The notes beneath the pieces are model-generated. The model worked only from the letters and a program-made list of their open reading frames with translations. It ran no database searches and had not been told where the DNA came from. From Medicago truncatula (Eukaryota > Streptophyta > Magnoliopsida > Fabales > Fabaceae), in the NCBI RefSeq assembly GCF_003473485.1, contig NC_053042.1:40824762-40888761 (forward strand): a stretch of DNA of 64,000 bases. Direction: 5' to 3'. The translations under genes were made by a program, and so were the position numbers. Shown one piece after another: positions 1-64,000 of this stretch. Each line of letters starts with the position of its first letter. Position 1 is the first letter of the stretch.

Positions 1-2514
1 ACCCCACTAAATTCATCAGACAAAATTGAATTATTTCCCCCTTATTCATTTTCACGTTTTAGTTTCCCTCCTCTCATACTAAAACATTCCCCCTCTTTTT
101 TTGCAGAAATGCATAACATAAAAGACACTTTTACAAACACAAAAGTACAAAAAATTATATGCCTCTAACTATTATAAAAAAAGTATTGTACATCTAAATA
201 TTTATATATACTATATGAGGAGGGATCAAATTACACCAAAGTAATGTTACACCGTGTAATATAGTTTTACTCGATTTACATTTTTTAAATTTGATTGTTA
301 GATTATAAGTTTATATCATGTATCATCCATATAAGATTTTATAGAAATCAAAATTAACGGTTTATTCAATTTTATATAACACCATTTATTCATTTGAATG
401 GTTTCCATCATACACACAAGAACACCATCTTAAAGCTCCATCCAACTTACCGAGTCATGTGCTTTTCCGAAGTAAACCTTGAAAATCAAACATTTCTTCT
501 TGTATCACTTTGCTAAGTCCACCACTTCATTCAACAAGAACAGTAGATCACCATCTTAAAGTAGTCTTCCTTTTATGGAATCCATCACCAAAGAAATCCT
601 ATTAACTAGGACCTTGGCCACCCACTAATAAATACTTCCAAGGACTAAGATTGGACAAAATTCCTTAAAAGAATGAGAATCTAGAGCCTTTAGAATCAAG
701 GTAATGAAATAAGCTGAGATACTTTTAGGAAGGCAATCATTAAGTTGAAATTGAGGTTTTTAATTCATTTGGTTTTGAGGTTTTTAATTTATAACTACAT
801 ATATGTCCTCTGACTTTTGCTCTTTAGTGGTGGAAAGCTAGTTCTGAACTCCTCAGAACTCATCTCTACCAGTGTATGCATGTGTGGGTGTGTAGCTTGT
901 CAGAGAGGACACAACATAAGAGAGTATATATAAGGCATAATTAAATCGATAGTATAGTTGAGAAGTGGTCCCAAATTCCCAATATAGAGAGGAAATGCTA
1001 ACTGAAACCCTAATTCTGACATAAGTTTCAAACTGAGAGTTAATGACTTTGCTGTCAACTTAATTTAATGGGAGATGATGTCCTAATACATCATTTCAAA
1101 TTAGTAGAATGAAGCATGCCTGAAATTTGATTGGATTTTCACGGTTAATTATGCAAATTAATGAAAAACGAGATAGTGGTCCCCGGTTTTAAGGTTAGGA
1201 TACCAAAATTCTAGTACATGTATGCCAGTTTGTTGATAAAACTTTTCATTGTTCCTGACTAGCTACAATTTATATACTTGTATTTTGATTATAAACTATG
1301 GTTATATATCTGCAGATATATACACTCACTGAGGCCAGGACTATATTAACCGTTTGGGAGAGGTAAAATTAATCACAAGCATAATCAAACGCATCAATAA
1401 ACATTGCAATTAATCAATCAATCTTATAATGGGTTGGAGTAGCCCTTTATACTTTCCATTTAATAATTTTGCTTATGAAAAAAAGATAGGCTAATGTTTT
1501 AAGGACACTTTTAACAACTGCTGAACTACAAACTAAATTGGACTAAAATGGTGATCTTGACCAGTCCTGACATGGTAGTATATAAAATCACTAATTAACC
1601 GAAGTTCTAAACTAACGATATATATATTCTGAAAATGATACGGATTTTGAAGGCACCAATGGATCTATAATCCAGCGTGAGGGAAAGTTCTGCAGTGCCA
1701 AAAAAAAATACAAGAAATAGCAAGATATATATAAAACAAAATTAAAAAGATGGGAAGAATTTCACTACGAAAAATAGGTTAAATTGCGAGCTGGGAAATT
1801 TAGAGAGGCCAGGAAAACATGAAATTCTTATAGTGTTTCAACTCAATTCAAAACCTAGCAAAATTTGAACGATATTAGTAAGCTGGATCTAGATTGGTCA
1901 AATTTACTAACCCTTACAAAAATTTCCCAACATTCTTTTTAAAGACATATTTTGCTAATTAATTACAACAATCTTCACAATAATCTCATGGAATTATATA
2001 GGATTTCGATTTCGAAACATACCTTCTGCAAAAATTACCTTTAATTTGTGCTAATTAGCACAACTATATATGTCTTGATCAACATATGCTCAGAGCAGAT
2101 TAAACATCACAGATCTATATATTAATGTTTTTATATCAATGATGTACTATATCCTGTTCATTCTTAATAGTTTATACCATAAGAAGCACAGAACAAAAAA
2201 AAACAAAAAAAAAATACAGTGCTTTATATCAAAGATAGAAGAAAGGAAAGCACCTTAATTTTAATTTGCAAGTAAATTAATTACCTCACATACATCCAAC
2301 AAAATTAGAAATGTTCTTCTTCATTGATTCCATCTTCAGAAAAGGAAAGGAACTACATATTAACTCCAAGATTGATTTGAAGGAGCAAACCCTACTTAAA
2401 GATACTCTAGAAAAGCATGGATTTTATGAGTTCTCTTTTGTAGTCCAATCCGTAACGAAATAGAAGCAAAAAAAACATTTGACTTTTAAAACCCTTTTAA
2501 CTGCTTGTATTTTC
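1..2514. other. Gene-free AT-rich intergenic stretch
   Basis: I see no coding region in this stretch. Around 220-380 there is a short segment reading GGGATCAAATTACACC followed by ATGTTACACCGTGTAAT, which resembles the end of a MITE, but I could not find the matching inverted end. The last part, just right of the NF-YB stop codon, should hold the 3' UTR of that minus-strand gene. Runs of A occur near 1699 and 2196-2215. Confidence 0.6.
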
Positions 2515-2898
2515 TTACCGATGACTACTATGTTTGGTACTTGGATTTGTTGCATCTTCTTCAAACTTGTCTTTTGCAGTTTCATGAAGTTTGTTCTGAT
2601 TTATTCTAATAAGTTCAGCTTGTCTGAATTTATACAAGTACCTTCCAATAGCTTCAGCATAGTTGTCAAACCCTAACGAACACAGAGCCCAACAGATATC
2701 GTCCCCATTAACGGTCTTGCGATTCTCCTTGTGACACTTGTCAGATGCTTCACCTGTCACGAAACTTATGAATTCTGTCGCACATTCTTGCATCAACTGT
2801 TTGCTTTCTTTTGAGATCTTTGCATTGGGAGGAAGATTTTGCTTCATTATTCTACCCACATTCGCTATGGGCAACGTTTTATCTCCCTCATCGTTCAT
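2515..2898 (-). CDS. NF-YB: NF-YB family transcription factor subunit (NF-YB5/4-like)
   Basis: Single-exon gene for a 127-residue protein. It starts [20 protein letters not shown], and the histone-fold block runs to about residue 95: [50 protein letters not shown], then [20 protein letters not shown] pairs with NF-YC through histone folds and recruits NF-YA, and the trimer binds CCAAT boxes in the nucleus. The DNA-binding and dimerisation residues typical of the family are visible. The short N-terminus and the [10 protein letters not shown] start are typical of the small intronless NF-YB4/5 type rather than LEC1. The ATG at 2898 is the first in frame, and the domain follows immediately. The tail after residue 97 is polar and unconserved. 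No neighbouring gene suggests a shared pathway. A T-run of about 20 bases at 2933-2951 lies in the likely 5' UTR. Confidence 0.93.
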
Positions 2899-3779
2899 TT
2901 CTAGCTACTATTACATCAATTTAGCTAGTAGTGTTTTTTTTTTTTTTTTTTGTTCTTCTGAAAGAAACCCTTGTTTTCTTCATCTTGTGGAAGACTTGCT
3001 TTAAATAGATTGTCTGATTTTACATGTGTAAGTGAATCATGTAATGTTTTGTGAAACACGATACGAATGTCACATCACATGTAAAAATTGTTTGTTAATT
3101 TGGACCAAGGTACAAATGTGTGTAGTGTGTTGATTATAATTTGAAATTTAGAATAATATAAAATTATTTAGAGGTGTCATAACAACTATGTAAAAATCTA
3201 GAATTGATTTAATTATTAAATATCGGGGTTGTCTAATATGGATCAAAGGGTGGATTCTCTTATTATTTTTACAAATTTATTGACTTTAAGTGATAATTCA
3301 CTACTATTACCCTAGGTATTATAATTGGATCTAGAGTTACTCTCTTCACTAAATAATTGTTTTAGATACATCAGATTATGTAATTGTGACAAAGAATTTA
3401 GTGGTCGATGATGCTTTTGATGACATTAGTTTTGTCCTAAAAAATTAGGATTTTGTGTTAGATAAACGGTGCTCTTGAATTAAGAAATTGGTCTTCGTCT
3501 ATTTTGCTAAATTGTTGCGAGCATAGAGTCATTAATTGCAATGGCTAGAACCTCGTTTACCAAATAGTGACAAAGAGAGAATTCAACCAATCCTCTGGAA
3601 TGCTTTTGATCATCATATATTTCAGTTAATTTACTTTCAAATTCAAAACCAAAGGTTATGTGAATCACCTTAATTTATCACTTAAGTAAAACAACATTTG
3701 TTGAGTTAATCGATATATCGTAATCCCTATGGATATGAATTTTTATTAGCTGACGATATTTTCGTATGATTGTCAAACC
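2899..3779. other. Intergenic, upstream of NF-YB
   Basis: This holds the 5' flank of the minus-strand NF-YB gene, including a long T-run near 2933-2951 (an A-run in the transcript). The remainder is AT-rich and shows no recognisable gene. It may include more of the decayed copia element that is recognisable from about 3780. Confidence 0.5.
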
Positions 3780-4262
3780 TTTATCAAGTCCACCAAAGAA
3801 TGAGGAGGCTAAGGACGAGGAAAATGTTGCTTCCACTTCAGGAGAAGGTGGTGCTTTAAAATATATGCTCTTTGGAGAGCGAGGAAGAATCTTGGATGTC
3901 AGACTATGGAGCATCCTTTTAAGCTACTTCACATAAAGAATTCATCGAGAATTATGTCATCGACAACCTTAGAAAAGTTTACATTAGAAATGAGTAATCT
4001 TGTTACATTGTGGACAAATGTGGAGTGGAGATTAAGTTGAATGAGTCTATATGAGAATAGAAAAATATCAAATATATTCTTGCCCTAACAAGTCAATAGG
4101 CCATTTACGGCTACGCAACAGTGTTCCACGGTAAAAAGAGTGGTTCTCTTTACAAGATGGTAGAAATAAGGCATTTGATTGGAATTGAAGAAAATGAAAA
4201 TCCCAAACTATGGCACCAAAGACTAGACCATATGAGTGAGAAATGGATGAAAATCTGACTTT
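3780..4262 (+). mobile_element. Ty1/copia retrotransposon pol remnant
   Basis: Conceptual translation on the plus strand gives the copia protease start ESWMSDYGASF at about 3887, then KEFIENYVIDNLRKVY. Further on, at 4199-4252, comes NPKLWHQRLDHMSEKWMK, the GAG-pre-integrase zinc-binding signature (family form LWHxRLGH). These are the protease and pre-integrase blocks of a plant Ty1/copia polyprotein, in the expected order and on the same strand. Several in-frame stops and probable indels lie between them, and no reverse transcriptase follows, so this is a truncated, non-functional fossil. Both blocks fall in the same frame (offset 312 bases). I could not delimit LTRs. Confidence 0.8.
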
Positions 4263-7200
4263 TTTTAACATCTAAATTTTTATTAAAGGAGGGAGAAAAT
4301 TATAAAGAATATGTAACCCAGAGAAAAGTATAAGGGATATATAATAAAAAAAAAAAAAAAAAAAAAATCCTGTTCAAGAGGTAAGACAAAGAAGTGTTTT
4401 AAACAATCACCCAGGTTTAAGATCTCACTTTGATTAAATTTCAATTTAGAGTCAAAGTTTTATTAGTTAAGGCACTAGTGGACCCTACTGTCATTCCACT
4501 TATATCCATATTATTTTATATAATTTTAACAAATGGAGAATAAATATAATATAATCCAATTATTCGTACTATTCACATAAGTGGAGCACGTTGTTATACC
4601 AAAAATAAATAAGTGGATCACATTCGTGTGTTTTCATTTTCTGGGACAGATGAGACCTAAATGTACCTAAAAAGAAGTATTTACGTACCATAATGTTTTA
4701 TTATTGCTCTTTATCATTAATAGACTATGTTTTGACAAACTTTCGGTGCTCGCGATAGCATTTTTTTCTTCTATAAATTCGAATTTAGTAGGTCTAAATT
4801 CTTTATGTAACTCGAATTTTCGCTAAGCATTAACAAAACTAAATTGATGCTTCTATACATGAGCTGGATTAGTCGTCCACCTTTGATTGGTCAGAAATCA
4901 GTATAAAAGCAAAAAAAAAAACAAATTGATGCTTCCTCCACACACAAAAAAAAAAAAAAAAAAAACAAATTGATGCCTAGATTCTCAACATTAACAATAA
5001 TCAATATCAATATCAATATATAGAAGTGCTACACATTGTATTTTTTTCTTTCTAATTCAACTCTCATTCATTGAAACTATTTTATTTTTAAATTATCAAT
5101 TAAGAAATTAGTTAAATCTCATTAAAATAGGAATAATCCACGACAATAGTAAAAGAACAATTGACAACAATATTGGACACTATGGAAAACCTTATTTTGA
5201 TATTACTCATAAAAAATATTAGATTTTGGAGTAACATTTTTCAATTCCACCCTTCATTTACTTATTTTTTATATTTTATCGTTCTTTACCAATAAAAGCA
5301 GAAAGATGGACACATTAGTTCCCGTCTTGACACTAGTAGTATATAAAGGGGATACAATTTTTTGGATTGGATTTTTTTTCTTTTATTTTTACCCTACATT
5401 TCCACTATTTTATCATTTTTATAATATTATTTAAATTATCAATTATAAACTTAATTAAATCATATTAAAATAGGAACAATTCACAATAATAGGAGGAAAA
5501 ATTTCCAACAATAGTAACAATATTGGACACTATAAAAACATTATTTTGACCTTATGTATAAAAATATTGTGTTTTGATATAATACTTTTCTTCCAATTTT
5601 AACTTTCACTTAATTATTTTTTACTATTTTATCATTTCTTTCCAATAAAAGTGGAAAGACGGACATGTCCATCTTGACTTTAGTAAATATAAAATATTTA
5701 GTCATGCACAATTTTTTTTTTATCGTTTTACAAAAGAAAGGCTATGACATAATATTAATGCTTAAAATTACACAAAACAAATATAATGACTTCAAAAAAT
5801 TTGAAAGCAAAAATAAAGTAAATTTTAGTCACCTCTTATAAGATATGAGAGAAATTACATGTGTGCAATTACATGGGTCTCCGTTATTAATCTCTACCAA
5901 AAAAAATGGGAGAAAAGAAAATATTTTGTGTAATTTATGAAATCAAACGAGACAAACACCTCTTTACATCATCTTCTAACAGAAGCTTCAAAGCAGGAGG
6001 GGTACCATCAATAAAAATACATTTTTGCAATGAAAGTACAATTAAAATCTAAGAAAGAGTGCTCGAGATTGAGGTAATGTAATATCACGAGAAAGTGGGA
6101 TTTGAGTTTTGATTTGTTAAAAATTTACCAATAATTTTTTTTCAAATGATATACTTGGATTAAATTAGTTGGTTAGTAAATAAAAGAATTAATAAATAAT
6201 GCAATTGTGATGTGTGTGAGATTCGTAAATTAAATGAGATGAAAGAAGAAGATTCACACACAAAAAGTTATACCGAATCATTCAATGTGAGATACTCCAG
6301 TTCTCACAATACCATTGATAATTTCCACTATCTAATTGTGATTCGACTTTATCTCAACTATACCTTTTCTTAAATCACTTATGGATCTATACAATTACTT
6401 TGTTTTCACCACTTGGGCTACATATTAGTTTTGACTTAACTAGCTTTTATATTTTCCAATCACTATAACACTTAGTATTCTTTAAACTATTTAGCTATTT
6501 CTTTTGATTTATGAGATATTTGAAGCCTTTATAAAGAACTCAAGAAAAGAGTTGCTGCTTGATTATTATTTTTAATGCACAAAAGATGAGGATATGAAAG
6601 ACTCGTAAAGTTTCTTGATAGCTTAAAATCAAGTTAGTGAATTTTTATTTAGTGACTCAATGTATTCTTCTTTGCATAACCTTTCTACTTATAGAGATAA
6701 GCAATCCTTGCTGATGTGATTATATTAGTTCTGCAAGGGTGTGGTAGATTAAAGAGTTTGTCACTTCATTTGAAGTCTTTGCAAATGTTGCCTAAATTCT
6801 TAGAACGTTCTTCAAGTTGAACAGCTAAGCACATGCATCCTTACTTTTGACAGCAATTCTTCAAACAACAAATGGCAAATGGCAAATCAAGAGCAACTTT
6901 GCCTTCCCCTTTTCCTAACCACTAAAGATCCAAATCCTGTCTTGAGTTTTCTGCAACGTATATCATTTCTCATACATACAACAATTCGCTTTGCAATGGT
7001 TACTTTCTTCATTTACAATGTCTGAATCAGTTGCACGAAAAATCATATAGTAAAGGGTCGAAATCTTTTTGTTGGATTGAAAAACTTAAACCTAATATGT
7101 GAGAAGAAGAAGAATGGTAAACTTTATTGAATAAGAGATACAAATCACAATGAGCATGATCCTATATATAGAGAGGATTTATGCTAACTAATTATGGTTA

Positions 7201-8169
7201 CTTGATTAGCAAGTAACTATGGTTCAATTTAATCTCTAACTAGCTAAGTCGATCATATTTAGCTAACTTGTAGCATAAACAACTAACAACAAGCTAACTA
7301 CTTAAAGTTTGAATTATAGTACTTACCCTTTTGAGCAAATACAAAAAAGCAAATAACATGCTATCACTATCTTTTAATTTTTTTACTCTTTTTTTCATAG
7401 AAAAAAGAAATGCAACGGCCCCTCACTTTAACATTATCTTTCTAATATTTACTCTTTATTAAGTAAAACTTTACACCATATTAAAAATGGATTTCACATA
7501 AAGTGGAAAAAAACTATATGATTTAATTCAATAAAAAAAAAGTTAGTGTTGAAATGATTGCATGTTTTAGAATTCTTCAATTTAGAATACTTACTATCAA
7601 CATTCAATTGTAAGAAAAGTTTTCTTTAATGATACATACGGGATATTTCACACCTTTATTTTTTCTTTCTTTCTAGATTTGTGAAAAGGATCTTTACTAC
7701 TAGTATCCATAATAAATTCTACAACATGCATTTGTCATTTGATATTATTCAATGTTTATTCGTCCGAAAGACCTAAAATAAAATTCAACAAAATAACCTC
7801 AATTGTAAGGCGGATTCTCACTTTTCAACCAGGTTTTCTCCACACACGCTTCAACATATAACGGATCATGCAAGATTTTTATATAAATGTAACATCCTTG
7901 ATGACTTTAAGTATTCTTGATTGACCTCATAAACCAACATGATTCCTTTCAGTGGATTTTGTCCTCATTTGCACGCTTAACTATGGAGTTTAGGCTATCA
8001 AAAAGAAGATGTATCTTGTTGGTGTAGATACTAACAATTATTGTAAATCTTTCTTTAATCATGCAGTCCCTTACCCACATGATTTCAGAATCCCTCTTAT
8101 TATGATATGAATAAAATCTAACCTAGAAATAAAATAAGTAAAGCCAACAACCTTTCAAAAATATCAACA
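4263..8169. other. Gene-free stretch with a diverged tandem duplication
   Basis: No gene is recognisable here. It contains A-runs at 4349-4368 and 4945-4965, a diverged direct duplication at 5050-5695 (separate entry), and otherwise AT-rich unique-looking sequence. No ORF longer than about 60 codons has a recognisable domain. Confidence 0.55.
5050..5695. repeat. Diverged tandem duplication, period about 350 bp
   Basis: Two similar units lie head to tail. Landmarks recur in the same order about 350 bases apart: TATTGGACACTAT at 5171 and 5521, AAATTATCAATTA, CATTAAAATAGGAA or its close variant, and CAATAAAAG followed by GAAAGA and GGACA near the end of each unit. Divergence is substantial, with many substitutions and small indels, so the duplication is old. 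The unit encodes nothing recognisable. Confidence 0.6.
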
Positions 8170-9540
8170 ATCCCCAACAATGGGGCCAAAAACATGATGA
8201 CTAAATTTGGCAAGTGCATCAAACCTTTTTCAAGTAATAAAGTAGTAAGTAAAAGTGTCTCCATATGGATTGTTAATTCAACTAGGAAACTAGATAAACT
8301 TATTAAAACAGTAAATAAAAAGCAACTAAAATGGGGGGAATTTGCAAGTTTGATTTGATTGTGCAAAGTGTTTGAGTTGATTGCAAAAAATTAAAGGGTT
8401 TTGATTACAGAGTTTAGCAGCGATTAGGATTCTAGATTTCCCTATATTTCCTTTTGTATTAATGCAAGAAATTATAAGTTATGAGATAAGAGTTCTATTT
8501 AAGTCATTAGTTCAGTGGGATCTAATGTCCCTTTAGATGTCAAGTTGCTTATCAATCACTCTAATGTTCATACGTGATATATTGGGTATAGGATCATCAA
8601 GCCTACAAGGATCTGTACGCGATTGGATAGTTAGTTAAGGCGGGGACTTACTCTCTCACATGTAATTGAAACATATGCATGGTATAAATTTTGAAATTGT
8701 CATCTAAAAGAACAACTTATGCCTACAAATCATAGAATTTCACCACATACTCTTACTTGTCCCTGGTGGATTAAATTGATATGTCTAACTCTATCTTACT
8801 AAGGGGAAAGAATAAAGTAGATCAGAATAACTTATGTAGCCTATTTCTATGTTCAGTCAGAATTTTTTAGTGTGTCCACTACCAATAATTCTTAAAAGCA
8901 TTAAGCCTTTTGCATATAAAAATTAAATAGATCTCAAACCATAATTGAATAAAAGACTTGAATTAATTTGACCCGACAATAAAATAGAGGTTCATCATAG
9001 AACCCTAATCAATAGGTGTTTAGTTACGCATGGTAACTAAAGACAAATTACAAAGAAATAAAATGTACTCTAAGAACAATGGTTGAGAAGAGACTCCTAT
9101 GTTGATGTTCCTAGCATTTGACTTCCTTTTGAATGCCAAGTTCTGACTGATAAATTGTGAATGAGAACTCTTGTATTTATAGGTCATTTTCCATTTGAGT
9201 TTGAGTTGAAAAACTGGGCTTTTTCCCAAACTCGCAGAGAAACAACATTTTCCCAACCTAGCACGCGCGTTACCAGAAAGTTAGAAATTGTGTTTTTGTA
9301 CGCTGTTTCACACACCCGGGCGCATGGCTTCAGTTTTTAGTGTATTTTTGCCTTTTTCTTCGTTTTTTTTAGTGTTGTCTTCCTCCAAACTTGTTTTGGG
9401 ACTTGGGACAAAATTTCTCGAACCTGTAATTTCTTTAGAGACTTTTTGAATCTCCATTTCTCGTCTTCCTAATTCTTCATAAGGTGTCTTGATTTGCCGA
9501 ATTACATGATTTTTCAATAAAATACTTATAAAACACCTAC
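8170..9540 (-). mobile_element. Probable Athila/Tat-type gypsy LTR remnant with decayed primer-binding site
   Basis: On the minus strand, positions about 8173-8197 read TTTTTGGCCCCATTGTTGGG followed by GATTG. This matches, with a few changes, the tRNA-type primer-binding site TGGCGCCGTTGCCGGGG known from Athila-class gypsy elements. An LTR would therefore lie at higher coordinates. Within that region the minus strand has a TATA-like CTATAAATACAAGAG near 9165-9182 and a short GC-rich patch near 9310 (CACCCGGGCGC on the plus strand), both common in legume gypsy LTRs. I could not identify the outer LTR edge or a target-site duplication, and no gag-pol follows. The boundaries are approximate. Confidence 0.4.
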
Positions 9541-12500
9541 GGTTTTATTGGTTTAGGCAAGAACTAAAATTACATGACTCGATATGAAAATATTACAAAA
9601 TGTTCCTTAAACCATGATCAACTTGCCTAAAACTCATCTTCGTTAAATCAAATCATTACTAAAATGACTGAAAAATATACTGAAATAGAACGTAAAATGA
9701 CTTGTTATCAATGGTCTGGGCGGCGTCACTACTGCAGCCCTTGCCCCTACCGCTTCTCACTTTGCCTCCACTTCGTCATGTATGCCCGTTCACGCATAAC
9801 GGATGTAGTAATGGTAGGTATGTAGCGTCTAAGTCCTTCAATGCATTGGTCCATATTGAAACAATCATAATGACATATTTAAATCAACAAAAATACGCAA
9901 AATTAAATATAAAAAACAATTTTCAGCATATGTTGAACATATTTGGATTATATAATTCAAAATCATAACAATATGATTCAGATTATATAAGTCGGGTGTG
10001 TTCAACACCTAGAAGAAAATAAATCAAATAAAAGAACAATGGATCCAAGGAATGTGTCCTTACCTTGTATTTGATGTTTGAAAAGGCTTAAAATGTGATA
10101 ATTTTGAGAGAGAAAAAAAAATCTTCAAGAATCATACAATATGTTGTGGTTCGGATTTTGGATGGTGTAAGAGTAGTTAGGGAAAAATTCAAAACCTTTT
10201 GAGATTGGGGAGGATTTATGGTTTTGCTTATATATAGGATGAGTTTGGATTATATAATCTTGATATTTTTTATTTGGATTATATAATTCAACGAAAGTAA
10301 AATCGAAATTGTGGAGGGTGTGTGAGAATGATAGGGTGAGAAAAGAAATTATCTTAAAATGACAAAGTGTTTTTTGGAGCTGCAATTGAGGAGCCTAACA
10401 ATCCCTTTAACTACTGGGCCATCTTACCAAAATTAGAAAATTCCTTTTCTCACATGTTGTTTTCTTAACAACTCAACTTGTTTCAGTCTTCCATCCTCTT
10501 ATTAAAGTTGAAGCAAAAACAAAACCAAACATTAAAATTCACTTTTGTATTTTTTTTCTTATTATTTTCTATCTCAATCCGAAGTGTTAGTAATCCACTA
10601 GTAAATAAAAAGATCAATGCATTCTTTAAAAAATTAACCTTCATGTAAAGTTTCATTTTGACTTACTACATTATCCGTCTCTAAAGATCGGATCCTCTTA
10701 AAAAAAAAAAAATTAAAGTATAGTTATAAAAAAATACCAATTATAACAATTTACATTTTATAATTTAATATATAAATTTAGAAACGAAAGTATTTAAATA
10801 TACATCAAGTTCACAAGACTTTAATTACCCGAAAAGATAAATGATAAAAAAAAATAGTTGAAAGAATAAGTAATCATAATTATAGTTAATTATGGATGGT
10901 TTAAAATGTGTAGACCTTTTAAAGCCACTCGAGTGTTCCAAATCACATACATAGGAGGCAATATAATCCAGGGTTCTGTTCAAAAGTATATCCACTTTAC
11001 TTAATCATTCATTTTTGTTACCACTTTTATCATTGAAGTATCAATGGAGGACAGTAAATATTTTTTTCCTTTCAATTTTGAATTATCAAGAATAAAAGAA
11101 AAAGAGTGTAAAAAGGTTTGAAAGGTGTAACAATCATTGCACTTCCAACTCAACCGATCTCACTCACTAGGGTTTCTTTTTATCATTATTTACGAAACAC
11201 CAACAAAAAGAACATGCAATCTCTATGGGATCTCACCATACCATTTTGAGTTTACTTTTTTTTTTACAAAGGAAAAAAGAAATCTTCAACATCATCTCTA
11301 TCCCCACCCCCAATATACCAAAAGACAAGGAAAGAGAATGATTATCAAATATGTAAAAAGGAAAAGGAAAAGCTTTGATAGAAAATGTTACTTTTAGCAG
11401 TTCAAACAAAGACATATAGGCAGTTGCACATGACAAAGGAGCAAAGCATTTGGGCAAGTTCATATCATTTGCAACTACATTGGTCCCATATGGGAATTTT
11501 AAACATAGCCTCCCATGACAAGGCCTATGAAAATTGTTTTTCACGCTTCTAACAAAGCTGAAACACACCAGAAAAAGACGTAAATGTTAATCGGCAATTA
11601 ATTGCCGCCGATTAAAATCCATAAAATTGCATGTCACTTTTAAATTTGAAATGGTCAATCCAAAGATAAAAGCATGCTATGGTATCCACAAATGAGAGAA
11701 TACTTATGAAACAATTACAATGTCAAAATAAACTCTATCCTTACATTAAAGTGTTTCACTCATATAAACCAGCCAACAAACACAAAAATGTTACGACAAC
11801 ATGATAGTTACATCATTTATATGCAAAGTGGGATCCAGATAGAAAGATCAACCATAATACAAGTCCTTACAATAAGAAATTTAAGTCCAGTTAACAAATT
11901 ATGAAAAGCCATGATACATGCCTTTAGAGACATGCACGAAAAAATATTTATATAATTGATATAACCTGAAGTATTATTGTCCCACATGTGCCAAGTGCAA
12001 TGCAACTACCTTCACTTATTTAAATCATGCATGAAAACTTTTGCTTAAAATGATTGATTAGTATCTTTCATCCATAACACTATTATTGCCTTTACAGAGT
12101 TAGGGACCTTACCGTAGAGTGGACACAGATTAAACAAATTATTCCCAGCACCCTCGATCTACGTGAAGGAAAAACAAAATTGATTTATTAGTGCTAAAAT
12201 GAAGGTTGCAAATTCGAATTCAGCTGATGTATTTGGAGAGAGATAAATTTAAATTGTTTTTTTTTTAAATAATAAATTTAAATCGTTTTATAAGTGTTTT
12301 TTAAATCTGCATGTATTTTCTATTTGGATTGGAACTGCATTCCCTCGCCCCCATTGTTTTACCATAAACGGAAAAAAGGAAGCGAAAAAAAAAAAAGGCT
12401 AATAATTATTTTTTTGGCACATTAATAGTGATTCATTTATACACTACAAAAATGTTAGTTGTTTTACTATTTTTGCAATGTTTTTTACAAAGCACTATTT

Positions 12501-14116
12501 TTGCAAATAAATTGGTGAATCAGTCAATACTATAGTAACAAAAAAAATCCCTTGAACAAACGTAAGTAGTTAATGAGCCGTACAAATGACAAATTGTTCG
12601 GGAGAACATGAGTTTAATTTATGGGTAGAAGAATTATTGATCAACTTTTACTTACTTTCCGACCAAATTTTAGATTATCAAACCCAAGGAAAAAAAATCC
12701 TTTGAACACCTTTTTTTTTTTATATATTTCATTAGTTATTAAAACAAATACAATGACATTATTATATTTATATTTATTGCTTTTTTATATAAAGAAAATA
12801 ATAAATCTTATTTCATGAGTAAATTATATTCGAGAGACTATTTTGAGTATTACATATATAAGCACTTATTTCAGTTAGAATTTAAACATTAGTTTCTCAC
12901 ACTGTGAAGGTCTAATCCCTTGCCCTGGACCTTTTACTAATTTAATGACAAATCCTATTCCGAGCAAATAAAATAAGTAAAAATAATAGAAAAATTGTAC
13001 TAGACAATACAAACGAATAAAACACTAATTCTCCGAATAGGGCAACAAGAAAAAAGAAAAAAAACAAATCCGATGGTTTATTCTTTACACAAAGAATGTC
13101 CTTTCTTTGTATCATTATGTGAATTATATGTGAAACGGAAGTTTCGTTTGGTTATTCTTAGAATTTGTATTATTGTTTGTATTCGTAGATTGAGTGTGTT
13201 ATTCTATGTCTGCTTCGATAGCATATGCAATAATCATCGATGATAACAAAGTCCATGATTTGGATATGATGACAAACTATACAAGCAACGAAACTACAAA
13301 AATGCCGTTACTTGTTTCGTATAAATATAGATAGATAGATAGATAGATAGCTTGTCTTGACCCCATCTTACCCAATTTTCAACATTCGATATTGTTTCCT
13401 CCTCTCCTATTTGTTTAACTTATTTCCTTTTACCTTATAATAATAAATAATTTGTTTGGCACAAATAATAATTAGTAATTTGTCACTAGTAAATCTAATA
13501 ATAGTTTATTTGAGTATTGTATGAACTATGAAGTGTGGCTTGTGGAAACGACAATAACATCGGCTACATGCCTATATATAAGTAATGTAGTCTCTTATAT
13601 TATTGTTGCTAGTGGACGACATTAAAAAGTTTTCAATCTTAATCAACGGGACCTAATGCTCTAAGTTATCAAAAAGGAGTGGGACCAATGAGTCATGCCA
13701 TGGCTCAAGATTTACAGCAAATATATATGTTTGTGTTTTTTATTTTTATAGAAGTAATTTCTTTTCAAATTCCGGTTGAGAAAAATACCTACATTTTATT
13801 GCTCTCGAAAAGTATTATCTTCAACCGAATGTTGATTGTCAAAAAAAAATCTAATTATGTTTGGTTTGCAAAAAAAAAAAAAAGTTTAAATTTACATTTT
13901 TTTTTCCAACACATAATATTCAGATTCGTCAATTGACCATTAGTAGAAAATTACACATGAATTAAAGACTAGCCGACAACAAGCTATGTTGCTAGCCTTG
14001 CCAAAATCAATCTTCTTACAAACTACATATGTAGATCTCACAACATTGTTATGCATGACTTTTTGAACTCATCGTAGAAGATTCAAAGCCTCTCATGTTA
14101 GAAAGCCAATAGTATC
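9541..14116. other. Gene-poor stretch, no recognised genes
   Basis: No family is recognisable in any frame. Noted: a 20-bp exact repeat (ATTTGGATTATATAATTCAA) near 9940 and 10271 with a third partial copy near 10248; a sequence at 12443 starting CACTACAAAAA that resembles a CACTA-type transposon end without a partner; and a GATA microsatellite at 13327. Short ORFs at 9702-9968 and 11233-11568 have no recognisable domain. Confidence 0.5.
13327..13350. repeat. (GATA)n microsatellite
   Basis: About six tandem copies of the tetranucleotide ATAG/GATA in an intergenic position. Confidence 0.9.
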
Positions 14117-14127
14117 AAATGCAAATT

Positions 14128-14265
14128 ACCTAAGAGAGTTTAGATGAGATGACACAGGTCTCTTCTAGTTTAACCAAGGTCTCGGGTTCGAATTCAGCCT
14201 TAGACATGCAACAACGTTAAAACTCTTAGGGAGAGTTTGTCATCCATTTAGTTTCCAGAAAAAAA
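14128..14265 (+). mobile_element. SINE-like retroposon with tRNA-type B box and target-site duplication
   Basis: The element holds a tRNA-like B-box region (GGTCTCGGGTTCGAATTC) and ends in an A-run. It is flanked by an 11-bp direct repeat AAATGCAAATT at 14117-14127 and 14266-14276, a clear target-site duplication. Length, internal promoter-like box, A-tail and direct repeats together fit a short interspersed retroposon. The A box is poorly conserved. Confidence 0.7.
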
Positions 14266-14276
14266 AAATGCAAATT

Positions 14277-15534
14277 GTATAAAAATATGTCATTGTGAGA
14301 ACACGCTTTCTCATGTTTGATCTCTTGGCTTTAAGAGTTACTTGTCCCGTAGTAAAAGACCCGACCCTCAATCTCGCAATTGGGAAAACTTCAGTCCTAC
14401 TTCATATATTATATAATGATTCATAAACTAGTTACTTCATATTTGAAGAAGAGAGTCCATGCACCAAAATGTCGTTGGTCTCACCTTAAACAAGTGATAT
14501 GCTCTTCTGTATTCAGAAAAATTGATGAAATGGAAGAATTCACTTTTTTTAATACAAAATTTCTCTTTTAGACTACTTAACAAGTGCCTTAAAAAACACT
14601 TATAAAAGAAGAATATTAGAACAATCTTTTTTTTTCTAGTGACTTCGTTCTTTATTTCATTTGAGAGAATCTTTAGAAAAAGAATATATTTATGTCATGT
14701 TTGATAAATATGACGTTTCTAGTAAACTAAAAAACGTTTAATAGCTATTTTACTTCAATATCTCCTATACAAAACAAACTAGGGCATTTTTTTGGGACAA
14801 TTAAGGCATTTGTTAACATTACCTTATTTTTAAATACTACTATAAACATAGATATTGATCATGTTAGTAAATATTGTTTTTCATATCATCAATCATCAAT
14901 AATAAAAGGCGAAAGATTTGGGGGCTGATCACCTTGACTTGTTTATGTTTAATTTTTCATGCCCTTTTTCATATAATATGTGTGGTCTATTACATATAAG
15001 AAGTTGGGTTTTGATGGTGTCCTCCACCTCAATGACGTGAATAATTTTAATGCATCATTAATCAATTGCTAAAAAAAATAATCAGATGGTGATCAATTTA
15101 GAGATTAAAAATGTCAAATTGATCACTAAATCGATAGTTAACATTGACAACATTTGGTAAATTGATCTGTAAATATGTCGCAAACTTATTTAGCGACCAA
15201 TTACAACATTTGATAAATTGACTATAATAACTTGTCAATTGTCATTAATTTAGTCGTATAAGAAAATAATTGATTAGACAAGTGCTCTGAATAGTTAAAT
15301 GGCTTCATTTTGTCAACATATATTTCATTGAAGAGAAAAGAAGGTGGAAACAACCTTTCACCTTTTTATTGATATGAAAAAAGTAACATTTATTAACACG
15401 ATCAACATCTATGTTTATAAACTTTATAGTAGTATTTTTTACTACTTTTTTTTTTTTTACCTCAAAAAAAGTAGTATTTAGAAATAAGGTAGTATAGTGT
15501 TAAACAAGTGTCTTTACAACACTTGTTAAGGAGC
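14277..15534. other. Intergenic stretch bounded by related short MITE-like ends
   Basis: No gene is seen. Near 14576 the sequence ACTTAACAAGTGCCTT, and near 15500-15533 the sequence AACAAGTGTCTT followed by ACACTTGTTAAGGA, resemble the ends of the small foldback element at 26989-27183. They may be the two ends of a larger member of that family, but the interior is unremarkable. Within 15060-15250 several GATCAATTTA / AAATTGATC and GCGACCAATT-type motifs recur in both orientations. Confidence 0.4.
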
Positions 15535-16105
15535 CTAAGAGAGATTTTGTATTGAAAAAGTTATCTTTTTAGCTTTTAAAAATTGATTACATAAATCCTC
15601 CTTATCTACTAGTATCCTCCAACACCACTTTCCTAACAATGAAATATTAAATTCATGTAACCTCCGCACTCCTAACCCTCCATCCTTCTTTGGTAAACAA
15701 ACCGAGTCCCAATTAACCCATGAAACTTTCCTAAAGTCCTCACAACCCTCCAAAAAAAATCTTTTAAATAAATATTCAATAGAAGAAATTATACATGCAG
15801 GTGCCTTGAAGAAGAAAAGAAAGTAAACCGGAAGAGATGTCATGACAGATTTCAGGAGAATCAAACGACATCCCAACGAGAGAAATTTGCTTTTCCAATT
15901 TGACAGTCTATTAACAATTCGATCAACCACATGTTTCTAAAACTCTAGCCTCCTTGCATCCCCACCATAGGCAGCCCCAGGTACACAAAGGGTAAACTTC
16001 CCACACGACAATGCATCACCATAGAAGCCTCATTAAACCACGAATCAGGGACATTAACTCCCGTCAGCATGCTTTTGTGAAAGTTTACCTTCAACTCAAA
16101 CACCT
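15535..16105 (-). mobile_element. LINE (non-LTR) reverse-transcriptase C-terminal remnant
   Basis: The minus strand encodes VDRIVNRLSNWKSKFLSLGC, RLILLKSVMTSLPVYFL, then VSWVNWDSVCLPKKDGGLGV and LGKWCWRIL. This is the conserved block just after the reverse-transcriptase catalytic region of plant L1-type LINEs. Upstream, on the same strand but after a frame break and stops, 15950-16100 reads NFHKSMLTGVNVPDSWFNEA and VYLGLPMVG, the preceding part of the same protein. No endonuclease domain or YADD box is seen. The element is 5'-truncated and frameshifted, and cannot be active. Confidence 0.85.
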
Positions 16106-17198
16106 GTTAAAAAATAGTCAACACCGCCCTCATGGAACGAAACAAATCATTTTGAGTTTTATTGGTTTGATTTGAATTAAATGTAGAAAAGAAAAAATGA
16201 ATCAATTTAATAATTGATTTGATTGACTATTGAGGTTCTTGGATATTCACTTGTTTGATTTTTATACCCTACATACTTTTAATGAAACAAATCATTTTGT
16301 TTGATTTTTATTCAAGAATATCTCTATTTAGCATGGTTTGATGTATGGATGTGCTTACACTATTGACTCAATAGTATTGATGAGTGCAAAGTAATTAATC
16401 TCTTTATGTATATTTTATTTTGACAAGGTCGTTAGAACTAAAACACAAAATTTTCAAATATGAATGATGATTTTGTACTCCCGGGACACGCAGAGGAGAA
16501 AAGAACGTAAAAGGACGGTGGCCATGCCCATGACAGCGCATTAAGATGGAATTGTCACTTTCTTTCGTTATTAGAAAGTTTTAAAATTAATAATTTGTTG
16601 AATGAGTTTTTAAATAACCTCAAAAATTGTCATTTTCATAAAGAGAAACGAAGATAGATACAAAAGCTGGAGCCAATAAGTGGTTCAATATTGTTCATCA
16701 TTCATCTTATATGTACCAAAAAGGCGTACGTGATAATATAGCATACCTGCAGTTCCAAAGTCCCATCAATACGACATATATTTTACTACTTGCCAAGAGG
16801 AAAAAATCATCTCAAGAAGGAACGAGGATAGCATGCGTTCGACAATTTGGTGCATTTACGCAATCCATACACTCCTAAGATTACACTAATGACTACGTGA
16901 ATGCATCAAAATTTCAATCGTAGGTAATCTGGTTATCCGAAGGAGAACCAAAATATATGCCTAAAAATTAATTTTTGAGTCTGATAAAGAAGTAAATTAT
17001 ATTTTTTTTCAAAATATATATATATAATTTCTTCAAAGGAAATTATACATGTAAACGGAATTTTCTCATGTTTCTGCTTTTTTAAGATGACAAATGACCA
17101 TATTCAATTTTTACAATAGACTAAATAATCGAACAAAAATTTGCCAACCAAAAATGGAAAGATCAAACCAAAATATATACTTTTGACTCAAAGTGATA
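16106..17198. other. Intergenic, no features recognised
   Basis: AT-rich sequence without a recognisable gene or repeat. A short palindromic AT-run lies near 17022-17031. Confidence 0.45.
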
Positions 17199-17207
17199 TA
17201 TAATATA

Positions 17208-17837
17208 GGTTTAAATACTCTTTTGGTCCTTTAAGTATTTAGTTGGTATCGCTTTGCTCCATTAACTAAAAAAAAAATTGTTTGAGTACTTTAAATTTTT
17301 TTTTTGTCTCGTTTTGGTCCTTTCTGTTAGGTTTCCGTTAGGGTTTAAAAAAAAAAGTTAACTCCTGGACACTTGTCACCTTGTCATTGGCTCTGAGATT
17401 TTTTTTACAAAAAAAAAATTAATATATTTTTTTTAAAATATATATTTAAAAAAAACAAAAGCCAATGACAAATTGACATGTGTCACCTTAAAAAAATATA
17501 TATATATATATTAAAAAATAAATTATTAACGTTTTTTATATACTATTTTTTTTTATCTATAAAAAAAAGAAATTTTTATATATTACTTTTATATTAAAGT
17601 AATTATTTTTTTAATATTTCTTTTTTTTTATAAAAAAGTAAAAAAAAAATCTCAGAGCCAATGACAAGGTGACACGTGTCCACACTTAATGTTTTTTATT
17701 AAACCTAACGGAAACCTAACATAAGGGACCAAAATGAAACAAAAAAAAACTTAAAGTACTCAAACAATCTTTTTTTTAGTTAAAGAACCAAAACGATACC
17801 AATTAAATATTTAAGAGATCAAAAGAGCATTTAAGCC
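17208..17837. mobile_element. Mutator-type foldback/MITE element (copy 1 of 4) with 9-bp TSD
   Basis: The ends are inverted: the left reads GGTTTAAATACTCTTTTGGT and the right, reversed, GGCTTAAATGCTCTTTTGAT. The arms pair over at least 150 bases, including CTCAGAGCCAATGACAAGGT on the right and its complement on the left. The element is flanked by a perfect 9-bp direct repeat TATAATATA at 17199-17207 and 17838-17846. Nine-base duplications are the hallmark of Mutator-like transposition. The centre is very AT-rich and has no ORF. A G-box core (GACACGTGTC) lies in the right arm at about 17680. Confidence 0.85.
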
Positions 17838-17846
17838 TATAATATA

Positions 17847-19335
17847 GAATTTTTTGAATATCATATTCACCATTTGTGGATCTTGACTCTTGCCTATCGA
17901 GTAATACATTATACTGTATACTAATACTGATTGAATAATAACAAACAACCGTGTCTATAAGAAAAAACAGAGATATAAAAAGTAATGAAAACAAATTTGT
18001 ATGACCTAAATCTATGATCAAATAGTAACCTATGTTTCATGATACTTCTCGTTGAAATCTCTCACTTCAAGTTCAACTGCTGTGTCAAAGAAAAAATTAA
18101 TTGATACATAGTCTCTCAATGTAACGTTTTACAATAAAGTGTTTACATTATTTTGACTAAGTAGAAATATTTATGTCACTTAATATTTATACTTTCATAA
18201 GAGAGACCACCACAAAAAATAAATAGGATTGACACCAACTACCACTTACCAATATCACACGCCACGCCACTGCTAAGTATATTCGAAACTAGAAGCATTT
18301 CAAAAAATCCATATAATTTAATTTTATTATTGTAATTATCAGGGGTAATGAACTATAGGAAATTACCCCAAACACACGTGAACAGAAGAATTTTTGTATT
18401 ATTGTGGGGTCATTTTCGAGAATGATTCGATCAGAGTCCACCCGTGACAGGGTAAGGTTGAATTCGTAATTATACACTCTAGGCGGCTGATTCTTGTCTA
18501 GAGTGGCAGCTTTGCTATTTTGATGAAAGGACAAGGGTGATTTAGGAATAATGACGTTCTTTTTAAAATATCCTCAGAAACAGACAAACTTTCCAACTTG
18601 AATCCCTCGTCCTCTAGCAACATCAAATAAAATATAAATTGAACTTTTAAATTAAACTATTTAAAAAATTACACTAGTAAGGTGCCCATAATACCCTTCA
18701 TCTAACCATATAATAAGAACAAGAAATATTTGCACACATATATTTTATGACATAAGATTAATTAAAATGATATTTCTTGCCACAACTAATTAACATATCT
18801 AGATTTAAACATAAACCCAATGTACTTATTCACTCATTGTAAAGATATTTATAACTAAATCAATTCTTCATTTGAGAAGACCATTTTATGATGCGATTAT
18901 CTTTAAACACCCATAATTCACATACATTCCTTTAACATATCATTTTTCTCTCTATCTCTCTCCTCTTATCACATTATTCTCTTTATTTATTTCTCTCTCA
19001 AAGGGTCTATAAGTATTGAGTGTATACAAACCATTTTTCTTTATGATATTGAGAAAAACCGATTTATAAGTTGAGGGTTGCCTCTAACTATAAACTCATA
19101 TTCAAGCATTATCTTATATAATTTGCGACTCTTAACAATTACCCCCAATTATTGAGAAAAAATAGTAAATATTTAAAATTTCTTCTTCAACTATTATATG
19201 AGTTATTATGTACGATCTAACTCAATTGAATTGATAATGTAATATTGTTAAGTTGAACACGTTTATCCATGTTCGAATTCAAAACCATGTAATATTGCTC
19301 ACTTTTGGAAGAAAAACAATTGAATTATATATAAT
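17847..19335. other. Intergenic, no recognised genes
   Basis: AT-rich. The minus-strand ORF at 18289-18534 has no domain I can name, although 18390-18530 is less AT-rich than its surroundings and could be a captured exon piece. Pyrimidine-rich tracts (CTCTCTATCTCTCTCC) occur near 18950. Confidence 0.45.
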
Positions 19336-19351
19336 TATATACATCCAAAAA

Positions 19352-19510
19352 CCCATTTGGGTTGACGTAGTGGTTGGCTTGGGGTCTTGAAGTGTGCACC
19401 TCTCAAGGTCTCAGGTCTTTAAATGGGACTCCCGCAATTGGACGGGGAATCGCAGTCCTTGGAGTGGTAGATCGAGTTTTCCAAAAAAAAATATATATAT
19501 ATATACTATA
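19352..19510 (+). mobile_element. SINE with 16-bp target-site duplication
   Basis: The element begins CCCATTTGGGTTGACGTAGT and contains a tRNA-like stretch (GTGGTTGGCTTGG, then TCTCAAGGTCTCAGGTC). It ends in a tail of A's followed by AT repeats. It is flanked by a perfect 16-bp direct repeat TATATACATCCAAAAA at 19336-19351 and 19511-19526. This length of duplication is diagnostic of L1-mediated retroposition. It sits about 370 bp upstream of the IDD start codon, so it is part of that gene's promoter region. Confidence 0.85.
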
Positions 19511-19881
19511 TATATACATCCAAAAAATTAAGTGAAGGGTATTTCCATAATATGAAACAATGTTAAGGGCATATGAAGTGCTACAAAAAACAGTGCCTGA
19601 AAAGAGTAGAATACATATTTTAATTACAATGCAAATCCAAAGCCTGTTTCTTGTATTTTTATGCCAACAAGCACCCCTCATCTCCACACCATAAAAGGAG
19701 GAGAGTTTCCTGGTTTTTGTCTTCCTCTGGTTCCACAAATCCCATCTTTTCTGTTTCAATTGAGTAACCTTTGTCTTTCCATAGTTTCTCAAGAGTAGTG
19801 AAACAAACACTCACTAGTTTGTAATAAACTAAATAGAAAAAAAAGGGAACATTTTTCTACTTCCTTTTTCTTAATTTGGCT

Positions 19882-22800
19882 ATGTCAAACATCACAAGTT
19901 GTGATAGTGGGAGCTTCTCTACAGAGAATACAAGAGAAGATGCAGTTAAACAGCAACAAACTGATCAAATACTTGGTCAATTTCATAGTCCACATTCTCA
20001 TACTTCAACTACAACAAATAATAATAATAATAGCAATGGTTCTAACACAGATTTACAACCACCTCTTAAGAAGAAAAGGAACCTACCAGGAAATCCAGGT
20101 AATTCACTTTTTATTCATAAACAACCATCTTTAGTTAAGTTGACTCGTTTTCTTTAATTTTTCACCTTTTTTTTGCATATTGATTCTTGTATTTCTTCCC
20201 TTGCTTTTATTAGTTTTGCAAGATTTTATTTATTGAAATATGATAATGAAATCAAAGTTTGAACCGTACATAATTATTGTTATTCATGGCTTGCACATAC
20301 CAATTCAAAACATCATATTATATGACAATAATTATGGTATATATTTCATTTGTTGTATTTCTTCAATCCTCTCATTGGTTAATTCTAAAAATAGAAAAAA
20401 TAGTGATGCATAGTTTGCTACTAAAATATGTTCCAAATGATCTTTGTTTCAAAAAATTATATCTCACAAAAAGGCCAATATCAGGTAAAAAAAATAGACA
20501 ATGGCAAGCTTAATTAATTAAGTGCATTTAATTAAGACATTTCTATAGGCTCCATGAAATTAAAGGATAAGCCTTGATCTGGTAAAAAAAAGAAGCATGC
20601 TTAATTATTCCTTTAAGTGAAGACAAAGATCTATATAGTGGGGATATGTTTAATTAAGTCAGAATATATATAATTGATATAGCTAAAATAAATGATGAAT
20701 TATTGGTGTGTGTAAGTAAGTAGCTAGGAGAAGAAGAAACTCAATTATTGTCTTGCCAATAATTGTTGTACACTGTTGACTTTTGTTGACTCCTATTTTT
20801 TCTTTTTTCTTTGTTTCACACATAGTACATATTAACGTGTTTAATATGTTTGGCACAGATCCAAGTGCTGAAGTGATAGCACTATCACCAACAACACTAA
20901 TGGCTACAAACAGATTCGTATGTGAAATATGTAACAAGGGTTTTCAAAGAGACCAAAATCTTCAACTGCACCGAAGAGGACACAACTTGCCTTGGAAGCT
21001 AAAACAAAGAACTAGTGCAGAAATTAGAAAGAGGGTTTATGTTTGTCCTGAACCTTCATGTGTACACCATAACCCTGCAAGAGCACTTGGTGATCTTACT
21101 GGAATTAAAAAGCACTTTTGTAGAAAGCATGGTGAGAAAAAGTGGAAATGTGATAAGTGTTCTAAGAAATATGCTGTTCAATCTGATTGGAAAGCTCATT
21201 CCAAAATATGTGGTACAAGGGAATACAAATGTGACTGTGGAACCATCTTTTCCAGGTATGTGAATAAAAAAAAAAAAACTTGTGGTTTAATTTGACTTTT
21301 GAACAGTGTTTCTTTCTTAGTTTCTTCCACCAGTTCAACTTTCATGCACTAGCTGTCGTTTACTAATAATAATAAATAAAGTGTGTGCGTGCCGTTTTGG
21401 CAGCTAAGAATAAGATAGACTAAGCTTTGACCACATACCCTATGAACTAGTATGAAGTATATATATGAACTACTTTTCATTTGAGTTTTTCTTCTTTAAC
21501 TTTTTGTAGTTTAGGTTTTATGGGTGTGATGATATATTTAGACATCTATAATTTTTTATCATTCATTCAATATTTCATTTTCTTTTTATTATTTTTTTCT
21601 ATTACATCATTAATATCTTATATGATTTTTTCTAAAAGTTGTATAATAGATTTTTGGTGTACAACTTTCTATATAATAAGAGTTTTGGTTCGATACATTG
21701 TCACCATAAAACTTTCTACACTGTCAGGAAATCATCATCATTCATATGTGTGATTTTAAAATTAGTTATGATTGAATAAACAATATATATATATATATAT
21801 ATATGAATTAACATTTTATACTAAAACTATATATATTTATATACAAACATACGCTTAATGTATATATTAATCATCAACAATAACAAAGTGATCCTTAAAA
21901 TATTAAGATGTTTTAACAAATTTTTGTTAGTAGTTAAACAAATTAACTATTAACATTTAACTATAAAATAAAATTGCTTAGCATTTGATCATTTATATTA
22001 ATATGCATAAAGAAAGTGTTCATTGAGTACAATTATAGGTCACTACGTGTATATTATTAAATTTATTTGGCTCAGTCAAATAAAGTGTTCCTACATATGT
22101 ATGTATAGCCTAGGTGTATAAAAAACATTAGTCTTTATTTATTATTTCATAATACCCATGCAGGTCCTCATGTCATGAGCAATTATATATTTCATATTTA
22201 ACTTACATTCACCTGGCTAGAGAGTTTCTTATTAATTGATTTATTTACTATATGCAGAAGAGACAGCTTCATTACCCACAGAGCATTCTGTGACGCATTG
22301 GCTGAAGAGAACAACAAAGCCAACGAAGGAGTACTATCAAACTTGCAACACCAACCAATCTCAAATCTCGTTTCTTCATTACCTTTAAACCCCATTAATA
22401 ACCCTCAAATTTGTGGAACTGTATCAGAATTCAACAACCATTCAGATCACAAGCTCCCATTATCATCCCCTCATGAACTCATGTCCATGTCTGTGCCACC
22501 AAAACCCTTCAATAACAACATATTCACTAGAAGCCTTTCATCATCAACTTCATCTCCTTCTCTTCAACTCAGTTCAAATAATTCACTCAATAATATCTTA
22601 GAAGAAAATGGATCACTCCATTTATCTGCTGCAACTTCACCTCACATGTCAGCCACTGCATTGCTACAAAAAGCTGCTCAAATGGGTGCAACTGTGAGTA
22701 ATAATAATGCAGGTATCATGACTGATAAAACTACCGTTGCTACGAACATGATGGCGCCGCCGCAGTTTGGTTTGGTGCAACAACAAGGACATGCTTTCAT

Positions 22801-23236
22801 GAACCACTACATGCAACAGCAACAACAACATTACAATAATAATTTCAATGCAAATGGGATAATAAATGGAGGTGGTGTTGGAATGAATGGAGTTGATATG
22901 TTTAATGCTATATTGGATCAAAGTAAGGCTTTATCGAAGATCATTGAACAAAACAATCAAACTCAAAGCATTAATAGTGTTGTTGGAGGTGGAGGAGGAG
23001 GTGCATCAAGTAATAGTAATAATGTTATGAACATTAGTGGAAGTAAGGGTGGTGGAGATGTAATGACACTGGATTTGTTGGGGATAGGAGGAGGAGGTGC
23101 ACATAGTAATTTCTATGGAGGTGGTACACAACAACAGGCAGAAAGTGCAGCAGCAGCAGCAGCTGATGAGGTTTGGAGAAATTGGTCAACCAAGAATGGA
23201 GGGTTTGAATCTTTTTCAGCAACAAGCAACATTTGA
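19882..23236 (+). CDS. INDETERMINATE-DOMAIN (IDD) C2H2 zinc-finger transcription factor
   Basis: Three exons join in frame: 19882-20098, 20859-21255, 22258-23236, giving 530 residues. After a basic stretch (LKKKRNLPGNP, nuclear-localisation-like) comes the ID domain: finger 1 FVCEICNKGFQRDQNLQLH at about residue 92, finger 2 YVCPEPSCVHH with KKHFCRKH, the CCHC finger WKCDKCSKKYAVQSDWKAH, and YKCDCGTIFSRRDSFITHRA, the last completed across intron 2. The C-terminal part has the IDD motif MSATALLQKAAQMGA and MTLDLLGIGG, with Asn/Gln-rich and Gly-rich tracts. IDD proteins (JACKDAW, NUTCRACKER, BALDIBIS and relatives) bind DNA and partner GRAS proteins such as SHR, SCR and DELLA. Which IDD this is I cannot say. 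The start is the first ATG (19882). A SINE lies just upstream. Confidence 0.95.
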
Positions 23237-23856
23237 AAACACCACCTAGTTTGGTTGGGGGGGAAGCCAAGAAATACTTAATAAATAGTATTCAACTTTT
23301 TGAATTAGTGGGGTTGCTTTAATTTTATTTTCTGTTTTTATTTTTAGTATTATTTATTTGACTACCCCACACCCCCCTTCCTTCCTTTCGACCATGACAT
23401 GACACATCAAATCATTGATATTAATTGGTCGATTTTGTATTCATGACAAACTAGCTAGCCAGTGTAAGTGTTATGTGTAGACTCTTATGATGGTACCATA
23501 AATCTGTATTCAAATGTTATAATGGCAAATCATTAATTATAAGAATTCCCTGTTCAATATTCACGTTTGGATTTTCTTTCACTATACACATACGTACATA
23601 TATTGCCAATGAATGCACAAATCAAAATGTAGTGTAATGGCTCTTGAGACTTGAGAACCCAAAGGAATTGAGAGCCACAAAAAACTAGATAAGGGCAATG
23701 CTATCCCAACCAATCAAAATCCACCACTTGATTATTTATTTTCTTATAGAGGATGTAATGTAATACATGTTACGTTACGTGAATGAAACCAACATATAAT
23801 AATAATTGTGACAAAGTACTATATTGTTGTTACTTATGACATAAAAGAGTTGAAAG
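23237..23856. other. Intergenic between IDD and PsbP-domain genes
   Basis: Holds the IDD 3' UTR and the PsbP-gene promoter. No ORF or repeat of note. GATGTAATGTAATACATGTTACGTTACGTG near 23752 has two TTACGT-type motifs about 60-80 bp before the start codon. Confidence 0.5.
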
Positions 23857-24974
23857 ATGGCAGTGCAACTGCGACTGCAAACGAAGTTTGGAGCATGGAA
23901 CAGAAATTGCATAGGTGTAACACGATGTTCGAGTGATAGAGAAGAAAAATTGAAAGTTAAAGAAGCAGTAGTGTGGTCTCCTGCTGAGGAATTGGCCAAG
24001 AAATTTGAGCGGCGGCTTCTTGTGGGAATAGGTTCAGCTTCACTTGTAGCTTTAGGTGCAAATTTTGGTGGCATCACTAGTTTTTTTCTTGGTTTGTCAC
24101 CACAGAATGGTCGTAAACTGAAGCTGGATGTGCTTTATCCCATAGGAGGCTACACACGTTACATTGACACAAGAGAGGGGTTCGGTAATTTATTTATTTT
24201 ATTCACTTTAGCATATTATTATATTCATACATTAAAAAGCATGCTAGTACATACATTTAATTAATTGTTAATTTGGGATGATTTGGATGGCATATTAAAA
24301 TAATCAGAATTTATATACCCGGTGAATTGGGTTGGAGATCAGACACTCCTGTATCGAGCTGCTAAAAGAAGAGAAATGGAACTATCATTGGATCCTCCTC
24401 CGCTGAATTTACGGCCACGTTCTAATGTCAATGAACCAGTTGTCGCATTTGGTCCCCCGGGTTCCAATGGTGAACTCAATGTCAGTGTTATTGTTTCCCC
24501 CGTTGCTCTAGACTTCTCGTAAGTATCCATCCATTACTACTAGCTACCACTTCACTTCACTTGTTAGTTAATTGGAATATAATAATTTCACTTATTTTCC
24601 ATGTGCTTATTGAAAACTTGAAAACAAGGATTACTGAAAGCGTGTGGTTTTAACTTTCAAGGATTGAAGCATTTGGAAGCCCTGAGGAGGTGGGGGAAGC
24701 TGTAATTCGGACCATAACAGGATCGGGGCAACGGCCAGATGTGAAGGGAACATTGGTAAAATCAAGTTTGAGAGAGGATACTGTTCGAAATGCCAAATAC
24801 TACGAGCTGGAATTCAGAGTTGAGAGTCCTTCGTTTAGGCGACACAATGTTTGTGTCTGTTGTGCTCGTGGTGGGAGGCTCTTCACGTTAAATGCTCAGG
24901 CACCTGAATCAACCTGGCCAGGAGTGAAGCCAGATTTCTACACAATTGCAGATTCATTCAATCTCACAACTTAG
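23857..24974 (+). CDS. PsbP-domain protein, probably chloroplast thylakoid lumen
   Basis: Three exons join in frame: 23857-24184, 24308-24518, 24662-24974, giving 283 residues. The N-terminal ~75 residues look like a bipartite plastid transit region: a basic, acid-poor start (MAVQLRLQTKFGAWNRN), then a hydrophobic stretch (LLVGIGSASLVALGANFGGI) fitting a lumen-targeting segment. The PsbP fold follows: LDVLYPIGGYTRYIDTREGF, EFIYPVNWVGDQTLLYRA, PPPLNLRPRSNVNEPVVAFG, LNVSVIVSPV, then YYELEFRVESP and RLFTLNAQAPESTWP near the end. The family is related to the PSII oxygen-evolving subunit PsbP; PPD members act in assembly of photosystems or other lumen processes. It is a PPD paralogue rather than PsbP itself, and I cannot fix the number. 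The gene is convergent with JMJ24 (stop codons about 520 bp apart). Confidence 0.93.
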
Positions 24975-25494
24975 TGATTCAGTTGAAGCTTTTATGGAAA
25001 ATAACAGTGGGTGGAGGTGGATCTCCAAGAGACTGGGGCTAGGACCTGGGAGTACAAATAAAATTTATATCCAGTAGGTCGAACTTGTAACTTTTATTTT
25101 GTTTGCAAAGCTAAGGTTTTGATTTGCTTGGCTACATAGGTTCCCAAAAACTAATGCAGTTTCGGTTGTTTTTTATCTGAAAGGTGCCTGGCTGATGCCA
25201 ATTCTGAGCCCCAAACATTTCTTAATTTAAGTAAAAGGTCAGAAATAATTTTGTGACTTCATATATATTACAAAATTACATGTTTCTATTGCACTTTTTT
25301 AAATAAATTACAGATCTGAAATCTCTCGTTACATGATTCTCTATGTCTAATGTCAGTAACTATTATACACATTCAACAATTATCTACGTATTTGATCTAC
25401 TACACTGAAACATACTAACTTTTAAAATACTGCTCAAATACAGTTACTGTACATGACTACTTTTCTGATTTGAGACTAAGCTAAATGTGGATGT
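24975..25494. other. Intergenic between convergent genes
   Basis: Contains the 3' UTRs of the PsbP-domain gene (from the left) and JMJ24-like gene (from the right). No other feature seen. Confidence 0.5.
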
Positions 25495-28400
25495 TCAAGC
25501 ACAAGTTATCTGCCTCTGCTTAAACATTTTCTCGTAGTTCTCAGAAACCATTGCAGTCAAATTAGGGTCTCCATATCCAATCTCTCCACCAAGTCTGGTA
25601 AAACAACAATCAAGCAAATGAATTTATTTTCTATTTCAAGATGTTCTAAGATGAAAAAATGGGACAGAACACAGAGAGGCAATGGGCGGGTAGTGGGAGA
25701 GAAAAAGAGATAATGCAATTAACCAGTAAAGTATGAAATTTACATACTTTGGGTCAAGTACAAGTTTCTGAACTTCTTTGATTGCTGAACTTGCTGCATA
25801 AAGAGATATCTTCCCCACCTGCATAAATGTCCAAAAATAAGTTAAGGACTTGAGATCTACGTGTCAATACAATATAAATGATAGGCATTATTTAAAGGAG
25901 AGAAAAATCGCACGCAAATGGTAATGAGAAAAAAGAGAACAATTATGTGCAACTATTTGCTTTGCTGACCTCCAAAACTTGAAGTTTTGCTTCATGTTCA
26001 TTAGGTAGACGGCGAACCTCCTCTGCCAATCTTACAGCCTCTCCCAGGCTTTCAGGAGATAAGAAATCAAGGGCCAACTGAACAGTGGACTGAAATTTTC
26101 AAAATATAGAGATGATCACATTACTACGACAAATTGGACACAGGAGAGTTCACAACGCTTTCATAAAACAAAAGGATTTCAAGTTTTATTTATCGAATTA
26201 AATAGTGTGATAATTGTATGGGCAGTTGTAATGAATACAGGCCAATCTATACAAAATATGGTTAAAAACCGCAGTAAATTAGTATGTTAGTCCAAAAAGA
26301 ACAGTAGTGTAAATGTTATTTTAGTTATTATAATTCCTAAAGAGTTGACCCCTTTAGTTAAGACTTAAGAGTTCAGGCCCTACACAAAAAATTCATATTA
26401 TAAATTATATTGGCCTCCTTAAGCTTTGTCCATATCACATTAGTTTAACTCCCCTCTAATGGCAAAGGCAGGTTTGTATAATTTCTAAATCAAAAGACAA
26501 GAGGGGTAGGTGCATGTAATTTGGGGAAATCTTATGAAGATCGGTGTTATTAATCTAAGAAATATTCCATCTCCAGTCAAGCCAAATACTTAAATTGTGA
26601 CCTCAGTACACAAGAACGTAGGTGCAACTCCAAGCTCTTAACCTGCAATTGTAAAGTTCTTTCAACAGACAGATGGGGTAACATTAACTTTGGGTTTGTG
26701 AAGGAAAACTCCACCCAGAAAAACAACTACCAAAGTTATCAAAGGACTTGTATCAATATACTAATAGATCATCAACAGAACATAATAAACAAAGTCAACT
26801 AACACTGTTAATTGGTTTCAATTTCAAATAGGCTGAACGGGAAAACTACAAACTAACTTAGGCATTCATATAGGATACTTCCTATATAATTTAAATTACA
26901 TGAGTTATGCTACTATCAGCACTGACATATCACTCTTTAACTCAGTTACTAGATTAAATATTTCGCAATAACTATATAGATAAAATTAAGGGTCTTGCTA
27001 ACAAGTGCCCTTAGGGCACTTGTTAAGGATACAAAAATGGAAATAATTGGTAAATTTTTAAGTAGAAAAAGTTACTTTATAAAATTTCAATGCATTGAAT
27101 GCACCATTTCCAAAACAAAATTTCTTCTTTGGACTTCTTAACAAGTGCCCTTAGCCCTAAGGGCACTTGTTAGCATTTCCCTAATATTATTAATAATGGT
27201 AGACACTTAATCAGATGAAAATTTCATCCTTTGAATGTAGTTCAAGTAACGGGTATAAAGTGAACTAACAAGGAAAATGAACTCACCTGAACATTTCTTG
27301 CTTGAAAAGGGCAACCAGCAGGAACAAATATAGCTTCCCCCAAATTCTGTTCAAATGACCACGGCTCCACTCCTACTTAGGAAAGACAATAATCACATTA
27401 GAAAGGAAGAAGATAAATAAAATCAATTATTTTCCGAAATTTTAGTCTACCCACAATTTGGCACAATAGTATTAAGCTTTTATTGATAAATAATGCATGT
27501 GTTCAAATTTCTCTCAGATACCTCAATTAGACCTCATAGAAGTTCTTTTTGCCTGAAAATGTATTTTCCCATTATATTTGTGGCAAAACATTGAAAAACA
27601 TAATGAAGACTGTAGACAGATACTGACACAGGATGCATCAACCCAGTAATACAGGAAAAGCATGTGATGAATGAAAAGTAAGGATGAAAAGGGAAAAGAG
27701 TTTTGAGCATTTTGATGGGAGATGACAGCTAAGGGAGTGACCTAAAGATTTGGAAAGGTTTTTGAAGACAGGAAGGGGATAATGTTCCCACTGCCCCAAT
27801 CACCGCCGAAACGGAGGACGGGGGAGAAGATAAAGTGTTTATTGGTAAATCTCATTTATCTTACCTCCAAAAAAACTTGGTAACAATTTCACTAATTTCC
27901 TTACATAATCAAACAAGAGGAAGTTACTAACTACACCCTTCCCTTCCTCTTGGCTCAAAACTTCAAATATAGCACGTCAGGAATGGTTCTCCTCGTATTC
28001 ACTTCCCTTCATAAATAATTAAACTCCCAAACAAAGGGAGTTGAAGGGGAGGGGACCCTTGACACAGCAGTTACCATTGCCACCATGTGACTAAACGATC
28101 ACAGGTTTGAGTCGTGAAATCAGCATCTGGCAAGTGCAAGGCAAGGGTTCCACAATAGGTCCTATATGGTGGGAGCTTATAGTCCAAATAAGAAGAATTA
28201 TTTTGTTCAGCTTCCACCATTGTTGTTGCCCACCATTAAAATAAACTGTAGAAATTGTCAACTTTGTGGGAGTGATGAAGTCCAAATGGGAGGGACACTA
28301 TACAGTTTCACCTGCTCCAGCCTAACCAACTACTACTATATCTACCGCTTAACAATTCATAACAACAAAATTAAGATCTTACCAAATTCTTCCTTCAACT

Positions 28401-31400
28401 TTCTTTTATGGTGCCGGTCAAGAAAAATAGCTCCACCATAAAGAGGCCATGTAACCTTGAATCCAGGGTAAAATTACCATCAGCAACAAAATATCAAAAC
28501 AAGTAATATAACCAAAAAAATGGCATGAAATGTCATTTCAATTGTTTTGTAAGACTTAAAATTTACTTACTATATCATCTGAATTCCCAAACTCCTTCCA
28601 ATGCATTTTCAAATATTCAGTCACCTTTGGAACATCCTGCCGACGAAAGACATCCCAAAGAACTCCAGGATGTGTTATCTCAGAGACGTCTCCATTTTCT
28701 CTTAATGGAATTTCAGAATTGACCAAATTCCCTTCAGCACTAGAATAAACTTCAACCCCTTGATCCATAGTCGAATCTTTCTGGTCTGATTCTAAATCCA
28801 GTCCATTAATTTTTGTATAAAAGGATGAATCGGGTGAACTCGCTCTTGAACATATATCTGGATCCCCATGAGATTCTTTCTCCTCAGATTCCTTAGAAGT
28901 TTTCTGCATCATTTCAACGTTTGTCCGCTGCCAGTCCTTCAGCTTTACTTCACTTGAATGAACCAAAAGGTACACCTGTTGGAAAACAGTAAATTTAGTG
29001 TAAAAAAAACAGTACGGTTGTTACTTCACTCATATAGCAAACTACTTTCCTTTTCTTTCTTCAAATAAATCAAAATTCTAACATTTCACTCTAGAAAATG
29101 TAGCAGGAAAAGGAGACAGATAGACAAAAATGTAGTAGTACTTTACAGTGTTTGGGTAAACAGTTCACATGTTTGGGCATTTGAATTTAAACGGCACAGT
29201 GTTAACAATCGAAAGCTGCGGATGTATAATTACAAATATAATAAAGGCTTAATTGCACTTGTGGCCCCCTAAGTTAATTATGCAATTTTGAGCCCACACA
29301 ACCCCCCCCCCCCCCCCCCCCCCTTTTGTATTTAGTAGTCCCTAATGTGTATTTTGACCTGAAAAATGCTGACATGGTCATTCTTTACAGGTGCCGAATT
29401 GTTATTGGACAAATTGAAATTTAAGAACTTGACTAAAAATGAATATTAGTAAATAAAAAAATGAGGGTACGTGATAGAATCTCCTTTTCTTCATCACTTC
29501 ACTCTCATATGCTCTCTTTCTTACTAAGAGAGTTCTCTTCATCTCAAGACTCAGCCCTTCCTCACTCTCATGAGGTATTATTCTCTTCAATTGCTCCACA
29601 TTCTTGCAATGTGCAAATTCCCTCACAACACAAACAAAAAAAGGGACTTACGGGATTATAATTTCGGATCAGAATTGGAACTAAAAAATAACTAGATTTG
29701 ATAGATATAAATATAAATATAGATTATAAACAAATAGAAAACGAGAGATTTTTACATGAAAAGAAGAAATCGAAAGTAGAAATGAACGAGGATTGTTGAA
29801 TAATATATGGTTTATAGAGAAGAAGAGGAAGAAGATTCGTAAACACAGTGATGTGAGTTACGCAATTAAACAACACCATTATGGACGAGCATGAAGGTAT
29901 ATATGGGTTCAGCTATTGCTTAGTTCTCGGTTTGGGGACAGTCACATACCCTCCTCACTTTTGAGGTTTTCTTTGTAATTTACTAAAATTTACTTGTTAA
30001 TCAATTTTTTAAATTTCAGTACATCCAAGAACAATCTAACCACCTATAAAAATTGGCCATGTCAGCATTTTTTGGGTCAAAATACACATGAGGGTCTACT
30101 AAATGCAAAAGGGGGTAAAAGTGGGGGATTAAAATCACACAATTGAAACTAAGGGCGTCATACACTTTAAAATTTGTGGGGGCCAAAAGTGCGATTAAGC
30201 CTATGAATATAATAAACAGCTTGCATGCATTTATCAGAAAATTTAGAGAATAAATACATAACTAAGCATAAATTAACAGTCAATTATCAAATTAATACAC
30301 TTGAAATTTAAACCAAAACTATAATGAAGTTGCAGTTTGTAAAATAATATGTATCCACTCAAACTCAAAAGTGCATATCTTGGGTTAATGAGGATGGAGA
30401 AATATACCATGTCACGCATATTGAAGTGGAGTTTTGTCACAGAATCACCTCTGCCAAGTTCGTCACTAATCCCATAAGATATATATATCTTGGGTCCTAC
30501 ATCATTCTGCAAGGAGTAATGAGGCAATTTAGCTGCAACATTAAGAAGGCCCCACTTGGAGTGTATATACTGAAGTAAAGGCAGTTTGCTGATAAATTCA
30601 GGTCTTTGGTACAAAAGAAATTCTTCAGATGCACGAGGTGTAGGCCAATCCTTCAGCTTCAATATTTGTGGCCAACCATTTTCAAGAATACGCCCCTCAG
30701 AATATCCTTTCATGAACTGATTAAGCTCGATATCAATCTATCAATAGAAAGAAAATAATCAGCTATAAAGTAGAGTAATTTAAAAAATAATCAACTAGTA
30801 AAGACAGAGGCAATAGAAAATCAATACAATTTCAACTGCCAAAAAGAGATCTACAGATGTGTACCTCGGACCCATCTAAGCAATCTATGGCCTTAACCAT
30901 TCTGTTATCATCTTTCATATTCTCATCTGTTGTCTCAAGAATCCCTCTCCATATGACCAATGGGTCCCAGCTTGAAATTGATGACCTATCAAATACTTGC
31001 TTAACGATGATGGGCTCACCAGTTTTCCAGTGTGTTCTAAACATGCCAATCCCATCAGTTTTGAGTTCTTCAGATGTTGGACAATAAAGATAATTATCAT
31101 TGCTAGCCTCTCTTTGAGAATATTGGCAAAGTCTGAGAGCATTCAATCCGGTTTCTGGCGGACCATCAGCATCACTCGTTCTGCATCCACTAACCATTTC
31201 CTCTACATTTTTTACCAATTTTGCGACCCAATTCATCTTGAAAATCCGACTTAAATTTAATGATGAATAACCACAACCACCATACTCCTTAGGGGGGCAT
31301 GGAATACTTCCATTGTCATTGGATCTCCAGTGAGGAAACTTGCTTAATATGTTTCGATCAGTAGTTTTTGCATGCTCAGTTTGAGGTTCTTCACTCTGAT

Positions 31401-33316
31401 GTAAAGTAGCTTCCCGAAGATCTCGACAACAAATAAGGCACAAATCATATGAACAACTTGGGCAGCGTCGATGATAATCAGTGATAGGTATCCTACATAA
31501 ATTGCTGCAAGAAAACAAAACAACATAAATAATTAGCCATATACTACAAACAAATAGGGAACATCTTCTCATGATGCTTCTGCACCCATAAAAACCATCA
31601 ATTTCAATATAAGTGTCATAGATGTACCAGCACATCTGCTCGTCTGCATTCAACTTTGTCCTTGGAAGATCTATTTCAGCACCTGTGAAAGAAACCATTA
31701 TTTCCACGTCGTCAAATACTAGTACACTCAAGAAAAAAGTAAAGTACAGTCAAATACCAACGGCAGTTCAAGGCTGCAAGCAAACCCAAATAAACTTTAA
31801 AATACATCTTACCACGCAACTTCTTTTCAAGTTCAACTTCAAAACATTGTTCTCGGTGGATCTGCTTTACCACGGGAAGCACTGAAGAGAGCAACACGTG
31901 CAAATACTGTAACTTATCCAGTACAGGTATCTCACGTATCCGAACCTTAATATCAGCAAAACCATAAATTTTATTGACCAGAAAAGGAATTGCATATGCA
32001 AAACTTTGAACGTGTGCATAATCAAATGGTATGCTAGTAACTCTCAAAGTACCTTTATTGAATTATCACTCCGTAAGCAAATTTTACAATTGCATATACC
32101 ACGACATGCAGGACATATCTTCTGAATTTCATCCAATGGAATGTCGGAATACCTGTAAAAAGCACACCATAACATGCAGTCACCATCGGGAAGTAAGGAG
32201 TGGTGAAAAAATCAACCGAAAGAAGGTATCTTCACTAAAATTGCGTGCTCACCATGTTGATATGCAGCTATCACAGTATCCTCTCCTATCACACTTAAGG
32301 CACCAAGTAACATCTTTAACATTCTTCCTACACTGATGGCAAGTCTGCCCGCCAGTTTCTTGAGAAGAATCCGATGTTCCATTAGAAAATTCCTACAAAG
32401 CAATTTTCAAAAAGCAACCTTTCAGTTCATCAACCTAACAAAACACTACCTCAGTTCCTAAATATAAGACCCTCTTGAGAAAATTCTTTATCCCTTTTTA
32501 TAAAACCCCCTCTAAATTTTCAAGTGCATTAATTATTTCTTTACAAACATACCCCTAATTATTTTACATCTTTTTTGGACAATCAACAATAAATACTATT
32601 GTTAAAACATAAACCAACTCTCTCTCTCTCTTGAAGGATAAACCTTTAAGAACAATACTACTTAATAACTAACAAATTTAATACTAGTATCAACTTTGTT
32701 AATTCCAGTGATTTGGCCAATAGAGTCCTATATTTAGCGACGGAGGTAGTAGCTAGCCTAACCATACAAAACTTACAGTGTTGACATCAACATCCATGCT
32801 CCTGCCTGTCATTTTCCCAGCAGAATCGTCACCAGAAGCATGCTGTGAATCATTCGAGACCCAATTTTCTTCAAACAGAACAGCATCCTCATCAGGCGAA
32901 ACATCACCACCATCACCAGGCTTGGAAACATTATTACCAGAAGAAGAACCAAGAACGCCCTCAGGAGTATACCGAAACTGATTCTTAGAAACCTTATCAA
33001 ACAACTTCTTTCCAGAGGAAGTGGAAGAACGATGATTATTATTAATCGCAGTCGAAAGCGGAGCATCAAAATCATCACTCTTACTCTCCAAATTAACATC
33101 AGAATCAGGCTTAGATTTCTTGAGATTAGCTCTCATGGCGGAATTGGCTGCTCTTTTCTTCGCTTGAATGTAATGCTTCTCGCAAACGGTTTTATCTGGC
33201 ATCGACATGGCTGTGCATCTCCATTGCTTCCCGTCTGATCTCTTGCAACGTAAATCGTCTGGAATTCCTACATTCTCATCGATGTTGTTGTTGTTGTTCG
33301 ATCTTGCTTGATCCAT
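25495..33316 (-). CDS. JMJ24: JMJ24-type JmjC protein with RING-like domain; iron ligands substituted
   Basis: I joined 13 exons in frame: 33316-32777, 32392-32253, 32152-32053, 31945-31813, 31682-31628, 31504-30865, 30737-30408, 28975-28571, 28455-28383, 27372-27287, 26089-25970, 25818-25748, 25594-25495, giving 930 residues. Order: WRC domain (LRCKRSDGKQWRCTAM, near residue 22), RING-like fingers (CHQCRKNVKDVTWCLKC at 198, CPACRGICNCKIC at 240), a second Cys-rich block (CCNLCRIP ... CPSCSYDLCLICC), then JmjC. KDM3-type demethylases need His-x-Asp and a distal His. Here the site reads LHFNMRDM (H640, N642) and AGCPFQ (F828), and the usual HPIHDQ block reads WPLYGG. Demethylase activity is therefore unlikely. 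Arabidopsis JMJ24 has this character and acts as an E3 ligase on CMT3 (known for the family, not shown here). Introns hold a MITE, a SINE and a foldback element. Confidence 0.92.
26989..27183. mobile_element. Small MITE with nested inverted ends, in JMJ24 intron 10
   Basis: The left end GGTCTTGCTAACAAGTGCCC and the right end, read in reverse, GGAAATGCTAACAAGTGCCC are inverted copies. Each end is itself a small hairpin: AAGTGCCCTTAGGGCACTT at left, with a slightly longer loop at right. The interior (about 110 bp) encodes nothing. Related end sequences occur near 14576, 15500-15533 and 42830-42860 (AACTTGTTAGCATTTCCCT). I could not settle the target-site duplication. Confidence 0.75.
28044..28180 (+). 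mobile_element. Au-like SINE remnant, in JMJ24 intron 9
   Basis: The sequence runs from AGGGGACCCTTGACACAGCA through GTTACCATTGCCACCATGTG to the tRNA-type B box (ATCACAGGTTTGAGTCGTG), then AGCATCTGGCAAGTGCAAGG and CACAATAGGTCCTATATGGT. That order matches the plant Au SINE family as I know it (GGTCACGGGTTCGAGTCxTGG, CTTGCAAA, ACAATAGACC). No target-site duplication or T/A tail was found, so the copy is probably truncated. Confidence 0.65.
29246..30205. mobile_element. Mutator-type foldback element (copy 2 of 4) with 11-bp TSD, in JMJ24 intron 7
   Basis: The left end reads GGCTTAATTGCACTTGTGGC and the right, reversed, GGCTTAATCGCACTTTTGGC after an extra CATA. Arms pair for about 130 bases and include TGCTGACATGG on the left and its complement on the right. 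It is flanked by AATATAATAAA at 29235-29245 and 30206-30216, a perfect 11-bp direct repeat. It is larger than the other copies (960 bp). A run of 32 C's occupies 29302-29333, and an unrelated interior of about 550 bp (29430-29930) may be captured sequence. Confidence 0.85.
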
Positions 33317-34468
33317 TCTCTCTGAACAAGAAGAAAGTCACAATTGAATTGAGAAATTAAGTGAATTGAACTAAACCCTAGATAGAGAGAGAGAGAGAGA
33401 GAGAGAGAAACCCTAACGCGAAGTAGAGAGAGAATTGGGATTGGGATTGGGATTGTGGTTGTGGTGAGTTTGAAGGAAAAGGAACGAACCTGTTATTGAA
33501 AGTTGTTACGGTGTGAACATTTTGGGAATTTTTGTTATGTTGAAGAAGCGACGTCGTTTTAGTGATGGAATGCAGAAAGTAGATGGGTGTTTGGGTGTGA
33601 TAAGAAAGTAGTAGCTTACTGTGTCTGTCTGTAAGTGCAGGCAGAAAAAGAGAAGGGATCACCATTCTTGCGTCTGCAGTATTATTTGGGATCATAGGCA
33701 AAAATAACACTAATATTTTTTACTTTTTTTTTGACTTTTTTCTTTGACAAAAAAACAGTTTTTTTCAGGAAAAAATAGTTTTTTTCACTTTTGTCACATA
33801 CTAAAATAATCAACTAACTTTGTTATTTTTTATATCATTATTTATTTTTTTCCTATAATATATTTAATTTTTTTTATCATATTTCATTAATTTCACTCTG
33901 ATAAATAATCAAGGTTGCATTGAGCTTTAAACACAACAAGTAAACGTATTGAAATTTGTCAAAGAAAAAAATAAGTAAACATTGAAAATTATCCTCTAAA
34001 TGTGACAGTGGAGAAATTCGTTAGTTAAGTTAGTTCGAGTTATTATAAACCTATAAAATCTCTATAACTTTATTAAGATTTATCATTGATGAAATCACTA
34101 GAAATGTAAATATTTTGAGAGCTTTGATTTATAAGTATTCTTACTATAACAATTAATGTAGTAAAAAAATACCATAATAATAAATCTCATATCTGAAGAT
34201 TGTATTTTTAGGGTTGGATTCGTGCCTAGATCTCTTACCAAGTTGAAAAAAAATCTTCATATGATCATGTGCCTCATTTATCAATTTTGCCGTCTTAACT
34301 CCAAATTTTAGATAAAAAACTCTTTAGTAATATGGGAGTTTTCTCTTGATTGAAACTCATTAACAATTTGAGTCAGATATATAGTTTTGATTCATCAAAA
34401 AAAATTCTTCCTTTTACTAATACTTATGAATATGTGTATGATCCATCAATATTTTTTAAATTGATATT

Positions 34469-34531
<63 letters not shown>

Positions 34532-35505
34532 ATTTTTAGGGATCAAAGTTCTCCGTTTATATTTTTCTTTTTTAATGAAAATAGACAGTGAGATCAAGAG
34601 AGATAAAGAATTAGGAGAGGAAATGATAAAAAAGATATCTTTCACTTATTTGAAGTGTAGAACTACTAGTCTAAAGGTTTATAGTTTGAATCATGAAGGA
34701 AGAAGTGGAGGAGACTATTAATCTCCTTAAAAAAGAAAAGAGACTATTATAACGTGGAAAATATTTGAAGAATTTATCAAAGCACCCTAAAACTCTTTTC
34801 TACCAGTTCATAAAAATAAAAAAATAAAAAAATAAAAAAAAGTCTTCCATTTGAGTTGTAGTCTATACTTTCTTCCATTTCGCTTTTCTCCTTTCTTTTT
34901 CTCCCAAAACCTACCGTTCCCTTCAAAAGTTCCAAATAGATGCTTGTTAGCATTGGCCTTAAAAATTTACATTAATTTTCTCAATGTCATTTAGCTTCCA
35001 ACTTATCCACTTAACACAAACTCTACTAACTTGAATTAAGATAAGCATCTCGGGGAGCACTCAAAATAAATAATCTTAATCGAATTTATAATTATAGAGG
35101 TCATCTGGCAATATGAAGGGACTTCACTATTTTGATCTACAATATTTGGAAATAACATTACAACAAAATTGTGGAGCCTCTTCCAAGTTATAAGGCTCTG
35201 TACGAAAAGAGCAACCCTATCAAATTGCCTTTGTCTTTTTGTGTTTTTGTCTATCACCATTGCTTTTGCCATTGCTTGCACCGTCCTTTTTAAAACCTTT
35301 GTGCGGTTTTTTTGATACCTGAAGAAAATTGTAATCCATCAGTTATATACAGAATACAAAACAAAATACAAAGAAAGTACAAGACACTCTCATTGAGTAA
35401 TTTTAGATACCATTTTTTACACATGCACATAAAATATAATAGCTCTATTCAAAGGTTATTTTCATCTGTACAAAGGTCCAGCTGTCCACAAAGTTTTATA
35501 GAGGA
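33317..35505. other. Intergenic between JMJ24 and RH16 (same strand)
   Basis: The left ~400 bp is the JMJ24 5' leader and promoter, with a (GA)n tract at 33385-33408 and a likely leader intron (unproven). A compound (TA)n(GA)n microsatellite lies at 34470-34531. 35282-35505 should be the RH16 3' UTR. No other gene is recognisable. Confidence 0.5.
34470..34531. repeat. Compound (TA)n(GA)n microsatellite
   Basis: About 19 TA units pass directly into about 11 GA units. It explains the apparent long open frame across this site. Confidence 0.95.
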
Positions 35506-38023
35506 TCATACCCCGGCAGAGATGGCCATCAGAGGGTCACCGCCTTTCCTTGATTTTCTCTTGGATCCCCGTCGGTGATTATTATTTCCCATTGCATCTC
35601 TTGTAAGCTTAACCATTGCCCTTGCTTCTTTTGTTGTTTTGTCTATTAGGTAATCTGGGACATCGCGAAGGTGTGGAGGAGGAGCAGTTTTGCTCAAAAC
35701 TTTGTCATGTTTCAATAGATCTGCTCAAATAAAATTTCAAAGGTTGAAGTTTAACTTCTTCAAACATGAAAAAGGCAAAAATAAATGCTAACAATACATA
35801 CAGTAACAATAAAATGAACCAATAACATTACCTAAGTCTCTTGGATTAGTTTGAAAGTGAGCCGTCAGCCTAAAATGGAAAAACAAAGGTGAGCAGGAAT
35901 GGATTAGAAGATCAAAAAAAGTTAAGATCAGAGTTACAAATCTCGAGCATAACGCATTCAATACCAGGGACTTACTTTGCAGAGTTCAAAATTTCATTCC
36001 TCAAATCCTGGGCTCGTGATTCTCGGACAGCAATTTTAGTTACACTCTTTGCAACATCCTGCAAAACAATGCCAATCATCAATACAGTTTACAAAGCAGC
36101 TAGAGTGCCAAAATATCATCTATATATTTTCATTTGAAATTAAAAAAATAACTGCAAAGACGTGGAAGATGCTAGTAAATCTAAATATTCGCAAGTCTAA
36201 CAGAGACAGAAACGACATGGTATTCAATCATAAAAATAATGTTTATTGTTTGACTGAACACAAAGGGGAAGACTGTGTTTGGTAGCTAGAATCAGAGAAG
36301 ATAGATCAATTGGTTATTTTAATACCCTATTATAATCCAATGTTTGTTAAGTCAATGTGACACGATAGGATAACCTTACCGAGTAGGCTTGCCCTAATAC
36401 TAACATATACCCTAAGGAGCTGGATTTAAGATGAATGGGATAGTATATTATTTTCCCTTTCCACCGTTGTATGTGACTCCCTCTCCCTTCTCCTCCATGA
36501 CAACACACGCTGCCGGATACCTTCCACCACCTCCATCCAGCACCCTCCGCCAATTCTAACACCTTGAGCTGAAGCTGCCACAAGGTACTCCCGATCGCCA
36601 CCTGGCATTATCCACCACGACCTATGCTATTCCAAAGCTTGTTTTTGCTTCCCAGCTTCGTCCACTGGTGCAAAACACCGCTCGCTATTCGTCGCCCAAC
36701 ACCATCGCCAAAATCACTTGTCATCACCACTTGACACCCTCCATTTTTTTTATCATACAGTATCATCATTGTCTAGTACCCACCTCAAAAACAAAATAGG
36801 ACAACGGTGACAGAATACTGTGTGTGCATCAGATAGGAATAGGGTATCCTTGTCTAGTCCACCTCAAACACAAAATAGGGAACAATGACATAATACTGTG
36901 TGTGCGTTAGATAGGAATAGGAAAAGATCCATATTAAGCCCATACCCGTTCCTATTCTTATCTGTATCCTATCATGGAAACCGTATGAGGCCTAAAAGTA
37001 TTGAAACATAATACAAGATGAGATAATTTCATTTTTAAACTAAAGATTCATAATCAGTTTTCTTTTGTTTCACAAAAAAAATATTCAAAGCTCTCATTGG
37101 TTGATGCATCGATGATATTTTTGTTGAGAGTATGGGGAAACGATAACTCACCTCAGCCCTATACCGTAGAGATTCAACTGCACTCTTGGTGAGTAAGGGA
37201 AACTCTGCAATTGAGTTTGAGCCGTTGTTTTCATTGTCCCCAACAAAAGATCTTACTTCTTCAAAGGTATCCATCTCATCTGTAGAAACCTACAAGGAAA
37301 CAAGGAAAATCTAAATGTCAGGGTTATGTAGCTTGGATGTCAATAGTATATACCAAAAGAACAACACGGATTAGAGAGCAAAAAATCAAAGAGTCGCAAT
37401 ACTTTGCAAAATTTACTTGGTGGAAAAGAGGAGTTTTGTTTGTCTTACAAACTTACCAAGGAGATAGAAGTACCAGAACTGTATGCTCTTCCCGTGCGTC
37501 CAATTCGATGTACGTATCCTGTCACACTGCGGGGCATTTCAAAGTTTATAACCTGTTCATCAGCAAGAGAAAGCAGTAAGTAAATGATTTCAGTGAACAT
37601 GGCAATCTCCATGGCAATCTCCCAATGAAACGGAGATATGAATCAGAAGATGAAATCTACCATGGTATACAACTCTTATTATAATTACACATGTAGATCA
37701 ATAATAATTTCAAACATACACACCAGACAAAAACATGTCAGAAAGAGATATAAGAGTTGGCATGCATACCGTGTATACATTTTTGAAGTCAATTCCCCTT
37801 ACTACTCCGAATTCAGAATCTAATTTTAGCTTTGTATATTTTCTAGACTTTTTTGATCCAACAATATTTTCCTTAGGTGCTTCATCCTTCTCCGTTGACT
37901 GGCTGATATCTGTCGCAATTAGATAATCAAATAGGCCGGCATTGAATTCCTGATGAAAATAAGCTCATCAAAATCATGTAATAAAATGTCAAGCGTATAT
38001 CTATAAATAAATCAATGAATGAA

Positions 38024-38059
<36 letters not shown>

Positions 38060-38062
38060 GTA

Positions 38063-38093
<31 letters not shown>

Positions 38094-41000
38094 ATCCACG
38101 TTTAAGAACACGAGGATTTATATTGTTCAAACATCTAATGTTTTTCAATTTTAATTTGCAAAATGCCATCTAATTTTCAATTAATTATGCTCGGAGGTTT
38201 TGATGAAAACAAAAAAGTATTCTATAAAAACTTGGCAAAATAGAAAACAAGATGACATTTTGGTAATTACAAGTAAAAATAAAAAAGAAAATAGAATATG
38301 TTTCTCCAAACCAAAATCACCATAAAATAGAATATGTTTCACTAGTAGGAACATGTCATAGAACTGGGTTAAGTCGAAAAACCTTAGCAGCTATAATACC
38401 AAAAGACGGAAGTGGATAAAATTACATACCTCAAGAATATGGAGACGGGAATTCTGAGGCAATTCAGCATTTAAAACAGCCGACTTGATCCCAAACTAGA
38501 AGGATAGAGAGGGCAAAGATTAAAAAATGAGAGAGGAAGAAGTGATGAAAACAAAATAACCTCAGATGCAAAACTATAAATGTTCAGACTGGTGGAAGGA
38601 GTGTGGTTGAGGAAATAATTGTAACTAATAAACAAGATTTTCCTGAGTTGAGCAAAACTCCAAATCATTTTGAGCAGACATATTTAAGGCAACAAAAAAT
38701 TCAGATTACAGAAAATATGCTTATTGATTATTATCCATTAAACTGATGCAGTCTAAATATCAATGTGAATTGTTAAAAAAATGTGCCAATATCAGTATAT
38801 GACATGTAGTATGATATAACATGTAAGATTGGATGGATTAAATTTAATTGATGAATACAAAAAGATGCAAATGCTGTCAATAATCATCTATACCAAAATC
38901 TCAAGCTGTTAAATATAGGTTCTTGAATGGTTTTACATCTTAGAAAGCCCTCTCACATAAGAACTATTTGAGCTTTAATCATGAACAAAGTCATAGGTCC
39001 ACTCTACCATGTGATAAAATTTAACTTTTATTACAAAGAATGGGCATGACCAAGTTCAAATTCTTGACCACTTAGAAATATAATCTTTAATATAATGCCA
39101 TTGGCCAACTATGCCGGGTGCATAAACCTGTTAGGTGAAAACTTATCAATGATAAATGTCTGGCACATACCTTCTCCAAAAATAGTTTCAATCTGAAACT
39201 CGTATCTATGTTATTAGTGAATATCAGAACTTTCTTTTGGACTAACTCCAACTTCAACATAGCAAGGATGTAGAGCAACTTATCATTGGCAGGACAATAG
39301 ATCTGATAAAAATATTCAAAGAAAATGGTTAAAAGTGTATCAGCTACACAGGAAAAAATGTTGAACCAGAAGAAAAAATATGTAAATGAAAGAAGTATAT
39401 TGGAAAATAATAATATAATTGTAAAGCTCTTTTCCTACTTAATTAAACCTTTCCTTGCCAAAAACTATGGTTCTTAACCTCTTGGTCTGATACAAGACAG
39501 ATCCCAAATATAGAAAAAAGAAGGCGGTCTCCCGTCTCCAAAGAAAGATATGATACAATATATAAAGATTTAACTTCACCGCAATTAACATTACAATATC
39601 AAGAAGACATGTAGAAAATTTATAGAATGTCTTACCCAGAACTGCTGAACATTTTTAGGGATGACCTCATCCTTACGGTTTCCCACTTCAGGCAGAGTCA
39701 AGATAACGGGGTTGTGTAACATCAACTTTTTTAGTTTGTCAACATCGTCACTGCAGAAGAAAACATTTCGTTAGAAACAATTGCAAATGGACATGATTCT
39801 ACAGAAGACTAATCCTAAAATAATATCACATAACGGTCATTCATACACAGCAATACACTAAGCCAGTACAAGTTTACAGAGATAAACACTTCTCCGATAG
39901 AAAGTATATTATACAACCTTCAAAAGTGCAAAAAGATCATTATGCCAGTTTCTAATTTCTTAATATGAACTATAAAGAAATGATGGGCTAAAACTATTAA
40001 ATAAAAAGCTTAATAGCAGTTTTGGCCCCCTATGTTTCAAGAAGTTGCGATTTTGGCCCCCTAACAAAATAAAATACAAAACTGCCGCTTAAGAATTTAC
40101 CCCTTTGCAGTTTTGGCCCCAGGCCAATTTTGACCAAGTCAATGCACACGTGGACGCCACGTGTGTAACTTTTTTAATTAAAAAAATATATTTTTTAATT
40201 TGTAATAATTATAAAAATAAAAATAAAAATACACATGTGGCGTCCACGTCAGCTCTGACTTGGTCAAAATTGGCCTGGGGGCCAAAATTGCAAAAGGGGC
40301 AATACTTAGGGGGCAGTTTTGTATTTTATTTTGTTAGGGGATCAAAACTGTTATTAAGCCTAAATAAAAATTTAAAAAATTGAGGAATGAGGGATGTAGC
40401 ATCCACGTCCACATTATATTACAAAGCATCTGAGCAAAAAGATAATATATATATATATGATAAGAGGGTGAAAGACAAATGACACACCTTGATGTTGCAG
40501 ACATAAGAAGACACTGGCAACTTCTGGGTATGTGAGGTGTTAAAGCTTTTATGTCATTTTCATACCCATATGATAATAGAAGATCTGCCTGAAAAGATTA
40601 TTTTGGATACCGATCAGGTCATGGCACATAGACAATTGGAACAATTAACAACTGTTCAATGTCTACTTGAATTGGCATGAATAAATCAAAGAGTTTTAGT
40701 CTCCCTCTATTATAGCTATTTGAGATTCAGGTACCCCAAATAATTTGAGTGAAGTTTATCTCTTAAAAAAAAATTATGTCAGTGATTAAATCTCTCCATC
40801 ATTTTCCTTCCACTTAAAACCTCAAATTCTGCTTTTCTAGTCAAAACAAAATTTAAACCTTCTTACATCCAAAATATCAAATTTCACTCAATAAAAAACA
40901 AAACTGAATCATTTTTTTTTATCAAATCTTCATTACATTTCTTAAAGTTCAAAACTTTTGCCCTTGTTTTGACATAAAATACATAATACACTATCAAACA

Positions 41001-42595
41001 TTTTGGATAGAAAATAAAACTGGATTGTGATTGAACTAAACACGGTTTTGATAACTAAAAGTCGTTGGTTCAAAATAACTTGAGTTATCAAAATCGTATT
41101 TAGTTCAAACTAGAGAAATCAAAAGTATAGATAATCCAAAATTAAAATTAACAATAATTTGGATATCAAGTTGTGTAACTATTAACGAAAAGAAGTAACA
41201 TTAGGTTTTATCTGATTCACCTCATCAAGAACTAGAGTTTCAAGAGAACCATTAATGGATGCTGCCTGAAGTACTGAGTTAGACAAACACTTGGCTATGC
41301 AAGCAGGAGTGGAGATTAAAACATCGGGAGGCCCAACCAATGCTGCTTGCTGCAAACACAAATTTTAGACCATTAGAACAATCATCAAACCGTATTCTAA
41401 AATAAATAGAATTCATAGTATTGACATTCATATTTGAACCTACTCAGAGCTGGAGACACTTGTATCCCTTCCAGCTCTATAGTAAATACAGCTCTAAATC
41501 TAATATTTACGCATGGTGGGGGTGGGGGGGGGGGGGGATAAGATAAAAGTGAAGGAAGTTCTCACAGCCATGTAACTTAACAAGGTAACAAACTTATAAA
41601 TTACATGTAAGTTTGCTCAAAAAATCTTTCGCACTGATGCACACAGTTGAAATGTGCAGTTCATCTTTTTCTCTCGTGTTTTTTATTTAATAGTGATGGA
41701 GTAAATACTCAAACTGATCCATCATAAAAGATACTGAGTGTGGCTTGATCGCTAAGAAACGCAAAATACCAATTTGGTCTTTATAATTTTTACAAGTGAG
41801 TCAAATTAGCCATTTTTAGAATTATTTTTTTTTCCAAGACATTTTAATCTAGGGCCTAATTCGATCAACATTGTCTCATATTCACCATTTCTAATCCAAA
41901 TTGGGGTGCTAATCATGGCCCCTCATGACGTTAAATTCCTAGCTCAGCGCCTAAAGCTACCCCTTAGTAAGTAACATTTACAATAACAAAAATCATAAAG
42001 AGCATAACGAACCAAGTCAGTAGCAAGCATATTGCTATTCAACTGCACAGCTTTGAGCGGAACTTTGCATAGCTCAAGGAGTGACTTCACTTCCACATAT
42101 ATCTGAAAAATCAAATATCAAAATATAAAATCAAGAAATAGCTAGATTTATATACAACTGAAATGAACTAAATCAATTAAAAAAGCATGAAAATTGAAAC
42201 ACTGTAAACAAAAAAGCACTGACAATTATAATAGAAATTGAAACAAAGGAATGCACCTGTTGGCATAGTTCACGACTAGGTGCGAGAACGAAAACATTAG
42301 GAGCTAGTTTCTTCCTATCAACATTAGCAGTAAACAGTTTCTGAAGCAATGGAAGAAGATAAGCAAGTGTTTTTCCAGAACCAGTTTTTGCGCGAGCAAC
42401 GACGTCTTTACCTTCGAGAATCAACGGAATAGCAACGTGTTGAATTGGAGTAGGTTTCTCAATTCGTTTCTTCAGTAAAGCGCGAACGAGACGTGCGTCT
42501 AACCCTAGCTCTTCGAAGCTTCGGTCCTCGTCTATTTCTTGTTCTGTGTGCTCACGTGTGGTTTCATTCGAGTTTTTGGTTGCTCCGGCGGCCAT
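35506..42595 (-). CDS. RH16: DEAD-box ATP-dependent RNA helicase, RH16 / DBP9 (DDX56) type
   Basis: I joined 13 exons in frame: 42595-42257, 42102-42013, 41349-41221, 40588-40488, 39750-39636, 39302-39171, 38495-38430, 37949-37770, 37552-37457, 37289-37152, 36058-35976, 35869-35832, 35720-35506, giving 573 residues. Motifs in order: Q-motif region [18 protein letters not shown] with PTPIQ, motif I AKTGSGKT, Ia [13 protein letters not shown] (split by intron 3 as LVLDE/ADLL), motif III SAT, motif IV region VLIFTNN, and motif [13 protein letters not shown]. Between motifs IV and V an insertion rich in Lys/Ser ([20 protein letters not shown]) marks the DBP9/DDX56 subfamily, which acts in nucleolar large-subunit pre-rRNA processing. 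The C-terminus is strongly basic ([13 protein letters not shown]). All catalytic motifs are present, so it should be active. Several introns carry repeats. Confidence 0.94.
38026..38092. repeat. (AAT)n microsatellite in RH16 intron 7
   Basis: About 20 near-perfect AAT units with two AGT interruptions, inside the intron between RH16 exons 7 and 8. Confidence 0.95.
40008..40361. mobile_element. Mutator-type foldback element (copy 3 of 4) with 9-bp TSD, in RH16 intron 4
   Basis: The left end GCTTAATAGCAGTTTTGGCC pairs with the right end, reversed AGGCTTAATAACAGTTTTGA. Arms extend about 150 bases with GGCCAATTTTGACCAAGTCA on the left and its complement on the right. Each arm carries ACGTG motifs: CACGTGGACGCCACGTG at left and GGCGTCCACGTC at right. 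The element is flanked by a perfect 9-bp repeat AAATAAAAA at 39999-40007 and 40362-40370. An apparent ORF across it (40105-40383) is not a gene. Confidence 0.88.
41517..41537. repeat. Poly-G tract in RH16 intron 2
   Basis: A near-homopolymer G run of about 20 bases with one T. The length is likely to be unreliable in assembly. Confidence 0.85.
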
Positions 42596-43130
42596 TACTG
42601 GTTGCAGCTAATAGAAGGGATAAGTCGTTCGGAAATTGAATGTTCACCGGCGAAATGTAAATGCGGTCTCGCCGAGAAGGAAGAAGAAGACGAAGCTGTG
42701 TTAACTTTAGGTCAGTGCTGCCTCCTTCGTTTGATTTGTGCCATAATTTGGGTTTGGGCCTAAAAAACAAATCCAAAATTGTATCCTTCATACCCCAACA
42801 ATTAGACCTTTACCCCCCTACAAGTTTAAAATATCTATTTTAAACTTGTTAGCATTTCCCTTTAAAAATAACCACATTTTGCCCGCAGCGTTTTACAAAA
42901 ACCACTTTGTTTCAAGCATAGAATAGACAAAGTCAAGTTGGTCTTTACTTAAATAGATCATATCTAGTTGGAAAAATAGTTTGAGTCTGCCATATTACTT
43001 GTCAAATATTTTATTTTAAACTTGTGTTCACATTTCTAAACTCTGATAAGGCTTATTAACATGTTTAAATCTTGTTTTATGCTAAGGCTTTGAAAAGAAA
43101 AAAAACACATTTGACTTACTTCTAAAGCAG
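42596..43130. other. RH16 5' flank
   Basis: Promoter and leader of the minus-strand helicase gene. The segment 42823-42866 (ACAAGTTTAAAATATC / ATTTTAAACTTGTTAGCATTTCCCT) resembles the end of the MITE at 26989-27183. No other gene. Confidence 0.5.
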
Positions 43131-43135
43131 ATAAT

Positions 43136-45250
43136 TGTTGAGGCAAAATCCATGATTAATTTTAAAGATAATAAACTTTAATGATTAAGGATTAAATGGA
43201 CTTTGATTAATTCCTTGGTATTTAACTTGTGCTCTTGAGTGTTTTACTAAGACATGAACAAGGTTTGAATAATACCAAGATACATTAAAACAAAGGACAT
43301 TGAATCCATGAACTAATTTTGAAATTCAGAAAGTTGATCAGAACGTTCTGATGATAATTCAGAAGGTTGTTCTTAAGCAAACCTAAAATCATCAAGAACA
43401 TGAAGAACATGCAAACTACAACGTGACATAAATATATGTCCAGGAAAGTACAATTGCATGGATGTAATGGCTTGGACAAGCAAAAGTGTCAAAAAGGTCT
43501 TCAAGGTTCATTCAAGACTATGAACACTTAAAGTTCTAGGAATATTCCATAGAGGATATTATCATATATGTTACTTTATTGCACTTCAGTTATGTCTCTG
43601 CTATTATAATTGATTACATCAAAAGTAGTCTTACAAATCATCCTAAAGTAAGAGCAAATGAAACATTCTGATGGTCAGAATGTTCACTTCTGCACATGCT
43701 TCCAGCTATGAACAGTGTAGTTGGTAGAAAGAAGAAAAAGGTAGCAAAAGGAGATATTGCATCAGAGATAACGTGTACTCTGAACAAAATCAAGCAAATC
43801 TCCTAGAAGCATAGGCCTGAAGATTGCAGATCCACTATCTCTCTCCTGCACCAAGTCCAAGACAGATTTGGTAACGTTATCCATCAACTTTTGATGATGC
43901 ATATGGAGAAGTTACTTTTTGGTGGATAAAGCCCAACAAATCTCATGTCACGTATTGGATAAACCCAGAAACTCATCAAACATTCATCATTGATGAACCC
44001 AGATGAAGAACATCATGAACATCAACAATCTGATGAAGAACACGGCAACATTCTGATGTTCATCATGGGAACACAACAACATTCTGATGGTCAAAATGTT
44101 CACCCAGATTTTCAAGTAAAAGCTTGTGGGGCCTAGGACACGGGCATAACACCATTGGGCACCTTACAACGACTATATGAGCCCAAAGACTCTATAAATA
44201 GATATCAAGGCCTTAGCAAAACTTGCACCATTGCAAAGCATACAGGAAAACGACTTGATTTTGTTTGAAGCTCTTGCAATTGAAATTGATCAATCTCTAA
44301 GGCTCTTGTTTTCTTAGTGCACATCAATACTCTTTGTTATCTCGTGCAAAGATAACTTTCTTCTTCCTCCTCCTCTGTTTGATTCTCAAACATTCAAACT
44401 CCACACAAATTGCAAAGCATACAAGAAAAACAACTTAAGGTTGTTTTGAAGCTTTAGCATCTGAATTGATCATCACTGAAGATTCTTTATATCTTCTTGT
44501 AGTGTAAATCAATTATTTCTGTTATCTTTTTAAAGATAATTTTTCCTTCCTTTCTTCTCTTGTCTGATTTCAATCATTCAAGCTCCAAACATCTTGTAAA
44601 GTCATCTAGCTTTAGGGGTACTAAAGTGTTAGTTTGAGCTAAAGGTGCAAAAGTCTAAGTGGGTAACTTAGCAAGAAGAAAAGAAAGTCTCGTCTACCTT
44701 TAGGGGTACTAAAGTGTTAGTTTGAGCAGAAGGAGCAAAAGTCTAAGTAGGTAACTTAGCAAGAAGAAAAGAAAGTCTCAACTAGCTTTAGGGGTACTAA
44801 AGTGTTAGTTTGAGCAAAGGTTGTAAAAGTCTAAGTGGGTAACTTAACAAGAAGGTGCAAGCCTGCTGAGGCTTAGAGAATACAGTTGATGTAATTGTTC
44901 AAGTGAACAAGATTGTAAAGTGCAGGATTTGAGAGGTTATCTATAACATCGTAGTGGAAACTCTCACAAGATTGTGAGGAGTGGACTAACCCACATTGGG
45001 TGAACCACTATAAAAAAAAATTGTGTTCCTTCTCTCTTCCCTATACTCTTTAATTACAGTATACACAACACACACTTACACATTTACTTTATTAAACTGT
45101 TTTTGTGTATGAACTTCATAATGTTCTGAAGTCAGAATATTAACTTAACTATTCCAAGTAAACTACTTGAGAATCACTTTTAAATTTCAGTAATTTTTAA
45201 AGGGTCACAATTCAAACTCTCTATTCCTTGTGACTATTTTATCTACTTCA
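43136..45250 (+). mobile_element. Probable solo LTR (2.1 kb), copia-like
   Basis: The block starts TGTTGAGGCAAAATCC and ends TGACTATTTTATCTACTTCA, so it has the TG...CA termini of an LTR. It is flanked by ATAAT (43131-43135) and ATAAC (45251-45255), a 5-bp target-site duplication with one mismatch. Inside, a TATA-like CTATAAATAGATATCAAGG lies at about 44191, followed by leader-like sequence. No gag-pol ORF or second LTR is present, which suggests deletion by LTR-LTR recombination. The interior contains two tandemly duplicated segments (separate entry and finding). Confidence 0.7.
44216..44850. repeat. Two sets of internal tandem repeats within the solo LTR
   Basis: Set A: two diverged copies, about 190 bp each, begin ATTGCAAAGCATACA (44232 and 44409) and run through GATAACTTTC-type pyrimidine-rich sequence. 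Set B: three copies, about 85 bp each, of CTTTAGGGGTACTAAAGTGT ... GGGTAACTTAGCAAGAAG start near 44610, 44697 and 44787. Copies in set B are over 90% alike by eye, so they are younger than set A. Confidence 0.85.
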
Positions 45251-45255
45251 ATAAC

Positions 45256-45775
45256 ATGCCAACAAATAGCCTAAAATTTGTGTTAACGCTTTTTTTTAAG
45301 AACTATTCTATTTTACACACACTATTGTGTTTTGATTACATATACACGTGAGTCTGACATGCCTAATAGATTATTTAGAGAGTATAAGTCTTATCTATTT
45401 AAAGAAATAGGCTTTTCAAAGAGCTTACTAGGAGCAATGAAGCCAATTTATTTGGTGTTGTGCGTGATTTGACACTACATATAATCGGGTTACGATTGTT
45501 GAACATAGCTTGAGTTTATCGTTTAATTTTAAAATGAAAACAAGCAAAAGAATAAAACCTTATATGCTTCTTAAATAATTTTTTTTCTTAAGTTACCATG
45601 TTATTGGTACAAAAGTTTACTCCGTCGTTGAGTATTGACTAATCTTCGTCGAAAAAATTCTATGGCAGTAAGGTGAGATTTCCCCTTCAATCTTGCATTG
45701 TTTAAGTTATCGTAAAGTTTGGAGAATTTGTGATGAGAATCAAAGAGTTATCTTTAATCAAATCTTCTGCTGTCC
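45256..45775. other. Intergenic, no recognised gene
   Basis: AT-rich sequence between the solo LTR and the tRNA-like foldback element. Nothing recognisable. Confidence 0.4.
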
Positions 45776-46040
45776 TCGTGAGCTTAACTCAGTTGGTAGG
45801 GACAAAATATAAAATATGCAAGGTCGGGATTCAAATCCTGACCACCACAAAAAAAAAATCAACTGAATATTTTATTAAAAAATTTATAAATAAACAACTT
45901 ATACAAGTGTGACTCATCTAAAAACTCTTTTTAGTTTTTTTTTTTTGTTTTTTGTGGTGGCCTTGCATATATTATGCATCCAAATCTTGTATATATTATG
46001 CATTAACCATACCAACTGAGTTAATCTCACGAGAACCGTA
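45776..46040. mobile_element. Foldback element with tRNA-like ends
   Basis: The left end reads CTCGTGAGCTTAACTCAGTTGG and then GGTCGGGATTCAAATCCTGACCACCACAAA. It resembles a tRNA A box and B box with the stem GGTCnGG/CCnGACC. The right end, reversed, reads CTCGTGAGATTAACTCAGTTGG and later GCAAGGCCACCACAAA. So the two ends are inverted copies. This is either two head-on tRNA-derived SINE copies or a foldback MITE built on one. It is not a tRNA gene: the cloverleaf cannot be completed, and the A box lacks the TGG start. Confidence 0.65.
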
Positions 46041-46117
46041 TCCTTTTAGTTTATAGCATTATTATGCTCCTCCTTTTCGTTCAACCCAGATTCCAAATCC
46101 CACACTTTCTGTTCTAA

Positions 46118-46740
46118 TTGGATTAGGATTTTGAAGGACAATTTTTGTTTAAAAAAGTCTTAAGGATTTTAAAAGACTTTGCATGATTTTAATGGATTTC
46201 AACGGATTTACATCATAAGATTTTAAAGGATTTGAAATTTTTTTATGAATTTTAAGGATTCACTGGAAAGAAATTATTATAACACACTCTCTTTTACAAT
46301 ATTCTCAATACAGACTCTTTTATTTATTTTTATTTTTTAGGGAGAGAGAGAGGGGGGGGGGGGGGGGGGGGGAGGGAGGGGAGAGAGATACAAGAAAGAA
46401 AGAGAGGTAGAGAAGAGATAGAGAGAGATGAATAGAGGAGAGAGATAAAAAAAATCTTAAGAGAAAAACAATCTTAAGAAATCTCATGTTTTTATGAGAG
46501 ACTTTTTCATGCTAAAATTTCACTAGAAAATCCGACAAAATCCATCAAAATTCAATTTATAAAACAATCTTTAGAAATTTGAATGATTTTGAATATCACA
46601 AGACTTTTTTTAAGTGATGAAGAATATTGATTGAATACCACAAGACTTCTTCTAAATGACAAAGAGTCTTAATTGAATACCACAAGACTCTTTTTAAATT
46701 GCAAAGATTCTTGAGAATTGTTGTTCCCACATTTGATAAT
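46118..46740. mobile_element. MITE-like element rich in AAGTCTT / AAGACTTT repeats, probably split
   Basis: The segment begins ATTGGATTAGGATTTTGAAG and contains many copies of GATTTTAAAAGACTTT-like sequence, then its inverse as CACAAGACTCTTTTTAAA-like units at 46590-46700. A G-run (46352-46372) with GA repeats lies in the middle. Similar sequence, in inverse orientation, recurs at 51185-51280 (AAAGTCTTTTAAAATGTTAATCCAAT). This suggests the element once extended to there and was split by the insertion of the transposase-bearing element described next. Confidence 0.5.
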
Positions 46741-46748
46741 GTTGTGGC

Positions 46749-47130
46749 ACACTAGTAAAATACGATTTTGCCCCCTCGACAGTTAACTGCCGAGGAATAT
46801 GTTTCATCAGATGAAACAGCCACCTGATCCCCCTACATACTTTTTTCATCATCAACTTCATTTCCACCTCCTTTCAATCCCCAAATCCAATATTTTTTTT
46901 TATCAATTCTTGATCCAAAATCATCCAAGCATCAAGCATAGGAGGTATCAACACACTTTTGACGTAAAAAAACAAGTATTGTGCATTTTATTCGATTGAT
47001 TTTTTGGTTATGTTATGGGTTTCTACGTCAGTTACGTAGAATCCTGTCATGGGAATCCTCGGCAGTTAACTGCCGAGGAAAACTTCGGTAGTAAGGTGCC
47101 GAGGAAAACCTCGGTAGTAAGGTGCCGAGG
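46749..47130 (+). repeat. Transposon end: CACTA-like terminus with palindromic tandem units
   Basis: At 46750 the sequence CACTAGTAAAATACGATTTT resembles a CACTA-class terminus. A 22-bp palindrome, left half CCTCGGCAGTT and right half AACTGCCGAGG, occurs at 46774-46795 (one mismatch) and perfectly at 47057-47078. Two further related units, C(C/T)TCGGTAGTAAGGTGCCGAGG, follow directly near 47083 and 47107. Such clustered subterminal motifs are known as transposase-binding sites in several plant transposons. The tract lies immediately 5' of the transposase ORF. Confidence 0.6.
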
Positions 47131-47291
47131 AACTCTTGTGAAAAATTTTCACAACGAAAAAATGGCAGCTACTGCCATTTTTTCTAAAAAAAATTCTTTT
47201 GTATTTTTTTTGTTTTAATTCATTATGGCATTGATGTTTATGCATTAGTTAGTTGTTAATTCATATATTTATGTGTTATTTAATTATAGTA

Positions 47292-50250
47292 ATGGTAGAG
47301 AACGCGGAAGATGTTCCGTTCCGGAAGAGACAAAATAAAATTTTGTCGAAATTTCCGGAGATGTCAAACCGCCTAAGGTTGAAGCGAAACCAAACATTGA
47401 TGGAACTTCCGTCCATGTTGAAGCTTCAAAGTATGTTGGCGGCTCCGGTGTCCTCCCATTTTAAGCCCACGAGGTCGACACGGCTAGGTTTTTTTCAGAC
47501 GGCGTTAAGTCGAAAGATAGAGATGAATTGCTTGAGTGGGCGTGTCGTCAAGCAAAAAAGACGGGATTTACAATTGTTACACAAAGATCAGGCTTGATCA
47601 ATCCAATGTTCTGCCTAGTGTGTGAAAGGAGTGGAGCTCACAAAGTGCCGGAAAAAAAAACCGAAGCATGCGAGAACGGGCTCAAGAAAATGTGGGTGCT
47701 TGTTCATGATTAGTGGATATCAAAGTAAGCAAACAAAGGAATGGGGATTGAACATTCTTAATGGAGTTCACAACCATGCGATGGAGCTGGCTTTAGAAGG
47801 ACACATTCTTGCCGGTAGATTAAAGGAGGACGACAAGAAGATTGTGCGTGACTTGACCAAGAGCAAGATGCTTCCAAGAAATATTTTGATACATTTGAAG
47901 AACAAAAGACCACATTGCATGACAAATGTGAAGCAAGTGTACAATGAACGTCAACAAATATGGAAGGCAAATAGAGGTGACAAGAAGCCGTTGCAATATC
48001 TAATCTCGAAGTTGGAGGAGCACAACTATACTTATTACTCAAGAACACAAAGTGAAAGTACTACAATCGAAGATATCTTTTGGGCTCATCCAACATCCGT
48101 TAAGTTGTTTAACAATTTTCCAACGGTTTTGGTTATGGACTCCACCTACAAAACCAACATGTACAAGATGCCAATGTTTGAGGTAGTTGGGGTCATTTCG
48201 ACCGATTTGACATATTTGGTTGGGTTTGGATTTGTGACACATGAGAAAGAGGAAAACTTTGTTTGGGTTTTAAAAATGTTGCGTAAACTTCTTTCGTCAA
48301 AGATGAATATGCCTAAGGTGATTGTTACCAACATGGATATGTCTTTGATGAAAGCGGTTGCAAATGTTTTCCCCGAAAGTTATGCAATGAATTGTTACTT
48401 TCATGTGCAAGCAAATGTTAAACAAAGGTGTGTCTTAGATTGTAAATATCCTTTGGGAAAAAAGGATGGGAAAGAGCTGAGTAATCGCGATGTTGTCAAG
48501 AAGATAATGAGGGCATGGAAAGCTATGGTTGAATCGCCCACTCAGCAGTTATATGCAAATGCATTAGTGGAGTTCCAAGATTCATGCAGTAATTTTCCAA
48601 TTTTCAAAAATTATGTCATGACCACCTTGAATGAAGTGAAGGACAAAATTGTTAGGGCATGGACAGACCATGTGTTGCATCTTGGTTGCAGGACCACCAA
48701 CAGGGTCGAATCGGCTCATGCTTTATTGAAGAAATATTTGGACAATAGTGTGAGTGATTTGGGTACTTGTTGGGAGAAATACATGACATGTTGTTGCTTC
48801 AGTTCATTGCTATACAAACATCCTTTGGTCACAGCGTTAGCGTGTTGGAACATAGATTCAAAGATGTCACTTTGTACTCGGGGTTAGGTGGTCATGTGTC
48901 TAGATATGCTTTGGACAACATTGCTTTGGAAGAGACACATTGTAGGGAAACATTATGCATGGACAATGACATTTGTGGTTGTGTTCAAAAGACATCTTAC
49001 GGGCTACCATGTGCATGCGAAATTGCTACTAAACTCCTTGAAGAGAAGCCAATTTTATTGGATGAGATATACCACCATTGGCTTAGGTTACGTATGGGCG
49101 AAGAAAGTAACGAAGTTGGTTTTTGTGTCGATGTTGAGTTGAAGGCTATTGTAGAACGTCTAAAGAAAATCCCTTTCCAAATGAAGCTTGAGGTCAAAGA
49201 GGGTTTGCGGCAGTTGCATTTCCTGAAACCACCATTATGTCTCCACCACCACGAAAGGTACCAACCAAGGGAGCAAAGAAAAAAGTCGACATTGCGAGGT
49301 CTAAAGGAGAAATTACATCGACTAGTCGGATCCCTTCTTCGTGGGAGGTTGTTGATTCCCAAAATCCGGATAGCCAACCGTCACCATCACCAACAACATC
49401 ATCATATAAAAGGAAAAAAGGTGCCCGTCTTGGTAAAACATCACTTTCCCCACTTCCACCACCTACTCGGTATCCAAAGCCTAAGGCTATCCCGGTTATG
49501 AGTCCTATTGATTATATTCCACGCTTCATGCTTCCATTTATTGAAAAAGTGGTGGATGTTATCGGCGATGGACATTGTGGATTTCGGGCTATAGACGAGT
49601 TCATGGGCTTGACCGAAAAAAATCATCTCATGATCCGTACACATCTTATTCAAGAGTTGATAGATCATAAAGATGATTATGTTGAAGTATTTGCGGGTGA
49701 GGATCGTTATAACTACATTTTAAACGGCTTACGTCCTCCCGCAAATACAAAAAGTTGTGCACATCTTGTTGATAAGCGGTTGACTTTTCCGGACATGGGA
49801 CACATTGTTGCTAATTATTACAAAATGTGTGTGGTCGTGTCGACAAATCTTGAAGTTGGAAACTCAGAATCTTTTTTCCCACTAGGAGGGCCACTACCGC
49901 CGGGTAATAAAAAAACTCCCATCTTGTGCCTTGGGGCAATTCCGAATCATTTCGTTCTTATTTATTTGAAGAATGGTTGTACACTACCTCCATCATCTAC
50001 GGAGTGGCACAATCACAAGAAAGAAGATGCGGTGACTTGAGAAGATGAGTATTTGGATCAACATGAGTTGTTCCGAAAGCTCATGGCTATTGAAAGTGGA
50101 AACAAACCGTCGAAAACACAAAAGGAGTCAAACAAAGCGGCGCCTATTTTGTTGGACACTCTCGAAAAACCAAAGCAACAATTTGAAGTTATTGCGGAAG
50201 ATGAGGAAGATTCTATGTCACTTGATCTTCTCCAATCACTTACCCTTTAA
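47292..50250 (+). pseudogene. Mutator-like (MULE) transposase with C-terminal OTU cysteine protease domain, broken
   Basis: A decayed plus-strand gene read in pieces from several frames. After a frame break near 47600, 47622-48770 encodes a MULE transposase: ILIHLKNKRPHCMTNVKQVY, FPTVLVMDSTYKTNMYKMPM, then PKVIVTNMDMSLMKAV, and MNCYFHVQANVKQRC. The frame breaks at 48780 (one A missing from AAAA), continues in 48767-49215 with a SWIM-like CGCVQKTSYGLPCAC, and breaks again near 49215. 49237-50040 carries an OTU-type protease: VVDVIGDGHCGFRAIDEFMG (Asp...Cys) and LGAIPNHFVLIYL (His). A stop at 50038-50040 separates a last segment ending SLDLLQSL at 50245. At least three frameshifts and one nonsense change make it non-functional. 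OTU domains remove ubiquitin in other proteins; here the role is unknown. Confidence 0.85.
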
Positions 50251-50378
50251 TGAGTGATTTTTTTGTCGGTGTTAGTCCTTTTTTTTTGGTAGAAATTACA
50301 CCGACATATATTTTGGGGTCGAAATTGTAATGCCAATTTTTTGTGGCCAATATATAAGTAACACTATGTAATTTATAT

Positions 50379-50379
<1 letters not shown>

Positions 50380-50442
<63 letters not shown>
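50380..50442. repeat. (AT)n microsatellite
   Basis: About 31 uninterrupted AT units between the transposase pseudogene and the small downstream ORF. Confidence 0.98.
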
Positions 50443-50445
<3 letters not shown>

Positions 50446-50588
50446 AATATGACTTTTATGTGGTGAAACTAGTGCAATACTTATTTATAGCTTATTAATG
50501 TTTACGCATTTGATTTATTCGTTATTACATTCCATTTAATTTTGTTATAATCTATGATTCTTTTCTTAAAGCTTTTTTCAAGTGAGAC

Positions 50589-50933
50589 ATGTCTGAGGTT
50601 GCACAAATTGAAGGGCGTGTTAGGCACTCCGCGTTTAAAAAGACGGTTAAGGTTATGATAACGCCGACGGACTCTCTTGACGATTTGAAGGCACAACTTA
50701 ACACTTATTTTGAGCATCTTGGTGAAAATCAATATACACATCACTTGTTTGGTCAAATGCCATGCATAGACCTAGGAGAAGATAGAGACGAATACGCATG
50801 GAAAACGGCAAGCTATATGCCTTGGCTTATTCGCGACGATAGCGACATAGGATTTATGTTTCGGAATATGGTGGAAGATAATATATTATATATGTATGTT
50901 CGTTCCATATGCAATTGCGTTGAATGTAAGTAG
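50589..50933 (+). CDS. Small ORF of unknown function next to the MULE-OTU transposase
   Basis: Starts at an ATG and encodes 114 residues: MSEVAQIEGRVRHSAF, TVKVMITPTDSLDDLKAQLN, YFEHLGENQYTHHLFGQMPC, then DEYAWKTASYMPWLIRDD and MYVRSICNCVECK. I recognise no domain. The length, good codon structure and lack of stops suggest recent constraint or young age, unlike the broken transposase 340 bp upstream on the same strand. It may be a second ORF of the same element, as Mutator elements can carry two genes. It is not similar to MURB in any way I can see. It could also be a chance or captured ORF. Confidence 0.45.
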   Translation: MSEVAQIEGRVRHSAFKKTVKVMITPTDSLDDLKAQLNTYFEHLGENQYTHHLFGQMPCIDLGEDRDEYAWKTASYMPWLIRDDSDIGFMFRNMVEDNILYMYVRSICNCVECK

Positions 50934-51410
50934 AGATTTAATTTAATGATGTGTAATGAGTTGTTTAATTATGGACACTTTGTAACATTTTGATGAATTT
51001 CAAACGTTTGTGTAATTTGAACCAAATGTTGGTTTAATTTAATTATGGACAATTGTAAAAGATATTGTATTTATCTTGTTTATATCCGAGTTTCAATGTT
51101 GTATGAATTATTTTACCTTTGAAAATACTCTGGTTTAATTACAGTAAAATTTGACCGAAAAAATAGCTTGGAGATGTTCTATTTATCTCAAGATTCTTGA
51201 TTCAAAACTTTTTTTACAATAAAAAAGTCTTTTAAAATGTTTTTTTGGTTACAAAGTCTTTTAAAATGTTAATCCAATACATCCTCCCAAGTTCTTACCA
51301 ATATAGCGAAAATTTCCAGATTTTCCATTTCGCACTTCACACTGAAAATGGTACGTTTCCTATTCTTTCACACCTTCTCCATTTCTCATCTCTTTCTTTA
51401 AACCTCACTC

Positions 51411-54400
51411 ATGACCCATCTTCACAAACACCAATCATCCGTCACCAAATCAACCGGCGGCACAAATCCCCATAATCGCATACCTACCAATCCATCGCCG
51501 GAGCTCGGTCCAGCTTACAACATCAATGCTCACATTTCGCCAGCAGTAACTTCAACACAACAGTTTAGGGTTGGGGTTTCTCCGGAAGCAGAGAGAAACG
51601 ATGGAGTTTCAAGGGTTCTAGGGCACAGTTTCGAAGTGGGTGATTTGGTTTGGGGAAAAGTGAAATCTCATCCATGGTGGCCAGGGTACATATGCAACGA
51701 AGCTTTTGCATCTTCTTCAGCACGACTTGGCAAGAAAGAAGGGTGTGTGTTGGTTGCTTTTTTTGGTGATGGAAGTTACCGTTGGTTTGATCCGGTTCAG
51801 CTTATTCCCTTTGATGAGAATTTCGCTGAGAAATCGAAGCAGGTAAAGTTGAAATCTTTTTCCAATGCAGTGGAAGAGTCTGTTGAAGAAGCTGGTAGGA
51901 GATGTGCTATTGGTTTAATGTGTAGATGTAGGAGTTTTGAGAATTTTCGTCCAACTGAGGTTGAAGGGTATTTTCGTGTTCATGTGCCAGATTATGATTC
52001 TGGAATCTATTCTGTAGCTCAGATTAGGAATGCGAAAAAGGGTTTTAGACCCGCCGAAACACTTGCTTTCATTAAGAAATTGGCTGTTGCTCGACATGGC
52101 GGTGATGACAGATGTTGTAACTTTGCTAAGAATAAGGCTACTGTGTTTGCTCTTCGACGGGCAGTGTTTGAGCTGCATGATGAGAGTAATGTCGAGGCTG
52201 TTACAGCGCAGCCACTGTGTACTTATGATCCCCAAGCTAATCAGCTTGTAATATATTCTGAAGCTCATACCAGGAATGAAAAAAATGGTTTTAGACCCGC
52301 CGAAGCACTTGCTTTCATTAAGAAATTGGCCGTTGCTAGACATTGTGTTGATTGCAGAAGTTGTAGCTTTGTTAATAATAAGGCTGTTGTGTTTGCTTTT
52401 CGACAAACAGTGTTTAATCTGCATGGTGAGACTTATGTTGAGGCTCTTGGTGCGTCACCATTGCGCCATTGTAATCCTCGGACTAATCCACTTGTTCAGC
52501 CTTTGAGTCATCCTGCTAACGGTACACTCTCATTTTCATTAGGTTTGACTCCCATTTGCATATTTGGTTAGATTAGTTTTCAAGTCAAAGGTTTTGAATT
52601 CATGTTCTTTGATTTTCTTGTTAATCATCTAATCAGTTAGATATTTATATTCTAGTAAATATAATATAAGAGGGAATTTCAATTACAGTACAAATTACAG
52701 AATCTTTGTTGGCACACAAAATTGCATAAATCTCATGCTGTTATCAGTAATTGTTTTCAATATTTCCTACACAAATCTTTGGATACAGATAACAGATTGA
52801 AAACATTGTGGTAGTTTTGAATTAACAATGGAAACAGAAAACGAAAATAAAAAATATTTTCTCAAAGTATTCACTAAAAAGGTTGCAACCACACAAGACA
52901 TAACAGGGCATGTTTTCCCTTTCCTTTTTTTCACTTGTTAACTGCTAAAGGCTACCTTAATCTTAGCCTTTTTATTATCCCTTTTCCCTTCGAGATGCCG
53001 AATACTTATTTGAAACCATGCTATTGGAATCTGTATAACTTCATAAGTTTCAACATAAATCAATAAATAAATATTTAGACAAACAAATTGTGAATATCTT
53101 TATTCAATTTTGCCCCCCTAATGTAGAAGGGTACTTTTATGTTCACATGCCAGACTATATCCGTGGAATCTATTCCGAAGCTCAGACCACGAAGGAAAAA
53201 TATGCACATGAAGCGTCTTCGGAACCAAAGCACAAGAAGCGTAAGGGTAAGACTAAGGCCCTAACATTTGTTAGTAGAGATATTTTTGCCAAAGATATTT
53301 TGAAAGTTTATGGTGATGAGAAACAAAAGATGAAATCACAACGAGCTGAAATATGTGGGAGAGTTTGATTGACTTTTGATTGTTGGATTGCATGCACCAA
53401 TGAAGGTTATATTTCGTTAACTGCTCATTATGATGATGTGAATTGAAAGTTGCAAAGTAAGATTTTTGCATTTGCTCACATGGAACCCCACATAGTGGGC
53501 GAGATTTAGCATAAAGCTGCTGGAAACGTTAGATGATTGAGGCATTGAAAAGAAAGTTTTTTCCATCACTTTGGATAATGCATCTTCAAACAACAGTATG
53601 CAAAACTTTTTGAAAGAATATTTAGGGTTGTCAAATAGTTTGTTGTTTGATGGAGAGTTTTTTCATATAAGATGCTCAACTCACATCTTGAACCTCATTG
53701 TTCAAGATAGACTCAAGGTAGTTAGTGATGCATTGCATAAGATTAGACAAAGTGTGGCTTATGTTAGAGAACAAAGTAGAACATTACAATTTTTTGAATG
53801 TGTTAGGAATGTTGGTGATATTGATACTACAATCGGATTGTGTTACTAGATGGAACTCCACTTTTTTTTTGAATGTGTTAGGAATGTTGGTGATATTGAT
53901 ACAACAATCGGATTGTGTTACTAGATGGAACTCCACTTTTAGAATGCTTCAGAGTGCGATTAATTATCGTCGTGCTTTTTATAGCTTAAGTTTGCGCAAT
54001 TCAAATTTTAAGTGTTGTCCTACAAGTGATGAGTGGAGAAGGGCTGAAACAATGTGTGATATTTTGAAGCCATTTTACAATATTACAAACTTGATATGCG
54101 ACTCTTCATATCCTCCATCAAATTTGTACTTTGGAGAAATATGGAAGCTAGAGTGTCTTATAAGATCTTATTTGACAAATGAAGATCTTTTGATTCAAAA
54201 CATGGCTGGAAGTATGAAGGAAACATTTGATAAGTATTGGATTAACTACGGTGTGGTCTTTGCATTTGGGGCTATTCTTGATCCAACCAAAAAGTTTAAC
54301 TTTTTGAAATTTGCTTATCAAAAACTTGATCCACTCACCGGTGAGGAGAAGTTGAAAATGGTTAGGATGACTTTGGAGAATCTTTTTGCCGAGTATGTCA

Positions 54401-57400
54401 AAAATGGGATTCCTTCTAATCCGAGCTCTTCTCAAGTCCAACCAAAAAGCTATGAATGATGTCATTTTCAAATGATGTAAGTTCATATATTCTTTCTTTA
54501 TTCTATTTCTTTTATCAACTATTTTGTTTTTGTTTCTATGAATATTTTGTAACTTGGTTGGGTTGGATCATTTGCGGGAATTTGAATATGATGATAGCCA
54601 ATCAAGTACCAAGATTGGAAAATCTGAATCAGTAGAATTTGATAGGCTGTCTTATTCTTCAAATTCCTACAAATGATCCAACCCAACCAAGTTACAAAAT
54701 ATTCATACAAAAAAAAAAAAAAATTAATAAAAGAAATAGAATAAAGAATATATAAACTTACTTCATATGAAGATGACATAATTCGAGTTTCTCCTCCATA
54801 GCTGGGTTGGACTGAAGAAGAGATCGGATTAGAAGGAATACCATTTTTGACTTACTCGGCAAAAAGCTTCTCCAAAGTCATCCTAACCATTTTCAACTTC
54901 TCCCTCACTAGTCAGTGGATCAAGTTTTTGATAAACAAATTTAAATAAGTAAAGCTTTTTGTTCGGATCAAGAATAGCCCCAAATGCCAAGACTAGTAGT
55001 CATTTCAATATTTGTCAAATTTTTCCTTCATACTTTCAGCCATTTTTTGAATCAAAAGATCTTCACTTGTCAAATAAGATTTATAAGGCACTCTATCTTC
55101 CATATTTCACCGAAGTACAAATTTGATGTAGGAAATGAAGAACCAGATATCAAGTTTGTAATATTGTAAAATGGCTTCAAAATATCACACATTGTTTCAG
55201 CCCTTCTCCACTCATCACTTGTAGGACAAAACTTAAAATTTGAATCATGCAAACTTAAGCTATAAAAGGCATGATAATAATTAATCGCACTATCAAGCAT
55301 TATAAAAGTGGAGTTCCATCTAGTAACACAATCCGATTGTTGTATCAATATCACCAACATTCCTAACACATTTAAAAAATTGTAGTGTTCTACTTTGTTC
55401 CGTAACATAAGCCACACTTTGTCTAATCTTATGCAATGCATCACTAACTACCTTGAGTCTATCTTGAACAATGAGGTTTAAGATTTGAGCTGAGCATCTT
55501 ATATGAAAAAACTCTCCTTCAAACACCAAACTATTTGACAACCCTAAATGTTCTTTCAAAAAGTTTTGCATATTGTTGTTTGAAGATGCATTATCCAAAG
55601 TGATGGAAAAAACTTTCTTTTTAATGCCCCAATCATCTAACATTTCCAGCACCTTCGATGCTAAATCTCGCCCACTATGTAGAGGTTCCATGTGAGCAAA
55701 TGCCAAAATCTTACTTTGCAACTTCCAATTAACATCAACATAATGAGCGGTTAAAGAAATATAACATTCATTGGTGCATGCAGTCCAACAATCAGAAGTC
55801 AAGCAAACTCTCCAACAAATTTAAGCTAATTGTGATTTCATCTTTTGGTTATCATCACCATAAAATATCATTGGCAGAAGTATTTCTACTAACAAATGTC
55901 AGGGCCTTAGTCTTACTCTTCTTGTCCTTTGGTCCAGAAGACACTTCTTGTGGGTACCGGTGGAATTTCCCTAGCTTGGCTCTCAATTTCCCCATCAACA
56001 CACATTTCATGACTACTACTATCATTTAATATTTCAAGCACAAACAGATTGTAATTCGTACAAAATTATAATTTCGGTTCAATTTATTCATTCACTTATT
56101 TATGGATGTTTTTCTTTTAGGGGAATTATGTATGGATGTTAATTACTGCCAGATGGATATCTAGCAGATTGCTCATGTCTAATTATTCTAGAATGTTTTG
56201 TTGGGATAAATTAAAAGAAAGAATAACTTGTGCCTAATTGATATGTTTCTAATCCTTTTTTTATGATGGTTATTATGCTTTGTTCTCCAGCTCCTTCGAA
56301 TAGTCCAGTAATGGTGGAAAAACATCAAGGTAAAGCCGTGGAGAAGCATGAAGACACATGGTCTACAAACCAGGATGGTGTAGCTTCAGCTAAAATATCC
56401 AAAGTAGCTTTTGATGACAAGGGCAAAGAATCTTCAGAAGAAAAGACCAAGAGATTTGAACCCGTTGATGCTGCTAGTAAAAGGCCATTGGTTATGGCAT
56501 TGCCAAGCCAAATTCACGAGACATCTCATTGTATCCTTCTAGAAGGCAAAAATTCTATTGATGTTAAACATGATGGAAATGTAATACTATTAGTACCTCG
56601 TGATGGAGGTGAAGCCATGGAGAAGCATGAAGACACATGGTCTATAAACCAGGATGGTGTAGCCGAAGCTAAAATATCCAAAGTAGGTTTTAAAGACAAG
56701 GACAAAGGATCTTTAGAAGAAAAGACCAAGAGATTTGAACCTATTGTTGCTGCTAGTAAAAGGCCTTTGGTGATGGCATTGCCAAGCCTAATTCACGAGA
56801 CATCTCATTATATCCATCTAGAAAGCAAAACTTCTATTGATGTTAAACATGATGGAAATGTAATACCATCAGTACCTCATGATGGTGTGCTGAAGAAGAT
56901 AAATGTTCAAAAGCGACCCACAGATGATTTGAACTCTGAGTTTTCTGCTGTTGGTGAAAAAAGAAGAAAAACAACCTCGAGCCATGTGGAGAAACCTTCT
57001 ACTTCTGAAAAATTTGCACATCCGTCAGGCAAGGTTGATGTTTCAGCCAGTAAATTTCTGCATGTGTGTAGAAGGCTTCTTTATGAATTGAAAACTATTG
57101 CTTTAGATCCTTTTCATGGTGTTAAAAGAAAGATCCATTCAATTGTTATCAAGTTCTTTTTGCGGTTCAGATCTCTTGCTTACCAGAAATGTTTGCTTTT
57201 ATCGCCACCAACAAAGAATGAAGCTCCTGAAGTCCGTGCAACTAAATCTCCTGATGATCATGCCAGTGCTTTACTGCGTATGAAGCCTGTAAAACACATT
57301 GTTCAACCTGATAATCCAAGTAAAGCTGCGCGAAAAAGGGCTGCCACTGATCGCCAAGAAGAAATTGATGCAAAGAGATTGAAGAAAATGAAGGCATTAA

Positions 57401-58299
57401 AGGCTAGTGATACTGAGAAGAAGGCTGCTACCCAAGCTCCACCCAAAGTAGTTAAACCAGGCTCAACAGGGAAAGTGGAACGTCCAGCTATGCGGTTTGA
57501 GCCGACTGAACTGACCATCAAATTTCCTCCTATGACATCGCTTCCATCTGTTGCAGAGCTGAAGGCAAGGTTTGCTCGTTTTGGGCCTATTCACCAATCA
57601 AGTCTCCGTGTCTCTTCTAAGTCCTCTACATGTCGAGTTGTATTCTTTCGCAAGATCGATGCGCAAGCAGCACATACATTTGCTGTAGCAAATCAATCCT
57701 TATTTGGCAATGCAGATGTGAGGTATTTCCTTAAGGAACTGGAGCTTTCTTCGCCTAATATCTCTGAAGTTGCAAAGGCAAGTGAAGACATTGGTGCCAA
57801 TGAAACACAACCCATTAAGGACCCTGCAGTGGTTCAGCAACCCCTTCCAAAGCCAATGATCCATCTCAAATCCATCCTGAAGAAGAAATCTAATAGGGAT
57901 GTGTTAGGCCAGGGAACCAGTAAACGGACACAACGTGTAAAATTCATGTTAGCTGGGGAAGAAAGTAGTAGGGGTAATAGAAATAACTCCAATCTTGATG
58001 ATGGTAGTGCACATTCTAGTGTTGCCAAGGGTTTTAATACTAAGAACGTTCAAAAGGTCATTTCTCAACCATCTTTGCCCATTCTTCCATTTCATACTCA
58101 GTCTGCTAAAACCACACAGCATAATTTGCATAATTTCGAAATGGCACCGATACATACTCCCAATTTTACAAACACGGGTGCATCAACTTCCACAACTACA
58201 GTTGATATATCACAACAGATGATGGGTCTTTTGACAAGGTGTCACGGTGTTGTTACTAACTTGACGAGTTCAGGCTATGTACCCTACCGTCCACTATGA
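51411..58299 (+). CDS. PWWP-domain protein, PDP type (PRC2/FVE-associated family)
   Basis: Two coding exons, 51411-52521 and 56291-58299, join in frame (split codon G/CT, Ala) to give 1039 residues. The PWWP domain begins FEVGDLVWGKVKSHPWWPG at about residue 74 (SHPWWPG at 86-92) and continues to WFDPVQLIPF. A downstream segment (FRPAETLAFIKKLAVARHGG ... RRAVFELHDE) is repeated 82 codons later. Exon 2 repeats EKHEDTWSxNQDGVA...KISKV after 93 codons, then ends with the C-terminal RRM-like block TELTIKFPPMTSLPSVAELK and YFLKELEL. This architecture matches Arabidopsis PDP proteins, chromatin readers acting with FVE/MSI4-5 and PRC2 (family knowledge). The 3769-bp intron contains a hAT inverted repeat. 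I assume no upstream exon; the ATG at 51411 is the first in frame. Confidence 0.85.
53120..53210 (+). pseudogene. Third, diverged copy of a PWWP-gene exon segment inside the intron
   Basis: Reads NVEGYFYVHMPDYIRGIYSE and then AQTTKE. It matches exon 1 residues around EVEGYFRVHVPDYDSGIYSV (about 51957-52022), with a few substitutions. An AG just before it (ATGTAG) could serve as an acceptor, but no matching donor follows before it runs into the hAT arm at about 53211. It is probably a relic of local duplication rather than a used exon. Confidence 0.6.
53211..55947. mobile_element. Inverted duplication of a hAT transposase fragment (long hairpin)
   Basis: The left arm (53211-54586, plus strand) and right arm (54658-55947, minus strand) are inverted copies with a loop of about 71 nt. 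Both encode the same hAT (RICESLEEPER-like) pieces: TLDNASSNNxMQNFL, EFFHIRCS, LKVVSDALHKIRQSVAYV, then CPTSDEWRRAETMCDILKPF and NITNLI. Both share the same frame break in ATCGGATTGTGTTACTAGATGG, so the duplication arose from an already dead copy. The left arm also has a 75-bp tandem duplication (53796 and 53871). The BED finger and the dimerisation region are absent. It sits in the PWWP-gene intron. Confidence 0.88.
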
Positions 58300-59386
58300 T
58301 AAAGTGGCATCATTTAGATTAGTTTACCAAATCCAATGCAAGAAAAATGAGGACTAGGTTGATTGCGGAGTATTTACTCGAGGAAATGCAAGAGAAGTTT
58401 AATCTTTGTTCAAGTTTTTTTTTTTTGAGGGGTTTGGGTTATGAAATGCAAATGTACTCTACATTGAAAATGACATCTTAGTTATTTTACCTGCCTTACT
58501 TTTCTGTTTCCTTAATTATTACTCCAATCATTTTCAATGTCGGGGTTTTTCCTGCTTCTCATGTTCTTTTATGGAAATAGTTTCAAAACATTAATATTAA
58601 CTCCCTAAAATAAAAATTAAATGATATTAACTGTTTATTAAGTTACTAACTCACTTGATATTTTTTATGTCAAGATTTAATATCTTTTGAAAATGGCTGA
58701 TTTCAGATTCTGTGGCAAATTATGGTTTTAAACAAAGTAGTATATATTTACATACTAGACATTATTCTTGTGTGACCTTGATTAATGATTATGCTACAAT
58801 CAGTCCTACTCAATGCATTTAGGTTTAGCTGTTCTTGACATTTTGCTCCATTTGTTCATAAACCAAAAGTTATTTACATTTCTATATGAACCAAATGTAA
58901 TATATTATATGTAAATAATGAAGAATATAAAAAGAATATTAATGTCCGTCTTTCCGCAAAGTATTTTTTATTTTATATTTTATAAAAAGAATATAAACTT
59001 TTGGTGACTTCTTTCTTTTCAATATTACTCTTATTTAAACTATTTTATTTACAATATATTCATTACTTATTTAATTAAATAATCAAAATTTTCAAATATG
59101 TATACTTTCATATAGAAAGATACTACTTTTTACATAATATTTTTTCTTCCAATGTTAGCATTCGTTTAAACTTGTTTCTACCATTTTTTCTCCTTACCAA
59201 TCAAAATAAAAAATTGAGACAAATGCAAAATATAAAAATACTTCAATTATGTGGGAATAATGAATAAGTGGCAGAGCATAGGTACAAACTACAAGATTAC
59301 AAGATCAAAACAAGAAAATGTAGCATTTTAATTAGAAACATGACTACAATTGTTCTACTCTATAATTATGCTCATTGTTTGATGTG
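58300..59386. other. Intergenic between PWWP gene and MYB gene
   Basis: Convergent gene ends, so the stretch includes both 3' UTRs. AT-rich, with a T-run near 58417. 58850-59240 loosely resembles the 5050-5695 repeat (TATTTTATATTTTA..., ACCAATCAAAATAAAA). Confidence 0.45.
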
Positions 59387-60135
59387 TTATGACAATATGA
59401 CATTGTCGTTCCACAATGCTTCTTGTGCTTGTTGAAGTTGTTGTAGTATCTGCTCCACAATTGATTCTGTTTCAATATTTGGAGGTGGAGAAGGAGGAGA
59501 TGGAATGTTGTCCCTATAGAGAAGAGGGTGAAAATTTCCATCCCATGAGTTATTAGTAGTAGTAGTAGTGTAAAAGATGCTTCTTCTTTTCCTTATTTTT
59601 GATAACTTAGCACTTTCTTTAATTCGAATGAAATGCTTTTGAGCATGGCTAGCAACTTGAGTTGTAGTTTTTGTACCAACATGTTGTGCAATCTTTATCC
59701 ATTTTCCCTTGCCATACTTCTCAAACCCCTCCAGAAATAACCTATAAATAACAAGTTACAATTTAGTCATTAAAACAAATATAAAAAGTAATGTTCTCCA
59801 AATCTTTTTATGGATTTCTTATCATGCATAGACTCATTCACGTACATGAACAAAAATAATTAAAGTAAAAAAATTAAACAAAATCACGTGTAAAGTTAAT
59901 TACTTTCTGAAATAATTATAAGTATATACCTGTGTTGTTCTTCATCCCAATGATACTGCCCTTTATTGATCTTATTCACAAGTGGAGGAACTTTGTTTTC
60001 ATCAGCTGACACATTCTCTTTTGAAATAAAACCATCTGAGTGTGTTGGAAACTTGACATGATCAGCATCAATGAAGGCTAAGCCATTATCATCTGTGTTT
60101 TGGTAGTTCTGCTGATTTGAAGAATAATGATACAT
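59387..60135 (-). CDS. Single-repeat MYB (SHAQKHF-type) transcription factor
   Basis: Two exons, 60135-59930 and 59741-59387, join in frame to give 186 residues. The MYB/SANT repeat spans the junction: YHWDEEQHR / LFLEGFEKYGKGKWIKIAQH, then TKTTTQVASHAQKHF. The SHAQKHF (family norm SHAQKYF) places it in the plant 1R-MYB class. The three aromatic positions are W (YHW), then F and W (GKW), as usual. The C-terminus has Thr-, Ser/Pro- and Gln-rich tracts. MYB-related proteins bind I-box/GATAA motifs and act in sugar, circadian or stress responses; this protein's targets cannot be read from the sequence. The ATG at 60135 is followed by an Asn/Gln-rich start. Convergent with the PWWP gene; divergent promoter of about 600 bp toward the foldback element at 60753. 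Confidence 0.9.
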
Positions 60136-60743
60136 TCTTGATTCTCTTTTGTTTGTTTGTTTGTTGCCTTCGGAGTTGAAGGATTTCTAACGAGGTTTCT
60201 CTTCGAATATTTCAAGGTCTCACAAGTTTCTCTGCATTAAATACTTGTTCGTACGTAATATCACGTATTTTTCTCTAGATCTGTTACGTTACGTTGTTTT
60301 AAACCGTCATATCTACACTTGGTCAAAATTATCTTTAAACAAACTCATCCTTAATTTTGGAAAATTAAATTAAACTATCAGATATTCTTGCATCAACTCT
60401 CACCGAATACATCATTCTTACACCCAACCAATAAAAAAATGACCCATATTTTAAACTATATAAAAAAGTGTGATTTTAATTAAGGAAATAGAAACAAAAA
60501 TGGTCATGAGTGGTTCGGTTCTTGTCGGTTAAAAAGAGTGGAAAAAGGAGAGACAAATATTAAAAATAATGAGAAAAAGTTCTGATATTAATTCTTTTTA
60601 TTATTTTAATGAAGTGTTAGATTTTAATTGGTTGGGTGTAAGAATGATGTGTTAGGTTTATTTGTTATTTTTTATTTTTGAAAGAAGGTTTATTTGTTTT
60701 TTTTGTCCCCCTATTATTATTTTTTGGTACAGTTGTCCCCCTA
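60136..60743. other. MYB gene 5' flank
   Basis: Promoter of the minus-strand MYB gene. CTTACACCCAACCAATAAAA at 60418 and its complement (TTGGTTGGGTGTAAGAATGA) at 60630 form an inverted repeat of about 35 bp (ATCATTCTTACACCCAACCA), a possible hairpin or decayed MITE. Confidence 0.55.
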
Positions 60744-60752
60744 TTAATATTA

Positions 60753-61066
60753 GGCTTAATTGCACTTTTGGACCCCTATCTTTTCAAAAGTTGCAGTTAT
60801 GGACCCCTAACTAATTTAAATACAAAACAGCCCCCTATGTTTTGATTCTTTGGCAATTTTGGACCCCCGGTCCATTGTTGACTCGGTCAACGCTGACGTG
60901 GCACCCTAAGTGAGGTGCCACGTGTCAATTTTTTTATTTTTTTTTGCCTTGGGGGTCTAAAACTGCCAAAGAATCAAAACATAGGGGGCTATTTTGTATT
61001 TAAATTAGTTAGGGGTCCATAACCGCAACTTTTGGAAAGATAGAGGTCCAAAAGTGCAATTAAGCC
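60753..61066. mobile_element. Mutator-type foldback element (copy 4 of 4) with 9-bp TSD
   Basis: The left end GGCTTAATTGCACTTTTGGA pairs with the right end, reversed GGCTTAATTGCACTTTTGGA. Arms pair over about 110 bases (CTAACTAATTTAAATACAAA and its complement). A central ACGTG cluster (CTGACGTGGCACC, GGTGCCACGTGTC) resembles G-box/ABRE cores. Flanking 9-bp repeat: TTAATATTA at 60744-60752 versus ATAATATTA at 61067-61075, one mismatch. Interior has no ORF. Confidence 0.88.
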
Positions 61067-61075
61067 ATAATATTA

Positions 61076-61838
61076 TATCAAACTAGCGAAAAGACGGCAC
61101 TCAGGTGTTCGTCTTTCCGCTCTTTTTGATATAGCGGAAATTTTACACATGTTAGCGCAATAAAATGAGTAAAAAGATTGGCACGTGAGTACGCATCGTT
61201 TGTTAATGTACTATATGACGCATTCAAAGATGAAAAAAATGGTCTTTCTTCATAAAGTGTTTGAGAAAGTTTTTTTTTCTTCTTCTAAAGCAGCAAAGAA
61301 TCCTCTCTTCGTTTTAGTAATAACCATTTTAAAGCAAATATTTTACTCATTCTTGGATTCCCTAACACGTTACTTGATGCATTACACCAAATTCCTGGCC
61401 TTTCATTGTAGGTTGCTCTATTGCCAGTAGCTCTGCTTTCCAAAATCTTCTCTCGTTTTCTCAATGGCACCATTCATATTACTAACTAGCAATTCAAATT
61501 ATTACCTCTTTTTGACACAATGTCAACATTCATTAGCTATTTACTCATACTATCGATAAGAGCTCTTGTCGTTTCATGTCTTACACATATACTATCGATA
61601 AAAAAACACAATGTGATGTTAGTCTTTGTTAGGAGTTTTGTTTTGAACGCCAAAATTCCATTTAAAAAAAAAAAACAAGCAACTAAAAATGTAAATTAAA
61701 TCATCATATGATATAAGAGTTTAAACCCAAAACTAATAAAAGAGTTAGTGTATATCAGACATGTATCGATCACATAATAAAAAGTACTACTACTAAATTA
61801 CCAAACTAAGTACTACTACTATAAACCTCTAAACCCAA
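61076..61838. other. Intergenic, flotillin 3' flank
   Basis: No recognisable gene. It probably includes the flotillin 3' UTR at the right. A-run near 61660. Confidence 0.4.
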
Positions 61839-63393
61839 TTAAGAGTTTTTGTCAGGCAAGACTCCCATCCAAGCAGGTGGTAACATTCCCGTTTGCTCAT
61901 GGACAGTCTTAAACAAAGGTGGCAACATCTTGTAGACACCAGCAACTTCTTTCATACCACCTGCTTCACCCCCATTAGTCCAAATACTAATCTTAGGCTC
62001 AAGTCCTCGTATTGCCTCGGCGTTAATCTTAGCAATCTCTTGAAACATGCCACCATTTATCATCAAGTAATCCCTCACAGCTGTGTAGTCGTTTCCAAGT
62101 GCATTAAGAAGTTTACTTACATACACCCCTTGAGCTTGTCCAACTGTCACAATTCCCTCTGCCTCCTTTTTCTTTGCATAAAGCTCTGCTTCAGCTGCTT
62201 GTTTGCTAGCATAAAATGTTGCATCTGCCGATGCTTTCTGTGCTTCTGCCTCTGCCTTCTTCTCATACAGAATTGCTTCTGCCTCTTTCTGTTTTTTGTA
62301 CAGCTCCCAGTTTGCTTCTTGCACCTACACCATCCAAAGTTTTAATCACCAAAAACTTAAATTATATTAATTTATTTTCCTATCAACAGCTATTAATATA
62401 TTAATCTTATTGCTATAAAAAATGAATCAAGTTATATATATTTGCATGGACTAAACTAACCTTGGTTTCATATTGAACACTAGCTTTGCTAAGGAACTCT
62501 GCTTTAAGCTTTTCAGTAGTAGTCAATGCATTCATCCTCTCAACTTCACCTTGTAACTCAGCTTCCCTTAGTTTCACAGCCTTCTTCGCCTCGACTTCAG
62601 CCACCTGAGCCGCCTTGGTCCAAGCCGCTTTCTTCTTAGCCAACTCAGAATTAGCTTGAGCCACTTCAGCCTCTCTTTGATTCTCAAAAACTTTCACTTC
62701 AGTCCTCACTTTAATTCCCTCCTTCTCACCCTCTCCAGCTCTCTGCATTGCAATAACCTTCGTCTCTGCATCAATTTTCGCTGCATTCTGCAGCGTTTGT
62801 CCTTCCCTCAATTTTGAACCAATTTCACCTTTCATCTTAGCTTCTGCCACGTCAACCCTAGCTTGATTCTTGGCTTCCATCTGCGTCTTTTGACCCAAAT
62901 ATGAGAAATACTCATGACCGCGCACATCCACCAATTGCTTAACATTCGCATTGTAAATCAATAATCCGAATTGATTCAACTCAAGTTGAACTTTGTCGAA
63001 TACTTCTTGTTTAAACTGTTTTGTTCCTCTGAAAACCTCCTCCATCGTCATGGAAGCAGCGAGGACACGTGTCTCCCCTTCGATGATTCCTTGAACAAGT
63101 TCATTAACATGATTGGAGTGTCTAGCATGCGGTGAAATAAGTTTGGCGTATTTGAGAAGGCTTTCCTTATCATCCACACGAGGACCAATAGTGAAGACAG
63201 CGGGGAGAACAAAAGGAAGTTTCTCCGCGCTCATAGCTTGAACTTCGAAGGTGTAGTTTACCGGTGAGAGGTCCAAGACAGAGCAGGATTGACCGGGAAG
63301 AATCCATGCTTTCTTTGCAAGTTTGATGTCTTTGATCAGAATACCTGTTATCACAAGGTATTCTGATGCTTTCGCGACCCGGTAAATTTTCAT
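61839..63393 (-). CDS. FLOT: Flotillin-like protein (FLOT family)
   Basis: Two exons, 63393-62461 and 62324-61839, join in frame to give 472 residues, the usual length of plant flotillins. The start [17 protein letters not shown] is the conserved N-terminus; the ATG at 63393 was chosen for this reason over non-ATG upstream codons. The SPFH domain follows ([80 protein letters not shown]). A long Glu/Ala/Lys-rich coiled coil with repeated EAE units follows, then a conserved tail ([33 protein letters not shown]). Flotillins coat sterol-rich plasma-membrane microdomains by acylation rather than by spanning the membrane. In Medicago, FLOT2 and FLOT4 are needed for rhizobial infection; which paralogue this is I cannot tell. 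Confidence 0.94.
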
Positions 63394-64000
63394 GGTTTTG
63401 ATTTCGACAAACTGAATTTGGTTACAAGAAAATTGAAACAGCACGAGAGAGAAACGACGATTGTGAAAATCGATCAGTAAGTTACTGTGTTGTTCTTTAT
63501 GGTCTAAGGTACTTGGTAGGCTTTGTATATATAGAGAAATTTGTTAGGTTAAACCAACGCGGTAATTATGGAAAGGAAAGTAGTGCGAAAGAGTGAATAG
63601 TTATAATTTGTTATCACTACCACAAAAAGTTATAATTTGTTATGAGATATATATTCTTTTTATTTTTAACAAAATCATTGATGTTTTTTAGGAAGGAAAA
63701 AGGAAGTATCCTATACAATTTTATTGGTTATGTTATTTGGGTTAATCCAATCCATATAATATAGGTTGATTTAGGCATGGCAATAGGGCGGGGTGAGGAT
63801 GACTTTTGTCTTCCTCATTCCCATCCCCTCCTATCATATACTTATCCGTTACATATCCAACGGAAATGACGAATTAAATCTCATCCCCGTCCACAATAGG
63901 TTCGGGTATTTCCGCCGCATCCCCGTCCCCGCAGTGAATCGTCTTTTTTGATAAAAAAAAGTTTTTTTAAACTTCAATAGTAATATTGTAATACATTATC
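63394..64000. other. Flotillin 5' flank and repeat fragment
   Basis: Promoter and leader of the flotillin gene to about 63600; a TATATATAGAG near 63525 is a plausible TATA region (complement on the minus strand). From about 63770 a GC-rich repeat begins (GGCATGGCAATAGGGCGGGG, ... CATCCCCGTCCCCGCAGTG), a dispersed plant repeat type that I cannot name. The window ends before its far edge. Confidence 0.5.

Follow-up and report, generated by a model that had tools for sequence, protein, structure and literature searches.

An intronic inverted repeat of hAT transposase fragments in a PWWP gene of Medicago truncatula

The analysed window, a 64-kb stretch of Medicago truncatula DNA, contains a PWWP gene on the + strand whose predicted intron encloses an inverted repeat composed of hAT transposon sequence. 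The features of the locus are listed below with their positions in the window.

51411..52521, + strand: PWWP gene exon 1, coding part (PWWP, PF00855, E = 1.8e-19), ending at a splice site common to the paralogue
52522..56290, + strand: predicted GT-AG intron of 3769 nt, enclosing the inverted repeat
53106..53200, + strand: degenerate partial copy of host exon 1, adjoining the left arm (75 identical and 19 mismatched aligned bases)
53205..54605, + strand: left arm, internal hAT transposase fragment in sense orientation, delimited by gapped alignment to the right arm (Pfam hAT-like_RNase-H in frame 53725-54459)
53790..53939, + strand: 75-bp tandem duplication (99%), left arm only
54606..54638, + strand: loop of 33 nt (left-arm hAT similarity extends to 54628)
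54639..55952, − strand: right arm, same hAT fragment as the left arm, antisense to the host gene
55953..56070, − strand: continuation of the right arm in hAT 5' coding sequence, unpaired with the left arm (end approximate, 56057-56070)
56291..58299, + strand: PWWP gene exon 2, coding part, the spliced frame being without internal stop

Splicing of position 52521 to 56291 affords an open frame of 1039 aa with 0 internal stops, and the placement of the repeat in a long intron of a + strand PWWP gene, as proposed in an earlier sequence-only reading, is supported for the predicted intron 52522-56290. The nearest paralogue of the gene, on chromosome 7 (C7, locus L036; 39.7% identity over 1117 columns), carries an intron of 897 nt at the same position, and no inverted repeat of at least 40 nt was found within its 9-kb locus. 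The PWWP intron is therefore older than the repeat, and formation of the intron by insertion of the repeat was ruled out. The PWWP host gene looks intact: its frame is open and its splice sites are preserved, so nothing points to disruption of the gene. Since the gene is encoded on the + strand and the left arm comes first in hAT sense, a single transcript would carry both arms, and the gene orientation and predicted intron position fit the earlier suggestion that both lie on one transcript path. A protein search with exon 1, which is also represented by the degenerate copy next to the left arm, placed the chromosome 7 paralogue next in rank (54%); among the best candidates of this search no second copy was closer to exon 1 than this paralogue.

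Two inverted arms of about 1.3 kb had been described by eye, and gapped local alignment recovers them at 53205-54605 and 54639-55952 (~1.3-1.4 kb), while the loop, previously estimated at about 71 nt, measures 33 nt (54606-54638). Alignment of the arms, suggested earlier as a check, showed 1189 of 1298 aligned bases to be identical (91.6%); the arms, described earlier as very similar, are clearly diverged, with identities per 100-column window ranging from 0.86 to 0.97. The 119 gapped positions between the arms correspond mostly to the 75-bp tandem duplication of the left arm. The ungapped pieces of the repeat are the longest inverted repeats of the 64-kb window among the 25 of 29 pairs listed. 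Smaller foldbacks are located elsewhere in the window, at 17199-17846, 40051-40347 and 60745-61075. When substitutions were polarised against other hAT copies, 53 were assigned to the left arm and 49 to the right arm; each arm has thus decayed independently, and these private mutations rule out a palindrome introduced by assembly or sequencing reads. A survey of 51000-58500 for known miRNA families gave 0 Rfam matches at the gathering threshold.

The genome (429.9 Mb, 42 contigs) was searched with the left arm, which returned at least 43 matches. Three fall within the repeat, and we grouped the remaining 40 into 17 further places, 15 of which were fetched and compared. Pfam analysis identified a hAT-like RNase-H domain in a left-arm frame (E = 3.5e-24) and 0 families in two right-arm frames, and in the frames of the copy L014 it detected both hAT-like RNase-H and Dimer_Tnp_hAT (hAT dimerisation). 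Full-length relatives measure 5.17-5.19 kb and start with TAGAGCTGTCAAAA, their ends (TAGAGCTG) fit the plant hAT TIR pattern [T/C]AGNGNNG, and 8-bp target duplications were read at L014, L016 and L017. Plant hAT elements are characterised by this TIR pattern and by target duplications of 4-8 bp, according to the available part of a published account (PMC6027215). The hAT origin assigned earlier is consequently upheld by the RNase-H domain of the left-arm frame together with relatives that possess hAT-type ends and 8-bp target duplications. The search also returned full-length hAT elements matching the arms, L013, L014 and L016, which are mutually 99.4-99.7% alike over 5.2 kb and have kept a 669-codon open stretch.

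At the repeat itself, the hAT copies matched 53197-54628, 54639-55896 and 55904-56070 when 50001-59000 was searched, and no element ends were found, the hAT matches being confined to 53197-56070. The end motif, with up to two mismatches allowed, occurred only at 3169, as by chance, and nowhere near the repeat, and the outer flanks shared no word of 6-12 nt that could represent a target duplication. The unpaired hAT extension of the right arm (to ~56070) fades close to where L014 probably has a splice acceptor. A further match at 50600-51178 reflects another transposon carried in the flank of L020. On this comparison with its relatives, the repeat is not a complete hAT element, and both arms are internal pieces of the transposase gene.

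Both arms contain the same lesions. The same two points are joined in each arm across a deletion of 333 nt relative to L014, or more if neighbouring small gaps are included, and the deleted stretch is kept as ~350-390 nt in 13 of the 15 fetched copies (12 scored via the right arm and L018 via the left arm, with L020 and L021 not judged). By eye, this stretch contains a BED-like zinc finger; Pfam reported no BED-like zinc finger for it in L014. For the main deletion, an explanation as a spliced intron (cDNA origin) was ruled out, since L014 has open coding sequence in the missing stretch and a later intron-like stretch is retained in the arms. The arms also have in common an 11-nt deletion causing a frameshift, and the 11 nt are present in all five other printed rows with letters at this site (L011, L014, L015, L018 and L021), 8 of the 15 alignment rows having been printed. 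In 26 columns the arms share a letter that is absent from every compared copy with a letter there (12 copies), and 12 of 684 columns show this pattern when L021 is required to be present. Finally, only 23 nt of the element separate the inner arm ends (3748 and 3771 of L012). From the common deletion, the 11-nt frameshift, the shared columns and the position of the inner ends, we read the repeat as an inverted duplication of a hAT copy that was already broken.

Alternatively, members of one deleted hAT subfamily could have inserted twice, independently and in opposite orientation, in line with a tree that does not unite them (sisters in just 38% of 200 bootstraps) and with a slight third-position excess among arm differences (28/391, 31/392 and 47/393 by codon position, p = 0.04). 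Such a history would have to reconcile two insertions with inner ends that map no more than 23 nt apart on the element, with the lack of element ends in either arm and with a large deletion seen in 0 of the 13 judged copies, and we regard it as improbable. No inverted hAT pair of at least 150 nt was present at any of the 15 other fetched hAT loci, a control that covers the hAT family. At L024, two shorter foldbacks were observed outside its hAT matches.

The arms differ by 8.4% (JC 0.089). At plant rates between 6.5e-9 and 1e-8 substitutions per site and year, this would correspond to an arm age of about 4.5-7 million years. For both arms pooled, GC-to-AT transitions (37 in 421 GC columns) outnumber AT-to-GC transitions (17 in 798 AT columns), and C-to-T changes affect a larger share of CG/CHG positions (16 of 104 arm-sites) than of CHH positions (52 of 696; p = 0.013), a change shared by both arms being counted twice. 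The GC-to-AT bias fits methylated, unselected TE sequence and the C-to-T pattern would suit past methylation. C-to-T changes are also frequent in the relic L021 (CHG 6/16, CHH 29/200), so that the excess is not peculiar to the repeat. Perfect runs between the arms show more clustering than expected from 2000 shuffles (permutation p = 0.002); this and the third-position excess may point to gene conversion, to constraint or to an earlier separation of the arms.

These data also bear on a possible role in cis only, in which the hairpin or its siRNAs would methylate the intron and alter PWWP splicing or expression. While the location of the repeat in an intron and the methylation-like C-to-T excess would agree with such a role, the open frame, the intact splice sites and the likewise frequent C-to-T changes of L021 point the other way, and we consider it unlikely.

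RNA folding of the + strand of 53205-55952 predicted a minimum energy of -1849 kcal/mol, and that of the opposite strand -1821 kcal/mol, compared with -503 to -711 kcal/mol for control stretches (n = 4, retained from six drawn positions after removal of two that overlapped the repeat). In the predicted fold, 1209 of 1246 pairs join one arm to the other; the longest perfect duplex runs reach 83, 76 and 70 bp, and 14 perfect runs of at least 21 bp add up to 533 nt. A chance foldback is excluded by this energy gap and by the rank of the ungapped pieces among the listed inverted repeats of the window. The expectation of a long duplex from the transcribed strand is thus borne out by the folding prediction as a near-continuous hairpin. 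A hairpin in the pre-mRNA is plausible, and we think it likely that hairpin RNA would form whenever the PWWP gene is transcribed, while the chances that siRNAs would rise above background in some tissue appear to be even.

Among 2693 distinct hairpin 21-mers, 349 are found exactly in at least one of the 15 copies, and each of the full-length copies L013, L014 and L016 is matched exactly by 93 of 2728 21-mers, with L015 and L018 sharing more (183 and 169, respectively). Allowing up to one, two or three mismatches increased the matches to L014 to 631, 1312 and 1875 of 2728, whereas a control stretch gave 0 exact matches and 0, 0 and 7 at the same thresholds. Because of these matches, some siRNAs could act on the copies. 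Overall, the arms differ from the full-length relatives by 12-13% in the multiple alignment and by 14-16% when gaps are counted in BLAST pieces. The near-identity of L013, L014 and L016 suggests that the hAT family spread recently and probably after the hairpin arose; with arms that have diverged by 8.4%, the hairpin probably predates this spread and failed to prevent it. In addition, the element ends would escape direct targeting, since neither the hairpin nor its surroundings contain TIRs. The sequence comparison argues against the hairpin being an efficient killer of the mobile hAT lineage.

The same observations allow us to weigh a working trans-silencer of the type represented by maize Mu killer, in which host transcription would yield a hairpin RNA whose siRNAs silence hAT copies elsewhere. 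Its attractions are an intragenic inverted transposase fragment of ~1.3 kb comparable to that of Mu killer, the exact 21-mers found in other copies, and the large number of matches to L014 with up to two mismatches compared with none in the control. Furthermore, hairpin transgenes with mismatches have been reported to silence more uniformly and to avoid self-methylation, in the portion of that study available (PMC9263138), so that a mismatch of 8% does not rule out activity. Set against this are the recent spread of copies with a 669-codon open stretch, a hairpin that probably predates it, the small share of exact 21-mers for each recently moved copy and the absence of TIRs, and we find a working silencer of this kind quite unlikely; relevant trans-silencing of the hAT family is, on the sequence comparison, doubtful to a similar degree. 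A more elaborate version, in which an intronic trans-silencer would link the silencing of transposons to transcription of a chromatin-reader gene, with splicing freeing the hairpin for Dicer-like enzymes, mismatches preventing self-silencing and older hAT lineages being restrained, is in our view very improbable.

We consider it probable instead that the repeat is a neutral, decaying relic, a dead hAT duplicate that folds in the pre-mRNA and is perhaps weakly diced. According to this proposal, a hAT element whose transposase gene was already incomplete would have given rise to the inverted duplicate, which sits in the old intron of the PWWP gene and would have decayed since without clear upkeep. 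Host transcription would produce a pre-mRNA in which the intron folds into a duplex of ~1.3 kb; most of the folded intron would be spliced out and degraded, and Dicer-like enzymes may process a fraction into 21-24-nt RNAs. The main targets of these RNAs would be the repeat locus itself and older hAT relics, and recently mobile copies would be little affected.

Natural transposon hairpins are thought to initiate heritable silencing, and to our knowledge few of them have been described base by base. The present repeat is fully sequenced, lies inside an intact gene, is roughly datable and is accompanied by older as well as recently moved relatives in one genome; existing small-RNA data could therefore show how much mismatch is tolerated before trans action stops. 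If siRNAs were absent, the locus would provide a clean case of a strong predicted hairpin being insufficient. Among the open-access papers listed in literature searches, none dealt with a hAT or PWWP hairpin at this locus as judged by title or by title and beginning of the abstract, which does not imply unpublished status. Transposon hairpins formed by rearrangements or nested insertions have been discussed as silencing triggers, as far as the accessible text of that article goes (PMC11624286).

Among known systems, Mu killer (Muk) of maize provides the closest comparison. In the available part of its description (PMC3440606), Muk is a ~1300 bp inverted duplication of mudrA with two TIRA copies, whose centre is given there as unsequenced and whose hairpin RNA was proposed to arise by read-through from a flanking gene. 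The likeness in arrangement noted in the sequence-only reading holds, as both loci contain a partial, internally deleted transposase gene in inverted orientation and of similar length (~1.3 kb), with a gene promoter nearby and a proposed hairpin RNA. They differ in that Muk derives from Mutator (MuDR), keeps two TIRA copies and is read through from a flanking gene, whereas the repeat described here derives from hAT, has no TIRs and is intronic; its arms moreover differ by 8.4% from each other and by 12-13% from recently moved copies. A second natural inverted repeat, VIM4-VIM2 of Arabidopsis Cvi-0, gives siRNAs from a read-through transcript according to the accessible text of a 2026 report (PMC13213937); there, host genes form the repeat, and siRNAs and a trans effect were measured. 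The mismatched hairpin transgenes, as far as their description is available (PMC9263138), resemble our locus in forming an imperfect duplex from transcribed inverted repeats and differ in being designed, for example with 200-bp arms, a 35S promoter and a chosen target.

Elsewhere in the genome, the 5.2-kb hAT copies L013, L014 and L016, full-length relatives of the hairpin arms, were found to be almost identical to one another, and 8-bp target duplications could be read at L014 and L016. Taken together, these sequence features are a sign of recent transposition of this hAT family.

Shorter foldbacks also occur in the window:
17199-17846, MITE-like inverted repeat
40051-40347, MITE-like inverted repeat
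60745-61075, MITE-like inverted repeat

Immediately adjoining the left arm of the hairpin, a decayed partial duplicate of exon 1 of the PWWP host gene was observed (53106-53200), the source of which was perhaps a tandem copy that has since been lost. Both exons of this gene hold in-frame tandem duplications, one of 246 bp in exon 1 (52001-52492, 78%) and one of 279 bp in exon 2 (56328-56885, 91%).

Analysis of positions 30832-33316 revealed a WRC domain; the frame adjoining it resembles a JmjC/IBM1-type protein on visual inspection and gave no match in Pfam. At 47622-51178, Pfam identified a MULE transposase, which is followed by further frames, and a second copy of the segment 50600-51178 (94%) lies in the sequence flanking L020, another locus matching the left arm. 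One of the frames following the transposase, for which a Pfam search returned no match, contains a GDGHCGFRA stretch and presumably resembles an OTU protease.
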